DNA of 64,000 bases. It comes from Brevibacillus humidisoli (lineage in GTDB: Bacteria; Bacillota; Bacilli; Brevibacillales; Brevibacillaceae). Shown here in pieces: positions 1 through 64,000 of the stretch. The notes beneath the pieces are model-generated. The model did no database searches, was not told the origin of the DNA, and saw nothing but the letters and a program-made list of their open reading frames with translations. The stretch lies in contig NZ_CP087263.1 in the NCBI RefSeq assembly GCF_020923435.1, positions 1,941,970 through 2,005,969 of the forward strand. The letters are read 5' to 3'. The position numbers and the translations under genes are program-made. Position 1 is the stretch's first letter; every line of letters begins with the position of its first letter.

Positions 1-756
1 CGTCGTTCCCCAGGCGGAGCGCGTAATCATCTCCGGTGCGAACGAAACGCCCATCCCTGCAGCCACCAATGACTGAACGGTTTGAATGTTGCTGCTCTCA
101 AAGACGATCCGCGGTTGAAAGCCAGCCTGCTCACAAAGCGAGAGGGAGATCTGGCGAAAGCCCTGCCCTTCCTTTAATAGGATAAACGGCTGAGTGGACA
201 ATTCAGCCAAATCAACTTCTGCCTGCTCGGCAAAAGGATGCGACGGCGGCAGCGCCAAGTATATCTCTTCCTGAATGGCCGACTCATATCGTATCGTCGG
301 CTCACTGATCGGCATCGTCAACAGACTGACGTCCAGTTTTCCGTTGACCAACAATTCTTCCAAGTGGCTGGAGGTCTCTTCGATCAACTGCAGTTCCACA
401 TTGGGAAACTGTCTGGTAAAAGAAGGAATCACCTGTGGCAGCACGTACGCTCCGGTAATCGGCAGACTGCCTACCAAGAGTCTACCTGCTTGGCCAGAGG
501 CGTACTCCCTCATCTCCCGTACCAGCCCTTCTGCCTGGTCCAGCAGCTTCTGCGCCACCTGAACAAACCGTTCCCCGGCGTCCGTCAAATCCACCTGCTG
601 CGGCAGACGATGAAACAAACGAGTACCCAGAGTTTTTTCCAGCTTGGCGATTTGCTGGCTGAGCGACGGCTGAGCCAGATGCAGCCGGGCCGCAGCCCTG
701 GAAAAACTTCTTTCCTGTGCGACTGCCAGAACATAACGGATTTGCCGCAGTTCCAT
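1..756 (-). CDS. LysR-family transcriptional regulator (C-terminus cut by window edge)
   Basis: The frame is open from an ATG at 756 to the left edge, giving 252 residues of a family usually about 300 long, so roughly the last 45 are missing. It begins [20 protein letters not shown] and continues with [20 protein letters not shown], the typical LysR winged helix-turn-helix in residues 1-60. The effector domain follows, including [20 protein letters not shown] near residue 220. LysR proteins are DNA-binding activators or repressors that respond to a small molecule. The gene diverges from leuCD with about 136 bp between the two starts, so control of leuCD, perhaps in response to a leucine-pathway intermediate, is a reasonable inference. 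The effector cannot be read from the sequence. Confidence 0.93.
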
Positions 757-892
757 CTCTCTCTCCCTTCCTATAACGATTTCCTATCACACGTATAATT
801 ATTATATCTTTGACCTATTTCTATTCTGTATGATACAACGATTACATAGGAGAAGCAACGTACTGCTTCCTTTTTGGAAAAGGGGGATATCC
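757..892 (+). promoter_or_regulatory. Divergent LysR/leuC control region with terminator-like hairpin
   Basis: This AT-rich gap separates the two divergent starts. A TATAAT lies at 794-799, and the palindromic stretch ATAATTAT just after it could be part of a LysR operator. A short hairpin, GAAGCA (852-857) with TGCTTC (864-869), is followed by a run of five T at 871-875, directly upstream of the leuC ribosome binding site. It looks like a small intrinsic terminator and could attenuate leuC. No convincing -35/-10 pair with standard spacing was found for leuC. Confidence 0.4.
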
Positions 893-2311
893 GTGAAACC
901 ACGTACCTTGTTTGAAAAGATCTGGGATCAACACGTCATCCACGAAGAGACAGGCAAACCAAGCCTGTTGTACATCGACCTGCACCTAGTCCACGAGGTG
1001 ACGTCACCACAAGCATTTGAAGGGCTGCGGTTAGCTCGACGAAAGGTGCGCCGTCCTGACTTGACGTTTGCCACGATGGACCACAACGTGCCGACCAAAG
1101 ACCGCTACAACATCACTGACCCCATCTCCCGCCAACAGATGGAGACACTGACCAAGAATTGTGCGGAATTCGGCATCCCGCTGGCTGACCTGTCCAGCCC
1201 GGATCAGGGGATCGTACACGTGATCGGACCGGAACTGGGACTCACTCATCCCGGGAAGACGATTGTTTGCGGCGACAGCCATACCTCGACGCATGGCGCA
1301 TTTGGCGCTCTGGCTTTTGGGATTGGCACCAGCGAAGTGGAACACGTCCTCGCCACCCAGTGTCTGCAACAGTCCAAACCGAAAACACTGGAAGTACATG
1401 TAAATGGACAACTTCCGCCTGGAGTGACTGCAAAAGATTTAATCTTGGCAATCATCGCCAAGTTCGGTACCGATTTTGCCACCGGCTACGTGATCGAATA
1501 CACTGGCGAAGCGATCAAGCAATTGACCATGGAAGAACGGATGACGGTCTGCAACATGTCGATTGAAGCAGGGGCGCGAGCCGGACTGATCGCACCCGAT
1601 GAGACCACATTTGCCTATCTAAAAGGGCGCCGCTACGCCCCACAAGGGGAAGATTTTGCAGCCGCTGTCGGAAAATGGAAGCAGTTGGTAACCGATCCTG
1701 GTGCCACTTATGACCACCGTGTCGAGATCAATGCCGCCGAAATCGCCCCGCAAGTAACCTGGGGTACCAGCCCTGGTATGGGAACAGACATTACGAGTGT
1801 CGTACCGGATCCTGCGTCGTTTGCTTCGGCTACACAGCGCAAGGCTGCTGCAGACGCCCTCGCATACATGGGACTTGCTCCAGGAACACCGATTAGTGAG
1901 ATCAAGATCGACCGCGTCTTTATCGGTTCCTGTACTAACGGCCGGATTGAGGACTTGCGCAAAGCCGCTGCGGTAGCAAAAGGACGCAAGGTGTCCGCTG
2001 ACGTGCACGCCATGGTGGTGCCGGGTTCGCAGGCGGTCAAAGAACTGGCTGAGCGGGAAGGTCTGGACAAGATCTTTGTGGAAGCAGGATTTGAATGGCG
2101 CGAGTCGGGCTGCTCGATGTGTCTGGCGATGAATCCAGACATCCTGAGCCCGGGTGAGCGCTGTGCCTCCACCTCCAACCGCAACTTTGAAGGACGTCAG
2201 GGACGCGGCGGGCGAACCCATCTGGTTAGCCCAGAGATGGCTGCAGCTGCGGCGATCGCCGGACATTTTGTCGATGTCCGCGAATGGCTCCGCGAAACAG
2301 CATCGGTCTAG
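893..2311 (+). CDS. leuC: 3-isopropylmalate dehydratase, large subunit
   Basis: With LeuD this enzyme isomerises 2-isopropylmalate to 3-isopropylmalate, the second step of leucine synthesis, using a 4Fe-4S cluster. The 472-residue product has the expected length. It carries the aconitase-family segments [32 protein letters not shown] and [13 protein letters not shown], which supply the cluster cysteines and substrate contacts. A longer ATG-initiated frame starts at 830, but the GTG at 893 is preceded by AAAAGGGGG at good spacing and gives the family N-terminus [16 protein letters not shown], so I chose it. leuD follows after 45 bp. The other leucine genes (leuA, leuB, ilv) are not in the window. 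Confidence 0.97.
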
Positions 2312-2356
2312 TTAATACAGAAACGGAGAGGGACCACGTAGAGGAGGAATATGTGA

Positions 2357-2944
2357 ATGGAACCGTTTGTTACCCATAAAGGGATTGCAGCTCCGCTCGA
2401 TCGGGTTAACGTCGATACGGATGCGATTATCCCCAAACAGTTTTTGAAGCGCATCGAGCGTACCGGATTTGGCCAGTTTTTGTTTTATGAGTGGCGATTT
2501 ACCCCCGAGGGAGAGCCGATTGACTCCTTTTTGCTCAATCTCCCTCGTTACCAGGGAGCTTCCATATTGCTTGCCCGCAACAACTTTGGCTGCGGCTCTT
2601 CACGCGAACACGCGCCGTGGGCCCTGCTCGATTACGGTTTCCGTACGATTATCGCACCGTCATTTGCCGACATCTTCTACAACAACTGCTTTAAAAACGG
2701 CATTCTGCCGATCAAGCTGTCGGAAGAACAGGTAGACGAACTGTTCAAACGAGCCGAACAACAGGAGAACTATCAACTGACGATTGATCTCAAGGAGCAA
2801 GTTGTATTGGATGATCACGGTCTCTCCTACCCGTTCGAGGTGGACGAGTACCGCCGCTACTGCCTGCTCAATGGACTCGACGATATCGGGATTACCCTGC
2901 AATACGAGGACAAAATCGCAGCGTATGAAGCCAACCGCAGATAA
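2357..2944 (+). CDS. leuD: 3-isopropylmalate dehydratase, small subunit
   Basis: LeuD is the swivel-domain partner of LeuC. The product has 195 residues, normal for the family, starts [20 protein letters not shown] and contains the conserved [15 protein letters not shown] segment (about residues 76-90), which contacts substrate. The start ATG follows a strong GAGGAGGAA site. The gene is clearly cotranscribed with leuC, and a rho-independent terminator follows it directly. Confidence 0.97.
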
Positions 2945-2962
2945 TGCAACGAAAAAATAAAG

Positions 2963-3000
2963 GGGCAGCCAGCTTCGTGAAGAAGCATGGCTGCCTTTTT
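2963..3000 (+). terminator. Rho-independent terminator after leuCD
   Basis: GGCAGCCA (2964-2971) pairs with TGGCTGCC (2988-2995). The stem is extended inward by GCTTC/GAAGC around one bulged base and is followed by TTTTT. It lies 18 bp after the leuD stop codon. Confidence 0.9.
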
Positions 3001-3036
3001 ATGGTCGACAGGAGTTGGGAAGGCCGCCCGTCCTCG

Positions 3037-3204
3037 CTATTTGACCAACCAGCCAGGTAGGTTAAGCGGCGCCGTACGACTGCCGACAGTACGGGTAATT
3101 CGCTGCAAAGTCATCTCGGATAACGAGGGGGACAGTTTCCGCACAATCGTCTCATTTGGCTTCTTGTTCTTTATCTTCATGACAGTCTCATACAACAAAC
3201 CCAT
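3037..3204 (-). CDS. Small hypothetical protein (55 aa)
   Basis: A short open frame runs from ATG at 3204 to TAG at 3037. It starts MGLLYETVMKIKNKKPNE and ends APLNLPGWLVK. An AAGGTGAG ribosome binding site sits about six bases before the ATG. The product is basic, has no signal peptide or membrane segment, and is not recognised. It lies between the convergent ends of leuD and the acyl-CoA synthetase gene, in a gap with no other candidate. Function is unknown. The start signal is the main support, so a spurious frame remains possible. Confidence 0.45.
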   Translation of the reverse strand: MGLLYETVMKIKNKKPNETIVRKLSPSLSEMTLQRITRTVGSRTAPLNLPGWLVK

Positions 3205-3338
3205 GTATGCTCACCTTCACTTTCTATCATCCTTCACATCATCAGATTACCAGGAAAATGTAAACTTAATGCGTGATATTGATGAAAAAATTGTGAGCTT
3301 AACGTGGACGATTTGTGACTGGGGTTCAGCCTCGTCAT

Positions 3339-5000
3339 TTAAGCGGTCTCGCCGTTGGCTGCTGGTTGCAATCCCAAAAAGGAAATCGCCTGTTCGCGCA
3401 GTTTGTACTTCTGAATCTTGCCTGATGCCGTCATCGGATAGTCGCTGACAAACTGGATATAGTGCGGTATCTTGAAACGAGCAATCTTCCCCTCACAATA
3501 CTGCTTGACTTCTTCCTCGGTCAGCACTTCCCCTTCTTTTACCTTAATGCAGGCCAGCACTTGCTCTCCATACTTTTCATCCGGCACCCCAACCACTTGG
3601 ACGTCCAGAATCTTGGGATGGGAGTAGAGAAATTCTTCAATCTCTCTTGGGTAGATGTTTTCTCCTCCTCGGATAATCATGTCCTTTAATCGGCCGGTGA
3701 TACGAAAGTACCCTTCCTCATCCATCGTGGCCAAGTCCCCTGTATGCAACCATCCATCCGAGTCAATGGCCTTCATCGTCTGTTCAGGCATGTTGTAGTA
3801 GCCTTTCATCACCAGATAGCCGCGGGTGCACAGCTCACCCTGCACGCCTGGCTCCACTTCTTCACCTGTCGCTGGATCGACAATCTTCACTTCGACGCCG
3901 TCATGCGCGCGGCCAACAGTGGATACGCGTCGCTCAATGCTGTCCTCCGGTCTGGTCTGAGTGATAACCGGGGAGGATTCCGTCTGTCCGTAAGCAATCG
4001 TGATGTCTCGAATTCCCATCTGCTCCACCACTTTTTTCATTACTTCAATTGGGCAAGGAGAGCCGGCCATAATCCCGGTTCGCAGCGAAGTAAGATCGCG
4101 ATTGGGGAAGCTCGGATGATTCAGTTCCGCGATAAACATCGTCGGTACGCCATACAAAGCCGAACAGCGCTCCTCTTCCACAACCTGCAGGACTCTCTGG
4201 GGATCAAACGTAATCAACGGTACCATCGTGGCGCCGGTAGCGACACAAGCCAGTGTCCCCATCACACAACCAAAGCAGTGGAAAAACGGCACAGGAATAC
4301 AGACGCGATCTGTCTCTTCCAGACGCATACACTCGGCCACCTTGATCGCGTTGTTGACGATATTGACATGCGAGAGCATGACACCTTTCGGAAACCCGGT
4401 TGTCCCCGAGGTATATTGCATGTTGATCACATCATCTGGCTGCAGCGAGCGCTGACGGATGAGCAGTTCCTCATCACTCACCATTTCGGCCCGTCTGAGC
4501 AGATCTGACCACAGAAACATCCCTGGCTGACGCTCGCTGCCGATGTAGATGACGTTGCGCAGATTGGGCAAGCGTGCTGATTTCAACTGCCCAGGCTCAC
4601 AGTGCGCCAATTCGGGACAGATCTCCCGAATCATCTCCAGGTAGTCGGCACCCCGATAGGAGTCAATCAACATCAAGGTGGTCGATTCGGACTGACGCAG
4701 CAGGTACTCCAGCTCATGGACTCGATAGCTAGTATTGACAGTGACTAGCACAGCACCCATCTTGGCTGAAGCAAACTGGGCAGTCACCCACTCTGGAACG
4801 TTGGTCGCCCAGATAGCCATGTTCTCTCCTTTCTCAATCCCTAGAGAGATCAGTCCTTTTGCCACCTGATTGCAGATCTGTTGAAACTGGGCATAACTGT
4901 AACGCAGGTCACATTCCTTGTACACGACAGCTTCCCGCTCCGGGATCCGGGCGGCTGTCTCGTCGAGCAGGTCACCAATCGTAATCGTACGGATCGTCAC
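3339..5000 (-). CDS. AMP-forming acyl-CoA synthetase, YngI/ACSF2-like
   Basis: A member of the adenylate-forming family that activates a carboxylic acid, probably a medium-chain or branched fatty acid, to its CoA thioester. The product has 553 residues. It has the phosphate-binding motif YTSGTTGFPKG near residue 200, the adenylation motifs YGQTESSPV and GWLHTGDLATMDEEGYFRI, and the C-terminal GGENIYPREIEEF and SGKIQKYKLRE segments with the catalytic lysine. An ATG at 5027 lies in frame, but the GTG at 5000 has AGAGGTGAG seven bases upstream, and the shorter length matches B. subtilis YngI. Substrate is not evident from sequence. The gene stands alone on its strand. Confidence 0.9.
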   Translation of the reverse strand: MTIRTITIGDLLDETAARIPEREAVVYKECDLRYSYAQFQQICNQVAKGLISLGIEKGENMAIWATNVPEWVTAQFASAKMGAVLVTVNTSYRVHELEYLLRQSESTTLMLIDSYRGADYLEMIREICPELAHCEPGQLKSARLPNLRNVIYIGSERQPGMFLWSDLLRRAEMVSDEELLIRQRSLQPDDVINMQYTSGTTGFPKGVMLSHVNIVNNAIKVAECMRLEETDRVCIPVPFFHCFGCVMGTLACVATGATMVPLITFDPQRVLQVVEEERCSALYGVPTMFIAELNHPSFPNRDLTSLRTGIMAGSPCPIEVMKKVVEQMGIRDITIAYGQTESSPVITQTRPEDSIERRVSTVGRAHDGVEVKIVDPATGEEVEPGVQGELCTRGYLVMKGYYNMPEQTMKAIDSDGWLHTGDLATMDEEGYFRITGRLKDMIIRGGENIYPREIEEFLYSHPKILDVQVVGVPDEKYGEQVLACIKVKEGEVLTEEEVKQYCEGKIARFKIPHYIQFVSDYPMTASGKIQKYKLREQAISFLGLQPAANGETA

Positions 5001-5099
5001 GCTTGCGCTCACCTCTTGTTTCATCATTCATATGATTCAGATTATTCTTGGGAAATGGGTTCGCTAAAGCGTTTTCATTTTCCTGCTTTTTATAGGAAA

Positions 5100-5125
5100 C
5101 AAAAAGCGTCCCTGTTCGGAACGCT
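5100..5125 (-). terminator. Rho-independent terminator after the 5141-5614 gene
   Basis: On the minus strand AGCGT (5125-5121) pairs with ACGCT (5109-5105), extended by weaker pairs, and is followed by a T run. It lies 16 bp after the stop of the gene at 5141. Confidence 0.65.
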
Positions 5126-5140
5126 GTATGGTGTCGCATG

Positions 5141-5614
5141 TTACTCTACGTTGATGATCTTGATCGCCTCAACCTTATACGGGAGGTGGTTGCTGTAATT
5201 CAGTTCTACGCGGATCTCATGCTCTCCTTTTGGAAGCTGTTTGATTTTGAATTCCGGTTCGTAGAGCATCTGCCAAAACCTGCCGTCCAAGTATAGGTGA
5301 GCATGCCCCTCTCCATGCACCGGATCAGCACTTTCCGTACTGTCTTCCCTCACAAACCGGAAGTTTTCCGTCAGCATCTTTACGTATGCCTCGTCGCCTT
5401 CCAACGTGACATCGAGGCTCAGCTCCGGTTTGGGGGAACCGTACAACTCGTTGTTGGCAGATGCGGGGACGGCCTCACTGCCTAGGCCCTGCAGATCGGA
5501 TTGGGAGCTGTCCAGCGAATTGCTGAACAGCAGCACGAGCCCGGCGATCAATACCAACAGGAAAACGGCAGCGCCAATCACTACATTGCGTATGCTGATC
5601 ACAATCACTCTCAT
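5141..5614 (-). CDS. Membrane-anchored extracytoplasmic protein of unknown function
   Basis: The product has 157 residues. One hydrophobic segment near residues 10-30 (VVIGAAVFLLVLIAGLVLLF) is followed by a polar linker and an exported domain. That domain contains HGEGHAHLYLDGRFWQMLYE and ends in a beta-rich stretch, KGEHEIRVELNYSNHLPYKV. The HGEGHAHLYLDG pattern looks like small immunoglobulin-like or cupredoxin-like envelope domains, and the clustered histidines might bind a metal, but I do not recognise a named family. The start ATG has AAGGGAGAG seven bases upstream. It follows yajQ after 79 bp, and a terminator follows it. Confidence 0.75.
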   Translation of the reverse strand: MRVIVISIRNVVIGAAVFLLVLIAGLVLLFSNSLDSSQSDLQGLGSEAVPASANNELYGSPKPELSLDVTLEGDEAYVKMLTENFRFVREDSTESADPVHGEGHAHLYLDGRFWQMLYEPEFKIKQLPKGEHEIRVELNYSNHLPYKVEAIKIINVE

Positions 5615-5693
5615 CTTTCGACTCTCCCTTACATACCTATTTGTACATGCTTACGCAGGAAGAGCGAAAGATAGAAGCACTTGTTAGGACTGG

Positions 5694-6185
5694 TTATCGG
5701 TAGTTGATAAACTGTACATCGATCGGCAAATCGGCCTGTTTGATGGCCGTAATCACCTGTTGCAGATCATCCTTGTTTTTGCCGGTTACACGGAGCTGAT
5801 CATCTTGGATCTGAGACTTTACCTTTAAGCCAGTCTCCTTGATCAGGGCATTGATCTTCTTGGCATTTTCCTTGTCAATCCCCTGAACCAGCTTCACCCT
5901 TTGGCGTACGGTACCGCCTGCTGCGGGCTCGATTTTGCCGTACTCCAGATTTTTAATGGAGACGTCTCGTTTAATCAGTTTGCCAAGCAAGACGTCTTTC
6001 AGCTGTGCCAGTTTGTACTCATCGTCAGAGAGAAGTACGATTTCTTCTTTTTCCAGACTGATCGAACTTTTGCTGCCTTTGAAATCAAAGCGGTTCTCGA
6101 TTTCCTTGGTAGCAGTGTGAATGGCGTTGGTCACTTCCGCCAAATCCACCTTGGATACAATATCAAACGAACTTTCCTTACTCAT
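5694..6185 (-). CDS. yajQ: YajQ-family nucleotide-binding protein
   Basis: YajQ proteins are small two-domain cytoplasmic proteins. Family members bind nucleotides or RNA, and some bind cyclic di-GMP. The 163-residue product begins [20 protein letters not shown] and includes [19 protein letters not shown], both typical, and ends in [13 protein letters not shown] longer frame reaches 6203, but the ATG at 6185 gives the family N-terminus and follows a GAGGTG-type site. The gene lies 57 bp after the DUF350 gene with no obvious terminator between, so it may be read from the same transcript. Confidence 0.93.
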
Positions 6186-6242
6186 CACACACCTCGTTCC
6201 CAACGGCTGACCGTCTGTTTCCTTCTATTTTACGTGAATCTT

Positions 6243-6641
6243 TTACCAAATCAAGCTAGGGCTGATGACATTGGAGACGGCAATCGCAAATACAGCAAAC
6301 AGCAGCGCCGGCTCAATCTCACCTGCTTCAATCAACCGGGAGAACCGCTGCTTGTAAAAAACTTTGGCGGCAATCCACTCTACCAGCAGAAACAAGACGA
6401 TCTGCCAGAGAACAGCGACGGCTCCAAACAATAGAAAGTCGGGGATGCTGACACTGTTGGCAATCGCTGAATACAAGTTGTTGGAGATGGCGTATATCTG
6501 ACCGCCAAAAACGATCACGGAAGCCCGGTTTTTCTGTTTAATCAATCGCCATTCATTGTGCGGAGTAACAAGCGGGATCAGAAAGATGCTGACAACCAAC
6601 AGAATAAAGCCTACAAACGAATACAGCAAAAACGCTGCCAT
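6243..6641 (-). CDS. DUF350 integral membrane protein (YjfL-like)
   Basis: The product has 132 residues and about four predicted membrane helices: FLLYSFVGFILLVVSIFLIP, a helix around residues 40-60, FLLFGAVAVLWQIVLFLLVE and ALLFAVFAIAVSNVIS. The pattern matches the DUF350 family, which includes E. coli YjfL. In many bacteria DUF350 genes lie beside glutathionylspermidine-synthase-like ATP-grasp genes, as here, with 45 bp between. The biochemical role is not established. It is the last clear member of the four-gene operon starting at 8784. Confidence 0.85.
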   Translation of the reverse strand: MAAFLLYSFVGFILLVVSIFLIPLVTPHNEWRLIKQKNRASVIVFGGQIYAISNNLYSAIANSVSIPDFLLFGAVAVLWQIVLFLLVEWIAAKVFYKQRFSRLIEAGEIEPALLFAVFAIAVSNVISPSLIW

Positions 6642-6686
6642 GCAAAACTCCTCCTCTTCATCATCTCAAACAAAAATAGAAATACG

Positions 6687-7943
6687 TTATCGCTCCATCG
6701 CGGCAGGGGTGAAATAGGCCAGGTTGCCGGTGATTTTGCCACCTACACGCGGAAGCAAACCGGCGAAGCGGCCGCCGATACAAAAAGAGCCCAGCAGCAA
6801 ATGACCGGCAAAATCGCCTTCTTCGGTCGACAGCACCACATCCGGCAATTCTACCCGCTGTTGATACAGCATAGGTTGATCCCAGTACGCTTGCTCCCTG
6901 TCCCGCTCCTCTACTTCTCCTACTGCCGAATAGAGGGTAACTGCGCCCCCTTCCCGGCCAAAAAACGGTTTAGACACATAAGCGATCCCGGAACGCAGAA
7001 AAGAATCTGGCTCAAATGCGCTAGGTAGAAAATGTTGGCGGATAAACTGACGTTCGGTATCGTCAAATAGCGGGTGGCGCAATTGGGCCAACTCCCAGAT
7101 CAGTGCCTGCATCCCTTTTGATTGCGGAATCAGTGCTTGCGGAGGGGAAATGGCTGCTACTTTTTGTTCGGCAATCAAATGAATCAGATATTCACCTGTC
7201 GCAAACCCTGTCTCATCCTGATCGTACGGCAGGTGCTCCCACGGGTACAAGCGATACCAGATGGAGATCTTCTCGTCCAGTGCGTACAACCCGTCTGCCT
7301 CGACCCGCAGCTGTTCGAGAGGAACAAAGCTGCCTAGGTTGCCGGCCTGTGCTCGCGTGTATTCGACCGTACCGCGATCTTCCACGTGCTCTCCGGCGGC
7401 ACTATAGACCAACGGACCGGTAAAACCTCTCTGACGGTAGTACGCACACAGAGCTTGGATCGCTTTGCGAATCGCTTCGTTCATCGCGGACGAAGGGTTA
7501 GCATAGGTTGAAAAGCGACGGATAACCGCTTCCGACACATAGGCCGTTTCAACGACTCCGGTCGGGGTATCGGCATTGTATTCGAGGATCTGTACGCCGT
7601 TCTCTGAGATACTCAGATCGAAGCGGGTGATCCCATCGTACGGCACATGTTCCCGCACAATCTCACACAAGGCTGGAGATATTCCCAACTGATGCACCAG
7701 ATACTCATCCGGTACTTCTTGCTGAGTAAATCGGACCGCTTTTCGTATTAATCGATATGCCTCTTCCGTGACTTCGGCGATCTGCTGCACACGCTGGCGT
7801 GAGAGCAACGTGAATGCCGGGACGAGATACTCCTTTCCATACATGCGATCCCAACTGCACCAGTCGCGTGTGGGTCCAAACACCTCGTCGTGGGAAAGAC
7901 CGATCGGGACCAGTTTAACCCCCGAAACTACGTGATCCGCCAC
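6687..7943 (-). CDS. Glutathionylspermidine synthase-like ATP-grasp ligase (YgiC/YjfC-like)
   Basis: Proteins of this family carry the ATP-grasp C-N ligase domain of glutathionylspermidine synthase but lack its amidase domain, and are predicted to join an amine to a peptide or other carboxylate. The 418-residue product has ENGVQILEYNADTPTGVVET, the WYRLYPWEHL segment, the nucleotide-binding stretch AYVSKPFFGREGGAV and the C-terminal LLGSFCIGGRFAGLLPR. The longest frame starts at GTG 7970, but AAGGGGG stands eight bases before the GTG at 7943, which I prefer. The gene overlaps the upstream lipoprotein gene by 29 bp, so translation is probably coupled. The true substrate is unknown. Confidence 0.88.
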   Translation of the reverse strand: MADHVVSGVKLVPIGLSHDEVFGPTRDWCSWDRMYGKEYLVPAFTLLSRQRVQQIAEVTEEAYRLIRKAVRFTQQEVPDEYLVHQLGISPALCEIVREHVPYDGITRFDLSISENGVQILEYNADTPTGVVETAYVSEAVIRRFSTYANPSSAMNEAIRKAIQALCAYYRQRGFTGPLVYSAAGEHVEDRGTVEYTRAQAGNLGSFVPLEQLRVEADGLYALDEKISIWYRLYPWEHLPYDQDETGFATGEYLIHLIAEQKVAAISPPQALIPQSKGMQALIWELAQLRHPLFDDTERQFIRQHFLPSAFEPDSFLRSGIAYVSKPFFGREGGAVTLYSAVGEVEERDREQAYWDQPMLYQQRVELPDVVLSTEEGDFAGHLLLGSFCIGGRFAGLLPRVGGKITGNLAYFTPAAMER

Positions 7944-8322
7944 TGCCAATGCCCCCTTTGGAGGAGACACTTCTGCTCACTTGCGATTTATAGAAACTAG
8001 ATGAAGCCGATACCTTCTGCGATTTGTTCTTGTAGCCTTTTTTTACGTAAAAACTACTGTCCTCATCATCGCAATCGTACTCCAGTCCGTTTGTTTCCAC
8101 CTCCCATTGGCATTCATCGTAAGTCGTCAACTCTGGTTCATCCTCGGCGCAGCCAGCCAGTGCAGCCGTCAAAGAAATCACACCAGTGACAGCCAATGCC
8201 TTCCGGTGAAAGGGAACCTTGCTTATGCTGGATTGCAGCTTTTGCTCCGATGCCGTTGTTTCTGCGGAAAGTTGGTTACACTGTTTTGCAAAAGTTTGGT
8301 TGACCCATTCCTTCCATTCCAT
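7915..8322 (-). CDS. YgiB/YjfM-like small lipoprotein
   Basis: The product has 135 residues. About 40 polar residues precede a hydrophobic stretch ending in LTAALAGC, a lipobox-like motif. An acidic segment (CAEDEPELTTYDECQWEVET) and a Ser/Gly-rich tail ending GGIGSGGSRSFGG follow. A delayed lipobox and a Gly/Ser-rich C-terminus are hallmarks of E. coli YgiB and YjfM (DUF1190), which are encoded beside YgiC and YjfC, so this is the likely counterpart. Four cysteines follow the hydrophobic stretch. The ATG at 8322 has GGAGTGA at correct spacing. The exposed tail is a plausible substrate of the neighbouring ligase, which is inference only. Confidence 0.75.
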   Translation of the reverse strand: MEWKEWVNQTFAKQCNQLSAETTASEQKLQSSISKVPFHRKALAVTGVISLTAALAGCAEDEPELTTYDECQWEVETNGLEYDCDDEDSSFYVKKGYKNKSQKVSASSSFYKSQVSRSVSSKGGIGSGGSRSFGG

Positions 8323-8352
8323 GTTGTTCACTCCTTTCTTCACGTAATTCCA

Positions 8353-8784
8353 TCACTCCGGTTCGACAAAAATTAGGACAACGCCTCTGTCCTCATCGAG
8401 AATCGTGTAATTCAGCCGATAATCTCGTCCAACCAGTACCGTATAGTGATCAAGCAGTCGTGTCACCAGCTGGGCAAACCCCTGAAAGCTCTGCGTCGTC
8501 ACCAAACGAGAGGTGCCGCTGGAGACATCGTAGTACTCGATGGTGTAGCCATACGCACGAACCGTTTGCTGCGGCAGCAAGCTGCGATGTTTTTCCGACG
8601 GCTCCAGATAAACCACTTCCGTCTCTTCCCAGGCGTTTGAGGTATGTTCATAGAGTACGCCCTCAAACATACTTGCGTCTACCAGTTTGCGGACAAGCAG
8701 TTCCTCAAGGGATACTTCTGCCGTGCGAATGACCGGTGACTCCTCCACTTGTCGGCGATCTAGCTGTTTGTATTGTAGCAGCAT
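8353..8784 (-). CDS. Hypothetical protein, first gene of the YgiB/YgiC/DUF350-like operon
   Basis: The product has 143 residues, is soluble and acidic, and lacks a signal peptide or membrane segment. It starts MLLQYKQLDRRQVEESPVIR and ends YTILDEDRGVVLIFVEPE, with an alternating pattern suggesting a mainly beta fold. I do not recognise a family. The ATG is preceded by GGAGAGGAGGGG. It lies 30 bp upstream of the YgiB-like gene and is the first gene after an ECF-type promoter, so it probably acts with the ligase and membrane protein that follow. Confidence 0.75.
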   Translation of the reverse strand: MLLQYKQLDRRQVEESPVIRTAEVSLEELLVRKLVDASMFEGVLYEHTSNAWEETEVVYLEPSEKHRSLLPQQTVRAYGYTIEYYDVSSGTSRLVTTQSFQGFAQLVTRLLDHYTVLVGRDYRLNYTILDEDRGVVLIFVEPE

Positions 8785-8823
8785 CCGTTCCCCTCCTCTC
8801 CACCGACATACACGTTACCATTC

Positions 8824-8852
8824 TAATACGAATGGACGAAAGATTGGTTGCT
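8824..8852 (-). promoter_or_regulatory. Candidate ECF sigma promoter for the 8784-6243 operon
   Basis: Reading the minus strand, AGCAAC (CAAC at 8850-8847) is followed by exactly 16 bases and then CGTATTA (8830-8824). This matches the ECF layout of AAC, 16 bases, CGT known for Bacillus SigW-type factors. It also resembles the site upstream of the ECF sigma gene in this window (53075-53100). Initiation would fall about 33 bases before the ATG at 8784. Confidence 0.6.
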
Positions 8853-8996
8853 ATCTTGAAAAAAAGTTGCGAAGGAGCAGGGGGAAGGAGATAGCGATCA
8901 AAGCTTGGATTGCCTGCTCGTTAGCGGAGTCGTTAGGAAACAGAAAGGGTGACGAGATTATGTGTTCCCGCCACCTGTCAAAAACCATCTCTATTT

Positions 8997-9014
8997 TTTA
9001 AACGGCCGTTTAAA
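8997..9014. repeat. 18-bp perfect palindrome overlapping the RND gene stop codon
   Basis: TTTAAACGGCCGTTTAAA is perfectly self-complementary with no loop, and the RND stop codon lies inside it. No T run follows on the transcribed strand, so it does not look like an intrinsic terminator. It could be a protein-binding site or chance. The rest of the 8785-9009 gap shows only the ECF promoter. Confidence 0.5.
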
Positions 9015-12000
9015 GTTCAGGTTGTTCTGCCTTCCTGCTGCTCCAATTTTGACGTTTGGCCGCCATTTTTTCGTACAGCTTTTTTCGCCAGGCAAAAAAC
9101 CCCTCAAACAGTGAATACAGTACCGGCACGAGCACCAGTGTGACTACCGTGTGAAAAATCAATCCGAAGATGATCACCGTTGCCAACGGTGCTTCAAAAT
9201 CTGAACCTTCCGCATAAGCAAGTGCCAGCGGCAAAAGGCCCAATATCGCTGTCAGCTTGGTCATCAGGATCGGACGGACACGATTGCGGGCCGCCTCCAA
9301 AATCGCCGGTTTCAATTCGTAACCACGCTCACGGAGCAGATTCATCCGGTCAATGAGCAGAATCGCATTGGAGACGACAATCCCGATCAGCATGATTACG
9401 CCGACCATCGCCATCTCAGTCAGTTCACGCCCCGTCAAAACAAGTCCAACGACAACCCCAACCACTGCCATCGGGATGGTCAACATGATGATAAACGGGT
9501 GGGACAATCGGCCAAACTGCGCGACCATGATCAGATAGATCAAGGCGATGCTGCCAATGAAAACAAGCAGTCCGTTCAGCAGGTTCTCGCTTTGCTGTTT
9601 CAAATCACCGGCAATATTGATGCTGTATCCGGCTGGTACGGGGATCTCTCGCAGCTTCTCTTGGATCGCCCGGTTTACCGTCCCCAGGTCGCTTCCGGCC
9701 AATTCTGCTGTCACGCGAATCACCCGTGTCCCGTCTTGATGGTACAATACGGTCGGTGATTTGCTGTACTTCCAGTCGACGATATCCAACAGTGGAACCT
9801 GACGGCCATTCGGTGCTTGAATCATGATCTGGCGGAATTGCTCAGGGTGCTGCATCCAATCGTCCGGATAACGCGCCGTCACATCAACTTCGACACCATT
9901 TACCGTCATCGTTGCAACGGTTTGTTCACCCAGGAAACCGCGAAGTTGGCTCAACAGGGATTGCTTGTCAATCTGCAGACGCTCCATGATCTCCTGTTTC
10001 GGTTCCAGGATGATTTTTTCTTCCCCGCTGCTAAACTGACTTCGCGGATTTTGCGCTCCCGGAATCGTTAGCAACATCTGCTCCACCTGGTCTGTCAGCT
10101 GTTTCATGACGTTCAGATCCTTGCCGGTCACATCCAGTGCGATCGGCGTCTCGGATTGGCCGCCGCCCCATCCCAATTCCACCCGTTCCAGGTCATTGAG
10201 CGCTTTCAGACGGCTGTTAATCTCCAGCGTAATCGCATCTTTGTCCAGTTCCCGTTTCGTTTTTCCCAGGATCAAAATGTTCAGAACCGCTCGCTCTTCG
10301 TAAGCTTCCAGATAGATATCCTGGACGTCGTGCAGCTCTTGCAAGGTTTTATCAGCGGCCAACGCCACCTTTTGCGCCTCATCCAGGCTGCTCCCTTTGG
10401 GCAGGATCAGCTCAGCCCGGATATAATTCTCGTTGATGTTGGAGATTTGGCCCATCTTCAGATAGGGAGCGAGCAAAAAGACGCTGCCAAGCAGCAGGGC
10501 CGCCAGTAGAATCGTTTTCCAGCGATGACGCAAGGAAAGTTCCAATACACCTGTAGCCCACCGCTCGATCAGGGAAGGGCGGTCCTTGGCATCACCCTCC
10601 AGATTTACGTTTTTGTCATTCTTGAGAAAACTGTCAGAATAGACAGGAACGAACAAAAAGGCCGCGATGGTAGAAGAAATGATCGCCACGGTTACAGTAA
10701 ACGCAATCGTCACAAAAACCTGCTGTAACTCTTCTCCACCCAAACTGACAAACACGAGTGGCAAAAAGACGACGACAATCGTCAGTTGGGAAGCCAAAAC
10801 AGGCGTAAACACCTCTGCCGTCCCTTTTTGGATCGCTTGGAACAGCGGCTCCCCCCTCTCCCGCTGCTGATAGATACTCTCCAGCACGACAATCGCGGCA
10901 TCGACCATTAAGCCTACAGATAAACTGAGCGAAATCAATGTGACCAGATCGATATTGTACCCGCCCATCTTCATCGCGATAAAGGTCATCAATACGGAAA
11001 GCGGGATAGTGGTTGCGATTACCAATGTCACTCGCCAGTTTTTGAGGAAGAAAAACAGGATGATGACCGCCAATGCACCACCGATCAGCACGTCACGACT
11101 CAGGTTGCTGATCGCGTGCTTGACAAATGAGGCCGCCTCCACAAACGAAGTGATCTGATAATTCCCCGCCGCCTCTTTATTGATCTGATCGATCACGGCC
11201 TGTACTTGCGCCTGTGTCTGAATCACGTCACTCTCGTCCGTGCGGAAAACATTCATCGTAACGAAGTGATCTCCATTGTAGGTAAACAGCGCTTCATCAC
11301 TGTAGCCACGCAAGTCTTCGATTAGAGCCAATTGACGCAGTGGCACCGCTCCCTCGGCAGAACGGATCGTCACCTCTCCGATCTGCTGGATGGAGGCAAA
11401 CGTCTGATCCAACTCGATCACGGTGTTAAACCCATCGTTTTCCAACTTGCCGACAGCCTGTCGCCAGTTGGCCGCTCGCAGCTGCTCCATGGCATCCTGC
11501 GGTGTCAAGCGGTAGGCAAGCAGTCGATCCGGTTGAAACGTGATGCGCACCTTGTTAGTTACGTTTGAATCGTATACTTCTACTTTCTGTACGCCCGGTA
11601 CCGCTTCAATCTTCTCCTTGATCGATGTTTCCGCCAGGTTGTACATCGTCTGCAAATCGCTGCCGGAGAGAGCCAATCCCATCAAAAACTCCTCGCCAAA
11701 GCTCGCCTGAATCACTTCTACTTCATCCACTTCAGACGGGAAGACGTTGCGCAGTCGATTCACCGCATTTTGCACGTCTTGTTTTACTTGTGACGCTTTG
11801 CCGCTTTCCGCGACCACGGTGATCCGTGATGAACCGGTACGTGTATTGGATGTATACTCTTTGATCCCGGAGATCCCCTTCAGTTCCTGCTCGATCGGAT
11901 CTGTTACTTTTTCCTCCATCTCTTCAGGGGGAAGCGACCCTCCCGATGCGGCTACCTCGATCCAGGGCAGATTGGTTTTGGGCATCAATGCCACCTTAAA

Positions 12001-12096
12001 GGTGGCCAGCGAAGCAAACCCGGCAAAGAGAATGAGTACGGTAACCAAATAGACCAGCAGTTTGCGACGCAGAAAAAAATGAATCCACTTTTCCAT
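9010..12096 (-). CDS. RND-family efflux transporter, SwrC/AcrB-like
   Basis: A proton-driven membrane pump of the hydrophobe/amphiphile efflux type. The product has 1028 residues, normal for AcrB/SwrC. The first helix (LLVYLVTVLILFAGFASLAT) and porter region (ALMPKTNLPWIEVAASGGS) are followed by two six-helix sets with the paired periplasmic-type loops. The segment GLMVDAAIVVLESIYQQRER, carrying the proton-relay acidic residues, lies near residue 395. The gene starts two bases after the adaptor gene ends, so the two form one unit. In B. subtilis SwrC exports surfactin, but substrates here cannot be told from sequence. Likely roles are export of amphiphiles or antibiotics. Confidence 0.93.
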   Translation of the reverse strand: MEKWIHFFLRRKLLVYLVTVLILFAGFASLATFKVALMPKTNLPWIEVAASGGSLPPEEMEEKVTDPIEQELKGISGIKEYTSNTRTGSSRITVVAESGKASQVKQDVQNAVNRLRNVFPSEVDEVEVIQASFGEEFLMGLALSGSDLQTMYNLAETSIKEKIEAVPGVQKVEVYDSNVTNKVRITFQPDRLLAYRLTPQDAMEQLRAANWRQAVGKLENDGFNTVIELDQTFASIQQIGEVTIRSAEGAVPLRQLALIEDLRGYSDEALFTYNGDHFVTMNVFRTDESDVIQTQAQVQAVIDQINKEAAGNYQITSFVEAASFVKHAISNLSRDVLIGGALAVIILFFFLKNWRVTLVIATTIPLSVLMTFIAMKMGGYNIDLVTLISLSLSVGLMVDAAIVVLESIYQQRERGEPLFQAIQKGTAEVFTPVLASQLTIVVVFLPLVFVSLGGEELQQVFVTIAFTVTVAIISSTIAAFLFVPVYSDSFLKNDKNVNLEGDAKDRPSLIERWATGVLELSLRHRWKTILLAALLLGSVFLLAPYLKMGQISNINENYIRAELILPKGSSLDEAQKVALAADKTLQELHDVQDIYLEAYEERAVLNILILGKTKRELDKDAITLEINSRLKALNDLERVELGWGGGQSETPIALDVTGKDLNVMKQLTDQVEQMLLTIPGAQNPRSQFSSGEEKIILEPKQEIMERLQIDKQSLLSQLRGFLGEQTVATMTVNGVEVDVTARYPDDWMQHPEQFRQIMIQAPNGRQVPLLDIVDWKYSKSPTVLYHQDGTRVIRVTAELAGSDLGTVNRAIQEKLREIPVPAGYSINIAGDLKQQSENLLNGLLVFIGSIALIYLIMVAQFGRLSHPFIIMLTIPMAVVGVVVGLVLTGRELTEMAMVGVIMLIGIVVSNAILLIDRMNLLRERGYELKPAILEAARNRVRPILMTKLTAILGLLPLALAYAEGSDFEAPLATVIIFGLIFHTVVTLVLVPVLYSLFEGFFAWRKKLYEKMAAKRQNWSSRKAEQPEL

Positions 12097-12098
12097 GC

Positions 12099-13325
12099 CT
12101 ATTCTCCTTTTACAGCCACTTTTTCGCCCTCGACCAAGGAACCAATGCCATTGAGCACGATCGTCTCGCCGGGGCGCAGGCCGGACAATACCTCAATCTG
12201 CTCACCGATGACCTGGCCTACCTCAACTGTCCGCTTCACGGTCACGCCGTTTTCTACCAGCAGGACATAATGCTGAGACTGATTAATCCCAACTGTTTGC
12301 AGCGGGATGATCAAACCGCTCTGCAGCTGTCGCGGTACGGAAATGTTCGCCATCATACCGCCCCGCCACGCTTTGTCATTGTTGGGAATCTTCACTTCGA
12401 CGCGGTACTTCCCAGTAGCTTCGTCAGCGACGGGAGAGACAAACGAGATGGTTCCTGTGCTGGAAAGTCCACTATCGTTGGTAACCGTGACGTCTGCGCC
12501 GCTCTTGTAATGACGGATATCTGTGCTGGGGATGTCCAGAGTCACCTTCATCTCCCGCAAGTCAACGAGATGAAGCACGTTTTGCCCTGGAGAAGACATC
12601 TCGCCTATTTGCTTGGCAACGTCTACTACGGTGCCGGCAAACGGAGCGATCAACCTGGTATCCTGCAGTGATTGCCGGGCTTGCGCCGCCTGGCTGGCCG
12701 CTTGTGCCAGGGAAGCGTCCGCGGACACGATCTCATCCTGTTCTGCTCCTTGGAGCAATTGGTCAAGTGCCAGCTGTTCGTTTCGCCAGGTAAGTTCCGC
12801 TTGTGTCAGGCTGTGTCGAGCGGCATCCCGTTCGCTCTCCGAAATCGCACCTGCCTCATATAAGGTCTCCGCCTGCTGAAATGCCTTGTCGGCCTGCTCG
12901 AGGCGCTGCTTGGCCCCTTCCAAGCTGAGTCGTTGCTGTGCAATTGCCTCTGCATCGGCTCCCTGCAGGGTCTTATGGCGGCGGGCAGAGGCCTCCTGGA
13001 TCGCCGCCTGGGCTGCCGCTGCCGCCTGCTGATACGCTGAACTGTCAATCGCCGCCAACAGGTCCCCTTGGTTTACTTCGCTGCCCTTTTCCACATGGAG
13101 CTCCACCACTTTCCCGCCTGTTCCAAAGGAGAGATACAGATCGCGGACAGGTTCCACGATGCCAGTCTTGATGATCGGTGGCGCCTCGGTTTGTTTGGTC
13201 ACTGTCAAACCTGCGACGATTTTCGCTTTTTCTTCTGCTGGCTCACTGCCGACAGCACCATCGGCAGAACAACCGGTCATGGTCAGCAGTGTTACGGTCA
13301 AAACCAGTTTCGTCATTCTGTTCAC
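12099..13325 (-). CDS. RND efflux adaptor (membrane fusion lipoprotein)
   Basis: The HlyD/AcrA-type adaptor links the RND pump to the outside. The 408-residue product starts with a lipoprotein signal (MTKLVLTVTLLTMTGCSADG after a short leader) and has a barrel/lipoyl half, VEPVRDLYLSFGTGGKVVEL. A long Ala/Gln-rich coiled-coil hairpin spans about residues 105-235. The second lipoyl half, LIAPFAGTVVDVAKQIGEMS, and a C-terminal barrel ending LRPGETIVLNGIGSLVEGEK follow. The open frame extends to 13418, but GTG at 13325 has GGGGGA six bases upstream, with the lipoprotein ATG at 13316 as an alternative. It precedes the pump gene directly. Confidence 0.9.
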   Translation of the reverse strand: MNRMTKLVLTVTLLTMTGCSADGAVGSEPAEEKAKIVAGLTVTKQTEAPPIIKTGIVEPVRDLYLSFGTGGKVVELHVEKGSEVNQGDLLAAIDSSAYQQAAAAAQAAIQEASARRHKTLQGADAEAIAQQRLSLEGAKQRLEQADKAFQQAETLYEAGAISESERDAARHSLTQAELTWRNEQLALDQLLQGAEQDEIVSADASLAQAASQAAQARQSLQDTRLIAPFAGTVVDVAKQIGEMSSPGQNVLHLVDLREMKVTLDIPSTDIRHYKSGADVTVTNDSGLSSTGTISFVSPVADEATGKYRVEVKIPNNDKAWRGGMMANISVPRQLQSGLIIPLQTVGINQSQHYVLLVENGVTVKRTVEVGQVIGEQIEVLSGLRPGETIVLNGIGSLVEGEKVAVKGE

Positions 13326-13442
13326 GCCTATTCCCCCAGCTCTTCGTATGGTTTCGTTTTCCAGTGTGCCACGCGGAAGAGGACGGGATAACAGCCAGCA
13401 GGATGAAATACACTCCAACCAAAGACGGATATTTATCTAGGG

Positions 13443-14564
13443 TCACTCCAGCCACCAGAGGGGGGATGGTTCCTTCATGCTGAGGATCAAACCGACTCCA
13501 ATCAGATTGGAGAGCAGCGAACTGCCGCCGTAACTGATAAAAGGCAGGGTAATGCCAGTAATCGGCGACAACCCGATATTCATGCCGATATTGACAAAAA
13601 TCTGGACAGACCACATCGTCACCATGCCGCTGATAAAAAAAGCAGCAAATGGGTCCGGGGTACGGATCGCCCACTGCACGAAACGATAAAAGAGCAAAAA
13701 ATAGAGCAACAGAAGAAAACTGCTGCCGACAAACCCCCATTGCTGAGCTATGACAGCAAAGATAAAGTCAGTGTGTCGTTCAGGCAAATGAGGACCTGTG
13801 CCCGGATCTATCTGCAGGAGCCCAATGCCGAAGAGCTCTCCGCTGCCTACTACCTTGCGCGCCTGAAGATACTGATAGCCACTTCCCAACGGGTCAGCTT
13901 CCGGGTGGAGAAAAGAAGTAAGCCGCTCCAGTTGATGGGGGCGGATAATCTCAAAAAACAGCGATGGCGAGGATGCATGAAGCAGATACAACCCGCCAAA
14001 CAACAACAGCACCGTCACTCCCGTTACCAGATGGAAACCGGCTGGAAGCTTGGCCAACAGCAAAAAACAGCCGAACATCGTCAGATAGATCAGCGCCATC
14101 CCCAGATCGGGCTGGATCAGGATCAGCAATAGCGGAATTATCAAGATCATGAGGACCCTACCCAACTGCTTCACGTTTTCAATCGTTCCTTGCAATTGTT
14201 CGTAGAGCTTGGCCAGCATCAGCAGCGTGGTGATGCGAGCGATCTCCGACGGTTGGATACTGAGAATGCCCAGATCAATCCAACTTCGTGCACCGTTTAT
14301 TTCTTTGCCAAACAAGAACAGACTGGCGAGAGCGAGCACGCCAAAGCGGTAAATCCAGTCGGCATGTTGAACCAATAGCCGGTATTCCATCTGGCGGATC
14401 ACCAGCAGCATCCCCCCACCCAGCAAGGCCCATGCCGACTGTTTCAATAGGTAGATCCACCCGGCCTGTTCACGCGTCGCTTGATACACGGCAAGCAGGC
14501 TGATCAGCAGTAGGCATGTCAATGTAGTGATGACCAACGGATTTGGTTTCGCCTTTTCCAGCAT
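13443..14564 (-). CDS. RodA/FtsW/SpoVE-family (SEDS) peptidoglycan glycosyltransferase
   Basis: SEDS proteins polymerise lipid II glycan strands with a partner transpeptidase. The product has about 373 residues and ten membrane helices. It carries the conserved INGARSWIDLGILSIQPSE, PERHTDFIFAVIAQQWGFVG (with the catalytic-region Asp) and the C-terminal signature GLSPITGITLPFISYGGSS. The frame can be extended to a TTG at 14666, but that has no ribosome binding site and abuts the pepF terminator. The ATG at 14564 follows a GGGAGGAGG stretch, though at a wide spacing of about 11 bases, so the start is uncertain. It lies 117 bp upstream of the efflux genes. Rod-elongation, division and sporulation roles cannot be told apart here. 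Confidence 0.88.
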   Translation of the reverse strand: MLEKAKPNPLVITTLTCLLLISLLAVYQATREQAGWIYLLKQSAWALLGGGMLLVIRQMEYRLLVQHADWIYRFGVLALASLFLFGKEINGARSWIDLGILSIQPSEIARITTLLMLAKLYEQLQGTIENVKQLGRVLMILIIPLLLILIQPDLGMALIYLTMFGCFLLLAKLPAGFHLVTGVTVLLLFGGLYLLHASSPSLFFEIIRPHQLERLTSFLHPEADPLGSGYQYLQARKVVGSGELFGIGLLQIDPGTGPHLPERHTDFIFAVIAQQWGFVGSSFLLLLYFLLFYRFVQWAIRTPDPFAAFFISGMVTMWSVQIFVNIGMNIGLSPITGITLPFISYGGSSLLSNLIGVGLILSMKEPSPLWWLE

Positions 14565-14670
14565 TCTCCTAGCCGCCTCCTCCCTATAGCCTGTTTCATC
14601 CAGTAGTTTGTCCCAATTCCCGGGAAAAAGTGGGGTGTGAGAACAGGTCAGGGAGTTGTCGCTCAAATGG

Positions 14671-14708
14671 AAAAGCCCTGATTTTCGCTTGCAAAATCAG
14701 GGCTTTTT
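14671..14708 (-). terminator. Terminator after pepF (bidirectional in form)
   Basis: AAAAGCCCTGATTTT (14671-14685) and AAAATCAGGGCTTTTT (14693-14708) form a long stem with a seven-base loop, 10 bp after the pepF stop. T runs are present in both directions. Confidence 0.9.
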
Positions 14709-14717
14709 ACCGCTTGT

Positions 14718-16544
14718 CTATGCTTTTTCGTCAGCCAATGTTTCCATTTCGGAAAGCAAATCATCGAAGACGGCCAGAGCCTCGCGAATCGGCTCCGTCG
14801 AAGTCATATCGACGCCGGCCCGCTTTAACAGATTGATCGGATAGTCGGAACCACCGCTCTTGAGAAAACCGAGGTATCGCTCTACAGCCGGCGCGCCTTC
14901 TTCCACAATCTGTTTATAGAGCGAAGTGGCTGCAGAAAAGCCAGTCGCATACTTATAGACATAAAAATTGTTGTAGAAATGAGGGATGCGCGCCCATTCC
15001 AGATCGACCTCGCTGTCCACCAGTACATCTGAGCCGTGATAGGCTACATTTAGATCACGGTAGGCCGAGCTGAGCGATTCGGCTGTCAGCGCTTCGCCTG
15101 CTTCCACTTGCTCGTGAATCAGCTTTTCGAACTCCGCGAACATCGTCTGACGGAACACCGTGCCGCGGAACCGCTCCAGATAGTAATTGAGCAAATACAT
15201 CCGCTGCTGTTTGTCGGTCGTCGTCTCCAACAGATGGTGCATCAGCAGAGACTCGTTTACCGTAGATGCTACCTCAGCCACAAAGATTCGATACTGGGCG
15301 TACGTATACGGCTGGGTCGTATCGGAAAAGTAACTGTGCAGGGCATGGCCCATCTCGTGCGCCAGCGTAAACATGTTGTTCAGGTTCTCTTGATAGTTCA
15401 TCAACACATAGGGATGTGTGGTATACGCTCCCCAAGAGTAGGCTCCGCTGGTCTTGCCCTGGTTCTCATAGACGTCTATCCAGCCGGAAGTGAATCCCTT
15501 CTTCAGCACCTGACCGTACTCATCGCCGAGCGGACGTAGTGCTTCCGTTATGGTTGCCACAGCCTCCTCATAAGGGATTGTCATCTCTACCTCTTTTACA
15601 ATCGGGACGTATAGGTCATACATATGCAGTTCATCGAGCTGCAGCATCTTTTTCCGCAATCTGATATAGCGGTGCATCAGAGGCAGATGCTCCCGAATGG
15701 TAGCGATCAGGTTGTCATAGACGGACGGGTCGATATTGTCGCCAAACAACGCCGCCCGCAGGGCTGACGGATACTTTCTCACTCGTGCGTAAAAGACGTC
15801 CCGTTTCACGGATGACGTAAGGGTTGCTGCGATTGTGTTTTTGTGTTTGCCGTACGTTTTGTACAGAGCCTCAAACGCTTCTTTGCGAACACGGCGGTCT
15901 TTTGACTCCAGAAACTGAATGTAGCGTCCTTTGGTCAACTCCACCTCTTCGCCCTGCTCGTCTGTGATCATCGGGAACCGGATATCTGCGTTGTTCAGCA
16001 TCCCGAAAATCGTCGATGGAGCACTTGAAACCTCGCTCACTTCAGCCAGGATCGCTTCTTCCTGTGCCGATAAAGTGTGCGGTTTTTGGCGGGTAATCTC
16101 CTCCAGCAGGAAACGATAATGATCTAGTCCCGGCTCGCTTTCCTGCAGCTGACGAAGCTGTTCGTCCGGTATGGCCAGGATCTCCGGCTGTATGTAAGAG
16201 GTTGCGCTGGACACTTGTGTGCCGAGACTGGCGGCCCGATCAGTCAACGCTTGGTAGGTGGCGTTGGTGTTGTCTTCATCACGGCGCATCCGGGCATAGA
16301 CGTATATCTGCTCGAATACCTTGGATATTTCATCCTGCAGCGTCAAGGCATCCAGCAGTTGTTTTCCGGACTGCGCCAAACTCCCCTGCTTTGCCTTTAT
16401 TTCTTCGATCAGCTCTTTTACCTTGGCTACATCTTTCTCCCATTCGGCATCACTAGGATAAATATCCTCCAGTTTCCACTTGTATTCAGCTGGGATCTCA
16501 GAGCGCCTCGGCAGTGTTTTGCTTTTCTTCAATGATGCACACAC
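14718..16544 (-). CDS. pepF: Oligoendopeptidase F (M3B zinc peptidase)
   Basis: A cytoplasmic zinc peptidase that cleaves short peptides. In B. subtilis, excess PepF interferes with sporulation signalling peptides. The 608-residue product has the family length. HEMGH at 396-400 supplies two zinc ligands and the catalytic Glu. The third ligand Glu lies 24 residues later in FVAEVASTVNESLL. The N-terminal RSEIPAEYKWKLEDIYPSDA is typical. The start is uncertain: the longest frame begins at GTG 16544, which nearly touches the AAAGGAG site, while the TTG at 16532 sits about 11 bases after it. It is a single-gene unit. Confidence 0.95.
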   Translation of the reverse strand: MCASLKKSKTLPRRSEIPAEYKWKLEDIYPSDAEWEKDVAKVKELIEEIKAKQGSLAQSGKQLLDALTLQDEISKVFEQIYVYARMRRDEDNTNATYQALTDRAASLGTQVSSATSYIQPEILAIPDEQLRQLQESEPGLDHYRFLLEEITRQKPHTLSAQEEAILAEVSEVSSAPSTIFGMLNNADIRFPMITDEQGEEVELTKGRYIQFLESKDRRVRKEAFEALYKTYGKHKNTIAATLTSSVKRDVFYARVRKYPSALRAALFGDNIDPSVYDNLIATIREHLPLMHRYIRLRKKMLQLDELHMYDLYVPIVKEVEMTIPYEEAVATITEALRPLGDEYGQVLKKGFTSGWIDVYENQGKTSGAYSWGAYTTHPYVLMNYQENLNNMFTLAHEMGHALHSYFSDTTQPYTYAQYRIFVAEVASTVNESLLMHHLLETTTDKQQRMYLLNYYLERFRGTVFRQTMFAEFEKLIHEQVEAGEALTAESLSSAYRDLNVAYHGSDVLVDSEVDLEWARIPHFYNNFYVYKYATGFSAATSLYKQIVEEGAPAVERYLGFLKSGGSDYPINLLKRAGVDMTSTEPIREALAVFDDLLSEMETLADEKA

Positions 16545-16753
16545 TCCTTTTTACCGATTAAGTAAAAGCGGTTCCATTCTTACGCAACCACTGCATATGT
16601 TTTCATCACTAAACGTAACCCAAAATCTTCCTTCCGTCAATCTCCGTATCATCTCTTACCTTCCTACCCTATGCAGGCAGAAGCAAGGGACTGCCGGTGT
16701 CACGGCTCAGTTTGTCCGTCCTGCCCCTGCGGCTGTACCAGCATGAACCAAAA

Positions 16754-16805
16754 CAACGTCCGCTTATTCCATCCTCTGGTACCTATCTCGAAATAGCGGA
16801 CGTTG
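16754..16805 (-). terminator. Hairpin terminator downstream of the coiled-coil gene
   Basis: CAACGTCCGCT (16754-16764) and AGCGGACGTTG (16795-16805) form an 11-bp perfect stem. On the minus strand it is followed by TTTTGG. It lies 66 bp after the stop of the gene at 16871. The remainder of the 16545-16870 gap shows no gene. Confidence 0.65.
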
Positions 16806-16870
16806 CCCTGACCTTGCCGTTTCGTCTTGTCAGTATTCGTCGTCTAACCCGATCATCTGTCTGGTCGGAT

Positions 16871-17173
16871 CTATCCCTCCCGTCCCGACTCCCACTCCTG
16901 CTTCAGAGAGAGTACCACCTTATACAGATGCTCCCGTTCTTTCTCGATGGCTTCCTGGAACTGTTCCCATTCTTGTTTGTAACGTTCCAGTTCCACTGTC
17001 ACATGCTGCAGCTGTTCTTCCAGGCTGCGAATCTTCTCTTCTTGCGTCTCTTCGCCTTCCTGCATTTTTTTTACATAGGCAGTCTGTCCCACCGCATGCT
17101 GTACTTGAAATGTTCCCCGAAAAACTCCGGGTGTTATCCAGTAACGGGTATCACCGTGTTTTTGCTTTTCCAT
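16871..17173 (-). CDS. Small coiled-coil protein of unknown function
   Basis: The product has 100 residues. After about 35 ordinary residues (MEKQKHGDTRYWITPGVFRG...) comes a long charged helix, roughly residues 36-97, rich in Glu, Lys and Gln with a heptad pattern (EEKIRSLEEQLQHVTVELER), suggesting a dimeric coiled coil. GGGAGG stands about eight bases before the ATG, supporting a real gene. No family is recognised. It is 102 bp downstream of dnaD, beyond the dnaD terminator, and is probably a separate unit. Confidence 0.7.
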   Translation of the reverse strand: MEKQKHGDTRYWITPGVFRGTFQVQHAVGQTAYVKKMQEGEETQEEKIRSLEEQLQHVTVELERYKQEWEQFQEAIEKEREHLYKVVLSLKQEWESGREG

Positions 17174-17249
17174 CCATCTAACCTCCCTGACAGTCGTTTC
17201 GCTATATGCTATGTTACGACTGGGAGTAATGGTACGCGTATGGAAAAAG

Positions 17250-17286
17250 AAAAAGCCGTCAAGACCTCAGGAGGGTCATAACGGCT
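17250..17286 (-). terminator. Rho-independent terminator overlapping the dnaD 3' end
   Basis: AGCCGTCAAGACC (17253-17265) and GGTCATAACGGCT (17274-17286) form an interrupted stem, AGCCGT/ACGGCT plus GACC/GGTC. On the minus strand it is followed by TTTTTC. The stem includes the last codons of dnaD. Confidence 0.8.
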
Positions 17287-17959
17287 GTCGCTGATCGCGA
17301 GGTGTCGAATGGCGCCGAAAGCGGAGGCTGTAGTTGCGCGCTTCCTCGGCGCTGCTGATCTTTTGTCGTTGCCACTCCAACAGTATGCGATCGATGTAGC
17401 GTATGTACAGTTTGCCGACGGCTGCTGCCTCGCGCAAAGCGGCAACAATCAGCTCTTCCGAGTACTTGTCCTGTTCTACCCAGATGTGCAGGGTTTCGAT
17501 CTCAAACGGTGAAAGAGGGCGGCCAAAGGCCTGTTCAAACTGATTGTAAAGTCCAGTGCTCTCGGCGGTCCCAACGGCCGTTTCCCGAGAGGAGGCAACC
17601 GTCTCCATCACGGCCAACTCTTCGTCTTTCAGACATTGAGCCAGCTTTTGGTAGAGCGGTTCCAGATTGTAGTTTTCATACCGAAGGCCGGTTTGCTTGT
17701 CCACTTCTTCATCGATCGTAAGCCAGCCTTCTTTGATCAGTTTTTGCAGAAGCTGGATCAAGCGCATACTTGGCATAGACAGGCGGTTCTCCAACTGTTG
17801 GATGGTTGGAAACCGGTTACCCACCTGTTGGAAGGACAAGAGGTGGATGATCAGCATCATCTCTTCATCCGTCAGCGAAAGGCGCTTGTAGGTTTTGAGC
17901 AGCAGGTTGGAGACAGATGTTGCTCCTTCTTGCAGCGCATGAAAAATCTGTCGATTCAT
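17276..17959 (-). CDS. dnaD: DNA replication initiation protein DnaD
   Basis: DnaD helps load the replicative helicase at oriC and at restart sites in low-GC Gram-positive bacteria. The 227-residue product has the N-terminal winged-helix domain (SLTDEEMMLIIHLLSFQQVG ... RFPTIQQLENRLSM). The C-terminal DnaB/DnaD domain contains FEQAFGRPLSPFEIETLHIW and the IRYIDRILLEWQRQKI motif with the conserved Trp. Synteny with asnS and aspB is as in B. subtilis, but nth does not follow here. The start ATG has GAGGTGAA upstream and its own promoter. Confidence 0.96.
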   Translation of the reverse strand: MNRQIFHALQEGATSVSNLLLKTYKRLSLTDEEMMLIIHLLSFQQVGNRFPTIQQLENRLSMPSMRLIQLLQKLIKEGWLTIDEEVDKQTGLRYENYNLEPLYQKLAQCLKDEELAVMETVASSRETAVGTAESTGLYNQFEQAFGRPLSPFEIETLHIWVEQDKYSEELIVAALREAAAVGKLYIRYIDRILLEWQRQKISSAEEARNYSLRFRRHSTPRDQRQPL

Positions 17960-17981
17960 GACGTCTGTTCACCTCTTTTCC

Positions 17982-17991
17982 ATTATAGCAA
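17982..17991 (-). promoter_or_regulatory. Extended -10 promoter of dnaD
   Basis: On the minus strand TTGCTATAAT includes a perfect TATAAT with an upstream TG, the extended -10 element, 23 bp before the dnaD ATG. No good -35 is seen, which is common for extended -10 promoters. Confidence 0.55.
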
Positions 17992-18019
17992 CTGTTACTG
18001 GAAAAGCCTATGGTCGGGA

Positions 18020-18058
18020 GAAAAACCGTCAGGGGAAAAGTGAGGTCAGCCTGACGGT
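18020..18058 (-). terminator. Second intrinsic terminator between asnS and dnaD
   Basis: ACCGTCAGG (minus strand 18058-18050) pairs with CCTGACGGT (18033-18025), followed by TTTTTC. asnS already has its own terminator about 200 bp upstream, so this one may end a separate transcript covering the hairpin at 18078-18144. Confidence 0.75.
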
Positions 18059-18077
18059 ATGGACGAGCATAGTGGTG

Positions 18078-18144
18078 GGCGAAAGAGAAAAACAGGTTCG
18101 TGGGCACTGACAAGGCTTTCGCTCACCTGTTTTTCTCTTTCGCC
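18078..18144. repeat. 20-bp perfect inverted repeat (67-bp hairpin)
   Basis: GGCGAAAGAGAAAAACAGGT (18078-18097) is exactly repeated in inverse at 18125-18144, with a 27-base loop that itself contains CTTTCGC. The structure sits in a 335-bp gap between two terminators and overlaps no convincing gene. It may be the core of a non-coding RNA or the remnant of a small mobile element. Confidence 0.8.
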
Positions 18145-18249
18145 TCGTAACATTTGCTTTACCCGCTAAATCTTGTTCTCTTATCCATACAATGGCTTAT
18201 CTAACTACCAACTCATCTCTCCTGCAAGAGGCTACCTTTGTTATCCGTT

Positions 18250-18281
18250 AAAAAAGACAGCCCACACACGGCGAGCTGTCT
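18250..18281 (-). terminator. Rho-independent terminator after asnS
   Basis: On the minus strand AGACAGC (18281-18275) pairs with GCTGTCT (18261-18255), followed by a T run. It begins 14 bp after the asnS stop codon. Confidence 0.85.
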
Positions 18282-18294
18282 GAAGCAGGGTGTG

Positions 18295-19584
18295 TTACGG
18301 ATAGAGCCTATAGAGCAGACGAGGGAACGGTATGGTCTCCCGCACGTGGTCCAAGCCGCAGATCCAGGCGACAGTTCTCTCCAGCCCAAGGCCAAATCCG
18401 GAATGAGGTACCGTACCATACTTGCGCAGGTCCAGGTACCACTGGTATGCTTCCTCTGAGAGATCGTGTTTGGCAAAACGCTGTTGGAGCAGTTCCGGGT
18501 CGTCTATCCGCTGACTGCCGCCGATGATCTCACCGTACCCTTCCGGTGCGATCAAGTCGGCGCACAGCACGACTTCCGGACGATTAGGGTCTGGCTTCAT
18601 GTAAAAAGCCTTGATCTCCGTAGGGTAGTGAGTGATAAAGACCGGTTTGTCAAATCGTTCAGCGATCGCCGTCTCATCTGGCGCTCCAAAATCTTCTCCC
18701 CATTTAATCTCATGTCCCATCTCCTGGAGCATTTGGATCGCTTCGTCATAGCTGATGCGCGGGAAAGGAGCCGTTACGTTTTCCAGCTTGCTGGTATCCC
18801 GCTGCAGCGTCTTCAATTCGCGCTGACAGTTTTTCAATACGGACTGAACCACGTAGCTGACAAACTGTTCTTGAATCCGCAGGTTCTCCTCATGGTCGAC
18901 AAAGGCCATCTCCGGCTCTATCATCCAGAACTCGATCAGGTGGCGGCGCGTTTTCGATTTTTCCGCCCGAAACGTGGGACCGAACGAAAAAACCCGTCCC
19001 AATGCCATCGCGGCTGCTTCCATGTACAGTTGGCCGCTCTGAGAGAGATAGGCGTCTTCATCAAAATACTTGGTGTGGAACAAGTTAGTGGTCCCCTCTG
19101 CCGAAGTTGGGGTCAGAATGGGTGCATCCACCTTGTAAAAGCCGTTCTCATGAAAGAACTGGTACATGGCCCGGATGATTTCCGAACGAATCGCCATCAC
19201 CGCACGCTGACGCGGTGAGCGCAGCCAGAGGTGACGATGATCCATCAAAAAATCCACCCCGTGTTCTTTGAGCGAGATCGGGTAATCTTGAGCGATTTGG
19301 ATCACTTCCACCCCGGTCACGGTTAGCTCATAGCCGCTTGGCGCACGCTCATCGGCCCGTACAATCCCTTTTATATAAGCAGAACTCTCCTGAGTGAGCT
19401 GACTTGCCAGATCCCAGATTTCCTCGCTTACTTCCGCTTTTACCACGACTCCCTGGATAAAGCCGCTGCCATCACGCAGCTGCAGAAACTGGATTTTGCC
19501 GCTGCTGCGCTTGTTGAATAGCCAACAGCCAATCGTCACTTCTTGTCCAACATGCTGCCCTACTTGGGCGATCGTCGTCAACAT
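18295..19584 (-). CDS. asnS: Asparaginyl-tRNA synthetase
   Basis: Charges tRNA-Asn with asparagine in the cytoplasm. The 429-residue product has the expected length. It carries the N-terminal OB-fold ([20 protein letters not shown]) and class II motif 2, [20 protein letters not shown]. Motif 3 lies near the C-terminus, [20 protein letters not shown]. The start follows GGAGG at about 10 bases. It lies downstream of aspB, as in B. subtilis, but an intrinsic terminator separates the two here, so asnS may depend partly on its own promoter. Confidence 0.97.
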
Positions 19585-19682
19585 CTGATTTGTGCCTCCA
19601 TCTCTGTTGCAAAATTGCCTATACCATTATACTACCGCCCATCAGTCGATTCAAACGGAATACAACGCATTGCTCCTCCCCG

Positions 19683-19740
19683 CAAAAAATCCCCCCAAGG
19701 TACAGTAAAGCCTACTCATTACTGTCCACTCGGAGGGATC
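19683..19740 (-). terminator. Long hairpin terminator between aspB and asnS
   Basis: On the minus strand an outer stem, ATCCCTCC with GGGGGGAT, encloses an inner ACAGTA/TACTGT stem and is followed by TTTTTT. It ends the aspB transcript about 100 bp upstream of asnS. Confidence 0.8.
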
Positions 19741-19769
19741 TGACCACAAGCAGGGAGTGGGACTAATCT

Positions 19770-20948
19770 CTACGCGCCCTCAACAAAACGCTTAATGCGA
19801 GCGATCCCTTTTTCCAACTGTTCCATCGATGCTGCATAAGAAATGCGAATGTTTTCCCTGGCTCCAAAACCACTACCCGGTACGACAGCTACCTTTTCTT
19901 GCTCCAACAAGGCTTCACTCCACTGATCCACATCAGCGTAACCCATCTTCTCCACCGCCTTGGAGACGTTGGGGAATACGTAAAAGGCCCCTTCCGGCTT
20001 TAAGCAGGTAATGCCTTCGATCTGGTTCAACAGTTCAACAACACGGTCGCGGCGTTTTACGAATTCCCGCTTCATCTTCTCCAGCGGTTCTTGTGTGCCG
20101 GTCAGCGCAGCGAGCGCACCATACTGGGCAAAAGAAGTCGGGTTGGACGTGCTATGGCTGGAGAGGTCAACCATCGCCCGAATCAATTGTTCATTGCCGG
20201 CGGCATAACCCATCCGCCAGCCAGTCATCGAGTAAGGCTTGGACATTCCGTTGATGATGACCGTGTTTTCGTATGCTTCCTTACTGAAAGTAGCAACACT
20301 GACATGTTGATACCCGTCATAAATCAGCTTTTCGTAAATCTCGTCAGAGACCATCAACACATTGTTTGACAGGCAGACGTCGACAATCGCTTCCAGCTCC
20401 TGCCGCGAATAGATGCTGCCGGTCGGGTTGCTTGGCGAGTTGATCACGATCGCCCTTGTACGGGGGGTGATGGCTGCTTTTACCTGATCGGCCGTTATCT
20501 TAAATCCGTTAGACTCTGCCCCTTCAACAAATACGGGAACGCCGTCAGCCACCTTTACCATTTCCGGATAGCTGACCCAGTACGGGATCGGAATAATCAC
20601 TTCATCTCCCGGATCGAGCAGGGACATAAACAGATTGTACAAAGCGTGCTTGCCGCCATTGGTAACAATGATCTGCTTAGCACTATAGGTGAGGCCATTG
20701 TCCTGTTCAAACTTGTCGCGGATGGCTTGAATCAATTCGGGAATACCGGCTGCTGCGGTATACTTGGTCTTGCCCTCGCGCATTGCCTTCTCCGCCGCTT
20801 CCATAATATGCTCAGGCGTGTTGAAGTCAGGTTCACCTGCCCCCAAACCTACGATGTCAACTCCTTGACGCTTCAGTTCATTTGCCTTCGCTGTGATGGC
20901 CAAGGTTGGTGAAGGGGAAAGAACAGTGACTCGTTTGGCTAGTTTCAT
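19770..20948 (-). CDS. aspB: Aspartate aminotransferase, class I PLP enzyme
   Basis: Transfers amino groups between aspartate and 2-oxoglutarate. The 392-residue product has the fold-type I features: GLGAGEPDFNTPEHI near residue 35, the NSPSNPTGSIYS segment, SDEIYEKLIYDG with the cofactor Asp, and MSKPYSMTGWRMGYAAG with the Schiff-base Lys. LKPEGAFYVFPNVS lies near the end. It is syntenic with B. subtilis aspB beside asnS and dnaD. GAGGAGG lies somewhat far, about 13 bases, from the ATG. Confidence 0.94.
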   Translation of the reverse strand: MKLAKRVTVLSPSPTLAITAKANELKRQGVDIVGLGAGEPDFNTPEHIMEAAEKAMREGKTKYTAAAGIPELIQAIRDKFEQDNGLTYSAKQIIVTNGGKHALYNLFMSLLDPGDEVIIPIPYWVSYPEMVKVADGVPVFVEGAESNGFKITADQVKAAITPRTRAIVINSPSNPTGSIYSRQELEAIVDVCLSNNVLMVSDEIYEKLIYDGYQHVSVATFSKEAYENTVIINGMSKPYSMTGWRMGYAAGNEQLIRAMVDLSSHSTSNPTSFAQYGALAALTGTQEPLEKMKREFVKRRDRVVELLNQIEGITCLKPEGAFYVFPNVSKAVEKMGYADVDQWSEALLEQEKVAVVPGSGFGARENIRISYAASMEQLEKGIARIKRFVEGA

Positions 20949-21085
20949 GAAAAACGTGAACCTCCTCTAACAGGTAACATAATTTTTGTTATGTAGACTT
21001 TTCTTTCGGTTCATTATACGCATAGCCTACCATACCTTTTGCAGGTTGTATAGGGATGCCCTCTGATCTGGAGAAGCCATAACAA

Positions 21086-21116
21086 ATGCCCCCCTCCCAT
21101 CCGCGGCGGGGGGCAT
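21086..21116 (-). terminator. GC-rich terminator after the decapeptide-repeat gene
   Basis: ATGCCCCCC (21086-21094) and GGGGGGCAT (21108-21116) form a nine-bp perfect stem, five bp after the stop codon at 21121. On the minus strand it is followed by TTGTTATGG. Confidence 0.75.
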
Positions 21117-21120
21117 TGTC

Positions 21121-23079
21121 TCAGTGTTCCCATTGTTCCTCTTCAGTTGTGTTTGGTTCCGGTGGATCGACATGTTCTTGCTGCTGCCCTCCTTTTTGGC
21201 GGCCGAAGGCGATCCAGTATAGCATTCCATCCTGTTGCGTGCTCTCTCGGTGACGTACAACGGTAAGCATTGCTCTGTCTTTTGTCTTCCACTTGACCGT
21301 GACAAAACATTGGAAGACGTTGGTCATCGCGACAATGCCGTATTCCGCATCGGCAAACGGTTCATCTAATTGAACCGTCACGTCGGTGGACATATCGCTT
21401 TCCGGCAGGTGAAAGGTGACGATGCCAAACTGTTGGAAAGACTGTTCCTTGCCTTTCACCGTCTGGATCGGAGCAAATGACAGTTTTTCTGGACCTATCG
21501 ACTGATCCTGCAGTTTGCTGCTGGAGATCGCCTGGTTTTGCAGATGAACTGTACTAATCGATTCCGACGCGATATGTTGTGAGTGCACAGATTTGTCCGC
21601 CAGTTTTTCCTTGGTTACCGATCCATGCGTGAGGTGCTGGCTCTTCACCGACTCCAGTGCCAGCTTCTGAGCAGTGACGGCATAATCAGCCAACTTTCCG
21701 CTGGTGACGCAGAAGTCAGTTAGTTTGTCTGTAGAGACAGATTCAGATGCCAGCTTGGAGGTTGTCACCGCGTGCTCCGCGATCTGATAGGTATGAACAG
21801 CGCTATCTGCAAGGTGATTGCGGTCAATCGTGCGATCTTTGATGTGGGCTCCCGTAACGGTTCCCCTGGAGATTTTCTCTGCTGTTACCGCTTCATCCTG
21901 CAAATGACGAGACATGATCGACTCGTCGGCGAGATGAGCGGAATAGATGCTTTGCTCGGCGATTTTTTCCGACGTGATCGCATTGTTGGCGATTTTGCTG
22001 CCAATCACCTGTTGATCACCGATTTTTTTGTGAGTGATCAGGTAATCGTGCAAATGGCGGGTTTGGATGGAGAAGGGCTGCAAATGGAGATCCGAGATCA
22101 CTTCTCGTGCCAGTTTGGACGCCGTCACTGTCTGATCAGCGAGATGTTCGCTGGTCACACTCTGTCTAGCCAGGATGTCACTGGTGACGATCCCGTTTTT
22201 CAGATGACGGGCTTCGATCAGATCCTCCACCAAGTGCTCGGCAGAGATTGACCTTGCTGCGATATGCTCGCGTTGAATGATGCTTTCTGATAGATGAGAC
22301 GATTGGATAAGCTGTCCCCGCAGATGATCGGGTCCGATCGCTCCGGGGGCAAGCTTGCTTGCGGTGACCGCTTCATCCCGCAATTTGTCGGTGGTCACCA
22401 CTTCATGTGCTAGCTTGGCATTGTTGATGACACCGTTGGCAAGATGATGCGTTTGGATACTGCCGGTCTTGATCTTATCCCCGGTAACCGACTGCTCCTG
22501 CAGCAGGTCCGTTGTGATGCACTGTGGATGCAGGTGCTTCGTGCCAATCGATCCCTCAGCAATTTTCATCGCATCAATCGTTTTGTCCGCCAGCTTTTCT
22601 GAGGTCACACTGTTATTCATCAGTTTCTCGCCTGAGATCGTCCGATCCTGAATCTTGTTTCCGGTGATCGCGTAGTTGGCGATGTGCTGTTCTTCAACGG
22701 ACATCGCTGCCAGTTTGCTGGAAGTTACACTGTGATTGGCCAACTTGTTGCTGTTCACCGCATAGTCCTTCAGTGCCTCCGTATCTACGCTGGCGGTTTT
22801 TAGTTTGGAGGAATCGATAGCACGATTGGCGATCTTCTCGGTCGTGATAGCTTGATCCGTGATGTCATCCGTATAAATAAAAGCCACTTGTTGGTCTGCT
22901 TTTCGATCTTTTACCACTTTGCTGTAGCTCTTCTGATGAGAAGCTGCAGGCCGGGATGAGGCCATCTGTGAGGACTCAAAACCGGAACTTTCTTCGGTGT
23001 CTTCCAGCCAATCCAGGTCGATCGGCTTGCGCACTGCCTTTTTCCGTTTCGTGGCAGAGCTTCCGTTTTGCTTGGCCAT
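21121..23079 (-). CDS. Decapeptide-repeat fibre protein with YWIAFG C-terminal domain
   Basis: The product has 652 residues. A basic, disordered N-terminus (1-72) has no signal peptide. Residues 73-532 are 46 consecutive ten-residue units, without gap or insertion, following (L/I)xxxx(V/I)xxx(K/H). The first position is Leu or Ile and the sixth is Val or Ile in all 46, and the tenth is Lys or His in 42. Residues 533-620 form a beta-rich domain ending YWIAFG (621-626), which resembles trimeric H-type-lectin tips. An acidic tail follows. Similar decapeptides occur in phage tail fibres and in repeat proteins of Paenibacillaceae annotated as WIAG-tail, as I recall. With no secretion signal, assembly on the spore surface from the mother cell is a reasonable guess. 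GGAAGG and AGAGGA precede the ATG. Confidence 0.85.
   Translation of the reverse strand: MAKQNGSSATKRKKAVRKPIDLDWLEDTEESSGFESSQMASSRPAASHQKSYSKVVKDRKADQQVAFIYTDDITDQAITTEKIANRAIDSSKLKTASVDTEALKDYAVNSNKLANHSVTSSKLAAMSVEEQHIANYAITGNKIQDRTISGEKLMNNSVTSEKLADKTIDAMKIAEGSIGTKHLHPQCITTDLLQEQSVTGDKIKTGSIQTHHLANGVINNAKLAHEVVTTDKLRDEAVTASKLAPGAIGPDHLRGQLIQSSHLSESIIQREHIAARSISAEHLVEDLIEARHLKNGIVTSDILARQSVTSEHLADQTVTASKLAREVISDLHLQPFSIQTRHLHDYLITHKKIGDQQVIGSKIANNAITSEKIAEQSIYSAHLADESIMSRHLQDEAVTAEKISRGTVTGAHIKDRTIDRNHLADSAVHTYQIAEHAVTTSKLASESVSTDKLTDFCVTSGKLADYAVTAQKLALESVKSQHLTHGSVTKEKLADKSVHSQHIASESISTVHLQNQAISSSKLQDQSIGPEKLSFAPIQTVKGKEQSFQQFGIVTFHLPESDMSTDVTVQLDEPFADAEYGIVAMTNVFQCFVTVKWKTKDRAMLTVVRHRESTQQDGMLYWIAFGRQKGGQQQEHVDPPEPNTTEEEQWEH
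21484..22863 (-). repeat. 46 tandem 30-bp coding units (decapeptide repeat)
   Basis: The stretch encodes 46 ten-residue repeats in exact register (1380 bp). Units agree in pattern but differ strongly in sequence, so the array looks old and not recently expanded. Codons for the Lys/His column recur every 30 bases. Confidence 0.9.
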
Positions 23080-23245
23080 TCCTCTCGCCTTCCTTCTATA
23101 TAATCTTCGTACTATGTCATTTCATAACATATTCATTTGACCCATTGGCGGGCACTATTCCTGAACAATTAGGTATGTGTACAGAAGAAGGACATGGCAG
23201 AGGAACAGGCTGAATCCAGTTTTTTCTCTTTTTAGATGTAGATAG

Positions 23246-23304
23246 AAAAAAGGAAGTCCGCATCCTGGCCTCTCTGCAGTGAGCAGGCCGTGAATGCCGC
23301 TTCC
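23246..23304 (-). terminator. Terminator after the FtsH-like gene
   Basis: On the minus strand GGAAG (23304-23300) pairs with CTTCC (23256-23252), with inner helices GGCCT/AGGCC and GCAT/ATGC, followed by TTTTTT. It lies about 45 bp after the stop codon at 23348. Confidence 0.75.
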
Positions 23305-23347
23305 TTCTTGTATCTTGTATGATTTACAGTTGATGTGTTTGAGCCGT

Positions 23348-24853
23348 CTATGATCCTATCAGTTCACCTGTCGGCTGCTGCTCACGGAGCATGCTGCGGA
23401 ACAGATCGCCGCCGAGAACCTCTTTTTCCAGCAAAATCTGCAGGCTGTTGACAAACACGGGATCGAACTGCCGCAGCACCCGGCGTGTCTGTTCCAGCAA
23501 CTCTTCCAAAATCCGGTTTACCTCATCGTGTACCTGGGACTTGGCAATGTACGAGAGGTGCACAATGCCAAGCCGGGACATTCCGCTCTGTACGATTTCC
23601 TGGGCCATCGTCAATGCCTGCTCAAAATCGTTTTTGGAGCCGGTACTGCGTCCACCATAGTAAATCTCTTCGGCTACGGCCCCGCCCAAGCAAACCATGA
23701 TCTGCTGCTCCAACGCTTCCTTGGTGTAGAGATAGCGATCTTCCATCGGATTTTGCCGTACATAGCCAAGTGCCTGTCCACGTGGGGTAAGCGTAACTTG
23801 AGAAACCGACCCGGGCCGCACCTGTTCGCTGATGATCGCGTGCCCCAACTCATGTATGGCAACTCGACGCTTCTCTTCAACAGTCGCTTCCCGGTCCGTC
23901 TGTTCACCCATCATCACCTTGTCTACAGCCAGAGCAAAGTGACGGATCTCGATCGTTTCCGAATGATCGCGCATGGCGTAAATGGCCGCTTCATTGACCA
24001 CGCTTTCCATCTGTGCACCGGAGAAGCCAAATGTCTCTTGCGCGATTTTTTCCAGACCTACATCATCAGCCAACGGTTTGCCCGCCGTATGGATACGCAG
24101 GATCTGCTCACGGGCTTTTTTGTCCGGCAGATCGACCACGATATGACGATCAAAGCGCCCCGGGCGCAACAAGGCGGGATCAAGCATGTCTTTGCGGTTC
24201 GTTGCCGCAATCAGCAGGATTCGCGGTGTGTCACTGGCTCCGATTCCGTCCATCTCGGTCAGCAGTTGGTTGAGTGTTTGATCGTACTCTCGCTGCTGCT
24301 GGCCGTCCCGCTTCCCACCGATCACCTCAATCTCGTCGATAAAGATGATTCCGCTGTCCTGACCGTTTTTCTCTGCCATCTGTTTCACATCCCGGAACAA
24401 ATCGCGGACGCGTTGTGCCCCGACACCCACATACATCTCTACGAATTGCGAACCGGAAGCGGCTACAAACGCGGAATTGGTGTAGTTGGCTGCCGCTTTG
24501 GCCATCAGCGTCTTACCCGTTCCCGGCGGCCCGGTCAGCAGTACGCCTTTTATCGGGCGAATTCCATAATGACTGATCTTTTCTTTCTTGATCAGGAAAT
24601 CAAGCGCCTCTTTCAATTCCCGTTTGGCCCGCTCTTGGCCGCCAATGTCTGCAAACTGGATGTTTGTCTTGGGAACGACATGCTTGCTCCGTTTGCTCCG
24701 GCCGCCCATACTGACACCCGATTGGCGTGACATCAGGAAATAGATACCGGCGAGTACTGCAGCAAAGACAAGGAAGGGACCTACATTCACCTTCAGAAAT
24801 ACCAAAAACAGAATCAAAACAGGCACGGCACCGTAAAGTATCTCCTTAACCAC
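23348..24853 (-). CDS. FtsH-like membrane AAA+ zinc protease, short N-terminus
   Basis: The 501-residue product has two close hydrophobic segments (about 5-21 and 25-41) with only a few residues between. The AAA+ module follows, with Walker A GPPGTGKT at 108-115, Walker B IIFIDEIE at 169-176, pore loop FVEMYVGVGA and RPGRFDRHIV arginine finger. The M41 peptidase has HELGH at 334-338 and the third-ligand segment GSKNDFEQAL, so it should be active. True FtsH has an external domain of about 75 residues between its two helices, and this protein lacks it. The preceding gene overlaps by eight bases and encodes a membrane-anchored external domain. This is a paralogue, not the housekeeping FtsH. Confidence 0.9.
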   Translation of the reverse strand: MVKEILYGAVPVLILFLVFLKVNVGPFLVFAAVLAGIYFLMSRQSGVSMGGRSKRSKHVVPKTNIQFADIGGQERAKRELKEALDFLIKKEKISHYGIRPIKGVLLTGPPGTGKTLMAKAAANYTNSAFVAASGSQFVEMYVGVGAQRVRDLFRDVKQMAEKNGQDSGIIFIDEIEVIGGKRDGQQQREYDQTLNQLLTEMDGIGASDTPRILLIAATNRKDMLDPALLRPGRFDRHIVVDLPDKKAREQILRIHTAGKPLADDVGLEKIAQETFGFSGAQMESVVNEAAIYAMRDHSETIEIRHFALAVDKVMMGEQTDREATVEEKRRVAIHELGHAIISEQVRPGSVSQVTLTPRGQALGYVRQNPMEDRYLYTKEALEQQIMVCLGGAVAEEIYYGGRSTGSKNDFEQALTMAQEIVQSGMSRLGIVHLSYIAKSQVHDEVNRILEELLEQTRRVLRQFDPVFVNSLQILLEKEVLGGDLFRSMLREQQPTGELIGS

Positions 24854-25376
24854 GGGCAGTCACCTCTCTCTCTTCTACAAGCCGAGGTACGACTTTGTAG
24901 AAGTCGGCGTTCCCCCGTTTTAAATAGATAAACACATGCTGCTCGTCCATTCTCGCTTTTGCCTCGTCCAATTGGTGGGTCTGCTTCCAGTCGTTTAAAA
25001 GGCTAGGTATCTTGCTGTATTGGTGCAGTTCAATCGCTTCGGTCAGATCAAAAATACCGGTTGCCCAAATCGCTGTCAGCTCCGGATCTTGGTTGGTCAT
25101 CTCTACCGTCCATGCTTTACCTGGAGCAAGCCGTTTGATCTCAGTCGTCAATTCGCGGTATTCCACTGGAAAGCTTTCTGGATCGGTCACTTCCAGTTGT
25201 ACGTTTAGCTGCTCTTGGCTAACCTGCATCCCGACCAGCTTGGCCGACTTCATCTCTGCAATCTCACTACGCAGCGGTTCTTCCACCTGCATCTTCTGAT
25301 ACAGAAACCATCCGCCAAACAGGAGTGTGATCGTGGCTAGCATCGAGAGCAATATCGGCACTGCGCGCACTTTCAC
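24846..25376 (-). CDS. Membrane-anchored partner of the FtsH-like protease, unknown function
   Basis: The product has 176 residues. One N-terminal helix (VPILLSMLATITLLFGGWFL) is followed by about 145 residues expected outside the membrane, including LTDPESF-type beta segments and EIKRLAPGKAWTVEMTNQDP. No family is recognised. GTG at 25376 has GGGGGAG five bases upstream. Its last eight bases overlap the start of the FtsH-like gene, implying coupled translation and probably a complex. It may supply the external domain the protease lacks. Confidence 0.8.
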   Translation of the reverse strand: MKVRAVPILLSMLATITLLFGGWFLYQKMQVEEPLRSEIAEMKSAKLVGMQVSQEQLNVQLEVTDPESFPVEYRELTTEIKRLAPGKAWTVEMTNQDPELTAIWATGIFDLTEAIELHQYSKIPSLLNDWKQTHQLDEAKARMDEQHVFIYLKRGNADFYKVVPRLVEEREVTARG

Positions 25377-25638
25377 CTTAGCTCCCCCTATCTATCTAAA
25401 CTTGTTACTTGCGCGGTTATTTCTATCACTTTTTGTCGACTTACAGTATAGCATAGATATCTATCAATTCGATCATGCAGATGTTGGATGCCAGTTGCGA
25501 AAGCAGGGATTCAGCTAAGTGAGCAATCGATAAGAAATGAGTCAACACCAGAATGTTACAATGGATAGAAGGGAAAACCAAACCGGAATCTTTCAAAGAA
25601 AATAATGGTGATAACCCCAAAAAAGCGGGAGGAAGTAG

Positions 25639-26199
25639 ATGGACAAACATGTATTGTTACTCCATTGTGCGGGTGCTCAGGAGCCCGGTCAAGGAAGTAC
25701 GAACTTGGCAGCACATCTGCAAGATGCGTTAGGATCTGCCTGCCAGATGCGATATCCCATGATGCCTGATCCAGAAAAACCGGCTTATACAGCGTGGAAA
25801 GAAAAACTGGAACAGGAACTGAATTCTTTGCATGGGGACATCGTATTGATTGGGCATTCCTTGGGCGGCTCCGTTTTGTTGAAGTACCTCTCTGAGGAAG
25901 CACACCCAAAAACGATAGCGGGATTGTTTCTGATCGCAGTGCCATATTGGGGGACTGGAGATGAGTGGCTAGTAGACGAATTCACGCTGCAAGAGAACTT
26001 CTCGGCCAAACTTGCAAGCATCCCGCACATCTTTCTGTACCACAGTCAGGATGATGAAGTGGTGCCGTTTGCGTATTTCTTACTGTACGCAAAAAGACTC
26101 CCACGTGTAACCGCTCGCGGAATGGATGGCTACGGGCATCTATTCAACGCTGGTTTACCCGAACTGGTTCACGATCTCCAAACGTTTGTCACGTCCTAA
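25639..26199 (+). CDS. Alpha/beta hydrolase, RBBP9/YdeN type
   Basis: A small serine hydrolase of 186 residues. It has an early HCAGAQEPGQGS loop, the nucleophile elbow GHSLGG near residue 74, HSQDDEVVP carrying the acid, and DGYGHLF carrying the histidine. These are the parts of the RBBP9/YdeN fold. The substrate is unknown. It is one of the few plus-strand genes here, has GGGAGG before the ATG, and converges with ypmB. It probably has its own promoter in the 262-bp gap upstream, where TACAAT at 25556 is a weak -10 candidate. Confidence 0.9.
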   Translation: MDKHVLLLHCAGAQEPGQGSTNLAAHLQDALGSACQMRYPMMPDPEKPAYTAWKEKLEQELNSLHGDIVLIGHSLGGSVLLKYLSEEAHPKTIAGLFLIAVPYWGTGDEWLVDEFTLQENFSAKLASIPHIFLYHSQDDEVVPFAYFLLYAKRLPRVTARGMDGYGHLFNAGLPELVHDLQTFVTS

Positions 26200-26239
26200 A
26201 CAGATCCACGCGTTCATCTCGGATTCGTCAACCTCCTAA

Positions 26240-26269
26240 AAAAAACGACCGTCCGGGAGAGGACAGTCG
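26240..26269 (-). terminator. Terminator between the hydrolase and ypmB, mainly for ypmB
   Basis: CGACCGTCC (26246-26254) pairs with GGACAGTCG (26261-26269) with one mismatch. On the minus strand it is followed by eight T. It separates two convergent genes. Confidence 0.75.
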
Positions 26270-26353
26270 CTTCACATTTGGTTCGAGGTAGCAGCCAATG
26301 ATACCCCCCTAGTCACTAGCACGCAGGAGTTCCATGCGGCTAGACGACCTTGG

Positions 26354-26839
26354 TCAAGGGGAGTCGATTTTGTTCAGTCGGTATGCTCTCAGCAGTTCCC
26401 CTGTGTGGAAGTCGTAATACACATAATTGTAGCGCTTCTCCTCGTCGATGTAGAGGACTTCCCAGAAGCGCTTTTCGCCGTCGATTCCGGGTACAATATG
26501 CTTGATAACAGCGTTCGGATGACTTTTCATCACGGCTTCCTGCACATTTTTTTTCGGTACAGTTCCGTGCAGCACATCAAAGACCACATCATCTTTGGTC
26601 ATCCACGCAATGACCGGCGTTCCGACTTTATTTTTACCGATGACTACGGCGTAGGAGCTCTTGCCGCGGTATTCACTGATCTCATCGATCTGCGTAATCG
26701 TCGTACGTTCAAAGGCCCACTGGCGCGCCTGCTCGTCAAAGTTGTTCTGCTGTGCGACAACTGACGAAGCCAGGTGATAGACGGCAGAAGCACCAATAAA
26801 AGCGATCCCTATCAATAAGCCTACAATTCGAACAACCAC
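26354..26839 (-). CDS. ypmB: YpmB-like membrane-anchored protein (DUF5590)
   Basis: The product has 161 residues, with an N-terminal helix (IVGLLIGIAFIGASAVYHLA) and an exported domain made of two PepSY-like halves. The second half contains KRFWEVLYIDEEKRYNYVYY. Length, layout and position near aspB and dinG match B. subtilis YpmB, whose function is unknown. It follows the 236-residue membrane protein gene closely and is probably cotranscribed with it. Confidence 0.85.
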   Translation of the reverse strand: MVVRIVGLLIGIAFIGASAVYHLASSVVAQQNNFDEQARQWAFERTTITQIDEISEYRGKSSYAVVIGKNKVGTPVIAWMTKDDVVFDVLHGTVPKKNVQEAVMKSHPNAVIKHIVPGIDGEKRFWEVLYIDEEKRYNYVYYDFHTGELLRAYRLNKIDSP

Positions 26840-26886
26840 ATGCCGTTCCCCTATTCTTCATTGATGATTGATTCTGCTTACTTCAT

Positions 26887-27597
26887 TTACATGCGAAACA
26901 GTAGTTGGTCCTTTTTTTCGCCTTGGGGTGAAGCAATCTGGATTGTGACGAGCATTCTGCGCAGTCGCATGGAACTTTGGTCGTACCACATCAGGTACGT
27001 TAGAGAGACGCTTTTGAGCGCCTCATCCATCACGTCTTGAGTCGGAAATTGCGAGCCAAGCCATAGCGACAGCATCGATTTCACATCCTCTGGCGGCAGG
27101 GAAAACTGATATCCGGCTAGGTCGGCACCTTCCCCAGTCAGGCGGATCGGTACGATTGACTGCAGTTCACCTTTGATCAGCATCAGATGATCATATGGTG
27201 TGTAAAGCGCATAGGGAAGCATCAGCGGCTCTTTCTGTTCTCCGTTCACCGTCAGTTTAAACGAATCGCCTGTCCTCGCCATCATCACCTTCTGTCCGCC
27301 CACATCGCCGCTAAGCTCAAATGACTTGCCCTGATAGGTCCCACTGAACTGTCGATCCTTTACTTCAACCTGAAACGGGATCTCCGTATTGGTCTGGGAT
27401 CGTTCGATCAGTTCGGCAATCTCCTGCCGCTGCTTGCGCATTTGTTCGGCGGGGTCAACCTGTGCAACCGGTCCGCTTTGCTGTTCTTGATTTTGTACGG
27501 CAGGCTTGTCTGTTAGCTTGGCGATCAACGCCCCGAGCAGAAACAGGGCCAGGAATATCGGCAGCAGCCACCAGAGTTGGCGCGGTCGGATAATCAT
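26887..27597 (-). CDS. Membrane-anchored protein of unknown function upstream of ypmB
   Basis: The 236-residue product starts MIIRPRQLWWLLPIFLALFL, a single N-terminal anchor. A Gln/Glu-rich linker (residues about 35-70) and a mainly beta exported domain, with SLTYLMWYDQSSMRLRRMLV near the end, follow. I do not recognise the family. A longer frame reaches 27687, but the ATG at 27597 is preceded by GGGAGGG and gives a clean anchor. It occupies the place where B. subtilis has ypmA but is unrelated to it in length and layout. Confidence 0.8.
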   Translation of the reverse strand: MIIRPRQLWWLLPIFLALFLLGALIAKLTDKPAVQNQEQQSGPVAQVDPAEQMRKQRQEIAELIERSQTNTEIPFQVEVKDRQFSGTYQGKSFELSGDVGGQKVMMARTGDSFKLTVNGEQKEPLMLPYALYTPYDHLMLIKGELQSIVPIRLTGEGADLAGYQFSLPPEDVKSMLSLWLGSQFPTQDVMDEALKSVSLTYLMWYDQSSMRLRRMLVTIQIASPQGEKKDQLLFRM

Positions 27598-27730
27598 TGA
27601 TGACCCTCCCCGTCCTTTATGGCTAAAACATATGCAGCCGGGGAAGGTTTTAGAACCGTACGGAAAAGTTACCGAACATAGCGGCAAACGTGCCGGTCAT
27701 ACTACAGATACACCCCGAGGAGGTGAGCGC

Positions 27731-27901
27731 GTGAAACTGCCCGACAGGACGACATCTCCTGACGTCTACGCGCTGTGGCAACAGGAATACCGTGCATCTT
27801 GGGCAGATCTGTCATCACCGCTGAGAGCGCTGCCCCCGCCCGTCTGTTTGTCGTACAGACATACGTCTTTGACGGAAGTGTGGCGTGCATACCCATCATG
27901 A
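27731..27901 (+). CDS. Small hypothetical protein (56 aa)
   Basis: GTG at 27731 is preceded by GAGGAGGTGA at ideal spacing and opens a 56-residue frame. It starts VKLPDRTTSPDVYALWQQEY and ends SLTEVWRAYPS, stopping at TGA 27899-27901. The product is soluble, aromatic-rich, and not recognised. It lies on the plus strand in a 395-bp gap between two minus-strand genes. A weak hairpin, TCTCCTGT/ACAGGAGA, around 27945-27970 could end its transcript. The very strong ribosome binding site is the main evidence. Confidence 0.5.
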   Translation: MKLPDRTTSPDVYALWQQEYRASWADLSSPLRALPPPVCLSYRHTSLTEVWRAYPS

Positions 27902-27992
27902 ATGTACCATCACATTAACCCTACCTGCACCCCTGCTTCACATCTCTCCTGTTGTGCCGACAGGAGATCTTTCCTTTCATCTCGGTTGGCGA

Positions 27993-29291
27993 TTACTGTT
28001 TCAGTTGGGCAAACACCCGGTTGGCTTCATAGATCACTTTCTCTTCATCAATCGTCTGCAACTCGCGATTCCGCATCAGAAACCGTCCAGCGACGACCGT
28101 ATCGGTCACATCCCGCCCGTTCGCCGCGTACACTACATGGGAGACGGGATAATTGTGCGCGGGTTGGAAATGAGCCTGATGGGCATCAATGACGATCAGG
28201 TCAGCTTGTTTCCCCACTTCCAGCGAACCTAACTGTTCTGCTTGGAACACACAATCGGCACCGTATCGGGTTGCCATCCGCAGCGCTTCTTCTGCGGGGA
28301 CGACAAGTGGGTCATACGTGACACCTTTGTGCAAAATCGCAGCCAGCCGCAATTCTTCAAACAGATTAACATTGTTGTTGCTCGCGGAACTGTCCGTTCC
28401 CAGCGAAACACTGATCCCTCGTTTCAGCATGTCCGGCACACGGGCCACGCCGCTTGCCAGTTTGAGATTGCTCACCACATTATGAGATACCTTCACTTGA
28501 TAGCGTGCCAAAATATCTAGTTCTTCATCCGTCAAATGGACAGCGTGCGCGACCAGCGTAGGCCTTGCAAACAGCCCAATGTTTTCCAGGTGTTGAACAG
28601 GACGTACACCGTAGTCTTTGACGTTTTGCTCCACTTCCCAAACCGTCTCCGACATATGAATATGTATCGGAAGATCAAGTTCTGCTGAGCGCTCAATAAT
28701 TTTGGCGATGTAATCTGGAGGGCAGGTGTATGGTGCATGCGGTGCCATCATCGTGGTAATGCGACCATCGGCCTGGTTATGCCACTCCCGGGCAAAAGCG
28801 GTCGCCTCCTCCAGTTTTTGTCGCTGTTCTTCTGGCGAGCCAAGACCGATCACACCGCGGCACAGACTGGCCCGCATACCGGCAGATTCCGCTGCTTTCG
28901 CTACCTCACCCATGTGATCGTACATATCGACAAACGTTGTGGTTCCGGTACGGATCATTTCAAGCAAGGTAAGGTAGGTTCCCCACTTGACGTGTTCCGC
29001 CGTAAACTGCGCCTCCATCGGCCACATTTTGTCTTCCAGCCATTCCTTGAGCGGCAGATCATCGGCATATCCGCGCAAAAGAGACATCGCTGCATGGCCG
29101 TGTGTATTGATCAAACCGGGAAGTATGTATTTACCCTTGCCGTCGATCACCTGTCCATATCCAGACAGATCTTCCGGCGTGGTACCTACGTAGGTAATCC
29201 GATCGCCGGCAAAGGCTACCGCTCCGCCGTGAATCACTTCGTTCTGTTCATTTACCGTTAAAACTGTCGCGTTGGTGATAATCGTTTCCAT
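27993..29291 (-). CDS. mtaD: 5'-methylthioadenosine/S-adenosylhomocysteine deaminase
   Basis: An amidohydrolase-superfamily enzyme that deaminates MTA, SAH or adenosine in methionine-derived metabolite salvage. The 432-residue product carries all metal and catalytic motifs: NTHGHAAMS (HxH), HIHMSE, AHAVH and SLGTDSSASNNNVN. The C-terminal LGSLEVGKQADLIVID is typical of the superfamily. The start overlaps the end of rex by 44 bp, so the two are probably cotranscribed. Substrate preference within the family cannot be fixed from sequence. Confidence 0.9.
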   Translation of the reverse strand: METIITNATVLTVNEQNEVIHGGAVAFAGDRITYVGTTPEDLSGYGQVIDGKGKYILPGLINTHGHAAMSLLRGYADDLPLKEWLEDKMWPMEAQFTAEHVKWGTYLTLLEMIRTGTTTFVDMYDHMGEVAKAAESAGMRASLCRGVIGLGSPEEQRQKLEEATAFAREWHNQADGRITTMMAPHAPYTCPPDYIAKIIERSAELDLPIHIHMSETVWEVEQNVKDYGVRPVQHLENIGLFARPTLVAHAVHLTDEELDILARYQVKVSHNVVSNLKLASGVARVPDMLKRGISVSLGTDSSASNNNVNLFEELRLAAILHKGVTYDPLVVPAEEALRMATRYGADCVFQAEQLGSLEVGKQADLIVIDAHQAHFQPAHNYPVSHVVYAANGRDVTDTVVAGRFLMRNRELQTIDEEKVIYEANRVFAQLKQ

Positions 29292-29940
29292 CGCTTCTAC
29301 TCCTATCGATTGGGATTCCTTGGTTCAAGTAGTATGCCAGACTTTGCAGGCTGGATGTGACGTCAGCGTGGTGGATTCTCACATTGGCGTCGGTCCGGAT
29401 GGTTACCGGAGCGAAGTTGAGAATACCCTCAATCCCGGCCTCGATCAACTGGTCGGCTACCACCTGAGCCGCTGCCGCAGGTACCGTAATAATCGCCAGC
29501 CGGATCTGCAATCGTTTCACTGTCTCTTTCAGTTCTCCCAACGGTTGTATCCTCAGCCCGGCAATCCTTTTTCCTTTTTTGGCTGGATCGTTGTCAAAAA
29601 TGGCGACGATCCTCATGTTGTCGCGTAAATACGCATTGTAGTTGCTGATCGCATGGCCAAGGTGGCCCGCTCCAACCAGCGCTACATGAATCTCCTGGTC
29701 CAGTTTGAGGATTTGTCGGATCTTTTCAATCAGATAATCGACGTCATAACCTATCCCCTTTTTGCCGAAGTCGCCAAATGAGGACAGGTCTTTGCGGATT
29801 TGCGCCGGATTGACGTCAAGTGTCTTGCCCATCTGTTGGGATGAAACGGTTTTGACCTGCATCTGCTGCAAGTGGGTCAGATATCGGAGATAGACCGGCA
29901 GGCGCCGGACGACTGCCTCCGATATTTTGGGGGCTTTCAA
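29248..29940 (-). CDS. rex: Redox-sensing transcriptional repressor Rex
   Basis: Rex senses the NADH/NAD+ ratio and represses fermentation and respiration genes when NADH is low. The 230-residue product has the N-terminal winged helix (AVVRRLPVYLRYLTHLQQMQ ... NPAQIRKDLSSFGDFGKKG) and the Rossmann motif GAGHLG near residue 90. The C-terminal swapped helix contains QSLAYYLNQG. The start is TTG, preceded by GAGGAGGG eight bases away. It is longer than usual at the C-terminus, where its last residues overlap mtaD. Confidence 0.95.
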   Translation of the reverse strand: MKAPKISEAVVRRLPVYLRYLTHLQQMQVKTVSSQQMGKTLDVNPAQIRKDLSSFGDFGKKGIGYDVDYLIEKIRQILKLDQEIHVALVGAGHLGHAISNYNAYLRDNMRIVAIFDNDPAKKGKRIAGLRIQPLGELKETVKRLQIRLAIITVPAAAAQVVADQLIEAGIEGILNFAPVTIRTDANVRIHHADVTSSLQSLAYYLNQGIPIDRSRSDGNDYHQRDSFNGK

Positions 29941-29954
29941 ATACGCATCCCTCC

Positions 29955-30863
29955 TCAGTCCTGCTTTTTCTTTTCCTTCAGGACTTTATAATCCTTCCCA
30001 TTGGATAGAATCGTAATCGTTCCGTCCTGTCCTGTGATATACGTCTCAGCCCATGATTCGTCCAACCGCTCCACGATTTCCGCCTGACCACTGGTCATCT
30101 CGTCACGTGATTTGCCTGTTTGAATCACCGCAACCTGTGGGTCTATCTTGGTCAAAAACGGCTGTGAAGAAGCTTGGTTGCTTCCTTGATCGGCAACTTT
30201 CAACACCTGTGAGCGCAGCTCTGTTCCATGACGCTTCAACATACGGTCCTCCGCCTTCACACCGATCCCGCTCGGATAGAGAAAGTGCAGTTCACCCTGC
30301 CGCAATTGTACGACCAATGAATTATCCTGTGGAGAGAGAAAAAGGTGCTCGCTAGGGTGAAAGACCGTCAGGGAGATGTTTGTATCAAACGACAGCACGT
30401 CTCCCTCTGACAGCAGTTGCACTTTTTTCTCCTCATCAATCGGAATCACCCGGTGGATCGCATGAGCAATCAACTTCGGCAGAAGCACGGTATCGATCTG
30501 CAGGTTTTTGGCCAAAAAAGGATACCCTCCGCTGTAGGCCGGCAGATCATTGCTGATCAGCACGTAATCCAACTTGGTGACGTGACGTTCTTGCAGAAGT
30601 TTTAACAGGTTTTTCACATCATCGACACCGCCGGTATCGATCAACAGCTTCTTGCCGTTAGGAAAGCGGACCAGCGTACTTTCACCGCTAGACAGGTTAA
30701 AATAAGAGGTTATCATCCCCTCGAAGTCCCGCTCATCCTCACTTACGATCGGATCATCGACCTTTACCGCCTGTAATAAATGGCTGTCAATCGTACAACC
30801 GACGATCAAAAACAACAGAGATGCGACGAGCAGCAGACGATTCTTTACGCTACGCTTTCGCAT
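29955..30863 (-). CDS. ComEC-type metallo-beta-lactamase-fold lipoprotein lacking metal ligands
   Basis: The 302-residue product starts with a lipoprotein signal (RLLLVASLLFLIVGCTIDS). It has a fold like the C-terminal domain of ComEC: YFNLSSGESTLVRFPNGKKL followed by LLIDTGGVDDVKNLLKLL. In active relatives the next strand carries SHxHxDHxGG, but here it reads LISNDLPAYSGGY, so the zinc ligands are gone. It probably binds something without hydrolysing it, or has another role. It lies 14 bp upstream of rex in the same direction. Confidence 0.8.
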   Translation of the reverse strand: MRKRSVKNRLLLVASLLFLIVGCTIDSHLLQAVKVDDPIVSEDERDFEGMITSYFNLSSGESTLVRFPNGKKLLIDTGGVDDVKNLLKLLQERHVTKLDYVLISNDLPAYSGGYPFLAKNLQIDTVLLPKLIAHAIHRVIPIDEEKKVQLLSEGDVLSFDTNISLTVFHPSEHLFLSPQDNSLVVQLRQGELHFLYPSGIGVKAEDRMLKRHGTELRSQVLKVADQGSNQASSQPFLTKIDPQVAVIQTGKSRDEMTSGQAEIVERLDESWAETYITGQDGTITILSNGKDYKVLKEKKKQD

Positions 30864-30905
30864 TTTATTGTATCACCTAAATCCTGACTAGACTATTGCT
30901 TCATT

Positions 30906-33809
30906 TTATGAAAGTTCATCGGCTTGCATACCCTCCAGAAACGAAGCAATGCGGTCACGCAGTTTGACCCAGGCCCCGCTTTCGACACGATACGGGGGGA
31001 GCGAGGCGAGAAATGCTTTTCCATAACGCGACTCAACAATTCGGGAGTCAAACACGACGATCACCCCTCTGTCCGTGTGATGTCGGATTAGGCGCCCCAA
31101 GCCTTGTTTAAAGCGGATCACAGCATGAGGCAGCGACAAGGAGAGAAACGGATTTTTCTTCTCTTCTTTCGCCTTTTCAGAGCGCCCCTCCAGCAGTGGT
31201 TGATTGGGCGGTTGAAAGGGCAGACGGACGATGATCACACAGCTTAAGACATCGCCCGGGATGTCGACACCTTCCCAGAAGCTGCTGGTGCCAAGCAGCA
31301 CCGATTTTTGCTGACGCTGAAACTTGCGAACCAGCTTGCTGCGGTTGTTGCTGTCGATGCCATGCCCCAGCAAATCATAGCCTTCCCCGTCCAGCGCCTC
31401 TTTCATCGCATCGTACACGCAGCGCAGCATGGTGTAGGAGGTAAAGAGGATCAGCGTACGTCCTTTGGCAGCGCGCACCACATCGACACAGCCCTGGATC
31501 ACGGCGTCGAGATAAGTCTCCTCGGAATCTTTGCCCAGTGCCGGGAAGTCATCCGGCAAGAGGATCAGTCCCTGCTGCTCGTAGGCAAAAGGCGAGGGAA
31601 GCGTCAACGTACGGTAGCGCCCGCTCTCCTCCAATCCATGCCGTTCGATGTAGTAGCGAAAGCTGTTTTTTACCGTCAACGTAGCGGATGTAAGTGTAAT
31701 GCTGCGCTTCTCGGCAAACAGTTTGCGAGCTAGTACGGATGAGACGTCTAGCGGCGCGGCAAACAGAGAGACATGTTTGCGCGGGGAGCGCGTTTCGATT
31801 TCCATCCAGAAAACATACTCTGGCGGTCCATCCAAAAGCAAAAAGTATAGCGTATCAGCAGCAGTCCGCAGATCGTCCACCAGACCTTCCGCATCGGTCA
31901 GCAAGCTCTTCAGCGCAAACGGGGTTGACTCTGCACGCTCTTTCACTAATGTCAGCAAGCGCTCCAGCTCCTGTCCCTGCGTGACAAGTGCTTGCACCAG
32001 TTGACGTGTATCGCTAAGCAGACGTTCTCCCTTGCCGACAAATGTATCCTGACGATAGCGAACAGTGGCCCGGCCTGCTTCCGTTTGTTCACCGCTGCGG
32101 CGGGCTGCCCAGTTGTACAGCCGACCCGACCACTGCTGCAGACTGTCTCGGCTGCTGGCTGAAAGCTGGCCCAACGAATGGAGATGATTATGTAGCTCAG
32201 TTGCCAGCATCGGTGTCGACTGAGCGACTTCCTCTACCAATCGATTAAGCAGATCATGCTCCTCTTTTGTTGACAGCCGATCCAATAGTTGATATAGGCG
32301 TGCTGTAGTGTATTGTGCCCCCAGATGCTGACTGGCCACCTCTTCCAGTTGATGAGCCTCATCCAGGATCGCCACATCATAGGTAGGAAGAATGCGGTTT
32401 TCCGCCTCCAAATCGTTGATCAAAAGGGCATGGTTGACAATCAGCAGATCTGCTTCCTTTGCTAGTTCCCTGGCCCGGAAATAATAGCAGCGGCTAAACC
32501 AGGGACAATGGCGATGCAGACAAGAATGGACATCGCTCTTTACCTGTTGCCAAAGCATACTGCCCACAGGAGAAAGACTTAGTTCTTCCACATCGCCCGT
32601 CTCGGTCTGGGTCAGCCAACTTACCAACTGTGCCTTGGTCAACTGTAGTTCATGCGTATCTGCCTCTGTCGTCTCGGCAAGCTGCTGCTCCATTTTTCGC
32701 AGACAAAGATAATTGCCGCGCCCCTTTAACAGGGAGGCGGTAAAAGAAAATGGCAGTGCCTGTTGCAGCACAGGCAGGTCCTTTTGGAACAATTGGTCTT
32801 GCAGATGGATTGTGTGAGTGCTGATCACTACCTGCTGATCGTGCCACTTGGACCAGAGGATGGCGGGTATGAGATAGCCCATTGTTTTTCCTGTTCCTGT
32901 ACCCGCTTCGACAAGCAGGTGCTCCCCGTCGTTCATCGCTTCGTAGATTCCCCGGATCATCGCCTCCTGTGCTTGGCGTCGTTCATAACCAGGCTGTATC
33001 TGGGCGATCAGACCATCCTCAGCGAGCAATCGTTCCAAGAAGACGTCCAATTCAAAGGTTGACCGCTCAATTGCCTGCGGCTGCCGTTCCAGCTTTGACC
33101 GTGAGCGCAGGGCAAACTGACGGTAGATATCCCATCCATCCGCTTCAGGAGAGGCAGGTTCGTTTGGTTCCTGTTCAAGTGGATTCTCGGACAGTTTTTC
33201 CATTTCGATCGACCGCAGCAGTGCGCCGAGATCGGAGCGGAAGGAGGTGACCAGAATCTGCAGCCGTTGGATCGTAACCAGCGGCAGTTCGTGCAGGAAC
33301 TGAAGCATTCGCAGAAACAGCTGTGCGGTCGCTAACGCATCGCTGTCTGCCTGATGGGGATGATCATGCTGAATATCAAAATCATCGGCTAACTCTACCA
33401 GTCGATAACTGCCTTGGGTTGGAAACAGAAAGCGTGCCAATTCTACCGTGTCCAGCACGTATCCATCAAACGTATAATAGCCCTGACTGAGCAGGGCCTC
33501 TTGCAAAAACGATAAGTCGAAGGACGCATTATGCGCGACAAAGGTGCGCTTATCGAGCAAACGCAACAACTGCGGCAGTACCTCCTCCAACGTCGGAGCA
33601 TCTGCCACCATCTCATCGGTAATGCCTGTTAAAGAGGTTATCATCGGTGGAATCGGTCCACCGGGATGAACAAAAGTGGAAAAATGATCGGTAATGATCC
33701 CGTCGTCGATCGCTACCGCCCCTATCTGGATGATCTTGTCACCCTGTCTGGGTTGGTTTCCTGTCGTCTCAAAATCTATTACAATAAACCGCTTCAACTT
33801 GAACTTCAC
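30906..33809 (-). CDS. dinG: DinG-family 3'-5' exonuclease/helicase fusion
   Basis: A 967-residue protein with an N-terminal DnaQ-type exonuclease (DFETTG at 12-17, HNASFDLSFL near 95, HQADSDA near 152) fused to an XPD/DinG superfamily 2 helicase. Walker A is EAGTGTGKT at 301-309 and the DEAH box is AILDEAHQLEE. The cysteines in LCLRKME and SCLHRHCPWFSRC are placed as in the iron-sulfur domain of DinG. B. subtilis DinG has the same fusion but has been described as lacking helicase activity, so iron-sulfur binding here deserves a check. The start is GTG. It follows the TPR gene, with synteny to panD. Confidence 0.94.
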   Translation of the reverse strand: MKFKLKRFIVIDFETTGNQPRQGDKIIQIGAVAIDDGIITDHFSTFVHPGGPIPPMITSLTGITDEMVADAPTLEEVLPQLLRLLDKRTFVAHNASFDLSFLQEALLSQGYYTFDGYVLDTVELARFLFPTQGSYRLVELADDFDIQHDHPHQADSDALATAQLFLRMLQFLHELPLVTIQRLQILVTSFRSDLGALLRSIEMEKLSENPLEQEPNEPASPEADGWDIYRQFALRSRSKLERQPQAIERSTFELDVFLERLLAEDGLIAQIQPGYERRQAQEAMIRGIYEAMNDGEHLLVEAGTGTGKTMGYLIPAILWSKWHDQQVVISTHTIHLQDQLFQKDLPVLQQALPFSFTASLLKGRGNYLCLRKMEQQLAETTEADTHELQLTKAQLVSWLTQTETGDVEELSLSPVGSMLWQQVKSDVHSCLHRHCPWFSRCYYFRARELAKEADLLIVNHALLINDLEAENRILPTYDVAILDEAHQLEEVASQHLGAQYTTARLYQLLDRLSTKEEHDLLNRLVEEVAQSTPMLATELHNHLHSLGQLSASSRDSLQQWSGRLYNWAARRSGEQTEAGRATVRYRQDTFVGKGERLLSDTRQLVQALVTQGQELERLLTLVKERAESTPFALKSLLTDAEGLVDDLRTAADTLYFLLLDGPPEYVFWMEIETRSPRKHVSLFAAPLDVSSVLARKLFAEKRSITLTSATLTVKNSFRYYIERHGLEESGRYRTLTLPSPFAYEQQGLILLPDDFPALGKDSEETYLDAVIQGCVDVVRAAKGRTLILFTSYTMLRCVYDAMKEALDGEGYDLLGHGIDSNNRSKLVRKFQRQQKSVLLGTSSFWEGVDIPGDVLSCVIIVRLPFQPPNQPLLEGRSEKAKEEKKNPFLSLSLPHAVIRFKQGLGRLIRHHTDRGVIVVFDSRIVESRYGKAFLASLPPYRVESGAWVKLRDRIASFLEGMQADELS

Positions 33810-33892
33810 CCCAACACATATGACGCGTAGACCAGAAGATCAGAGAAATCACTCCCCTCAACTTTCGGCAAGAGACGACAAATTCCTGCTGC

Positions 33893-35404
33893 CTAATGAG
33901 GCAAGAGTGATCTTTGCGAACTCCACTCACGGTGTCCCAGCCTATCGGCACACAGCTTGAGGAAGAGCGGAACCTCCCAAAAGTCGTTTGTCGTCCTGTT
34001 AATTATCTGGAAGTGCTTTTCTGCCTGCCCCCATTCTTCACAAGCGATCCCGATCCGGCCCAAGTGATAGTGGCCCAGCGCACGCTCATAGCTGCTGTCT
34101 GATTGCAGCAGATGATGGGCCAACTGCCTCGCCTCAGACCACTCCTCCTGCTTGGTAAAGACCGTGATTAATCCGGACAGGGAGAGGGTGTGTTGATGAT
34201 CATGCCGCAAGTTGGATTCAAATACCTTCTGCGCACAGCTCAGTTCCCCTTCAAAGAGCTCCATCCAACCGTAGCTGAACACAAAATCAAGATTGTCTGG
34301 GGCGAGAGCGATCGCCTTTTTCACCATCGGGATCGCCACTTTTGCTCCAGCCAGCAGCCAACTGTTCCAGGCCAATCCGTGCCAGACCCAGCCTTCGCGT
34401 GGCAGATGCTCCAGCAGGTAGCGATAGCATAACTGGGCACGCCTGATTTGTCCCGTCTTTTCACACATGTTCGCCATTTCCTGAAGGGCTTTGACATCCA
34501 ATTGGCGGGAGGGAATCTTTAGTCCTGATGGCGGAATTCGTCTGCTTGCAGGATCTGTCTCGATCAAGAGTTTATAGGCACGGAGCCAGAGCACCTGGGC
34601 TTCCCAGTCGTCTTCGTCCTTTTCTAGATAGCTTTCAATGGTTTCAAGGGACTCCTGTGCCTCTCCTCCATGCAGGTAGCAAAGGGCCAGGTTAAATGTA
34701 GCTTCGGGATGGTCCGGCATCGTCTCCAAAGCCGCTTTGAAAGCCTGGCCTGCCTCCAGCCAGTGCTTCTCCTCCGCAATCATGCAGCCAATCGCGTTGT
34801 CACTGATCGCCTTTACTTTGGGGGAACTGGCCGTCCTGCTTAACAGGCGAAACTCTCTCATCGCCTCTTCCCGCTCCTGACAAAACAGCAAACTATATCC
34901 ATAATACAGCCGCCCATTTTCCCAGTCAGGCGACTGTTTCAGCAGTTGTGCAAAATGATGCTTGGCATCATGAAACAAGCGTAGGTGGTAAAACCCTTCT
35001 CCCTTGCGAAACAGAAGGGCATAAGAAGGATAATCATCCTCTGGCTCATCCGAGAGAACCTGTTGAAGCTCTTCGGCTGCCGGTGAAACCTGATCCGTAC
35101 CTTTTCCGGTGGTCACCGTCTTCTCTTCCTGCGGGTGCGCAGACAGCGCTTCCTTTACCAAGGATAATCCTGCTTGTGGTTCCGTACTCTCTCCATGCTG
35201 CTCTCGTGCTTTAACCTCTTTGATAACAGAGGATAGTCTCTCTTCCAGAGCAAGCCAAGCGTCGACGATGTGGTCACTCAACTGCCGCAGCCTTAACAGC
35301 TGCTCCGCCATTCTTCGCTTCTCCTGATCCTCAGCATCTGGCCAGTTTTGTTCAATTGTTGCGAGCTGCTCATGGAGCTGCTTGAACCACTCGTCGATCT
35401 GCAT
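33893..35404 (-). CDS. Tetratricopeptide-repeat protein
   Basis: The 503-residue cytoplasmic product begins MQIDEWFKQLHEQLATIEQN. A charged coiled-coil-like region of about 130 residues is followed by several TPR units, for example GRLYYGYSLLFCQEREEAMR, ALETMPDHPEATFNLALCYL and YGWMELFEGELSCAQKVFES. TPR arrays bind proteins, and the partner is unknown. AAGGGGTGG lies seven bases before the ATG but is buried in the 3' arm of a terminator-like hairpin. It sits between panD and dinG, where B. subtilis has no such gene. Confidence 0.85.
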   Translation of the reverse strand: MQIDEWFKQLHEQLATIEQNWPDAEDQEKRRMAEQLLRLRQLSDHIVDAWLALEERLSSVIKEVKAREQHGESTEPQAGLSLVKEALSAHPQEEKTVTTGKGTDQVSPAAEELQQVLSDEPEDDYPSYALLFRKGEGFYHLRLFHDAKHHFAQLLKQSPDWENGRLYYGYSLLFCQEREEAMREFRLLSRTASSPKVKAISDNAIGCMIAEEKHWLEAGQAFKAALETMPDHPEATFNLALCYLHGGEAQESLETIESYLEKDEDDWEAQVLWLRAYKLLIETDPASRRIPPSGLKIPSRQLDVKALQEMANMCEKTGQIRRAQLCYRYLLEHLPREGWVWHGLAWNSWLLAGAKVAIPMVKKAIALAPDNLDFVFSYGWMELFEGELSCAQKVFESNLRHDHQHTLSLSGLITVFTKQEEWSEARQLAHHLLQSDSSYERALGHYHLGRIGIACEEWGQAEKHFQIINRTTNDFWEVPLFLKLCADRLGHREWSSQRSLLPH

Positions 35405-35462
35405 AAAAAAGCCACCCCTTGTGAACAGTGAGTACTCTCATTGTCTCACAAGCAGAGTGGCT
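35405..35462 (-). promoter_or_regulatory. Terminator-like hairpin that includes the TPR gene ribosome binding site
   Basis: On the minus strand GCCAC and CTTGTG pair with CACAAG and GTGGC (35461-35411), followed by six T and then directly by the ATG at 35404. The AAGGGGTGG ribosome binding site forms part of the 3' arm. The structure could stop transcription and hide the start at once. An upstream segment, 35510-35520, can pair with the 5' CTTGTGAG arm, offering an alternative fold. Confidence 0.65.
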
Positions 35463-35476
35463 CTATACAGAAGGTA

Positions 35477-35498
35477 CTGTTGTCCGTTACGACAACAG
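35477..35498 (-). other. Compact hairpin in the panD-TPR leader
   Basis: CTGTTGTC (35477-35484) and GACAACAG (35491-35498) form an eight-bp perfect stem with a six-base loop. It lies between the panD terminator and the hairpin over the TPR start. Confidence 0.6.
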
Positions 35499-35548
35499 GC
35501 TGACGATTTCTTGTGGTGAGAGATGGGAACTTTCCGTCTCCTCTGGTC

Positions 35549-35613
35549 AAAAAAATAGAGAGCCGGTGTTGCCGCCATACCGCTCGACGTTACGGTGGCT
35601 TCACTGGCTCTCT
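35549..35613 (-). terminator. Terminator after panD
   Basis: On the minus strand AGAGAGCC (35613-35606) pairs with GGCTCTCT (35564-35557), with further inner pairing, followed by a run of seven T after one A. It begins 10 bp after the panD stop. Confidence 0.85.
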
Positions 35614-35622
35614 ACGAGGGGG

Positions 35623-36006
35623 TTACGCCATGGTGGCGTGAATCTCTTCGCCCAACATTTGCGTAATCTTATTTTTTTCTCCCATGATTGCGATCCGCGG
35701 CTTGTGTTGCCGAGCTTCGTCCTCTGTCATCATCGCATACGAGATAATGATCACCGTATCTCCCGGCTGAACCAACCGTGCTGCAGCCCCGTTTAAGCAA
35801 ATCATCCCACTCCCTGGCTCTCCCTCGATCACATATGTCTCGAAACGGGCCCCATTGTTGTTATTGACGATCTGCACCTTTTCATTGGGCAGGATATCAA
35901 CAGCATCGAGAATCTCGCGGTCAATGGTAATGCTGCCTACGTAGTTCAAGTTGGCTTCCGTCACTTCTGCCCGGTGAATCTTCGCCTTCATCATCGTCCG
36001 AAACAT
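35623..36006 (-). CDS. panD: Aspartate 1-decarboxylase
   Basis: Makes beta-alanine for pantothenate. The 127-residue product is a pyruvoyl-dependent enzyme made as a proenzyme that cleaves itself at Gly24-Ser25, visible in [17 protein letters not shown]. The family ending GEKNKITQ is present. It is third in panB-panC-panD with 22 bp to panC and is followed by a terminator. Confidence 0.97.
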
Positions 36007-36028
36007 CGTCTGCCTCCTCCCTTTCTCC

Positions 36029-36883
36029 TTATTTCACCGTTGTAATCAGGTTGTCAATCAATCTGGTACGGCCAAAACGGACGGCAAGTGCAATCAGGAT
36101 CTGATCCCCCACAACTAACTCTGTGGCCTCCTTCAGGTGCGGATAGTGCATCACCTCGACGTACTCAATCTGCGCCAACGATTCGGCGGCAATCGTCCGT
36201 GTCAGCTGATCCTGAATCACCGCTGCCTGCCGCTCTCCTGCTGCGAGCAGTTGTTCTGCCTGCTGCAAACTGCGATAGAGTACAGTTGCTTGTGACCGTT
36301 CTTCCTCCGTTAAGTAAACATTGCGTGAACTCATCGCCAATCCGTCTGGTTCCCGAACCGTCGGGCATGGCACAATATCCACTGGAATCGATAAATCCTT
36401 CACCAACTGTTGAATCACCGCTAACTGCTGCGCATCTTTTTGACCGAAGAAAGCGGCATCCGGCTGTACGATTTGAAACAGTTTGCTCACCACGGTAGCC
36501 ACCCCGTCAAAGTGACCGGGACGGGTACGACCGCAGAGTGGCTGCGACACGTGGGCAACCGATACAGTTGTCAAAACCTCATGCGGGTACATTTCCTCGA
36601 CAGATGGCGTAAAAAGCAGATCAACTCCAACTGCTTCGGCGTGTTTCCGATCCCGCTCGATATCGCGTGGATAACGGTTGAAATCTTCATTCGGTCCAAA
36701 TTGCAGCGGATTGACAAAGATACTCATCACGACGAAATCACACTGCTGCCGAGCGGCTTCCACCAGCTTGAGATGACCGTCGTGCAAATATCCCATCGTC
36801 GGCACAAATCCGATGCGCTTGCCCGCACGACGAGCTTGCCTGACAAACGAACGCAGATCTACTATGGTCTCCACTTGATTCAT
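36029..36883 (-). CDS. panC: Pantothenate synthetase
   Basis: Joins pantoate and beta-alanine using ATP, the last step of pantothenate synthesis. The 284-residue product has the nucleotide-binding motifs [20 protein letters not shown] (HDGH, equivalent to HIGH) and [16 protein letters not shown], plus [14 protein letters not shown] near the KMSKS-like loop. Its ATG overlaps the panB stop by four bases, a sign of coupled translation. Confidence 0.97.
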
Positions 36884-37734
36884 GATGTAACTCCTTTTCC
36901 GTACAGATAGCTGACCGTCTCCTCGGAGGCCGTAAATCCATGTTCATCAGACGGGAATTGTCCGGTTTTCACCTCATAGACGTAGGTAGATACGGCTTCT
37001 TGGATCTGGGAACCGACATCAGCATAGCGTTTGACGAACTTCGGCTTGATCTGTGAAGCGTAGGACAGGATGTCGTGAAAAACCAGCACCTGTCCGTCAC
37101 AACCAGCTCCGGCCCCGATGCCAATAACAGGTATCGCGACACTCTCCCTGATTTTGGCTGCTACTTCTGTCGGAACGCACTCCAGCACCAGGGCGAAGGC
37201 GCCCGCTTCCTCCAGCTCTTGCGCATCTCTGAGCAAGCGACCTGCCGCCTCCACGTCTTTTCCCTGTACTTTGTAGCCGCCCAGTTGATAGACAGATTGG
37301 GGAGTCAGACCGATATGGCCCATCACCGGGATACCTGCCTGTACACATCGTTTCACGACGGGAGTGATCTCTGCGCCGCCTTCCATCTTAACTGCCTTGG
37401 CCAGACCTTCCTGCAGCAGACGGCCTGCGTTCTTCACACCTTCTTCAACTGAACCGTGATAGCTGAGAAACGGCAGATCAGCTACCACCAAGGCATGTTT
37501 CGCGGCACGGGTGACGGCTTTGGTATGATGAAGCATGTCCTCCATCGTCACAGGTATCGTTGATTCATAGCCGAGCACGACCATCCCAAGCGAATCACCT
37601 ACCAAAATAACATCAACACCCGCCTCGTCAGCAAGCTTCGCCGATGGGTAATCGTACGCGGTAATCATGGCAATTGGCTGCCCTTCCTGCTTTTGCTTGC
37701 GCAAGTCGGCCGTCGTCACTGGTTTTTTTGTCAT
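36880..37734 (-). CDS. panB: 3-methyl-2-oxobutanoate hydroxymethyltransferase
   Basis: Makes ketopantoate from 2-oxoisovalerate and methylene-tetrahydrofolate. The 284-residue product has the barrel motifs MITAYDYPSAKLADEAGVDV, LVGDSLGMVVLGYEST and VMGHIGLTPQSVYQLGGYKV, with VIGIGAGAGCDGQVLVFHD near the end. The frame extends to 37794, but the ATG at 37734 gives the family N-terminus and follows GAGGGGACGGAG. It is the first gene of panBCD. An intrinsic terminator and paired repeats lie just upstream. Confidence 0.96.
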   Translation of the reverse strand: MTKKPVTTADLRKQKQEGQPIAMITAYDYPSAKLADEAGVDVILVGDSLGMVVLGYESTIPVTMEDMLHHTKAVTRAAKHALVVADLPFLSYHGSVEEGVKNAGRLLQEGLAKAVKMEGGAEITPVVKRCVQAGIPVMGHIGLTPQSVYQLGGYKVQGKDVEAAGRLLRDAQELEEAGAFALVLECVPTEVAAKIRESVAIPVIGIGAGAGCDGQVLVFHDILSYASQIKPKFVKRYADVGSQIQEAVSTYVYEVKTGQFPSDEHGFTASEETVSYLYGKGVTS

Positions 37735-37796
37735 CTCCGTCCCCTCTTCCGTGCTCTCCCACCCGCAATGCGAGATAAACCGCCCATCCTGCATAT

Positions 37797-37910
37797 AGAA
37801 AAGACCTTCCCGCTACGAGAAGGTCTGTTTCGATCCATACGAAAGATGTCGGTCCCCTATCGGAATGACCCGACAAATACGGAATTCCTTCTGTCTCGGT
37901 CCTTACAGGC
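37797..37910 (-). promoter_or_regulatory. Structured panB leader with switch-like repeats and terminator
   Basis: Reading the minus strand, GGACCGAGACA (37902-37892), TGTCGGGTC (37875-37867) and GGACCGACA (37855-37847) occur in order. The middle element can pair with either flank, so two folds exclude each other. A terminator follows, AGACCTTC (37826-37819) with GAAGGTCT (37809-37802) and then TTTTC, ending about 60 bp before panB. Structured RNA leaders called pan motifs are known upstream of pantothenate operons, but whether this one fits that consensus was not tested. No clear promoter was found. Confidence 0.6.
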
Positions 37911-38009
37911 TCAGAGCAGATTTTAGTTGGTTAACGCAAAAGAAAAACATAACTTGTGAGTGCTGTTCACATGGATACAGCCTCATCCATCACCAGTATA
38001 CCAGAGCGC

Positions 38010-38993
38010 CTACTGGTTTGCACCCTGTTCAATGTCGGCAGAATACACTTTATGCTGGACACCCTTCGCATCTTCCACAATCAAAATGCCATCCGCATCA
38101 AGCCCAACGGCCCTGCCTTCGATCGTCTCATTGAGCGTGCGCACGGTCAGCTGCTTCCCAAGGGTTACAGAGTAAGCTTCCCATCTCGCCCGAATCGGCT
38201 CAAACCCCAGCCGGAGGTACTCCCGATACAGCTGTTCAAACTCGGTGCAAAAGGTTTGAATCAAGGAGGCTCGTCTCACTTTGCGGCCGGCCTCTATCCT
38301 CAGAGAGGTGGCAATCGTCCTCAACTCCGGTGGGTATTCTTCCACCAGCGTATTCACATTTACACCGATTCCGATGATTAGATAGTTGATCCGATCCGAT
38401 TCCGCATTTAATTCGGTCAGGATCCCGCACACCTTTTTGCCATGGATCAAAATGTCATTGGGCCACTTGATATCTGCTTCCAGGCCTGCCTCCATCTTGA
38501 TTGTTCTGGCCATCGCCACTGCGGTCAGCAGCGTGATCTGTGGAGCACGCGGCAGGGATATGTCGGGCTTTACGATCAGACTCATCCAGATACCTGCATG
38601 TTTGGGCGAGTGCCAGGGGCGCCCTAGTCTTCCTTTGCCGCCTGTCTGCTGCTCGGCAATCACAAGCGTTCCTTCCCCTGCCCCTTGCCCCGCCGCCTCG
38701 TGGGCCAATAGCTGTGTGGAGACGACCGTATCGTATGTGTAGACCGTCTGCCCGATCACATCGGTTTCAAGCCCGACTGTGATTTCCTCCGGAGCGATCC
38801 GATCCGGTGCCGACAACAATCGATAGCCCGATCGCCGCACCGCTTCAAACTGGTAGCCTTCCTGCCTCAACTCTTCAATGTGTTTCCAAACGGCCGTTCG
38901 GGAACAGTTGCAAAGCTCACTTAGCCGCTCACCTGAGATGAACTCCTCTGGATGCTCCCGGAACGCTTTTAGTATCTGCAGTTTAATGTTCAT
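38010..38993 (-). CDS. birA: Biotin-protein ligase and biotin operon repressor
   Basis: Attaches biotin to carboxylases and, in the bifunctional class, represses biotin genes. The 327-residue product has an N-terminal winged helix (GERLSELCNCSRTAVWKHIE). The ligase core contains EQQTGGKGRLGRPWHSPKHA, the biotinyl-AMP loop, and DIKWPNDILIHGKKVCGILT. A C-terminal SH3-like domain follows. It overlaps the end of cca by 11 bp. Because the DNA-binding domain is present, it probably also regulates. Confidence 0.96.
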   Translation of the reverse strand: MNIKLQILKAFREHPEEFISGERLSELCNCSRTAVWKHIEELRQEGYQFEAVRRSGYRLLSAPDRIAPEEITVGLETDVIGQTVYTYDTVVSTQLLAHEAAGQGAGEGTLVIAEQQTGGKGRLGRPWHSPKHAGIWMSLIVKPDISLPRAPQITLLTAVAMARTIKMEAGLEADIKWPNDILIHGKKVCGILTELNAESDRINYLIIGIGVNVNTLVEEYPPELRTIATSLRIEAGRKVRRASLIQTFCTEFEQLYREYLRLGFEPIRARWEAYSVTLGKQLTVRTLNETIEGRAVGLDADGILIVEDAKGVQHKVYSADIEQGANQ

Positions 38994-40206
38994 GTTTTTC
39001 TAACTCCTTCTTCGCAGCCTGCAGCAGCTCCTCGCGCCTATTAGGTAGTCCGTGCAAGGCCGTCTGCTCTAGTAGATAGCTCAGAATTCGGCCGATCCAG
39101 TCACCAGGCTTGCGTGCAAAGGCCTGCTGCAAATCTTTCCCTGACACGGCCAGCTCTTTCAGTGAGGTAACCGGGAGAGCGGCATGTGTGTCAATCAACG
39201 ACTGCGAGACGCTCCGATCACGGTTGTTCCACCAGATCGCCTGCAGCAGCATATCTAATCCGATACAGACCTCCCACCCATCGCTCAACAGCAGCGGTCC
39301 CCAATTGATCGGCTTAGGCCGATCCCATTGCGGAGACAGGGAAAAAAGCAGCTCAGCATAGCGGCTTATCCCATTTTGCTCCCGTTTGGACATACGCAAA
39401 ATCGATGTAAGCTCACAGACCTGCTCCAGTTGAAAGTCAGCGGCAAAACAGAGGAAGCTCCATTTGTGCAGATAGGAACCGAGACGCGCTGCCCGCCAGA
39501 TCTCTTGCCTGGATCGTTGAAACACTTCTGCCAATAGCGGGTACGACTGCAGCAGGCCAGTCGAGACAAGGATTTCACAGCCGATCTGCGGATGGTCGCT
39601 GTCGAGAAGTTTGGTCAGTTCCTCACGGATTCTCTCTGCTGCGATGTGGCTCAGCAGCGGTGCCGTCTGTTCCATCGCACGCAAGGTAGCCGATTCAATG
39701 GCAAAACCCAACTGTGCAGCAAATCGGGCACCTCTAAGCGGCCGCAGGGCATCTTCCTGAAACCGGGACACGGCATCTCCAACGGCTCGGATGAGGCGTT
39801 CGTTTAAGTCATTATGCCCGGCGTACGGATCAACCAGACGGTCATGGCGATCCATTGCCATCGCGTTGATTGTAAAATCGCGTCTCGACAAATCTGTGGC
39901 GAGATCAGATACAAACTGTACCTGCAAAGGACGGCGGTACGCCTCGTATTCTGCCTCCAAACGGTAAGTGGTTACCTCAAACAGATAGGGTCCCTGCTTC
40001 ACGGAGACAGTTCCATGCTTCAGCCCGGTTGGTACGTGTTCGGGAAACAATCTCATCACGTCATCTGGAAGGGCATTGGTGCAGATGTCGATGTCGTGAA
40101 CCGACCTTCCCAATAGCCAGTCTCGTACACAGCCACCGACAAAGTAGGCTTCAAAGCCATTTTGTTCAAGGCGTTCCAGGACTGGTATGGCCTGCTGTTT
40201 GAGCAC
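38983..40206 (-). CDS. cca: CCA-adding tRNA nucleotidyltransferase
   Basis: Adds or repairs the 3' CCA of tRNAs. The 407-residue class II enzyme has FEAYFVGGCVRDWLLGRSVH followed by DIDICT (catalytic Asp pair), DLSRRDFTINAMAMDRHDRL and the template-arm segment EDALRPLRGARFAAQLGF. In the last segment family members more often read RMLRAVRF, a small deviation. GTG at 40206 has AAGGGGGCGAG upstream. Downstream birA overlaps by 11 bp. Confidence 0.95.
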   Translation of the reverse strand: MLKQQAIPVLERLEQNGFEAYFVGGCVRDWLLGRSVHDIDICTNALPDDVMRLFPEHVPTGLKHGTVSVKQGPYLFEVTTYRLEAEYEAYRRPLQVQFVSDLATDLSRRDFTINAMAMDRHDRLVDPYAGHNDLNERLIRAVGDAVSRFQEDALRPLRGARFAAQLGFAIESATLRAMEQTAPLLSHIAAERIREELTKLLDSDHPQIGCEILVSTGLLQSYPLLAEVFQRSRQEIWRAARLGSYLHKWSFLCFAADFQLEQVCELTSILRMSKREQNGISRYAELLFSLSPQWDRPKPINWGPLLLSDGWEVCIGLDMLLQAIWWNNRDRSVSQSLIDTHAALPVTSLKELAVSGKDLQQAFARKPGDWIGRILSYLLEQTALHGLPNRREELLQAAKKELEKHEH

Positions 40207-40281
40207 CAGACACTCGCCCCCTTATGCTTGGTTACTCCCATCTCAAAAGATGTGTTGCAGACGGATATACAGCCGTCCTCT

Positions 40282-41412
40282 CTACCGTGTCTGACGGTGA
40301 TCTAGCAGCCGACGGTACAGACTCTCGTACTGACTGGCGATCGTTTCATGGCAGAATGTATGATTGGACCGTTCGACTGCCGCTCGGGAAAAACGCTGAT
40401 ATAGGTCATGGTCGGTCAGCAGATCTAGTGTTCGCCGTACCATGTGCGGCACATCGCCTACCTTGGCCAAGAAGCCGCATTCGGCATCAGCCACCACTTC
40501 CGGCAAACCGCCGGTTCGCGTGGCAATCACCGGTACACCACAGGCCATCGCTTCCAGAGCGACAAGTCCAAAGCTTTCTTTCTCGGAGGGGAGCAGCATC
40601 ACGTCAGCCATCGAAATCACTTCTGCCACATCGTCTTGCTTGCCGAGAAAGAACACGTCCTCCTGAAGCTGACGATCGCACACCGTCCGCCGGATGTTGG
40701 CCAGCTCCGGCCCTTCCCCGATCAGCAGCAGCTTGGCCGGGATTTGTTCGCGAACCCCTGCAAACACATCGACCACATCGTGTACCCGTTTGACCGGACG
40801 GAAGTTGGAGATATGCATCAGCATCTTCTCGCCGTTGGGAGTAAATCGTTTTCTCATCTCTTCTACCTCACGGCGATAGTAACGCCGCTTATCAACAAAA
40901 TTGTAGACTAGCTCGATCGGTTTCTCCACTTGCAGCAGTTTCTTTGTCTCCTGGATCAGATCATGGGAGACGGCGGTCACCATGTCGCTCTGCTCGATTC
41001 CAAAGCGGATCATCTCGCTTAGACTGGAATCGTAACCGAGAACCGTAATATCGGTTCCATGCAGTGTGGTCACAACCTGCAGAGAGTTGCCGACCATCTG
41101 CTTGGCCAAATAAGCGCAGAGGGCGTGCGGGACAGCATAATGAACATGCAATATATCCAGTTCTTCGTCGCGAGCCACCTGAGCCATCCGATTTGCAAGC
41201 GTCAGATCATAGGGAGGGTACTTGAATACGTCATAGTGATTTACTTCTACTTCATGATAAAACAGATTGGGATGAAAACTACCCAGGCGAAACGGCATAC
41301 TGGAGGTGATGAAGTGAACGTGATGCCCTCGTTCGGCCAACAGCTTACCCAACTCCGTAGCCACGACTCCCGATCCTCCCAACGATGGATAACAGGTGAT
41401 GCCGATCTTCAT
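40282..41412 (-). CDS. bshA: Bacillithiol synthesis glycosyltransferase BshA
   Basis: Joins GlcNAc from UDP-GlcNAc to L-malate, the first step of bacillithiol synthesis. The 376-residue product is a GT4 enzyme starting MKIGITCYPSLGGSGVVATE. It has HGTDITVLGYDSS and the donor-binding segment SEKESFGLVALEAMACGVPV with the EX7E Glu residues. It follows bshB1 after 37 bp, matching the B. subtilis order. Confidence 0.96.
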   Translation of the reverse strand: MKIGITCYPSLGGSGVVATELGKLLAERGHHVHFITSSMPFRLGSFHPNLFYHEVEVNHYDVFKYPPYDLTLANRMAQVARDEELDILHVHYAVPHALCAYLAKQMVGNSLQVVTTLHGTDITVLGYDSSLSEMIRFGIEQSDMVTAVSHDLIQETKKLLQVEKPIELVYNFVDKRRYYRREVEEMRKRFTPNGEKMLMHISNFRPVKRVHDVVDVFAGVREQIPAKLLLIGEGPELANIRRTVCDRQLQEDVFFLGKQDDVAEVISMADVMLLPSEKESFGLVALEAMACGVPVIATRTGGLPEVVADAECGFLAKVGDVPHMVRRTLDLLTDHDLYQRFSRAAVERSNHTFCHETIASQYESLYRRLLDHRQTR

Positions 41413-41449
41413 CGGAATCGTTCTTCCTTTCTTCTCCCATTTTGCGTCC

Positions 41450-42148
41450 TCATATCAGTGAACGCAGGGCTAGTGGAACCATACTGACAAATCCTTCAGC
41501 ATAGGAAACCCCCGCCTGCTGTCCAAACAGCCGTTCACGTGCTTCCACCTGTTCCAGGTAACCGTTGTTCAGCGGGGTGCTGACACTGCCGTCTTCGCGT
41601 TCAAACTGACTTTTGTAACAGCGAAGCACTTCTGTTTTTTCTATGTATATGTCGCTGATATCGACGATAAAGCTGGGAGCTGTCGTCGTATTGATAAAGT
41701 AATAGTATACATGCTCCGGACGATAGGCCGGCAATTCCTGCTGACCCCTGTATTTGTGCACACCAGCGGAGAAGACCGCCTCCCGCACCAGGCGCGAAAC
41801 GGACTCGTGATCGGGATGGCGGTCCTGCCAATAAGGAGCGAGTACGACTTTTGGTCTCGTTTGCCGGATCAGATCCACGATCAGGTCGTGGGCCAGCTGG
41901 CGAGATGACTCCAAACCGCGATCGGGCAAACCAAAGTTGGTCCGCAGGGCAAGCCCCAACAGACGGGAAGCTGCTGCCGCCTCTTCCTGCCGACGTTCCA
42001 CGGTGCCATTAGACGACAGTTCAGCATAAGTCAGGTCGGCAATTCCCACCTGCTTCCCCTCTTTCCTGGCACGCAGCAACACACCGGCTGCACCGATCTC
42101 CACATCGTCGGGGTGAGCACCGAACGCGAGGATATCGAGGGAACTCAA
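41450..42148 (-). CDS. bshB1: Bacillithiol synthesis deacetylase BshB1
   Basis: A zinc-dependent LmbE-family deacetylase that removes acetyl from GlcNAc-malate. The 232-residue product has the AHPDD motif in [19 protein letters not shown] and [10 protein letters not shown] with the later ligand His. The longest frame begins at 42178, but a TTG at 42148 has GAGGA about six bases upstream and overlaps the mgsA stop as TTGA, so coupled translation from TTG is likely. bshA follows directly. Confidence 0.94.
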
Positions 42149-42552
42149 TTCTGTTCCTCGTGGACTATGTCTCTCCACGCCAATTCCCCTCTCTCCAAAG
42201 CCTTCAACAAGATTTCCGCTGTCCCCATATTGGTCGCAAAGGGAATCCGGTGAACGTCACACAGCCGCAGCAGGGCAATAATATCCGGCTCATGCGGCTG
42301 CGAGGTAAGCGGGTCGCGCAGAAAGATGATCAAATCCATCTCATTGCGGGCGACCATCGCACCAATCTGCTGATCCCCACCCAGCGGACCAGACAGAAAA
42401 CGGGTTATCTCAAGCGACGTGCTTTCCATGATTCTGGTACCCGTAGTTCCAGTAGCGTACAGCTTATGCTGCTGGAGAATTGCTTCGTATGCAGTGGCTA
42501 GTTGGACCATTTCTTCTTTTTTGCGATCATGTGCGATTAGCGCAATTCTCAT
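42145..42552 (-). CDS. mgsA: Methylglyoxal synthase
   Basis: Converts dihydroxyacetone phosphate to methylglyoxal, a bypass of lower glycolysis under phosphate limitation. The 135-residue product starts [20 protein letters not shown]. It has [11 protein letters not shown], the phosphate-binding segment [16 protein letters not shown] and [19 protein letters not shown] with the catalytic Asp. ATG at 42552 with GAGGGGAGAG upstream is preferred over the longer frame. It lies 25 bp after dapB. Confidence 0.96.
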
Positions 42553-42577
42553 TCGTCTCTCCCCTCTCTGGTTCAAG

Positions 42578-43387
42578 TCAGTCCAACAAGTTCTCTAGTC
42601 CGTACACAAGAGAGTCCAGATTCATCACGGCTTTGATCGCCATGTTGACGCCAGGCATGAACGACTCTCGGTTGATCGAATCGTGACGGATCGACAGGGT
42701 TTGCCCGGTCGCGCCGAACAGTACTTCCTGATGAGCGACCAATCCCGGAAGCCGTACGCTGTGAATCCGGAAGCCATCGAAGCCGGCACCGCGGGCACCC
42801 TCGATACTCTCTGCCTCCTGCGGATGTCCCTGTGCAAACTGCTTGCGTGATGCAGCGATCATCTCTGCCGTTTTGATCGCCGTACCGCTGGGAGCATCTA
42901 ATTTCTGATCGTGGTGCAGCTCAATAATCTCCACATGCGGCATGTACTTTGCGGCAGTGGCAGCAAACTTCATACAAAGGATCGCGCCAATCGCGAAGTT
43001 GGGCGCGATGATCGCCCCTACCTTCCGTTCCCGGCAGCGCTGCCCCAAATCAGCCATCTGCTCGGAGGTAAAACCGGTCGTGCCCACAACCGGCCGCACC
43101 CCGTACTCGATGGCCGTCTCCATGTGACGGTACACCGTGTGGGGGGTCGTGAAGTCGACCAAAACATCTGGACGATACGTCTCCAATGCCTCCGGCAACG
43201 AATTGAGAAACGGAACACCCAAAGGCTTACCACCTATCACTTCTCCTACATCGACGCCGTTCAGTTTTGAGTCGATCCCTGCGACAAAGGAGAGCGAATC
43301 GTCCGCTAGCAGCATCTTGACCACTTCTTGTCCCATTCTTCCCTTTGCTCCGGCAACGGCTACTTTGATCTTTTGTTGTGCTGTCAT
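42578..43387 (-). CDS. dapB: 4-hydroxy-tetrahydrodipicolinate reductase
   Basis: Reduces the dihydrodipicolinate precursor using NAD(P)H in lysine, diaminopimelate and dipicolinate synthesis. The 269-residue product has [20 protein letters not shown] (dinucleotide-binding), [26 protein letters not shown] and [20 protein letters not shown] with the catalytic His-His-Lys region. It starts just after ypjD, as in B. subtilis. Confidence 0.97.
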
Positions 43388-43395
43388 TTGTTCAC

Positions 43396-43755
43396 CTACT
43401 CCTCTATCCGGGTCCAGCGATTTTTGTCACGAGTGTGGAACTTATGCATAATCCGATCAAACGCCTCCTGCAGATCGATACCCAGCGAGTTGGCAAAGCA
43501 GAGTACGATAAAAAACACGTCACCCAGTTCCTCTTCGACTGTCTTCGCTTCCTCGTCGCTTTTTTTAGGCTTCTCTCCATAGTAGTGATTGATCTCGCGG
43601 GCCAGTTCGCCCACTTCCTCTGTCATCCTGGCCATCATGGCCAATGGCGAGAAATATCCTTCCTTAAACTGTCCTATGTATTGATCCACTTCCTGCTGGA
43701 TCTCTTGCAACGTCTTTCTTTCACTCACGAAGCGATATCCCCCCAGCTGCGTCAT
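43396..43755 (-). CDS. ypjD: MazG-like nucleotide pyrophosphohydrolase YpjD
   Basis: A small all-alpha NTP pyrophosphatase, likely house-cleaning. The 119-residue product has the MazG metal-binding pattern: EEVGELAREINHYYGEK and EEELGDVFFIVLCFANSL. Together with FKEGYFSPLAMMARMTEE and NRWTRIEE it closely follows B. subtilis YpjD as I recall it. ATG at 43755 with TGGAG five bases upstream is preferred to the first ATG at 43776. Confidence 0.93.
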   Translation of the reverse strand: MTQLGGYRFVSERKTLQEIQQEVDQYIGQFKEGYFSPLAMMARMTEEVGELAREINHYYGEKPKKSDEEAKTVEEELGDVFFIVLCFANSLGIDLQEAFDRIMHKFHTRDKNRWTRIEE

Positions 43756-43826
43756 TTTTTCTTCTCCATCGTACATCAGTAGGCCTATTTTGCCAAATCA
43801 TGATTCCAACAAAAGTGTATCACAGA

Positions 43827-43856
43827 TTGGACAAGCGCAAAAACGTCCTATATAAT
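43827..43856 (+). promoter_or_regulatory. SigA-type promoter of ypjC
   Basis: TTGGAC (43827-43832) and TATAAT (43851-43856) are separated by 18 bases. They lie about 80 bp before the ypjC start in the gap between divergent genes. Confidence 0.75.
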
Positions 43857-43937
43857 GGCACTGGTATGATTTGAGCGGTTGTCATCTCCCGAACCGGGTG
43901 GTGCACGAATGTTGTGACAGGTAAGGAGCGAACAACG

Positions 43938-44801
43938 ATGAACATGCGGCTAAAAAGCATTGTGGCGATCATCGTCGGCACAGCGATCATGGGATTTGGC
44001 ATCAATGCCTTTAACATCCCGAACAACCTAGCAGAAGGCGGAATCACCGGCATCAGCATTATTATCAAGCTTCTCCTGCCCCAGGTAGATCAAGGGATTG
44101 TTTACTTTGCCTTAAATATCCCTCTTTTCTTCATCGGATGGAAAGTGCTGGGGCGAACCGCATTTCTCTACACCATCATCGGTACGATCTCACTGTCCGC
44201 CTTTCTTTCACTGTTCGATGTGCTGGTGACCCCCTCTGCGCTTGACGATACCCTGCTCGCTGCCCTCTATGCAGGTGTAACGGTCGGAGCAGGACTGGGG
44301 ATCATTTTTCGCTTTGGGGGTACGACTGGCGGCGTCGATATCATCGCCCGCCTGCTGCAAAAGAGTGCCGGCATCAGCATGGGACGCACCCTGTTTTTCG
44401 GTGATATGCTTGTGATCGGCGCCTCACTGATCTATCTCAGTTTGGAAAGCGCCATGTACACACTGGTAGCGGTATTTATTGCAGCCAGAGTGATTGACTT
44501 TTTCCAGGAGGGTGCGTACGCCGGCAAAGCCCTCACTATCATCTCCGACAAAACATCGGAAATCACCAAACAAATCCTTGATTTGGGGCGTGGGGTCACG
44601 ATGCTGTCCGGCAGAGGGGCCTTTACGGGAGGCACCAAAGACGTCGTCTATTGTGTGGTCAGCCGCAATGAAGTTGTCCGGATGAAACATGTGATACAAG
44701 AGATTGACCCGCACGCCTTTGTCGTGGTAAACGATGTCCATGAAGTGTTGGGCGAAGGATTCACATTTGATGAAAACAGACAACCGTTGCGAGAGGAGTA
44801 A
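43938..44801 (+). CDS. ypjC: YitT-family membrane protein YpjC (DUF161/DUF2179)
   Basis: The 287-residue product has an N-terminal half of five to six membrane helices with NAFNIPNNLAEGGITGISII and FRFGGTTGGVDIIARLLQK. A C-terminal DUF2179 domain (GKALTIISDKTSEITKQILD ... VFEVLGEGF-type end) follows. The YitT family is widespread in Firmicutes and its transport role is unproven. ATG at 43938 follows AAGGAG. It is divergent from ypjD and has a strong promoter and terminator of its own. Confidence 0.92.
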   Translation: MNMRLKSIVAIIVGTAIMGFGINAFNIPNNLAEGGITGISIIIKLLLPQVDQGIVYFALNIPLFFIGWKVLGRTAFLYTIIGTISLSAFLSLFDVLVTPSALDDTLLAALYAGVTVGAGLGIIFRFGGTTGGVDIIARLLQKSAGISMGRTLFFGDMLVIGASLIYLSLESAMYTLVAVFIAARVIDFFQEGAYAGKALTIISDKTSEITKQILDLGRGVTMLSGRGAFTGGTKDVVYCVVSRNEVVRMKHVIQEIDPHAFVVVNDVHEVLGEGFTFDENRQPLREE

Positions 44802-44858
44802 CCAACGCCTTGCGAGGTCGTACCTGTGAGCCATCAGAGAAAATCTGCATCGATTCTT

Positions 44859-44917
44859 AAAAAATAAAGATACCCTCTTGTCACTGAAGTGCACCAGGAG
44901 GGTATCTTTATTTTTTT
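44859..44917. terminator. Strong bidirectional terminator between ypjC and ypjB
   Basis: AAAAAATAAAGATACCCTC (from 44859) pairs with GAGGGTATCTTTATTTTTTT (to 44917), giving A/T runs in both directions between two convergent genes. Confidence 0.93.
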
Positions 44918-44983
44918 ATACAACGCAACAACTATATGATCATTTAGTCTGGCTTTCTGTTGAGTAGTTCCGTAGACGTGAAC

Positions 44984-45793
44984 TTATCCCTTCACCTCTG
45001 CCAAGTACTTTCTCCAGCCTACATAAGTAAGTGGCAGCATGACGACGATCGCAATGGTCATTATGATCGTCAGCGGTGATCCTGGCATCCAAGGCCCACC
45101 CGCTGCACTTCTTTCTTCACCAACGAAAACCGATTGCATCACCACTGACAATTCTCGCAAGGAGTCGCGAATCACCTGCCAATCCGGCGACTCGTTTCTC
45201 ATCTCTCGAATGATCAGCTCATAGGCAGCGTCGATAGCCGACATCTCCTGCTCATCTACCTGGATGCTCATCGCAGGACGAATCGCCAGATACAGATAGT
45301 ATTGCTCGTCAAACTGCGCACGGAATTCTGTCAGATCCCGCTCCACAACTGCCTGCATCAGGTTTTGCAACTGATTGGTGAAGGAGGGATAATAGTTTTT
45401 CCAGATCGGCTGATGTTCATGATGCAGTGCATCAATCGCAATTCTCACCTGCGTCGCGTGCCACAGCAGCCTCTCTTCACTGACGCGTGGAGAAACAAAC
45501 GTCTGCTTGGCTGCAAGAATCGATTGGGTCACCGCATTTAAACTTTCGATCCGGATGGTTACGGGAAGGGTAAGATTGGGAAAGAGTTCGGCAATTTTTG
45601 CGATGTGTTGGCGAGAGCGTTCGATGTCTCCCTGCTTGGTTGCCTGAAAAAAGTCTTCTGCCAACTGGTCCAATTGGTGTAAATGATGCTGCTCTGGTTC
45701 CTTCTCCAGTTGTCCGGCGAAGTAAGTGATAGGCCAAGCCAGCATTAATCCAATCAGCAGCAGAAAGAGCAGCAGCGCCACGTTCTTGTTCAA
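44984..45793 (-). CDS. ypjB: Sporulation protein YpjB
   Basis: The 269-residue product has an N-terminal signal-anchor (ALLLFLLLIGLMLAWPITYF), an alpha-helical exported domain with EDFFQATKQGDIERSRQHIA, and a C-terminal helix (LTIIMTIAIVVMLPLTYVGW) with a short basic tail. Size, layout and position between ypjA and ypjC match B. subtilis YpjB. Its exact role in sporulation is unclear. Confidence 0.9.
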   Translation of the reverse strand: MNKNVALLLFLLLIGLMLAWPITYFAGQLEKEPEQHHLHQLDQLAEDFFQATKQGDIERSRQHIAKIAELFPNLTLPVTIRIESLNAVTQSILAAKQTFVSPRVSEERLLWHATQVRIAIDALHHEHQPIWKNYYPSFTNQLQNLMQAVVERDLTEFRAQFDEQYYLYLAIRPAMSIQVDEQEMSAIDAAYELIIREMRNESPDWQVIRDSLRELSVVMQSVFVGEERSAAGGPWMPGSPLTIIMTIAIVVMLPLTYVGWRKYLAEVKG

Positions 45794-45843
45794 CTCGGAT
45801 AACCTCCTCTCCCATAGTACAGCCTATGGAGAGGAGGACAAGA

Positions 45844-46446
45844 TTAGACCTTGAATCGATTTGTCTTCATGTTTAGATACCAGATGAGAGAGATGGAGAT
45901 TAAGCTGAGCAGTACTGTGCATAAACCGACAACCCCGGTATAGGGAACCAGTTCATCAGGCAACCAGGGATGGATATCCATGACATAGTCGAGAAAATCG
46001 TTGTTCAGCGTCCACAAGGCGGCAACCCCTACCGGCAGCCAACTCAGCTTGTAAAAGCGGGAATAAAGCAGTGACTCGACCGCCATTCCGGCATGGGACA
46101 GCATCAACATGATGTCAGTCCCTCCCACTTCGTTCCCCAGTGTCCAACCAGCAACAATCACGGCGACCGCCCATACGCCATATTTGAAGTTCGTAATCGC
46201 AGCCAGTGCTTCCAGTATCGGGATCTGCCTGCCGATAATATACGTAAACAGCACAAGGGTAAACAGCCCGCTGCCCGTAGGACTATCTGGTACGAATATT
46301 CGAAAGAAAGCCGGATGGGTATCGGCCAGTTGATGATGATACCAGTAAAATCCGTAGATGGTTCCCAGCAGATTGACGATAAACAGCGTCCAGAGGAACC
46401 ACGACTTGCCTAGCGAGTCGCGAAACCACTCCCATATCCATCTCAT
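45844..46446 (-). CDS. ypjA: YpjA membrane protein (DUF1405)
   Basis: The 200-residue product has about six membrane helices, with FLWTLFIVNLLGTIYGFYWY first and VGLCTVLLSLISISLIWYLN last. It has the conserved acidic stretch WTLNNDFLDYVMDIHPWLPD. Function is unknown. It lies between qcrC and ypjB as in B. subtilis. A qcr terminator precedes it by about 100 bp. Confidence 0.92.
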   Translation of the reverse strand: MRWIWEWFRDSLGKSWFLWTLFIVNLLGTIYGFYWYHHQLADTHPAFFRIFVPDSPTGSGLFTLVLFTYIIGRQIPILEALAAITNFKYGVWAVAVIVAGWTLGNEVGGTDIMLMLSHAGMAVESLLYSRFYKLSWLPVGVAALWTLNNDFLDYVMDIHPWLPDELVPYTGVVGLCTVLLSLISISLIWYLNMKTNRFKV

Positions 46447-46545
46447 CTCATCGTCTCCTGTTTCTGTACAACCTTCACTTTTTCCATCGTTGGTGCGCCT
46501 CGTTCCTTTCCCAATCCTTCATTCATACAATAGAAAGGGAGCCTG

Positions 46546-46583
46546 AAAAGGAAAAGCTGACCGAGTTGTCAGCCAGCTTTCCC
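46546..46583 (-). terminator. Terminator after qcrABC
   Basis: On the minus strand GGAAAGCTGGCTGAC pairs with GTCAGCTTTTCC (46582-46550) with minor interruptions, followed by TTTTC. It starts 12 bp after the qcrC stop. Confidence 0.75.
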
Positions 46584-46594
46584 CTATGGTTTGC

Positions 46595-47389
46595 CTACTT
46601 CAGACTTGCCATGTATTCGGTCAGTTCCTTAATCGTTTGTTCGTCCGTAATCAAGCCACCTGGCATACCTGGCGGCTTCCCGTTCTTGATAATCTCCGCA
46701 AGTTCTTCGGCCGAGTACTTCTCACCGATCTTTTGCAGATTGGGCCCCATGCCGCCCTCCATATTGCCTCCGTGACAGCCAATACAGCTTTGCTGAGCTG
46801 TCCAGATATCTTCGGCTGTGAAGCCCGGATCAGCCTCCTCGGCAGGAGCAGGTGCGGGTGCAGCACCGTGTGAGCCTCCTCCAGCTTGGCTTGGATGGTT
46901 TCGATTATGCTCATCCATCGCAGCCCATGTCAGGTAAAAGAGTGACACTAGAGAAAGAAGCATAAGTCCGGAGGCGACTGGCCTGCGGATCGGGCGCCGT
47001 TCCTTCCCAGCATCCAACCATGGTGCCAGAAACAGTGCACCGAACGCGATTCCCGGAATGATGACTGTACCCAAAACAACCCAGTCACCAGCAGCCCACG
47101 GATACTTCAAGAGTTGATACAGAAACAAGAAGTACCAGTCCGGCAGCGGTACGAACGATGTATCGTTCGGGTTCGCCTTCGCCGTCAACGGAGATTCATG
47201 CGAAACCGTCAGGACGAGGAACCCGACCAAACCTACGGCTGCTACCATCCACTCTTTCAGCAGGAAGTTCGGCCAAAACGGTTCCGATTTTCCCGGAAAG
47301 TCGGAGTAAGACGGAGCAACATTCGGGATGCGCTTCGCAGGTACCCGAGAGTCTCCGACGAAGGTAGCATCTTTATCGTGTTTTGCCAT
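46595..47389 (-). CDS. qcrC: Menaquinol:cytochrome c reductase, cytochrome b/c fusion subunit
   Basis: QcrC of the Bacillus-type bc complex fuses cytochrome b subunit IV helices with a haem c domain. The 264-residue product has three helices (MVAAVGLVGFLVLTVSHESP first) and the quinol-site segment VPLPDWYFLFLYQLLKYPW. A Pro/Ala linker and the haem site CIGCHGG (near 204) with the Met ligand in GMPGGL follow. It acts in aerobic respiration at the membrane and is third in qcrABC. Confidence 0.97.
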   Translation of the reverse strand: MAKHDKDATFVGDSRVPAKRIPNVAPSYSDFPGKSEPFWPNFLLKEWMVAAVGLVGFLVLTVSHESPLTAKANPNDTSFVPLPDWYFLFLYQLLKYPWAAGDWVVLGTVIIPGIAFGALFLAPWLDAGKERRPIRRPVASGLMLLSLVSLFYLTWAAMDEHNRNHPSQAGGGSHGAAPAPAPAEEADPGFTAEDIWTAQQSCIGCHGGNMEGGMGPNLQKIGEKYSAEELAEIIKNGKPPGMPGGLITDEQTIKELTEYMASLK

Positions 47390-47413
47390 GCTAATTCCTC
47401 CTTATCGAAGACA

Positions 47414-48085
47414 TCATAGTGGTCCAGAGATACCCTGACGACGAATCATGATAAAGTGGGCACCCAGCAGACCGAGCAAACCTGCAGGCAGGAAGAAGAC
47501 GTGAATCGCAAAGAATCGCGCCAAAGTCTGGGCACCAACGATATCGCCACCGGTCAGCAGCGTTTTTAAGTAAGGACCAACGACTGGCACGGTCTGGGCA
47601 ATCTCCAAACCTACCTTGGTTGCGAAGTATGCCGTATTGTCCCACGGCAACAGGTAGCCGGTAAAGCCCAATCCCAACATCACGAAGAAGATGAGCATTC
47701 CGACAACCCAGTTCATCTCACGCGGCTTTTTGTACGAGCCGGTGAAGAACACCCGCAGCGTGTGCAGGAACATCATGACGATTACCAAGCTTGCTCCCCA
47801 GTGGTGCATGCCGCGCACGATGTTTCCGAACGCTACTTCGTTCTGCAAGTATTTTACTGACTCATAAGCGTTATTGATATCTGGAACATAGTACATAGTC
47901 AAAAACATTCCAGATAAGATTTGAATAACGGTAATAAAGAACGTCAAACCCCCAAAACAATAGACGAACGCGGAAAAGTGGTGTGCCGGGTTCACGTGCT
48001 CTGGAACTTCGTGGTCCGCCAAATCACGCCACATCGGGGTGAGATTCAGGCGCTCGTCGACCCAATCGTACATCTTGTGCATCAT
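47414..48085 (-). CDS. qcrB: Menaquinol:cytochrome c reductase, cytochrome b subunit
   Basis: The 223-residue b6-type subunit carries two b haems. The His ligands are in GMHHWGASLVIVMMFLHTLR and the AIHVFFLPAGLLGLLGAHF helix. LLPWDNTAYFATKVGLEIAQ carries the quinol-site region. The start immediately follows the qcrA stop, and qcrC follows after 24 bp. Confidence 0.97.
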   Translation of the reverse strand: MMHKMYDWVDERLNLTPMWRDLADHEVPEHVNPAHHFSAFVYCFGGLTFFITVIQILSGMFLTMYYVPDINNAYESVKYLQNEVAFGNIVRGMHHWGASLVIVMMFLHTLRVFFTGSYKKPREMNWVVGMLIFFVMLGLGFTGYLLPWDNTAYFATKVGLEIAQTVPVVGPYLKTLLTGGDIVGAQTLARFFAIHVFFLPAGLLGLLGAHFIMIRRQGISGPL

Positions 48086-48604
48086 CTATTCTTCCACCCC
48101 CGGTCGTGGATTCGGTATGATTTTCCCCAGATAAAGCTTGCCGTCTTTAATTTCTGTTTCGTACATGTCCAGCGATTTGGTCGGCGGCGTGCCAAGTACG
48201 TGCTCACCATCGATTTTGTAGCGCCCCATGTGGCAAGGACAGAAGTACTCGTTCGGATAGTCGGCACTCGTGTTCCAGTCTACGGTACAGCCAAGGTGCT
48301 TACAGATCGGCGAGAGCGCCAAAATCGTGCCGTCGTCCAGTTTGCGCACCCACGCGGCCAATGTGGATTCAGACTCATACCAACCGTCTTTGGTATGTAC
48401 TTTAAATTCCACACGTTTTGGTTCTGTTCCAAACTCGTCCACGCTTCCTACCGCTACTTTATCTCCACCGCCCGCCACTTTCAGCATCGGGTCAATTGCA
48501 AACCGTACCATCGGGGTGATCATGCCTGCAGCAAGGAAACCGCCAGTCCCCATCAAGGCGTAGTTAAGGAATGTACGTCTGGAAATTTCCTGTTTGTCAC
48601 TCAA
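48086..48604 (-). CDS. qcrA: Menaquinol:cytochrome c reductase, Rieske iron-sulfur subunit
   Basis: The 172-residue product has an N-terminal twin-arginine-like anchor (SRRTFLNYALMGTGGFLAAG) and a Rieske domain with CKHLGC and CPCHMGRY, the two Cys and two His ligands of the 2Fe-2S cluster plus the disulfide Cys pair. The start is TTG with AAGGAGGGG upstream. It is the first gene of qcrABC. Confidence 0.97.
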   Translation of the reverse strand: MSDKQEISRRTFLNYALMGTGGFLAAGMITPMVRFAIDPMLKVAGGGDKVAVGSVDEFGTEPKRVEFKVHTKDGWYESESTLAAWVRKLDDGTILALSPICKHLGCTVDWNTSADYPNEYFCPCHMGRYKIDGEHVLGTPPTKSLDMYETEIKDGKLYLGKIIPNPRPGVEE

Positions 48605-48680
48605 CCTGTCTTCCCCTCCTTATCCTGTAAAATGACGTAACAATGGTACTGCATACGTCTCCTTACACTAGGTCAAACCA

Positions 48681-48709
48681 ATAATAGCTAACCCCTTTTT
48701 AGATGTCAA
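48681..48709 (-). promoter_or_regulatory. SigA promoter of qcrABC
   Basis: On the minus strand TTGACA (48709-48704) and TATTAT (48686-48681) are separated by exactly 17 bases, about 77 bp upstream of the qcrA TTG. Confidence 0.85.
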
Positions 48710-48836
48710 GAATGTCCACAGGGCGAGCCCCGTTGCAAACGGGGGAAAAAACGAGATTGTTGAGATTTTGTCAAAAATGGCGTCGGGTACTAGTAGTATG
48801 GCCAAAAGAAAAAGCTTCTATCTGCCAAACCACGCC

Positions 48837-49256
48837 CTATCCCAACGATCGCCATGATTCGATAATCGCTTCATGCAATACGTCAACCGCCGCTTGGAAG
48901 CGAAGCGGGTCGGCCAGATCCTCCTCCCAAACTGATAAGGTGTGTACGACAGATGCATCCCGATCATATTCGTAGATCCACTCATCGCCGGCAAAGCGAA
49001 GGATAACGTAGACGGGAAAACCAGCTGGCAAAAAAAACACGTTGCGGCCTTCCCCCTGATAAGTGAGCGGTAACTGCAGTACCCTGCCCTTCAATCTCTG
49101 CTCCACAGCAAGGGCTGCATTTGCCAGTGCGGTCATCCGTTCAACATGCCGGGGCACGGCCAGTTCCTGCCGATACAAATAAAGAGGGAGCAGTGCGGTA
49201 TCAACGTAAGACCGCAACTCCTCCCAGTTGTTCAGTTGCTCGCTTGTCCACTGCAT
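48837..49256 (-). CDS. ypiF: YpiF-like protein (DUF2487)
   Basis: The 139-residue cytoplasmic product starts MQWTSEQLNNWEELRSYVDT and has FFLPAGFPVYVILRFAGDEW. It matches the DUF2487 family, represented by B. subtilis YpiF directly upstream of qcrA. Function is unknown. The gap to qcrA (232 bp) holds the qcr promoter and a GC hairpin. Confidence 0.88.
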   Translation of the reverse strand: MQWTSEQLNNWEELRSYVDTALLPLYLYRQELAVPRHVERMTALANAALAVEQRLKGRVLQLPLTYQGEGRNVFFLPAGFPVYVILRFAGDEWIYEYDRDASVVHTLSVWEEDLADPLRFQAAVDVLHEAIIESWRSLG

Positions 49257-49321
49257 GCCAGATCCCCTTTTTCAAACGATCAGTCTGGATCTAGCTTACC
49301 ACGGTCGGAGAGGACTGGCAA

Positions 49322-49531
49322 TCATCCCGTCTCTGACTGTTCATATGTCATGATTTCGCGCAGCTCGGCCGTCAATCGTAAAAAGGACTCCTTGTTCTTC
49401 ATTGCCAGAGCCTGGTCAATCTCCTCATACAGTGCTTTTTTGCGAAGCGACCTCATTTCCCGATCAATCGCAATCTCCGACAGCAGCCCAGCCAATACGT
49501 TTTGTTGTTGCATGTAATTCGGCCTTTCCAT
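49322..49531 (-). CDS. IDEAL-domain small protein
   Basis: The 69-residue product is nearly all an IDEAL-type helix hairpin: KALYEEIDQALAMKNKESFL followed by RLTAELREIM. The EEIDQAL stretch is the family signature. In B. subtilis the gene here, ypiB, encodes a longer protein with an N-terminal UPF0302 domain before the IDEAL part, and only the IDEAL part is present here. GAGGGA lies seven bases before ATG 49531. It begins 11 bp before the upstream gene's end is cleared, so the two are coupled. Confidence 0.8.
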   Translation of the reverse strand: MERPNYMQQQNVLAGLLSEIAIDREMRSLRKKALYEEIDQALAMKNKESFLRLTAELREIMTYEQSETG

Positions 49532-49542
49532 TTGTTCATCCC

Positions 49543-50658
49543 TCACTTTAACAGAATCGTGGTTTCTGCAAAACCATTAAACTCTCGCATCCAAGATCGA
49601 CAAGCGTAGGTTGCAGCATAACACCATTCATTGTCCACCTGTGCTACTTTTAGCAGGCCCAGATGAACCATCATCTTTAAGATTCGATTATGTAAGATGC
49701 TGATCGAGTCATCGTAGTAAAACGGCTTGATAAAAGGCTGCAGGATCTCACGCAGTTCACACTGGGTGATCCAACTGCTGCCGGCCATTAAGGGGATCAG
49801 TTGAACCAGCATAGGCAGGTTGGGAATCGCTCGCTTGTACAGACGCATCCAAAAGCGGATCAAATCATGGTACGTCTCATCGGAATAGCTGCCGACCAGC
49901 CACTCTCCCCCTCGCCCGGTGATCGATACCTGGCCCGTCAGTTCCTCGATCCATCCCTGATAGAAGCAGAAATCATACAAGAGAGAAAAACGGTCGGGGT
50001 ACTGGTCAAAATGGAGGCCGTAGCCAAAACGCCATTTCTCTTTGCTGATTGGCTCTTCCTTGATGTGAAAGAGGCGAAGCAACTGCAGCTGGTAGCGTTT
50101 ATACATGCCGCCATCCGTGGTGAGCGGGATCGGTGCTTTCTCCAGGAACTGCAGGAACAAATAGATATCGTCGCAAGCAGCCGTCCCTTCGTCACGATAG
50201 GCTTTCGGCTCAGGTAAGGATTCAGTGTTGTCTCCTCGCCTTGATTCCAGCCAGACTCTCACATACGGCTCCCTCAGGTCAATCGGTGCCTGGAACTCCC
50301 CGCTCTGAGCCCCTTTCACCGGGAAGAGCCAGCCGCGTCGCAGTGCACTGGCGATCACTTTTCGTGGCTGCTCGTTTGACTTTTCCGCTGATCCTCCCAG
50401 TGCCAATCCAGCCTTGGCCAACAAATCTTCAAGTGTAAACGTGCTGCGCTTGTCCAGAAACAACAGCAGTAGGAAGTGAACCTCCTCTGGCGTCAAACGC
50501 TCTACTTCCGCCTGAATCGTCTGTCGCAAGCGCAAACTGCCAAGCAGGGTCGTGATCAATTCATTTTTGGAGTTGAGGTTGCACTCACACCCGTAATGTC
50601 CGGCAATCTGGTGCAACTGTCTAATATCCGTATAGACAAGAATTTCTGCCAGATTCAT
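49543..50658 (-). CDS. Hypothetical protein (371 aa), possible winged-helix repeats
   Basis: Starts MNLAEILVYTDIRQLHQIAG and is soluble, with no signal peptide. The pattern of helices, for example LTPEEVHFLLLLFLDKRSTF then TLEDLLAKAGLAL, recalls tandem winged-helix or helicase-associated domains. I cannot name the family. It sits between the TPR gene and the IDEAL gene. Function is unknown. Confidence 0.75.
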   Translation of the reverse strand: MNLAEILVYTDIRQLHQIAGHYGCECNLNSKNELITTLLGSLRLRQTIQAEVERLTPEEVHFLLLLFLDKRSTFTLEDLLAKAGLALGGSAEKSNEQPRKVIASALRRGWLFPVKGAQSGEFQAPIDLREPYVRVWLESRRGDNTESLPEPKAYRDEGTAACDDIYLFLQFLEKAPIPLTTDGGMYKRYQLQLLRLFHIKEEPISKEKWRFGYGLHFDQYPDRFSLLYDFCFYQGWIEELTGQVSITGRGGEWLVGSYSDETYHDLIRFWMRLYKRAIPNLPMLVQLIPLMAGSSWITQCELREILQPFIKPFYYDDSISILHNRILKMMVHLGLLKVAQVDNEWCYAATYACRSWMREFNGFAETTILLK

Positions 50659-50728
50659 TTTGCGAATCCCTCAATCTTTCGCTTACTTTACTCTCATTCT
50701 TACCAAGATTCGCCAACCTAAAACAAAT

Positions 50729-50753
50729 AGGAAGCTGCAGGTTGCAGCTTCCT
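50729..50753 (-). terminator. Terminator after the ypiA-like TPR gene
   Basis: AGGAAGCTGCA (50729-50739) and TGCAGCTTCCT (50743-50753) form an 11-bp perfect stem with a three-base loop. On the minus strand it is followed by ATTTGTTTTAGG. It begins 15 bp after the stop codon at 50768. Confidence 0.8.
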
Positions 50754-50767
50754 GTTGAGAAGACGTT

Positions 50768-51715
50768 TCATATATCCGTCTCTTCTTCCGACAGATCCCA
50801 TTGATCGTGCAGGTTTTGATACTCTCTGGCCTCTTCATAGCGGCCTGCTTGTTGGAGCAGCGCCACCAAACGGCGTATCTGATCGGTGTCAAAGCCGGAC
50901 AAGCTGACATACTGCTTAAGTGCCGTTATCGCCTTCTCCGTCTGACCGGATGCAAGCGCGATATCCGCAAGCAAGGGATAGGCGGTAACATATTCCTCAT
51001 CGAGCACAAGCAGTTTCTCAATATGTCCTTCTGCCTCCACCAACCTGCCCAGGTGGAAAGCCATCATGCCGCAGCCAAACAGGATCTCTGGCGATTGATC
51101 CCGTTCGAGCGCCTGCCGGTACAGGTCGTATGCGGCTTCAAAATCACCACTCTGAGCCAGTGTCCTCGCTCTCGTCACCAAGGAGGAGAGATCGGGATGA
51201 TCTACCTGCTGGAGGTATGCGACAGCATCGCTGTTACGTCCCAAGCGCGAGTATAATTCGCTTAAAGCGACCAGCAGCTGTTGGTTATCCGGCTCCAGCC
51301 TGCGGGCCTGTTCCACGTATTTTACTGCCACTTCATCAAGACCTTGCAGCGCGTACAAATCACCGAGCAAAAGGTATATCCGAGCCTCTTCAAATCCCTC
51401 TTCCATCAAACTGTACAACATCGCCTGTGCCTCGTCGAATTGTTCTTCGTCCAGAGCGATCTCAGCGAGCAGAAGCTCTGTCTCCATCCTGATCTCCGAC
51501 CTCTCTGGCACCGAGCCCATCACCATTCGAGATACTTCTTTGGCTTGTTCAAGATGCCCCAACTGATACCAGACATCGGCCAGATACAGCATCACTTCCG
51601 GAATCGCTTTTCCGTGTTCCTGCACCTTTCTCAAGACTGTTAGTCCCAGTTCGAGCTCATCTTCTTTGATTTTGGCAACGCCCTCATCGATCACTTGCAG
51701 CCACTTTTTGTGCAA
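50768..51715 (-). CDS. ypiA: TPR protein at the ypiA position
   Basis: The 315-residue cytoplasmic product is made of about eight TPR units, for example VLRKVQEHGKAIPEVMLYLA, ARIYLLLGDLYALQGLDEVA and AEGHIEKLLVLDEEYVTAYP. B. subtilis has the TPR gene ypiA at this position between aroA and ypiB/ypiF; that protein is about 420 residues, so this one is shorter. The function is not known. The symbol rests on synteny. Confidence 0.75.
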   Translation of the reverse strand: MHKKWLQVIDEGVAKIKEDELELGLTVLRKVQEHGKAIPEVMLYLADVWYQLGHLEQAKEVSRMVMGSVPERSEIRMETELLLAEIALDEEQFDEAQAMLYSLMEEGFEEARIYLLLGDLYALQGLDEVAVKYVEQARRLEPDNQQLLVALSELYSRLGRNSDAVAYLQQVDHPDLSSLVTRARTLAQSGDFEAAYDLYRQALERDQSPEILFGCGMMAFHLGRLVEAEGHIEKLLVLDEEYVTAYPLLADIALASGQTEKAITALKQYVSLSGFDTDQIRRLVALLQQAGRYEEAREYQNLHDQWDLSEEETDI

Positions 51716-51762
51716 TGATTAACACCTCTGTTCCGGTTTCGTTACACTTGTTTTCCCATGTG

Positions 51763-51791
51763 GAAAAAGACCGTCCGTGGACGGTCTTTTT
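51763..51791. terminator. Symmetric terminator after the anti-sigma gene
   Basis: AAAAAGACCGTCC and GGACGGTCTTTTT form a perfect 13-bp stem with A/T runs on both sides. It begins 10 bp after the anti-sigma stop codon. Confidence 0.9.
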
Positions 51792-51801
51792 ATGTACATC
51801 G

Positions 51802-52425
51802 TCAGGCACGCGTCAACCAGCTCATCGCCAATACGGTAACCAGTATACCGAAAAAACCGAAAATCAAACCGTAATTCGGCTTTGTGCCCGCCTGCTCCTG
51901 ATTGAGGTCATAACCGATCCCTCCCGCTGCAGAAGCGACCTGACTGCTGTCAGGTGGAACAGTGGCGGTAGCAGACTCCCCTTGATCAGTCGTAATCTCA
52001 ATCGATGCAGAGATTACCTCGGTCTTGGTCGGGGTGACAATCGTTCCAGCCATCAACTTCTCCTCACCCGAATGAGTGTAGAGGGCAAAGGAACACAGAG
52101 CGAGCAGCACCATCGCGGCGAGTGCCCCGAGCCTGCGCATTCGCGCTGTGACGGTAAACACTTTTCGCCCGATCGGAATAGCCCATTTCTCTTCTGAAAG
52201 GATACGCTCCATGACGGCATCGACAATTGATTTTTTCGGAGAGTGAACATTGGCATACTTTTCTTTTTCAGCCTGTATCCACTTGCCGCTATCCTTCCAG
52301 AGATCATGTTCCGTCCGACACGACAGACAAGTCTCCAGATGCTGATCGAGACGGCGTCGGGTGATCTCGGGCAGCAGGTTGTCGGTATATTCGGTTAGCA
52401 ATTGTTGCGCTTCTTCGCATTTCAT
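51802..52425 (-). CDS. Membrane anti-sigma factor with zinc-finger (zf-HC2) domain
   Basis: The 207-residue product has the N-terminal anti-sigma zinc motif HLETCLSC (about 29-36) and a cytoplasmic linker. A first helix lies near 97-115 (LGALAAMVLLALCSFALYTH), then an external Thr/Ser-rich segment and a second helix near the C-terminus (YGLIFGFFGILVTVLAMSWL). Proteins of this kind hold an ECF sigma at the membrane until a signal triggers release. Its start overlaps the sigma gene stop by four bases. Confidence 0.92.
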   Translation of the reverse strand: MKCEEAQQLLTEYTDNLLPEITRRRLDQHLETCLSCRTEHDLWKDSGKWIQAEKEKYANVHSPKKSIVDAVMERILSEEKWAIPIGRKVFTVTARMRRLGALAAMVLLALCSFALYTHSGEEKLMAGTIVTPTKTEVISASIEITTDQGESATATVPPDSSQVASAAGGIGYDLNQEQAGTKPNYGLIFGFFGILVTVLAMSWLTRA

Positions 52426-53018
52426 CGTTTGTTCATCCCTTCGGCTTCTTCCAGATAAGCATCCATCATGTAGGACTCCAGCTGCATTTTAATGCTCTGG
52501 CGGGCCCGAAACAGCAGGGATTTAACGGAACTAACCGTCAGGTCGAGAATGCTGGCGATCTCGTTGTATTCCATCTGTTCGTATTCTCTCAGGATTAGTG
52601 CCGAGCGCTGTTTCTCAGGCAAGTTGTTGATTGCTTGGCGCACCAACACTTCACGCTCCACACGGAGTAGCTGCTGCTCCGGCATGCGCTCAAACGAGGC
52701 AACTGGAACCTGAACCGTGTCCTCGAGATACACGTCCGAATTCCGGCTTTTCCGCAGTTCGCTTAACACCGTATTTCTGGCAATCGTATACAGCCAGGTG
52801 GAGAATGTCGCTTCGACATCGCGAAAGGAGTGGATGCTTCGATACGCTTTATAGAAAGTCTCCTGGCAAATGTCCTCTGCCATGTGCTCCAAATGGGCTT
52901 GTCGCAGCATATGCAGGACAAATGAGAAGATTTTCTTTTCATAACGGGATATCAATTCAGCGTACCATTCAATGTTGCCATCCTTGATTTCGCGTATCAG
53001 TTGGGAGTCGGTGATCAT
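52422..53018 (-). CDS. ECF-family RNA polymerase sigma factor
   Basis: The 198-residue product has sigma region 2 (HLEHMAEDICQETFYKAYRS and FSTWLYTIARNTVLSELRKS) and region 4 (LPEKQRSALILREYEQMEYN followed by EIASILDLTVSSVKSLLFRA). It lacks sigma regions 1 and 3, as expected for the ECF class. The anti-sigma gene overlaps its end. A promoter of ECF form stands upstream, implying autoregulation. The signal is unknown. The pair is inserted between aroA and ypiA, where B. subtilis has no sigma gene. Confidence 0.95.
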   Translation of the reverse strand: MITDSQLIREIKDGNIEWYAELISRYEKKIFSFVLHMLRQAHLEHMAEDICQETFYKAYRSIHSFRDVEATFSTWLYTIARNTVLSELRKSRNSDVYLEDTVQVPVASFERMPEQQLLRVEREVLVRQAINNLPEKQRSALILREYEQMEYNEIASILDLTVSSVKSLLFRARQSIKMQLESYMMDAYLEEAEGMNKR

Positions 53019-53074
53019 CAGGTATACCCCCTCAGCGATTCCGATCCCCCCAAACGGCTTACTATATCTAGTTA

Positions 53075-53100
53075 TACCGTTGAGGAGGATAAAAAGTTGC
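53075..53100 (-). promoter_or_regulatory. Candidate autoregulated ECF promoter upstream of the sigma gene
   Basis: On the minus strand GCAAC (CAAC at 53099-53096) is followed by 16 bases and CGGTATAAC (CGGTA at 53079-53075). The layout matches ECF promoters and resembles the site at 8824-8852. The start codon lies about 55 bp downstream. Confidence 0.65.
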
Positions 53101-53263
53101 GCTAACTCGGCTTCATTTTTTTCGATTTTTTCCGACGGTGATCTTCTGTGCTGCCAGGTGAAGCATTACTCCTGTAGACGCCTTTTGTCCGTAAACCATA
53201 AGGATGAAATGTGTTCAGTCACAACACAAAACCGTATGAAAGAAGCGCGCGTGCACGTGTAGA

Positions 53264-53284
53264 AAAACCCCAGGTTGTGGGGTA
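53264..53284 (-). terminator. Terminator after the degenerate amidohydrolase gene
   Basis: CCCCA and TGGGG pair around a short loop on the minus strand, followed by TTTTTC, directly after the stop codon at 53285. Confidence 0.75.
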
Positions 53285-54415
53285 TCAAATCGCGTAATGA
53301 TATGGTCGCATCTCCTGCAAATACCGACCAGCCCCTACCACATCGGAGTATGTATCATGTCGATAAATCCAGCGACCTTTCGACATCACGAAAGCTGGTA
53401 GGCATACTTCACTAAGGTTGAGCATAGTAGAAAGATCAAAATTTGTCAACCATTCTGCTTTTTTTAACAACCACAGATCGGCGTCTGCCCCCGAAAGCAG
53501 GCTCCCTTTGCGCGGGTACCAACCGATCGCTTTTGCAATATTTGTCGAGGCAAGTCTGACCAACAGCTGCAGCAGTTGCTCCGAACCATACTCCCGTACA
53601 GAAAGATGTGGTGTCCAGTGGTCGATCGGGCAAAACGCCGGGAAATAGGTGTACCAGTTCTTGGACAGGAAACCTAGTGCGGCCGAAAGTTGGCTGCCAT
53701 GCACTTGTACCACTCGATAAAACATCTCTCCCTCATGACGAGGCTGCAGATGCAGCCCTTTATCGGCGACCCACGTGCGAATCTGGCCGTGCAGGCAATC
53801 AGCCGTCCACAGTTCGATCGCGTCGGATCGCTCTGCAGAAGTGAGTGGCGCTGTTACAGGAATATGCAAATGAATGGATAACCGCTCCTGTGCTGCCAAC
53901 TGATAAAGTGGAAGCCAGTCGATCCGCATCAGATCTTCATACCGATGTATGGTAACTTCAAACAGACGGAATCCCAAGTCCTTGAGCATCCGCAGGTGCG
54001 GCCTGGTCAACATAGAGGCATCCAGTCCCATTCGGATACCGTAATCAATGGAACTATTGTAATGAGGTGTAAGATGGTACCGGATCTGACCTCGCTCCAT
54101 CCATGAGTCCAATCGCTGGGTATGAAGGACGGCCGTAACACCTCTACGGATCAGATGTCGGATCTGTTCTTTATACCATACGGACCGCTGCAGTTCGGAT
54201 GGCGACAGTCGGGAGAGGAGAATCAGGCCGGGAAGCACGTAGTATCCGGTTGCGTCAAAAATCTTCAATTGTCGGCCATTGCCGGTTCTGCGAATCTGCA
54301 ACGTCTCTTTGCCGATTCGGCGAATGACTCCATCTTCGATCCATAAGTCGGCCTGCACCATTCGATAGGCCGTTACGAGTGTCCCACCCCGGATGATGAT
54401 GGTTTGACCTGCCAC
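53285..54415 (-). CDS. Degenerate amidohydrolase (dihydroorotase-like), probably not catalytic
   Basis: The 376-residue product opens like an amidohydrolase: QTIIIRGGTLVTAYRMVQAD, then WIEDGVIRRIG and YVLPGLI. Where family members carry DxHxH, this one reads LPGLILLSRLSPSEL, so the first metal ligands are missing. Later parts keep family marks: NIAKAIGWYPRKGSLLSGAD and ADLWLLKKAEW. It may bind a ligand without catalysis. The frame opens at 54523, but GTG 54415 has AAGGGG nine bases upstream and gives a family-like start. The ribosome binding site lies in a nested hairpin. Confidence 0.75.
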   Translation of the reverse strand: MAGQTIIIRGGTLVTAYRMVQADLWIEDGVIRRIGKETLQIRRTGNGRQLKIFDATGYYVLPGLILLSRLSPSELQRSVWYKEQIRHLIRRGVTAVLHTQRLDSWMERGQIRYHLTPHYNSSIDYGIRMGLDASMLTRPHLRMLKDLGFRLFEVTIHRYEDLMRIDWLPLYQLAAQERLSIHLHIPVTAPLTSAERSDAIELWTADCLHGQIRTWVADKGLHLQPRHEGEMFYRVVQVHGSQLSAALGFLSKNWYTYFPAFCPIDHWTPHLSVREYGSEQLLQLLVRLASTNIAKAIGWYPRKGSLLSGADADLWLLKKAEWLTNFDLSTMLNLSEVCLPAFVMSKGRWIYRHDTYSDVVGAGRYLQEMRPYHYAI

Positions 54416-54423
54416 AGCTTGTA

Positions 54424-54480
54424 CCCCCTTGCACGGTGAGATGCTGAATGCTCGTAGTACGAGCATATGTGCCAAGGGGG
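54424..54480 (-). promoter_or_regulatory. Nested hairpin enclosing the ribosome binding site of the 54415 gene
   Basis: On the minus strand CCCCCTTG (54480-54473) pairs with CAAGGGGG (54431-54424), which contains the ribosome binding site. Inside lies ATGCTCGTAcTACGAGCAT (54466-54448), a 19-bp near-perfect palindrome with a one-base centre. The outer stem would hide the start signal in the RNA. The inner palindrome may be an operator or a stable helix. Confidence 0.55.
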
Positions 54481-54552
54481 AAAAGATGACTGCAACTGAT
54501 AAAACATCTACCAGACGGAGCACATCCGGTGGGCGTCTGAATGGGTATGTCT

Positions 54553-56253
54553 CTATGAGGTTACGTGCAAGCTGCGCAGACGATTTATAGCTGCGGCCAC
54601 TTCAAACCTGCGCGGCAGTGCCAGGTCTCCGGGGTGACGGCCCACATAACGGGAAATCGATTCGAGACCGTCTGCTTCAATCTGATCAAACAACTGTCCA
54701 ATCAGTTGGGCGAGTGTCATGCGGCCATCTGCGCGGGAGGCGATATGCCTCAGCATTTCAGCGATAGCGTACGTCTGACTCTGATCGACCAACTGCTCGA
54801 CCGCAGATAAATCAATGCGTTGATCGCCCAACAGGATCGTCTCTCTCCCCTTGGCATCCACTCTGTCGCGGCCACGGCGGTCCAACGGAAAACTGCCAGG
54901 AAGCGGCACACGTGGCGTAAGCTGGCCAAAGTCGGAACCGCCCTCCCGCTTCCTGTCATCGTTTTCGCGAGCGATCGCCTTGGCCTCACCTGTTACGTCG
55001 ATTGCCTTGTACTCATCCATCATGATCACTCGATCTGCGATACCAAAGTAGTCGCCCGAGCCACCCAAGACCAATATCGTTGACACCCCGTGCTGTTCAT
55101 ACAGCTGTCTTGCTCTATCTATAAATGGCGTAATCGGCTCTTTCTCTTTTTGGACCAGCCTTTGCATTTTCGCGTCACGCATCATGAAGTTGTTGGCACT
55201 GGTGTCTTCATCGATCAAGAGCAGCTTGCATCCCAACTCCATCGCCTCGATAATGTTGGCCGCCTGCGAGGTGCTGCCGCTGGCATCCTGTGTGGAGAAC
55301 CGTTCTGTGTTTTGACCAAAAGGGAGATTTTGGATAAAGGGCGAGATGTCCACTCCCTCAATGTTTCGTCCGTCTTCCGCTCTGATTCGTACGGCCGCCT
55401 GATCGGTCAATACATACTCCCGTCCATCGCCCGGAATGTGGTTGTACACTCCTCTTTCGATTGCTTTTAGCAGCGTGCTCTTGCCATGATATCCCCCACC
55501 TACAATCAGGGTGATGCCTGCCGGAATGGCCATGCCTCGGAGCGGCTCCTGCTGGTGAGGTATTGGCACTTCCACTTCCAGTGAGGCCGGCGACTGAAAC
55601 GGTATGACCCGGTCGCTGCGCAGCGGGCGGTTGCTGACGCCAGACTCTCTCGGCAGGATCGAACCGTTTGCCACGAAGGAGACCCACCCCCGTTCACGCA
55701 AATATTGGCGGATCGCTTGCTGCTGATCGGCCAACTGCAGGTGGTAAAGCATTTGTTTTTGATCCATCTCAAAGATCGCTTGTTTGACGATGGACGGCAC
55801 CGATTGAGTAAGCAATTGGGCAGCAGCATGACCGAGAATCGTCCGACCGGCCGCCGGCAGTCCGACCGACAGGCGGACCTCAATGGTCTGCTCCGTAATC
55901 TTCACTGCTGTCCGTTGCAGGACTTCCTGACCGGGTGCATCGATTGCGATCAGTCCGCTTTTTCCCATCCCTTCTCTACGTGGGGCTGCCTTTCGGATGG
56001 CCGCTGCCACCTCTCTGGCCAGATAATCTTCCGAGGCAACCCTCCTCCACGGAGACTGCAGACAATCATCGCCAATTCGTTCAGGATCTCTTTTCATTGT
56101 GAAGCGGATCCGAGATGGAGCGGCAAACGGATCGGCCTGAACGTGATCGATCAGCAGTTGAAACCACTGTCCGCGATATGTGCCGTGGATTTCCTTATAT
56201 GCTTTGTAGCCTCTGCCATCCAAACGCTTGAGGAGCGATTGCAGTTGTTCCAT
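54553..56253 (-). CDS. ABC-class ATPase of unknown function (COG3044 type)
   Basis: The 566-residue soluble product matches the family of predicted ABC-class ATPases not linked to membrane transport. It has an N-terminal domain (YRGQWFQLLIDHVQADPFAA), Walker A in VGGGYHGKSTLLKAIERGVY (near 255) and the signature-like STQDASGSTSQAANI. Walker B is LLLIDEDTSANNFMMRD, the switch region contains LGGSGDYFGIADRVIMMDEY, and a C-terminal helical domain follows. Function is unknown, with nucleic-acid-linked roles suggested for relatives. A terminator stands 84 bp upstream of the start. Confidence 0.88.
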   Translation of the reverse strand: MEQLQSLLKRLDGRGYKAYKEIHGTYRGQWFQLLIDHVQADPFAAPSRIRFTMKRDPERIGDDCLQSPWRRVASEDYLAREVAAAIRKAAPRREGMGKSGLIAIDAPGQEVLQRTAVKITEQTIEVRLSVGLPAAGRTILGHAAAQLLTQSVPSIVKQAIFEMDQKQMLYHLQLADQQQAIRQYLRERGWVSFVANGSILPRESGVSNRPLRSDRVIPFQSPASLEVEVPIPHQQEPLRGMAIPAGITLIVGGGYHGKSTLLKAIERGVYNHIPGDGREYVLTDQAAVRIRAEDGRNIEGVDISPFIQNLPFGQNTERFSTQDASGSTSQAANIIEAMELGCKLLLIDEDTSANNFMMRDAKMQRLVQKEKEPITPFIDRARQLYEQHGVSTILVLGGSGDYFGIADRVIMMDEYKAIDVTGEAKAIARENDDRKREGGSDFGQLTPRVPLPGSFPLDRRGRDRVDAKGRETILLGDQRIDLSAVEQLVDQSQTYAIAEMLRHIASRADGRMTLAQLIGQLFDQIEADGLESISRYVGRHPGDLALPRRFEVAAAINRLRSLHVTS

Positions 56254-56336
56254 TGCTTTACTTCATCCTTTCTTCAAAAAATCTTCGCTAGGGACATAAC
56301 CGAGTCGGAAAAGGCAATCAGTCTGCTTTATTATAC

Positions 56337-56437
56337 AAAAAAAAGACCGCCGCTGCGCTATTGTAAGCGCATACAAACGGCGGCAGCACATACGTGCTTC
56401 ATATATTTGGATAGGAGTGGAGAGAAACCATACTGTA
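56337..56437 (-). ncRNA. Candidate small RNA or attenuated leader before the ABC-ATPase gene
   Basis: A strong promoter at 56444-56471 should start a transcript near 56437. It forms one small hairpin (AGCAC/GTGCT) and then a terminator, CCGCCG (56383-56378) with CGGCGG (56352-56347), enclosing TGCGCT/AGCGCA and followed by a T run of eight. The product would be about 100 nt. It may act as a free small RNA or control read-through into the ATPase gene at 56253. Confidence 0.55.
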
Positions 56438-56443
56438 GTTTTA

Positions 56444-56471
56444 ATTATATTCAAATGTAAGCGCTTGTCAA
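56444..56471 (-). promoter_or_regulatory. Strong SigA promoter with A-tract and cre-like half site
   Basis: On the minus strand a perfect TTGACA (56471-56466) and TATAAT (56449-56444) are 16 bases apart. A run of A about 30 bp upstream of the -35 resembles an UP element. TGTAAGCGC on the plus strand (56456-56464) is one half of a CcpA cre site, but the other half is shifted by one base. Confidence 0.8.
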
Positions 56472-56560
56472 ACCATTTTTACGGATTTTATATGATTTTT
56501 TTTTTTAAAACTAAGTAATCTATTCGAGATACATCCAGTTCCCGATCATCCAGAAGGGCC

Positions 56561-56587
56561 CGCCCGGCAGTTCCGTCCTGCCGGGCG
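56561..56587 (-). other. GC-rich hairpin after aroA
   Basis: CGCCCGGCAG (56561-56570) and CTGCCGGGCG (56578-56587) form a 10-bp perfect stem 22 bp after the aroA stop. No T run follows on the minus strand, so it may protect the mRNA end and is not a typical intrinsic terminator. Confidence 0.6.
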
Positions 56588-56608
56588 AGGATTTGGCAAA
56601 GAATACCC

Positions 56609-57898
56609 TTAGCGTGTGATCCGCTCCAACGTTTCGGCAAATCCGGGAAAGGATACGTTGATCGCTTCCGCGTTGGCGATGGTCGTCTCGCCCTCCGCTG
56701 CAAGTCCGGCTATCGCCATGGCCATGCCGATCCGATGATCCCCCATGCTGTCGATCTCGGCACCGACCAGCGATTTGCCTCCCTCGATCACCAATCCATC
56801 CTCGGTCGGCGTGACGGAGGCGCCAAACTTGGCTAGCTGAGAAGCAACGGTAGCGATGCGATCCGTCTCTTTTACTTTAAGCTCTTGAGCGTCACGGATC
56901 ACCGTCCGTCCGTTGGCTTGCGCAGCCATAACCGCGATAACCGGAATCTCGTCGATCAAACGCGGAATCAGGTCTCCTTCGATCACGGTTCCTCTCAGTT
57001 CTGAGTGAAATACGTGCAGGTCTGCGACCGGCTCTTCATTGATCAGACGTTCGTTGACAATTTCCAGCCGCCCCCCCATCGCCTGAACCGCATCGATAAT
57101 CCCCGTTCGGGTCGGGTTGATCCCTACCTGTTCGATTACCAATGAACTGTCCGGCACCATCATCACTGCGGCGATCAGAAAAGCAGCAGAGGAAATGTCG
57201 CCGGGTACAAAGATATCTCGACCTTTTAACGTTTGTCCACCGCTGACAGATACCCGGCTTCCCTCATGACGGACATCAATCCCAAAGGCTTTGAGCATTC
57301 GCTCAGTGTGATCACGCGATAGGTGCGGTTCTTCGACACTGGTCGTTCCGTCGGCTTGCAGTCCAGCCAACAGGATCGCCGATTTCACCTGTGCACTGGC
57401 AACCGGCGAACGGTAGGATATGCCGTTCAGCTTGCCGCCGCGGATGGCAAGCGGCGTATATTCCCCGTTCTGACGCCCGTCGATCTTTGCTCCCATTTCG
57501 CGAAGCGGTCCCACGACACGACGCATGGGTCGCTTGGCAATCGATTCATCACCTTCCAACACCGAGTGAAACGGCTGTGTAGCCATAATCCCGGTCATCA
57601 GTCGGATGGTCGTTCCAGAGTTGCCTACATCCAGTCGCTGGTCTGGCTCTTTGAGACCGTACCAGCCCTTGCCGTAAACGGTGACCTGATCCCCCTGCTG
57701 TTCGATAGTAATACCCATCCGGCGAAAACAGTCGATCGTACTCAGACAATCGGCTCCCGGCAAAAAGCCGCTGATCGTCGTTTTCCCCTCCGCAAGCGAA
57801 CCAAACATCACGGCCCGATGGGAAATCGATTTGTCTCCCGGAACACGTACCGTTCCTTCTATTTTGTCTGCTTTAGTGACGCGCAACACAACTCCCAC
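56609..57898 (-). CDS. aroA: 3-phosphoshikimate 1-carboxyvinyltransferase (EPSP synthase)
   Basis: Joins shikimate 3-phosphate and PEP in chorismate synthesis. The 429-residue product has [58 protein letters not shown] and [13 protein letters not shown]. It ends [20 protein letters not shown]. This is the gene called aroE in B. subtilis. In the first EPSP motif the segment [12 protein letters not shown] differs from the usual GNAGTAMRP of class I enzymes, in line with the class II form found in Bacillales. It follows tyrA by eight bp. Confidence 0.97.
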
Positions 57899-57906
57899 TC
57901 CTTTTG

Positions 57907-59007
57907 CTAGTCTCTGCGGTACACGTTGTAATCGAAATAGCGCAGCAGTTCTTCTCCTTTTTCCAACTCTTCTTGGCTGCGAAAGGTGATCCTGAGCACA
58001 CCCATGATGTCCTCGCGATTTTCCATGATGCGAATGTTAGTGATGCTGATTTGTTTGGCACCGAGCAGTGTGGTGATCCTCCCAATCTCACCGGGATGGT
58101 CGGGAATATCCAGGTATAGATCGTAGAGCGGTTCCATCGCTCCCTTGCGCCGCTCAGGGAGCTGCTCACGAAAATCGCGAGCCGAGCTGAAAAACTGTTC
58201 AATCCCTTGCGCATCTTCCTGTGCCACCAAGTGCATCACCTGATCAAGACCATCCCGCCAGTTTCGGGAAATCTCCAGCAGATGCTCCCGGTTGTTCAGG
58301 AGAATATCACGCCAGAGCTGCGGATTACTGGATGCGATCCGGGTGATGTCGCGAAACCCGCCTGCGGCCAGTCGCTGGTACCAGCTGTTTGTCTCATTGA
58401 AACCGCTCACCTGGTTGACCAATGCGGCGGCGATAATGTGCGGGAAGTGACTCACGGCACCAACGATCCGATCGTGTTCGACCGGATCGAGAACAATCAC
58501 TTTTGCCCGGGTTGCGGCAAGTACGCTGCTCAAGCGATCCACGTCGGCTTGTGCTGCATCATCTGTTGGCGTCAATACGTAGTACGCGTTCTCGAACAAT
58601 CGTTCGTTTGCCGCTTCCACCCCCGATTTGTGAGAACCAGCCATCGGGTGTCCGCCAATGAACGTAATCTGTTTCTCCGACAGCCGCTTGCCATACTGCA
58701 CGATTTTCTGCTTCGTGCTGCCCACGTCACTGACGATCGCACCCGCTTTGAGTTGCAGCTCTGCGAGATGGTCAATCAGAGGATAGAGTTGTTGCACCGG
58801 AGCAGCCAAAAAAATAAAATCCGCTTCCCGTACGGCAGTCTGCAGGTCGGTTGTACCAGCGTGGATAATCCCTCTGGTCAACGCTTTGTCGAGATAGTCC
58901 TCCCGTACGTCAAAACCAATCAAGCGATGGTCGGAGTTGGACTTTAATGCCAAGGAGAGCGATCCACCAATCAGCCCGACCCCCAACACAGCAATTGTCG
59001 TTTTCAT
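57907..59007 (-). CDS. tyrA: Prephenate dehydrogenase with C-terminal ACT domain
   Basis: Oxidises prephenate to 4-hydroxyphenylpyruvate for tyrosine. The 366-residue product has a Rossmann start ([20 protein letters not shown]), [34 protein letters not shown] and [22 protein letters not shown]-terminal ACT domain ([20 protein letters not shown]) follows, likely for tyrosine feedback. ATG at 59007 with AGGGAAG upstream is chosen over the longer frame to 59073. A terminator lies between hisC and this gene. Confidence 0.95.
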
Positions 59008-59071
59008 CTCCACTTCCCTTTCTCTTTTCACTCCATTTGCCAGCGTGTCCAAAACGGCGCCGCAGATGCGC

Positions 59072-59098
59072 AAAAGATGCCGGCTTCTGCCGGCATCT
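59072..59098 (-). terminator. Terminator between hisC and tyrA
   Basis: GATGCCGGC (59076-59084) and GCCGGCATC (59089-59097) form a nine-bp stem with a four-base loop, followed by TTTTG on the minus strand. It lies three bp after the hisC stop. Confidence 0.8.
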
Positions 59099-59100
59099 CT

Positions 59101-60198
59101 CTACTGTTTGAGAGCTTCCCGTACGACTGTTTCCACTGCAGTCAACAGCTTATCGTTCTGTTCCGCCGTACCCACCGTAATGCGCTGGTAGCCTGGAAAA
59201 CCAAGTGCGTTTCCGGAGCGGACGATCAAGCCCTGTGCCAGCAGTTTGCGGAATACGACATCCGAGTCCTCCTTCATGTTGACGAGGACGAAGTTGGTCT
59301 GCGTCGGGAAGTAGTCCAATCCCAGTTCGTCAAACTTGTCAGTCATCCGCTTCAGGTTGATCCGGTTTTGCTCGCGACAGCTGCGGACGAATTCCTGGTC
59401 TGTCAGCGCTGTTCGAGCGGCTGCTTGTGCCAATGAACTTGTATTAAACGGTTCGCGCACGTGATTCAGATGTCCTACGATATTCGCATGAGCAACTCCG
59501 TACCCGATCCGCAGTGCAGCAAGACCGTAGATTTTGGAAAAAGTACGCAAAATAATAAGATTGGGATATTTGTCAAGCAGCGGAATGGTCTGCGGATAAT
59601 CCTCGGCAACCACATACTCGTAATATGCCTCGTCCATCACTACCAGCACATCGCGCGGTACTTTATCCAGAAATGCCAACAATTCCGATTCCGTCACAAT
59701 CGTACCGGAAGGGTTGTTCGGATTGCAAACCCAGACCACGCGTGTCTGACTGTTGATCGCTTCCGCCATCGCATCCAGGTCGTGAACCCCGTCTTTTAGC
59801 GGCACTTCAATCAATTCCGCCCCTTCAATCTTGGCATTGGAACGATACTGCGAAAACGTAGGTGTGGCCATCACCGTATTGGTTCCTTCGCTGAGGTAGG
59901 CCCGTGAGATCATCAGCACGATCTCGTCAGAGCCGTTCCCGAATATCAGCTGACTGGGATCGACTTGCAAAAAGGCTGCCAATTCTTCGCGCAGTTGCAT
60001 GCTGCCTCCGTCGGGATAGACGGCCAATGTATTCAATTCGGCTGCCAATGCTTCTTTTACCTTGGGAGAGCACCCAAAAGGATTTTCGTTGGAAGCCAGC
60101 TTGATTACTTCGGTTAGTCCCAGTTCACGCTTCACCTCATCGATTGGCTTGCCGGGCTGGTAGATCGGCACGTCGAGGATGCGCTGCTTCGGAATCAT
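59101..60198 (-). CDS. hisC: Histidinol-phosphate/aromatic aminotransferase
   Basis: A class II PLP aminotransferase that serves histidine and, in this operon context, phenylalanine and tyrosine synthesis. The 365-residue product has KLASNENPFGCSPKVKEALA, FGNGSDEIVLMISRAYLSEG, WVCNPNNPSGTIV, DEAYYEYV and RTFSKIYGLAALRIGYGVA with the Schiff-base Lys. It lies 30 bp after trpA as in B. subtilis, so it is cotranscribed with the trp genes, and then ends in a terminator. Confidence 0.95.
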   Translation of the reverse strand: MIPKQRILDVPIYQPGKPIDEVKRELGLTEVIKLASNENPFGCSPKVKEALAAELNTLAVYPDGGSMQLREELAAFLQVDPSQLIFGNGSDEIVLMISRAYLSEGTNTVMATPTFSQYRSNAKIEGAELIEVPLKDGVHDLDAMAEAINSQTRVVWVCNPNNPSGTIVTESELLAFLDKVPRDVLVVMDEAYYEYVVAEDYPQTIPLLDKYPNLIILRTFSKIYGLAALRIGYGVAHANIVGHLNHVREPFNTSSLAQAAARTALTDQEFVRSCREQNRINLKRMTDKFDELGLDYFPTQTNFVLVNMKEDSDVVFRKLLAQGLIVRSGNALGFPGYQRITVGTAEQNDKLLTAVETVVREALKQ

Positions 60199-60228
60199 GT
60201 ATGAATCACTCCAAACAGGTTTTTCCTG

Positions 60229-61047
60229 TTATTTTAACGCAGAGACCAAGCTTTGTACAAACGTTTTTATGTTGGCGATTCCTTCCGCCTGCTGCTTATC
60301 GTCCGTGAGAAGCGACAGATTCCGCTCGATCTCTTGCACGATCGCACTCCCGACGATGACTCCGTCCGCATGATCTGCTACCTGCCTTACCTGCTCCGGA
60401 GTAGAGATGCCAAAACCGACAGCGATCGGAACGGTTGTGTTGGCCCGAACGCTGGCCAGAAACTGAGCCAAGTCTTCCCGCAAAGAGACCCTTGCCCCGG
60501 TAACGCCGAGCGAGGAGACACAGTATAGAAATCCGCTGGCCTGCTGACCGATCATGGCAATTCGCTGCTCCGAGGTTGGAGCAACCAGCGAGATCACATG
60601 CAGGCCGTGGGCCTTTGCCGCCTCAACAACAGGTTCGTTCTCCTCCACCGGCAAATCGGGAATTACAATGCCGTCAGCGCCCTGCTCCCGCATATCGGCA
60701 AAAAACTGTTCAATGCCATACTGCATGACGGGATTGTAGTAGCTGAACAGCACAAGCGGGATCTCAATCCCAGCCTGACGCAAACGTCCGACAAACTGGA
60801 CCACGTCGCGAATGCTCGTCTTCGCCGCCAACGATCGCAGAGAAGCGCGCTGAATGGTCGGTCCATCAGCCAGTGGATCGGAATAAGGCACTCCCAGTTC
60901 AATCAGTGACGCTCCAGCTTCCACCAACGCCTGAACCAACCGGAAGGAGACGTCCAGGGACGGATCGCCAACAGTGATGAATGGGATGAAATGTTTTTGT
61001 CGTTGTTTGGCAAAGAGACGGTCGATACGATTCTCAACCCCTATCAT
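60229..61047 (-). CDS. trpA: Tryptophan synthase, alpha subunit
   Basis: Cleaves indole-3-glycerol phosphate to indole. The 272-residue product has [40 protein letters not shown] with the catalytic Asp, and [20 protein letters not shown]. Its start overlaps the trpB stop as ATGA, and hisC follows. Confidence 0.97.
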
Positions 61048-62270
61048 CGCTGCTCCTCTCCCTTCTTTGGCTGCAGATACTTCTGAATTGCCGCAACATC
61101 CTTGTCCCCGCGCCCGGACAGACAGACCACGATCACCTTATCGCTGCTCATATCCGGGGCAATTTTGATCGCATCGGCCAACGCGTGGGCACTCTCCAGA
61201 GCAGGAATGATACCTTCCGTCTCGCTGAGCAGCTGCAGAGCGGCCAATGCTTCTTCATCTGTAACAGCCGTATACGTGACACGGCCAATCTCTTTCAGGT
61301 AGGCGTGTTCCGGCCCGACACCAGGATAGTCCAATCCTGCGGAAATGGAGTGCGCTTCCTGGACTTGGCCGTATTCATCCTGCAGCAGATAGGTTAGCGT
61401 CCCATGGATCACGCCCGGGGTTCCCAGGGTCAATTTAGCGGAGTGCTTCTTGGTATCGATCCCATGACCTGCCGCCTCTACACCGCGCAGCCTCACGTTT
61501 TCTCCGATAAACGGATAAAACATCCCCATCGCGTTGCTGCCGCCGCCGACGCAGGCGATCACTTCGTCAGGCATACGGCCGATTTGGTCCATTGCCTGTT
61601 CCTTGGTTTCCTCCCCGATGATTTTTTGGAATTCTCGTACCATGTATGGGTATGGATGAGGCCCTATAACCGAACCGATGACGTAAAAGGCTTCCTCCAC
61701 GTGGGACACCCAGTAGCGGATCGCCTCATTGGTCGCATCCTTCAATGTGCGTGTACCTGAAGTAGCAGGGATGACCTCGGCGCCCAACAGTTTCATCCGA
61801 AACACGTTAAGCTCCTGCCGCTTGATGTCTTCCTCTCCCATAAACACTTTGCAGGAGAGACCAAGCTTGGCGGCTACCGTTGCGCTCGCAACACCGTGCT
61901 GGCCGGCGCCTGTTTCAGCGATGATCGCCTTCTTGCCAAGCCGTTTGGCCAACAACCCTTGCCCCAACGCATTGTTCAGCTTGTGCGCGCCGGTATGGTT
62001 CAGATCCTCTCGCTTCAGGTAAATCTGGGCACCCCCCAACGTCTCGGACAGCCGCTGCGCATAATAGAGCGGTGTGGGCCTGCCGCTATAATACGAAAAT
62101 AGATGGTTCAATTGGGCCAGAAACTGAGGGTCTCTGCGTGCTTCCTCAAATGCCTCTTCCAGTTCGTTTAGCGCATTCATCAGTGTCTCCGGCACATATC
62201 GTCCACCGAACGAGCCAAATCTCCCTTTTTCGTCAGGCACCGTCTGATTGGCTGCCGTCATCTTGGTCAT
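61044..62270 (-). CDS. trpB: Tryptophan synthase, beta subunit
   Basis: A PLP enzyme that condenses indole with serine. The 408-residue product has [39 protein letters not shown] with the Schiff-base Lys, [20 protein letters not shown] and [12 protein letters not shown], the phosphate-binding loop. Its start lies inside the end of trpF (38-bp overlap) with AGGGTGAG upstream. Confidence 0.97.
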
Positions 62271-62901
62271 GCTCTCTCACCCTTTCCAGAAATGTTTGTA
62301 TCTTATTGTGATCTTTCACGCCATCTGTTTCCACGCCACTGGAGATGTCAATCGCCTGCGGACCGTAGGCGTCCAGCAGTCTCCCGACGTTGACGCTGTC
62401 TATTCCCCCTGCGACAAAGAACGGAACACTTCCGGCCAACTCAGCCAACTCCGGAATCCGCTCCCAGGAAAACCGACGACCCGTTCCTCCGGCTAGCACT
62501 TTGTCGTATGTGTCAAACAAGAACGCATCGACACACGAACGATAGCGGTCCACTTCTGCCGCCAACTGCTCCCCGTCCTTGACACTGATTGCCTTCCACA
62601 CAGCGGTATGATATCGATCTCGCACCCTTACACAATCGTCAGGCGACTCTCGACCGTGCAGTTGTATCACCTGCAGCAGGGCATGCTCGAACACGTTGTC
62701 CAGCTCTTCTCGCGTCGGATTGACAAATACGCCGACGGCAGGGGGATGATCCGGAACTTGTCTCAACATCTCTCCAACCTGCTGAGGGGAGACCCGTCGA
62801 CGGCTTTCGGCAAATACAAAGCCAACATAGTCAACGTTCTGTTCGGAAAGCAGCCGCAGCGTCTCCGCATCGCGCACCCCACAAATTTTGACACACGTCA
62901 T
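62233..62901 (-). CDS. trpF: Phosphoribosylanthranilate isomerase
   Basis: Converts PRA to CdRP in tryptophan synthesis. The 222-residue barrel protein starts [20 protein letters not shown] with the conserved KICG Cys. It has [27 protein letters not shown] and [20 protein letters not shown] with the catalytic Asp. It overlaps trpC by four bases and trpB by 38. Confidence 0.96.
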
Positions 62902-63707
62902 AGGAACGATCCGAGCGGGTCAGGCGCTCTCTCTCCAACCAAACGCTGCACAGCCTGCGTAATATCCTTCTGTCTCATAAAATGTTCGCCAACCAAAACA
63001 GCCCGAACCCCTATCTGCTGCAGAAAAGCGATATCTTCCGGCTGGGAGACCCCGCTTTCGCTCACAACCGGGATTCCTTGCGGGATAAGCGGCATCAATT
63101 CCGCTGTGGTGGACAGATTGGTTTCAAAAGTATGCAGATTACGGTTGTTGATACCAAGAAGTGCAGGGTGTACCGTGTCCAGAACGAGCTCAAGTTCTTC
63201 GCGGTTGTGCACCTCAATTAATGTATCCATACCTAACTGTCTCGCCATCTGGGAAAAATGGTGCAGTTGCTCCCTATCCAGGATCGCGGCAATCAAGAGG
63301 ATGCAGTCGGCTCCGTGTGCACGCGACTGAATAAGCTGCCATTCGTCAATCAGAAAGTCTTTTCGAAGCACGGGTACCCCTGTCAACTGGGTGATCTGCT
63401 CCAGATAGGCAAGACTCCCCTGGAAGTACGTCTCGTCAGTAAGAACGGATATCGCTTCGACAGAAGCCGCGGTGTACCTGCTGGCAATCGTCAGCGGATC
63501 GAAATCGGCTCGGATCACACCCTTGGAGGGAGACGCTTTCTTCACCTCGGCAATCACGCTGACCGGCCTCGTACTCTCCAGCAAGGAACGGCGAAATGGA
63601 CGAGGTTCCGGGGCTGACTCAAGCCGACTAAGCAGTTTCTGCTGGGTGGTGGCCGCTTTCAGTCGGGCGACTTCCTCCTGTTTGGTCTCGACAATCTTAC
63701 GAAGCAT
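62898..63707 (-). CDS. trpC: Indole-3-glycerol-phosphate synthase
   Basis: Closes the indole ring from CdRP. The 269-residue barrel has VIAEVKKASPSKGVIRADF with the catalytic Lys, LRKDFLIDEWQLIQSRAHGA, LIEVHNREELE and GINNRNLHTFETNLSTTAEL. It ends with the SGVSQPEDIAFL segment. It overlaps trpD by 11 bp and trpF by four bp. Confidence 0.97.
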   Translation of the reverse strand: MLRKIVETKQEEVARLKAATTQQKLLSRLESAPEPRPFRRSLLESTRPVSVIAEVKKASPSKGVIRADFDPLTIASRYTAASVEAISVLTDETYFQGSLAYLEQITQLTGVPVLRKDFLIDEWQLIQSRAHGADCILLIAAILDREQLHHFSQMARQLGMDTLIEVHNREELELVLDTVHPALLGINNRNLHTFETNLSTTAELMPLIPQGIPVVSESGVSQPEDIAFLQQIGVRAVLVGEHFMRQKDITQAVQRLVGERAPDPLGSFL

Positions 63708-64000
63708 GCGCGATCCCTCCTGCTACCTCTCGAATCTGCTGTAATTTCCGGCTGACCTCGCCGCTGTCTACCAATTCTGCAGCCAGTGTTACTCCATCCG
63801 CAATCGAGTCCGCCCGATCAGTGAGATAGAGAATCGCCCCGGCATTGAGCAGTACGATGTCCCGGGCGGCACCGCTGTTCCCGGTAAAGATGCCCTCGAT
63901 AATCCTGGCGTTTTCCGCTGCATCCCCGCCCATCAACTGCTCACTGCGGAAACGTCCCAAACCAAACTGTTCCGGTGCGATTTCCAACTGTGTAATTTGA
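63697..64000 (-). CDS. trpD: Anthranilate phosphoribosyltransferase (C-terminal part only)
   Basis: Only about 100 C-terminal residues are in the window; the frame runs off the right edge. They include QFGLGRFRSEQLMGGDAAEN and DIVLLNAGAILYLTDRADSI, which match the TrpD C-terminal helical domain. It transfers the phosphoribosyl group to anthranilate. The TTG at 63987 is internal and not the true start. The rest of the trp operon (trpE and the beginning of trpD) lies to the right. Confidence 0.93.
   Translation of the reverse strand, partial: QITQLEIAPEQFGLGRFRSEQLMGGDAAENARIIEGIFTGNSGAARDIVLLNAGAILYLTDRADSIADGVTLAAELVDSGEVSRKLQQIREVAGGIAHAS

Follow-up and report, generated by a model that had tools for sequence, protein, structure and literature searches.

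Organization of the four-gene cassette

The window analysed here is a stretch of 64,000 nucleotides of Brevibacillus humidisoli (contig NZ_CP087263.1), in which open reading frame calls placed four adjacent genes head to tail on the minus strand, between positions 6243 and 8784, as had been claimed by a first-pass annotation of this DNA. These genes encode, in order, a 143-aa protein designated U1 (8353..8784), a 135-aa lipoprotein T (7915..8322), a putative ligase L (6687..7943) and a 132-aa membrane protein D (6243..6641). An ECF-type promoter-like element, AGCAAC-N16-CGTA, is found on the same strand at 8827..8852.

The lipobox of T, LAGC, ends at Cys58, which agrees with the delayed lipobox described earlier, and is followed by an acidic segment holding two cysteines and by a Gly/Ser-rich tail. 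The C-terminal part of this tail, SSKGGIGSGGSRSFGG (7918..7965, minus strand), contains a GIG motif and a terminal Gly-Gly, and is the predicted substrate of the ligase. The designation of T as YgiB-like holds for its architecture and tail and fails for its sequence family, since no Pfam match was obtained at E<=1, DUF1190 included, which places T outside the DUF1190 family. As in the DUF1190 lipoproteins, a lipobox and a GxG tail with a Gly/Ser end occur beside a PF03738 ligase, a likeness that is an analogy and not a homology.

The lipoprotein and ligase genes overlap, as had been noticed. If L starts at the GTG at 7943, which is preceded by AAAGGGGGC, the ligase has 418 aa and the overlap comprises 29 nt; with the alternative GTG at 7970, it has 427 aa and the overlap comprises 56 nt. 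The later start agrees with the low confidence (pLDDT 36) of the AlphaFold model for the N-terminal residues of the longer reading frame. AAAGGGGG, which probably serves L as ribosome-binding site, falls within the codons for K-G-G of the T tail, so that translation of L is probably coupled to that of T.

The last gene of the cassette encodes a DUF350 (YjfL-like) protein with four predicted TM segments, whose Pfam match (PF03994; E=3e-26, 92.6 bits, cut-off 26) bears out its first identification. Downstream of the cassette are found genes for a YajQ-family protein (5694-6179) and a 157-aa membrane-anchored protein with no assigned family (5141-5614). A Pfam search of the cassette and three flanking genes revealed neither PspA nor its dyad partner, and no PADLOC match linked the cassette to a defence system.

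U1 had been called unfamiliar, and it has no convincing family in Pfam, NCBIfam, PHROG or PADLOC. Its AlphaFold model (mean pLDDT 94.5) is composed of a β-rich module of ~70 aa duplicated internally, in which the order strand-strand-helix-strand-strand-strand occurs twice, and the two halves align to each other with an hhalign probability of 98.7. The hallmark residues of the U1 family are E28, E83, D130 and R133. Its identification as DUF4178, YjfK or YjfI was rejected, with hhalign probabilities of 1.1, 0.4 and 0.2, respectively. Among solved structures, the best match reached a Z of 4.8, and the scattered beta-grasp-like matches (protein L, glutamine synthetase N-domains) were too weak for a fold assignment, while a viral structure library returned short single-module proteins at E 0.004 or worse. 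Our guess is that U1 is a cytosolic accessory protein or regulator.

Conservation and promoter of the cassette

Named genomes were scanned with the Bacillota ligase alignment, which biased the scan to close relatives of this ligase and returned 80 related Bacillota loci. Six-frame searches with family profiles placed all four components no more than 3.5 kb apart in 72 of these 80 loci. The order was U-T-L-D (U for U1, D for DUF350) in 50 loci and T-D-U-L in 21, besides others; in the latter 21, the tail gene is still linked to the ligase with DUF350 and U1 lying between them. The co-occurrence of the four genes is far from chance, in loci that, because they share phylogeny, do not count as independent events. 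Nearer relatives retain the complete cassette. In one of these, from a Brevibacillus sp. (L042), the identity to the window is 73% for U1, 62% for the lipoprotein, 74% for the ligase and 89% for DUF350, and the lipoprotein tail ends in TKGGIGGGASRSFGG; a yajQ-like gene lies downstream of this cassette too.

Diverged PF03738 relatives from other Bacillota (L019, L020, L025 and L030-L036) were left out as different subfamilies with no tail partner. In L019, L020 and L025, two PF03738-like domains are fused in a protein of 820-860 aa, which is followed by a 204-215 aa protein with no Gly/Ser tail. The L030-L036 relatives, of ~440 aa, adjoin a second protein of ~410-440 aa in several Bacillota genomes.

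Control by an ECF sigma factor had been proposed from the window alone, whose element (8852-8827) is by itself an imperfect match. The DNA upstream of U1 in relatives repeatedly contains such elements, for example GGGAAACC...CGTA or GGCAACC...CGTA, and the AAC...CGTA pattern with 15-17 nt spacing taken as the sign of an ECF (SigW-like) regulon was found, the window copy itself being imperfect. The motif occurs in 16/37 U1-first cassettes vs 3/419 control genes searched with the same pattern, a statistic somewhat overstated because the pattern was defined after inspecting the relatives. It was found in none of 22 cassettes with DUF350 before U1, and a TGAAAC-N16-CGTA element precedes T in several T-first cassettes. 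This recurrence supports an ECF-type control of the cassette, as judged from promoter sequences. An ordinary neutral cluster of four genes with no joint pathway would suit the lack of a known biochemical role for U1 and DUF350; such a reading is nevertheless highly improbable in view of the retention of all four genes across most loci, the two main gene orders, the recurrent ECF motif, and a lipoprotein-ligase pair that is kept in distant lineages and phages.

Identity of the ligase

L matches PF03738 (YgiC/YjfC family) with E=3e-49 (168.6 bits, cut-off 29.3), and its AlphaFold model (pLDDT 93.0) is nearest in fold to E. coli YjfC 7UK6 (Foldseek E=1.1e-26, TMt 0.82), then to GspS and YgiC. The first-pass annotation had staked its proposal on a ligase of the ATP-grasp/glutathionylspermidine synthase family and on four genes that co-occur in relatives, and both were found. 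In the alignment, R116, D118, E130, N132, K285, K334, Q370 and R408 of L correspond to R316, D318, E330, N332, K498, K533, Q568 and R598 of GspS, which we take to be its catalytic and ATP/Mg ligands. The acidic pair E391/E392 of GspS, presumably its spermidine site, is kept in L as E197/D198, of which E197 is invariant and D198 nearly invariant. GspS activates the carboxylate of the C-terminal glycine in glutathione. The glutathione-site residues of GspS are not kept in L, and neither is D610 in the alignment, which we assume to be a spermidine contact.

By its sequence and modelled fold, L is a putative ATP-grasp peptide-polyamine ligase of the YgiC/YjfC family. The enterobacterial counterparts had been described as of unknown function, and for the enzyme this should be amended: YgiC and YjfC are reported to ligate peptides to spermidine (Pederick 2023, cited in PMC12568646), so the enzyme function is not wholly unknown, and the E. 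coli annotation already labels them peptide-spermidine ligases.

A tail rule shared by the partner lipoproteins

Across phyla, the lipoproteins that accompany these ligases have little in common beyond the lipobox, except a rule for the tail, in which G-[FIYWLMV]-G, usually placed 6-12 residues before the end, is followed, most often after 7-11 residues, by a C-terminal Gly or Ser. The tail motif was found in 83/498 same-strand neighbours of ligases vs 1/390 distant ORFs. A G/S end is seen in 54 of 55 non-redundant tails, where 53% is expected from tail composition, and in 49 the motif lies 5-12 residues short of the C-terminus, where shuffles give 2.9; three less biased tests weigh more than these counts, because many of the 55 tails were chosen by the same pattern. 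In the first of these, with selection independent of the motif, a G/S end was found for 56/57 lipobox genes lying immediately upstream of a ligase and for 0/8 of the other lipobox genes in those loci. In the second, the rule held for 9/9 proteins, a set made up of annotated DUF1190 neighbours from plasmids together with YgiB and YjfM of E. coli. It was also found in cyanobacterial partners (L125, L126) and in an Arthrobacter partner (L131), and it recurs in proteobacteria.

The terminal residues vary among Gly-Gly, Ser-Gly, Ser and one Ala (L127), and five partners (L084, L092, L093, L095 and L097) have a Gly-Gly end with no GxG motif. Given these varying ends and the few partners with no GxG, the motif may be less than a strict recognition signal. 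A strict C-terminal Gly-Gly rule was rejected, since in many tails the end is Ser-Gly or Ser.

The tail had been put forward as a candidate for modification by the ligase, and the comparative tail rule lends support to that suggestion. It could be argued, on the model of GspS, the closest well-studied relative, which works on a tripeptide, that the ligase yields a small soluble peptide-polyamine conjugate and that the tail is an unmodified flexible linker, docking or sensing element, since Ser/Gly-rich linkers are frequent on surface proteins. Such a linker would not require a fixed end, yet nearly all tails end in G/S, both in the set partly selected by the rule and in the motif-independent test; moreover, the glutathione-site residues are lost in L, and the cassettes were not seen to include a gene for a small peptide. 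We consider this alternative rather unlikely.

Phage-borne lipoproteins and ligases

For the third of the less biased tests, seven phage loci with a ligase were picked regardless of their tails, and in six of them a nearby upstream lipobox protein has a Gly/Ser end, accompanied by the motif in five of these six. The lipoprotein of phage Lu11 ends in GGGGRSSAHGGSSS; in phage DSS3_VP1, no tailed lipobox protein was found near the ligase. In Achromobacter phage Motura (L153, 803-3628), three consecutive genes encode homospermidine synthase, a lipoprotein with the tail VRGGFGSTGSSFSAGG and the ligase.

A YgiB-like lipoprotein is also present in many enterobacterial phages (about 130 phage records). 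In two of them (L157 1501-2118 and L158 1501-2007), RGGFG...GG is kept and no ligase is adjacent within the roughly 3.5 kb examined in each, suggesting that these phages use the host enzyme.

Polyamine supply and the DUF350 partner

The genome from which the window was taken contains homologues of speD (AdoMet decarboxylase) and speE (spermidine synthase). The frequency of AdoMet decarboxylase in ligase genomes (18/21) barely exceeds the baseline (117/149), and this co-occurrence was set aside as uninformative. Three ligase genomes, two of them near-complete, gave no AdoMet decarboxylase match. In two genomes with no such match, G060 and G257, the spermidine synthase matches were weak as well, and the ligases (L010 and L013) are variants followed by an additional 220-aa lipoprotein.

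These two genomes, together with the near-constant presence of DUF350, might be taken to indicate that the tail is joined to an amine other than a polyamine, such as an amino acid, phosphatidylethanolamine, a protein lysine (e.g., on DUF350) or a cell-wall amine, so that the modification would anchor or crosslink the protein instead of giving it a cationic cap. We regard this possibility as rather improbable, considering that the acidic pair, whose GspS counterpart we take to be spermidine-binding, is kept, that the nearest relatives are peptide-spermidine ligases and that a homospermidine synthase is coupled to the lipoprotein-ligase pair in one phage.

In Mesobacillus and some Brevibacillus, K+ channel-like genes are neighbours of the cassette (L091 6206-7234; L061 6736-7503), as is an ion channel gene in Rhizobium (L123 3245-4300), which hints at an ion-related role. 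Polyamines block K+ channels, and any link between this property and the cassette is speculation.

Proposed mechanism and significance

Altogether, we give an even chance to the reading in which the cassette is an ECF-controlled envelope module whose ligase amidates the C-terminus of the lipoprotein tail with a polyamine before or during export. In this mechanism, the ligase would recognize the flexible T tail by its G-[hydrophobic]-G motif, which lies a few residues before the end, and would activate the carboxylate of the terminal Gly or Ser at the expense of ATP. The activated tail would then be joined through an amide bond to a polyamine, with spermidine as the most likely one, in the way that GspS amidates the glycine of glutathione. 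Ligation would take place in the cytosol, where U1 would act as an accessory protein. Once exported and anchored, the lipoprotein would display a capped, cationic tail outside the cell. Together with DUF350, and in some relatives perhaps also with K+ channels, it may protect the membrane or sense it. The topology is the main difficulty of tail amidation: the ligase is cytosolic and needs ATP and the tail is predicted to be extracytoplasmic, which leaves only the time before or during export for the reaction.

More broadly, C-terminal polyaminylation of envelope lipoproteins may be a widespread bacterial modification, in which ligases cap a G-[hydrophobic]-G...Gly/Ser tag with spermidine or homospermidine and which phage-borne tagged lipoproteins, with or without a ligase of their own, exploit; we advance this only tentatively, at somewhat less than even chances. 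To our knowledge, no natural substrate is known for YgiC and YjfC, which ligate peptides to spermidine in vitro, and a tail rule common to several phyla and phages provides a concrete candidate substrate for this enzyme family. If the proposal is true, the missing natural target of YgiC/YjfC-type ligases would be identified, a ubiquitin-like chemistry of the C-terminal carboxylate, in which a polyamine supplies the amine, would enter bacterial envelope stress biology, and the recurrent grouping of DUF350, polyamine genes and envelope lipoproteins would be explained.

Comparison with known systems

The E. coli pairs YgiB-YgiC and YjfM-YjfC (PDB 7UK6, 7UK7, 7UK8, 7UKA) share with the cassette the ligase family, the fold, the catalytic residues and a lipoprotein partner, which in YgiB and YjfM carries an RGG[FY]G...GG tail (-SSRSMGG and -ARGHWGG, respectively). 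The E. coli yjf operon contains DUF350, as the cassette does. However, ligase identity to YgiC/YjfC is about 25%, the lipoprotein is not a DUF1190 protein, and, relative to the yjf operon, the cassette has no PspA, YjfI (DUF2170) or YjfK (DUF2491), holds U1 in the accessory place and is preceded by an ECF-type promoter.

The PSP-linked ATP-grasp/DUF350/DUF1190 operons (Ravi et al. 2024, PMC11237479) have in common with the cassette the ligase, DUF350, a lipoprotein, a K+ channel in some relatives and the setting of envelope stress. They differ by the presence of the PspA dyad and DUF2491; U1 is not described in that work, and in the passages covered modification of the tail is not proposed.

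GspS (E. coli gss) and L share the fold, the ATP/Mg residues, the putative spermidine acids E391/E392 and the chemistry of a C-terminal Gly carboxylate, whereas in L the acyl substrate site is altered, the amidase domain is missing and the gene partner is a lipoprotein. In the conjugation of SUMO and ubiquitin to spermidine (PMC12270671), a C-terminal Gly-Gly carboxylate is joined to spermidine, as proposed here, but through eukaryotic E1/E2 chemistry and proteins unrelated to the cassette.

The enzyme chemistry and the DUF350 linkage are already published. In the literature covered, which was mostly open access, no paper was found naming the lipoprotein tail as ligase substrate, and the 2009 amidoligase survey of the Aravind group might hold a similar idea. 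What appears to be new is the tail as substrate, the U1 family with its duplicated fold, the cassette of Bacillota together with the ECF motif before it, and a tail rule that extends across phyla and into phages.
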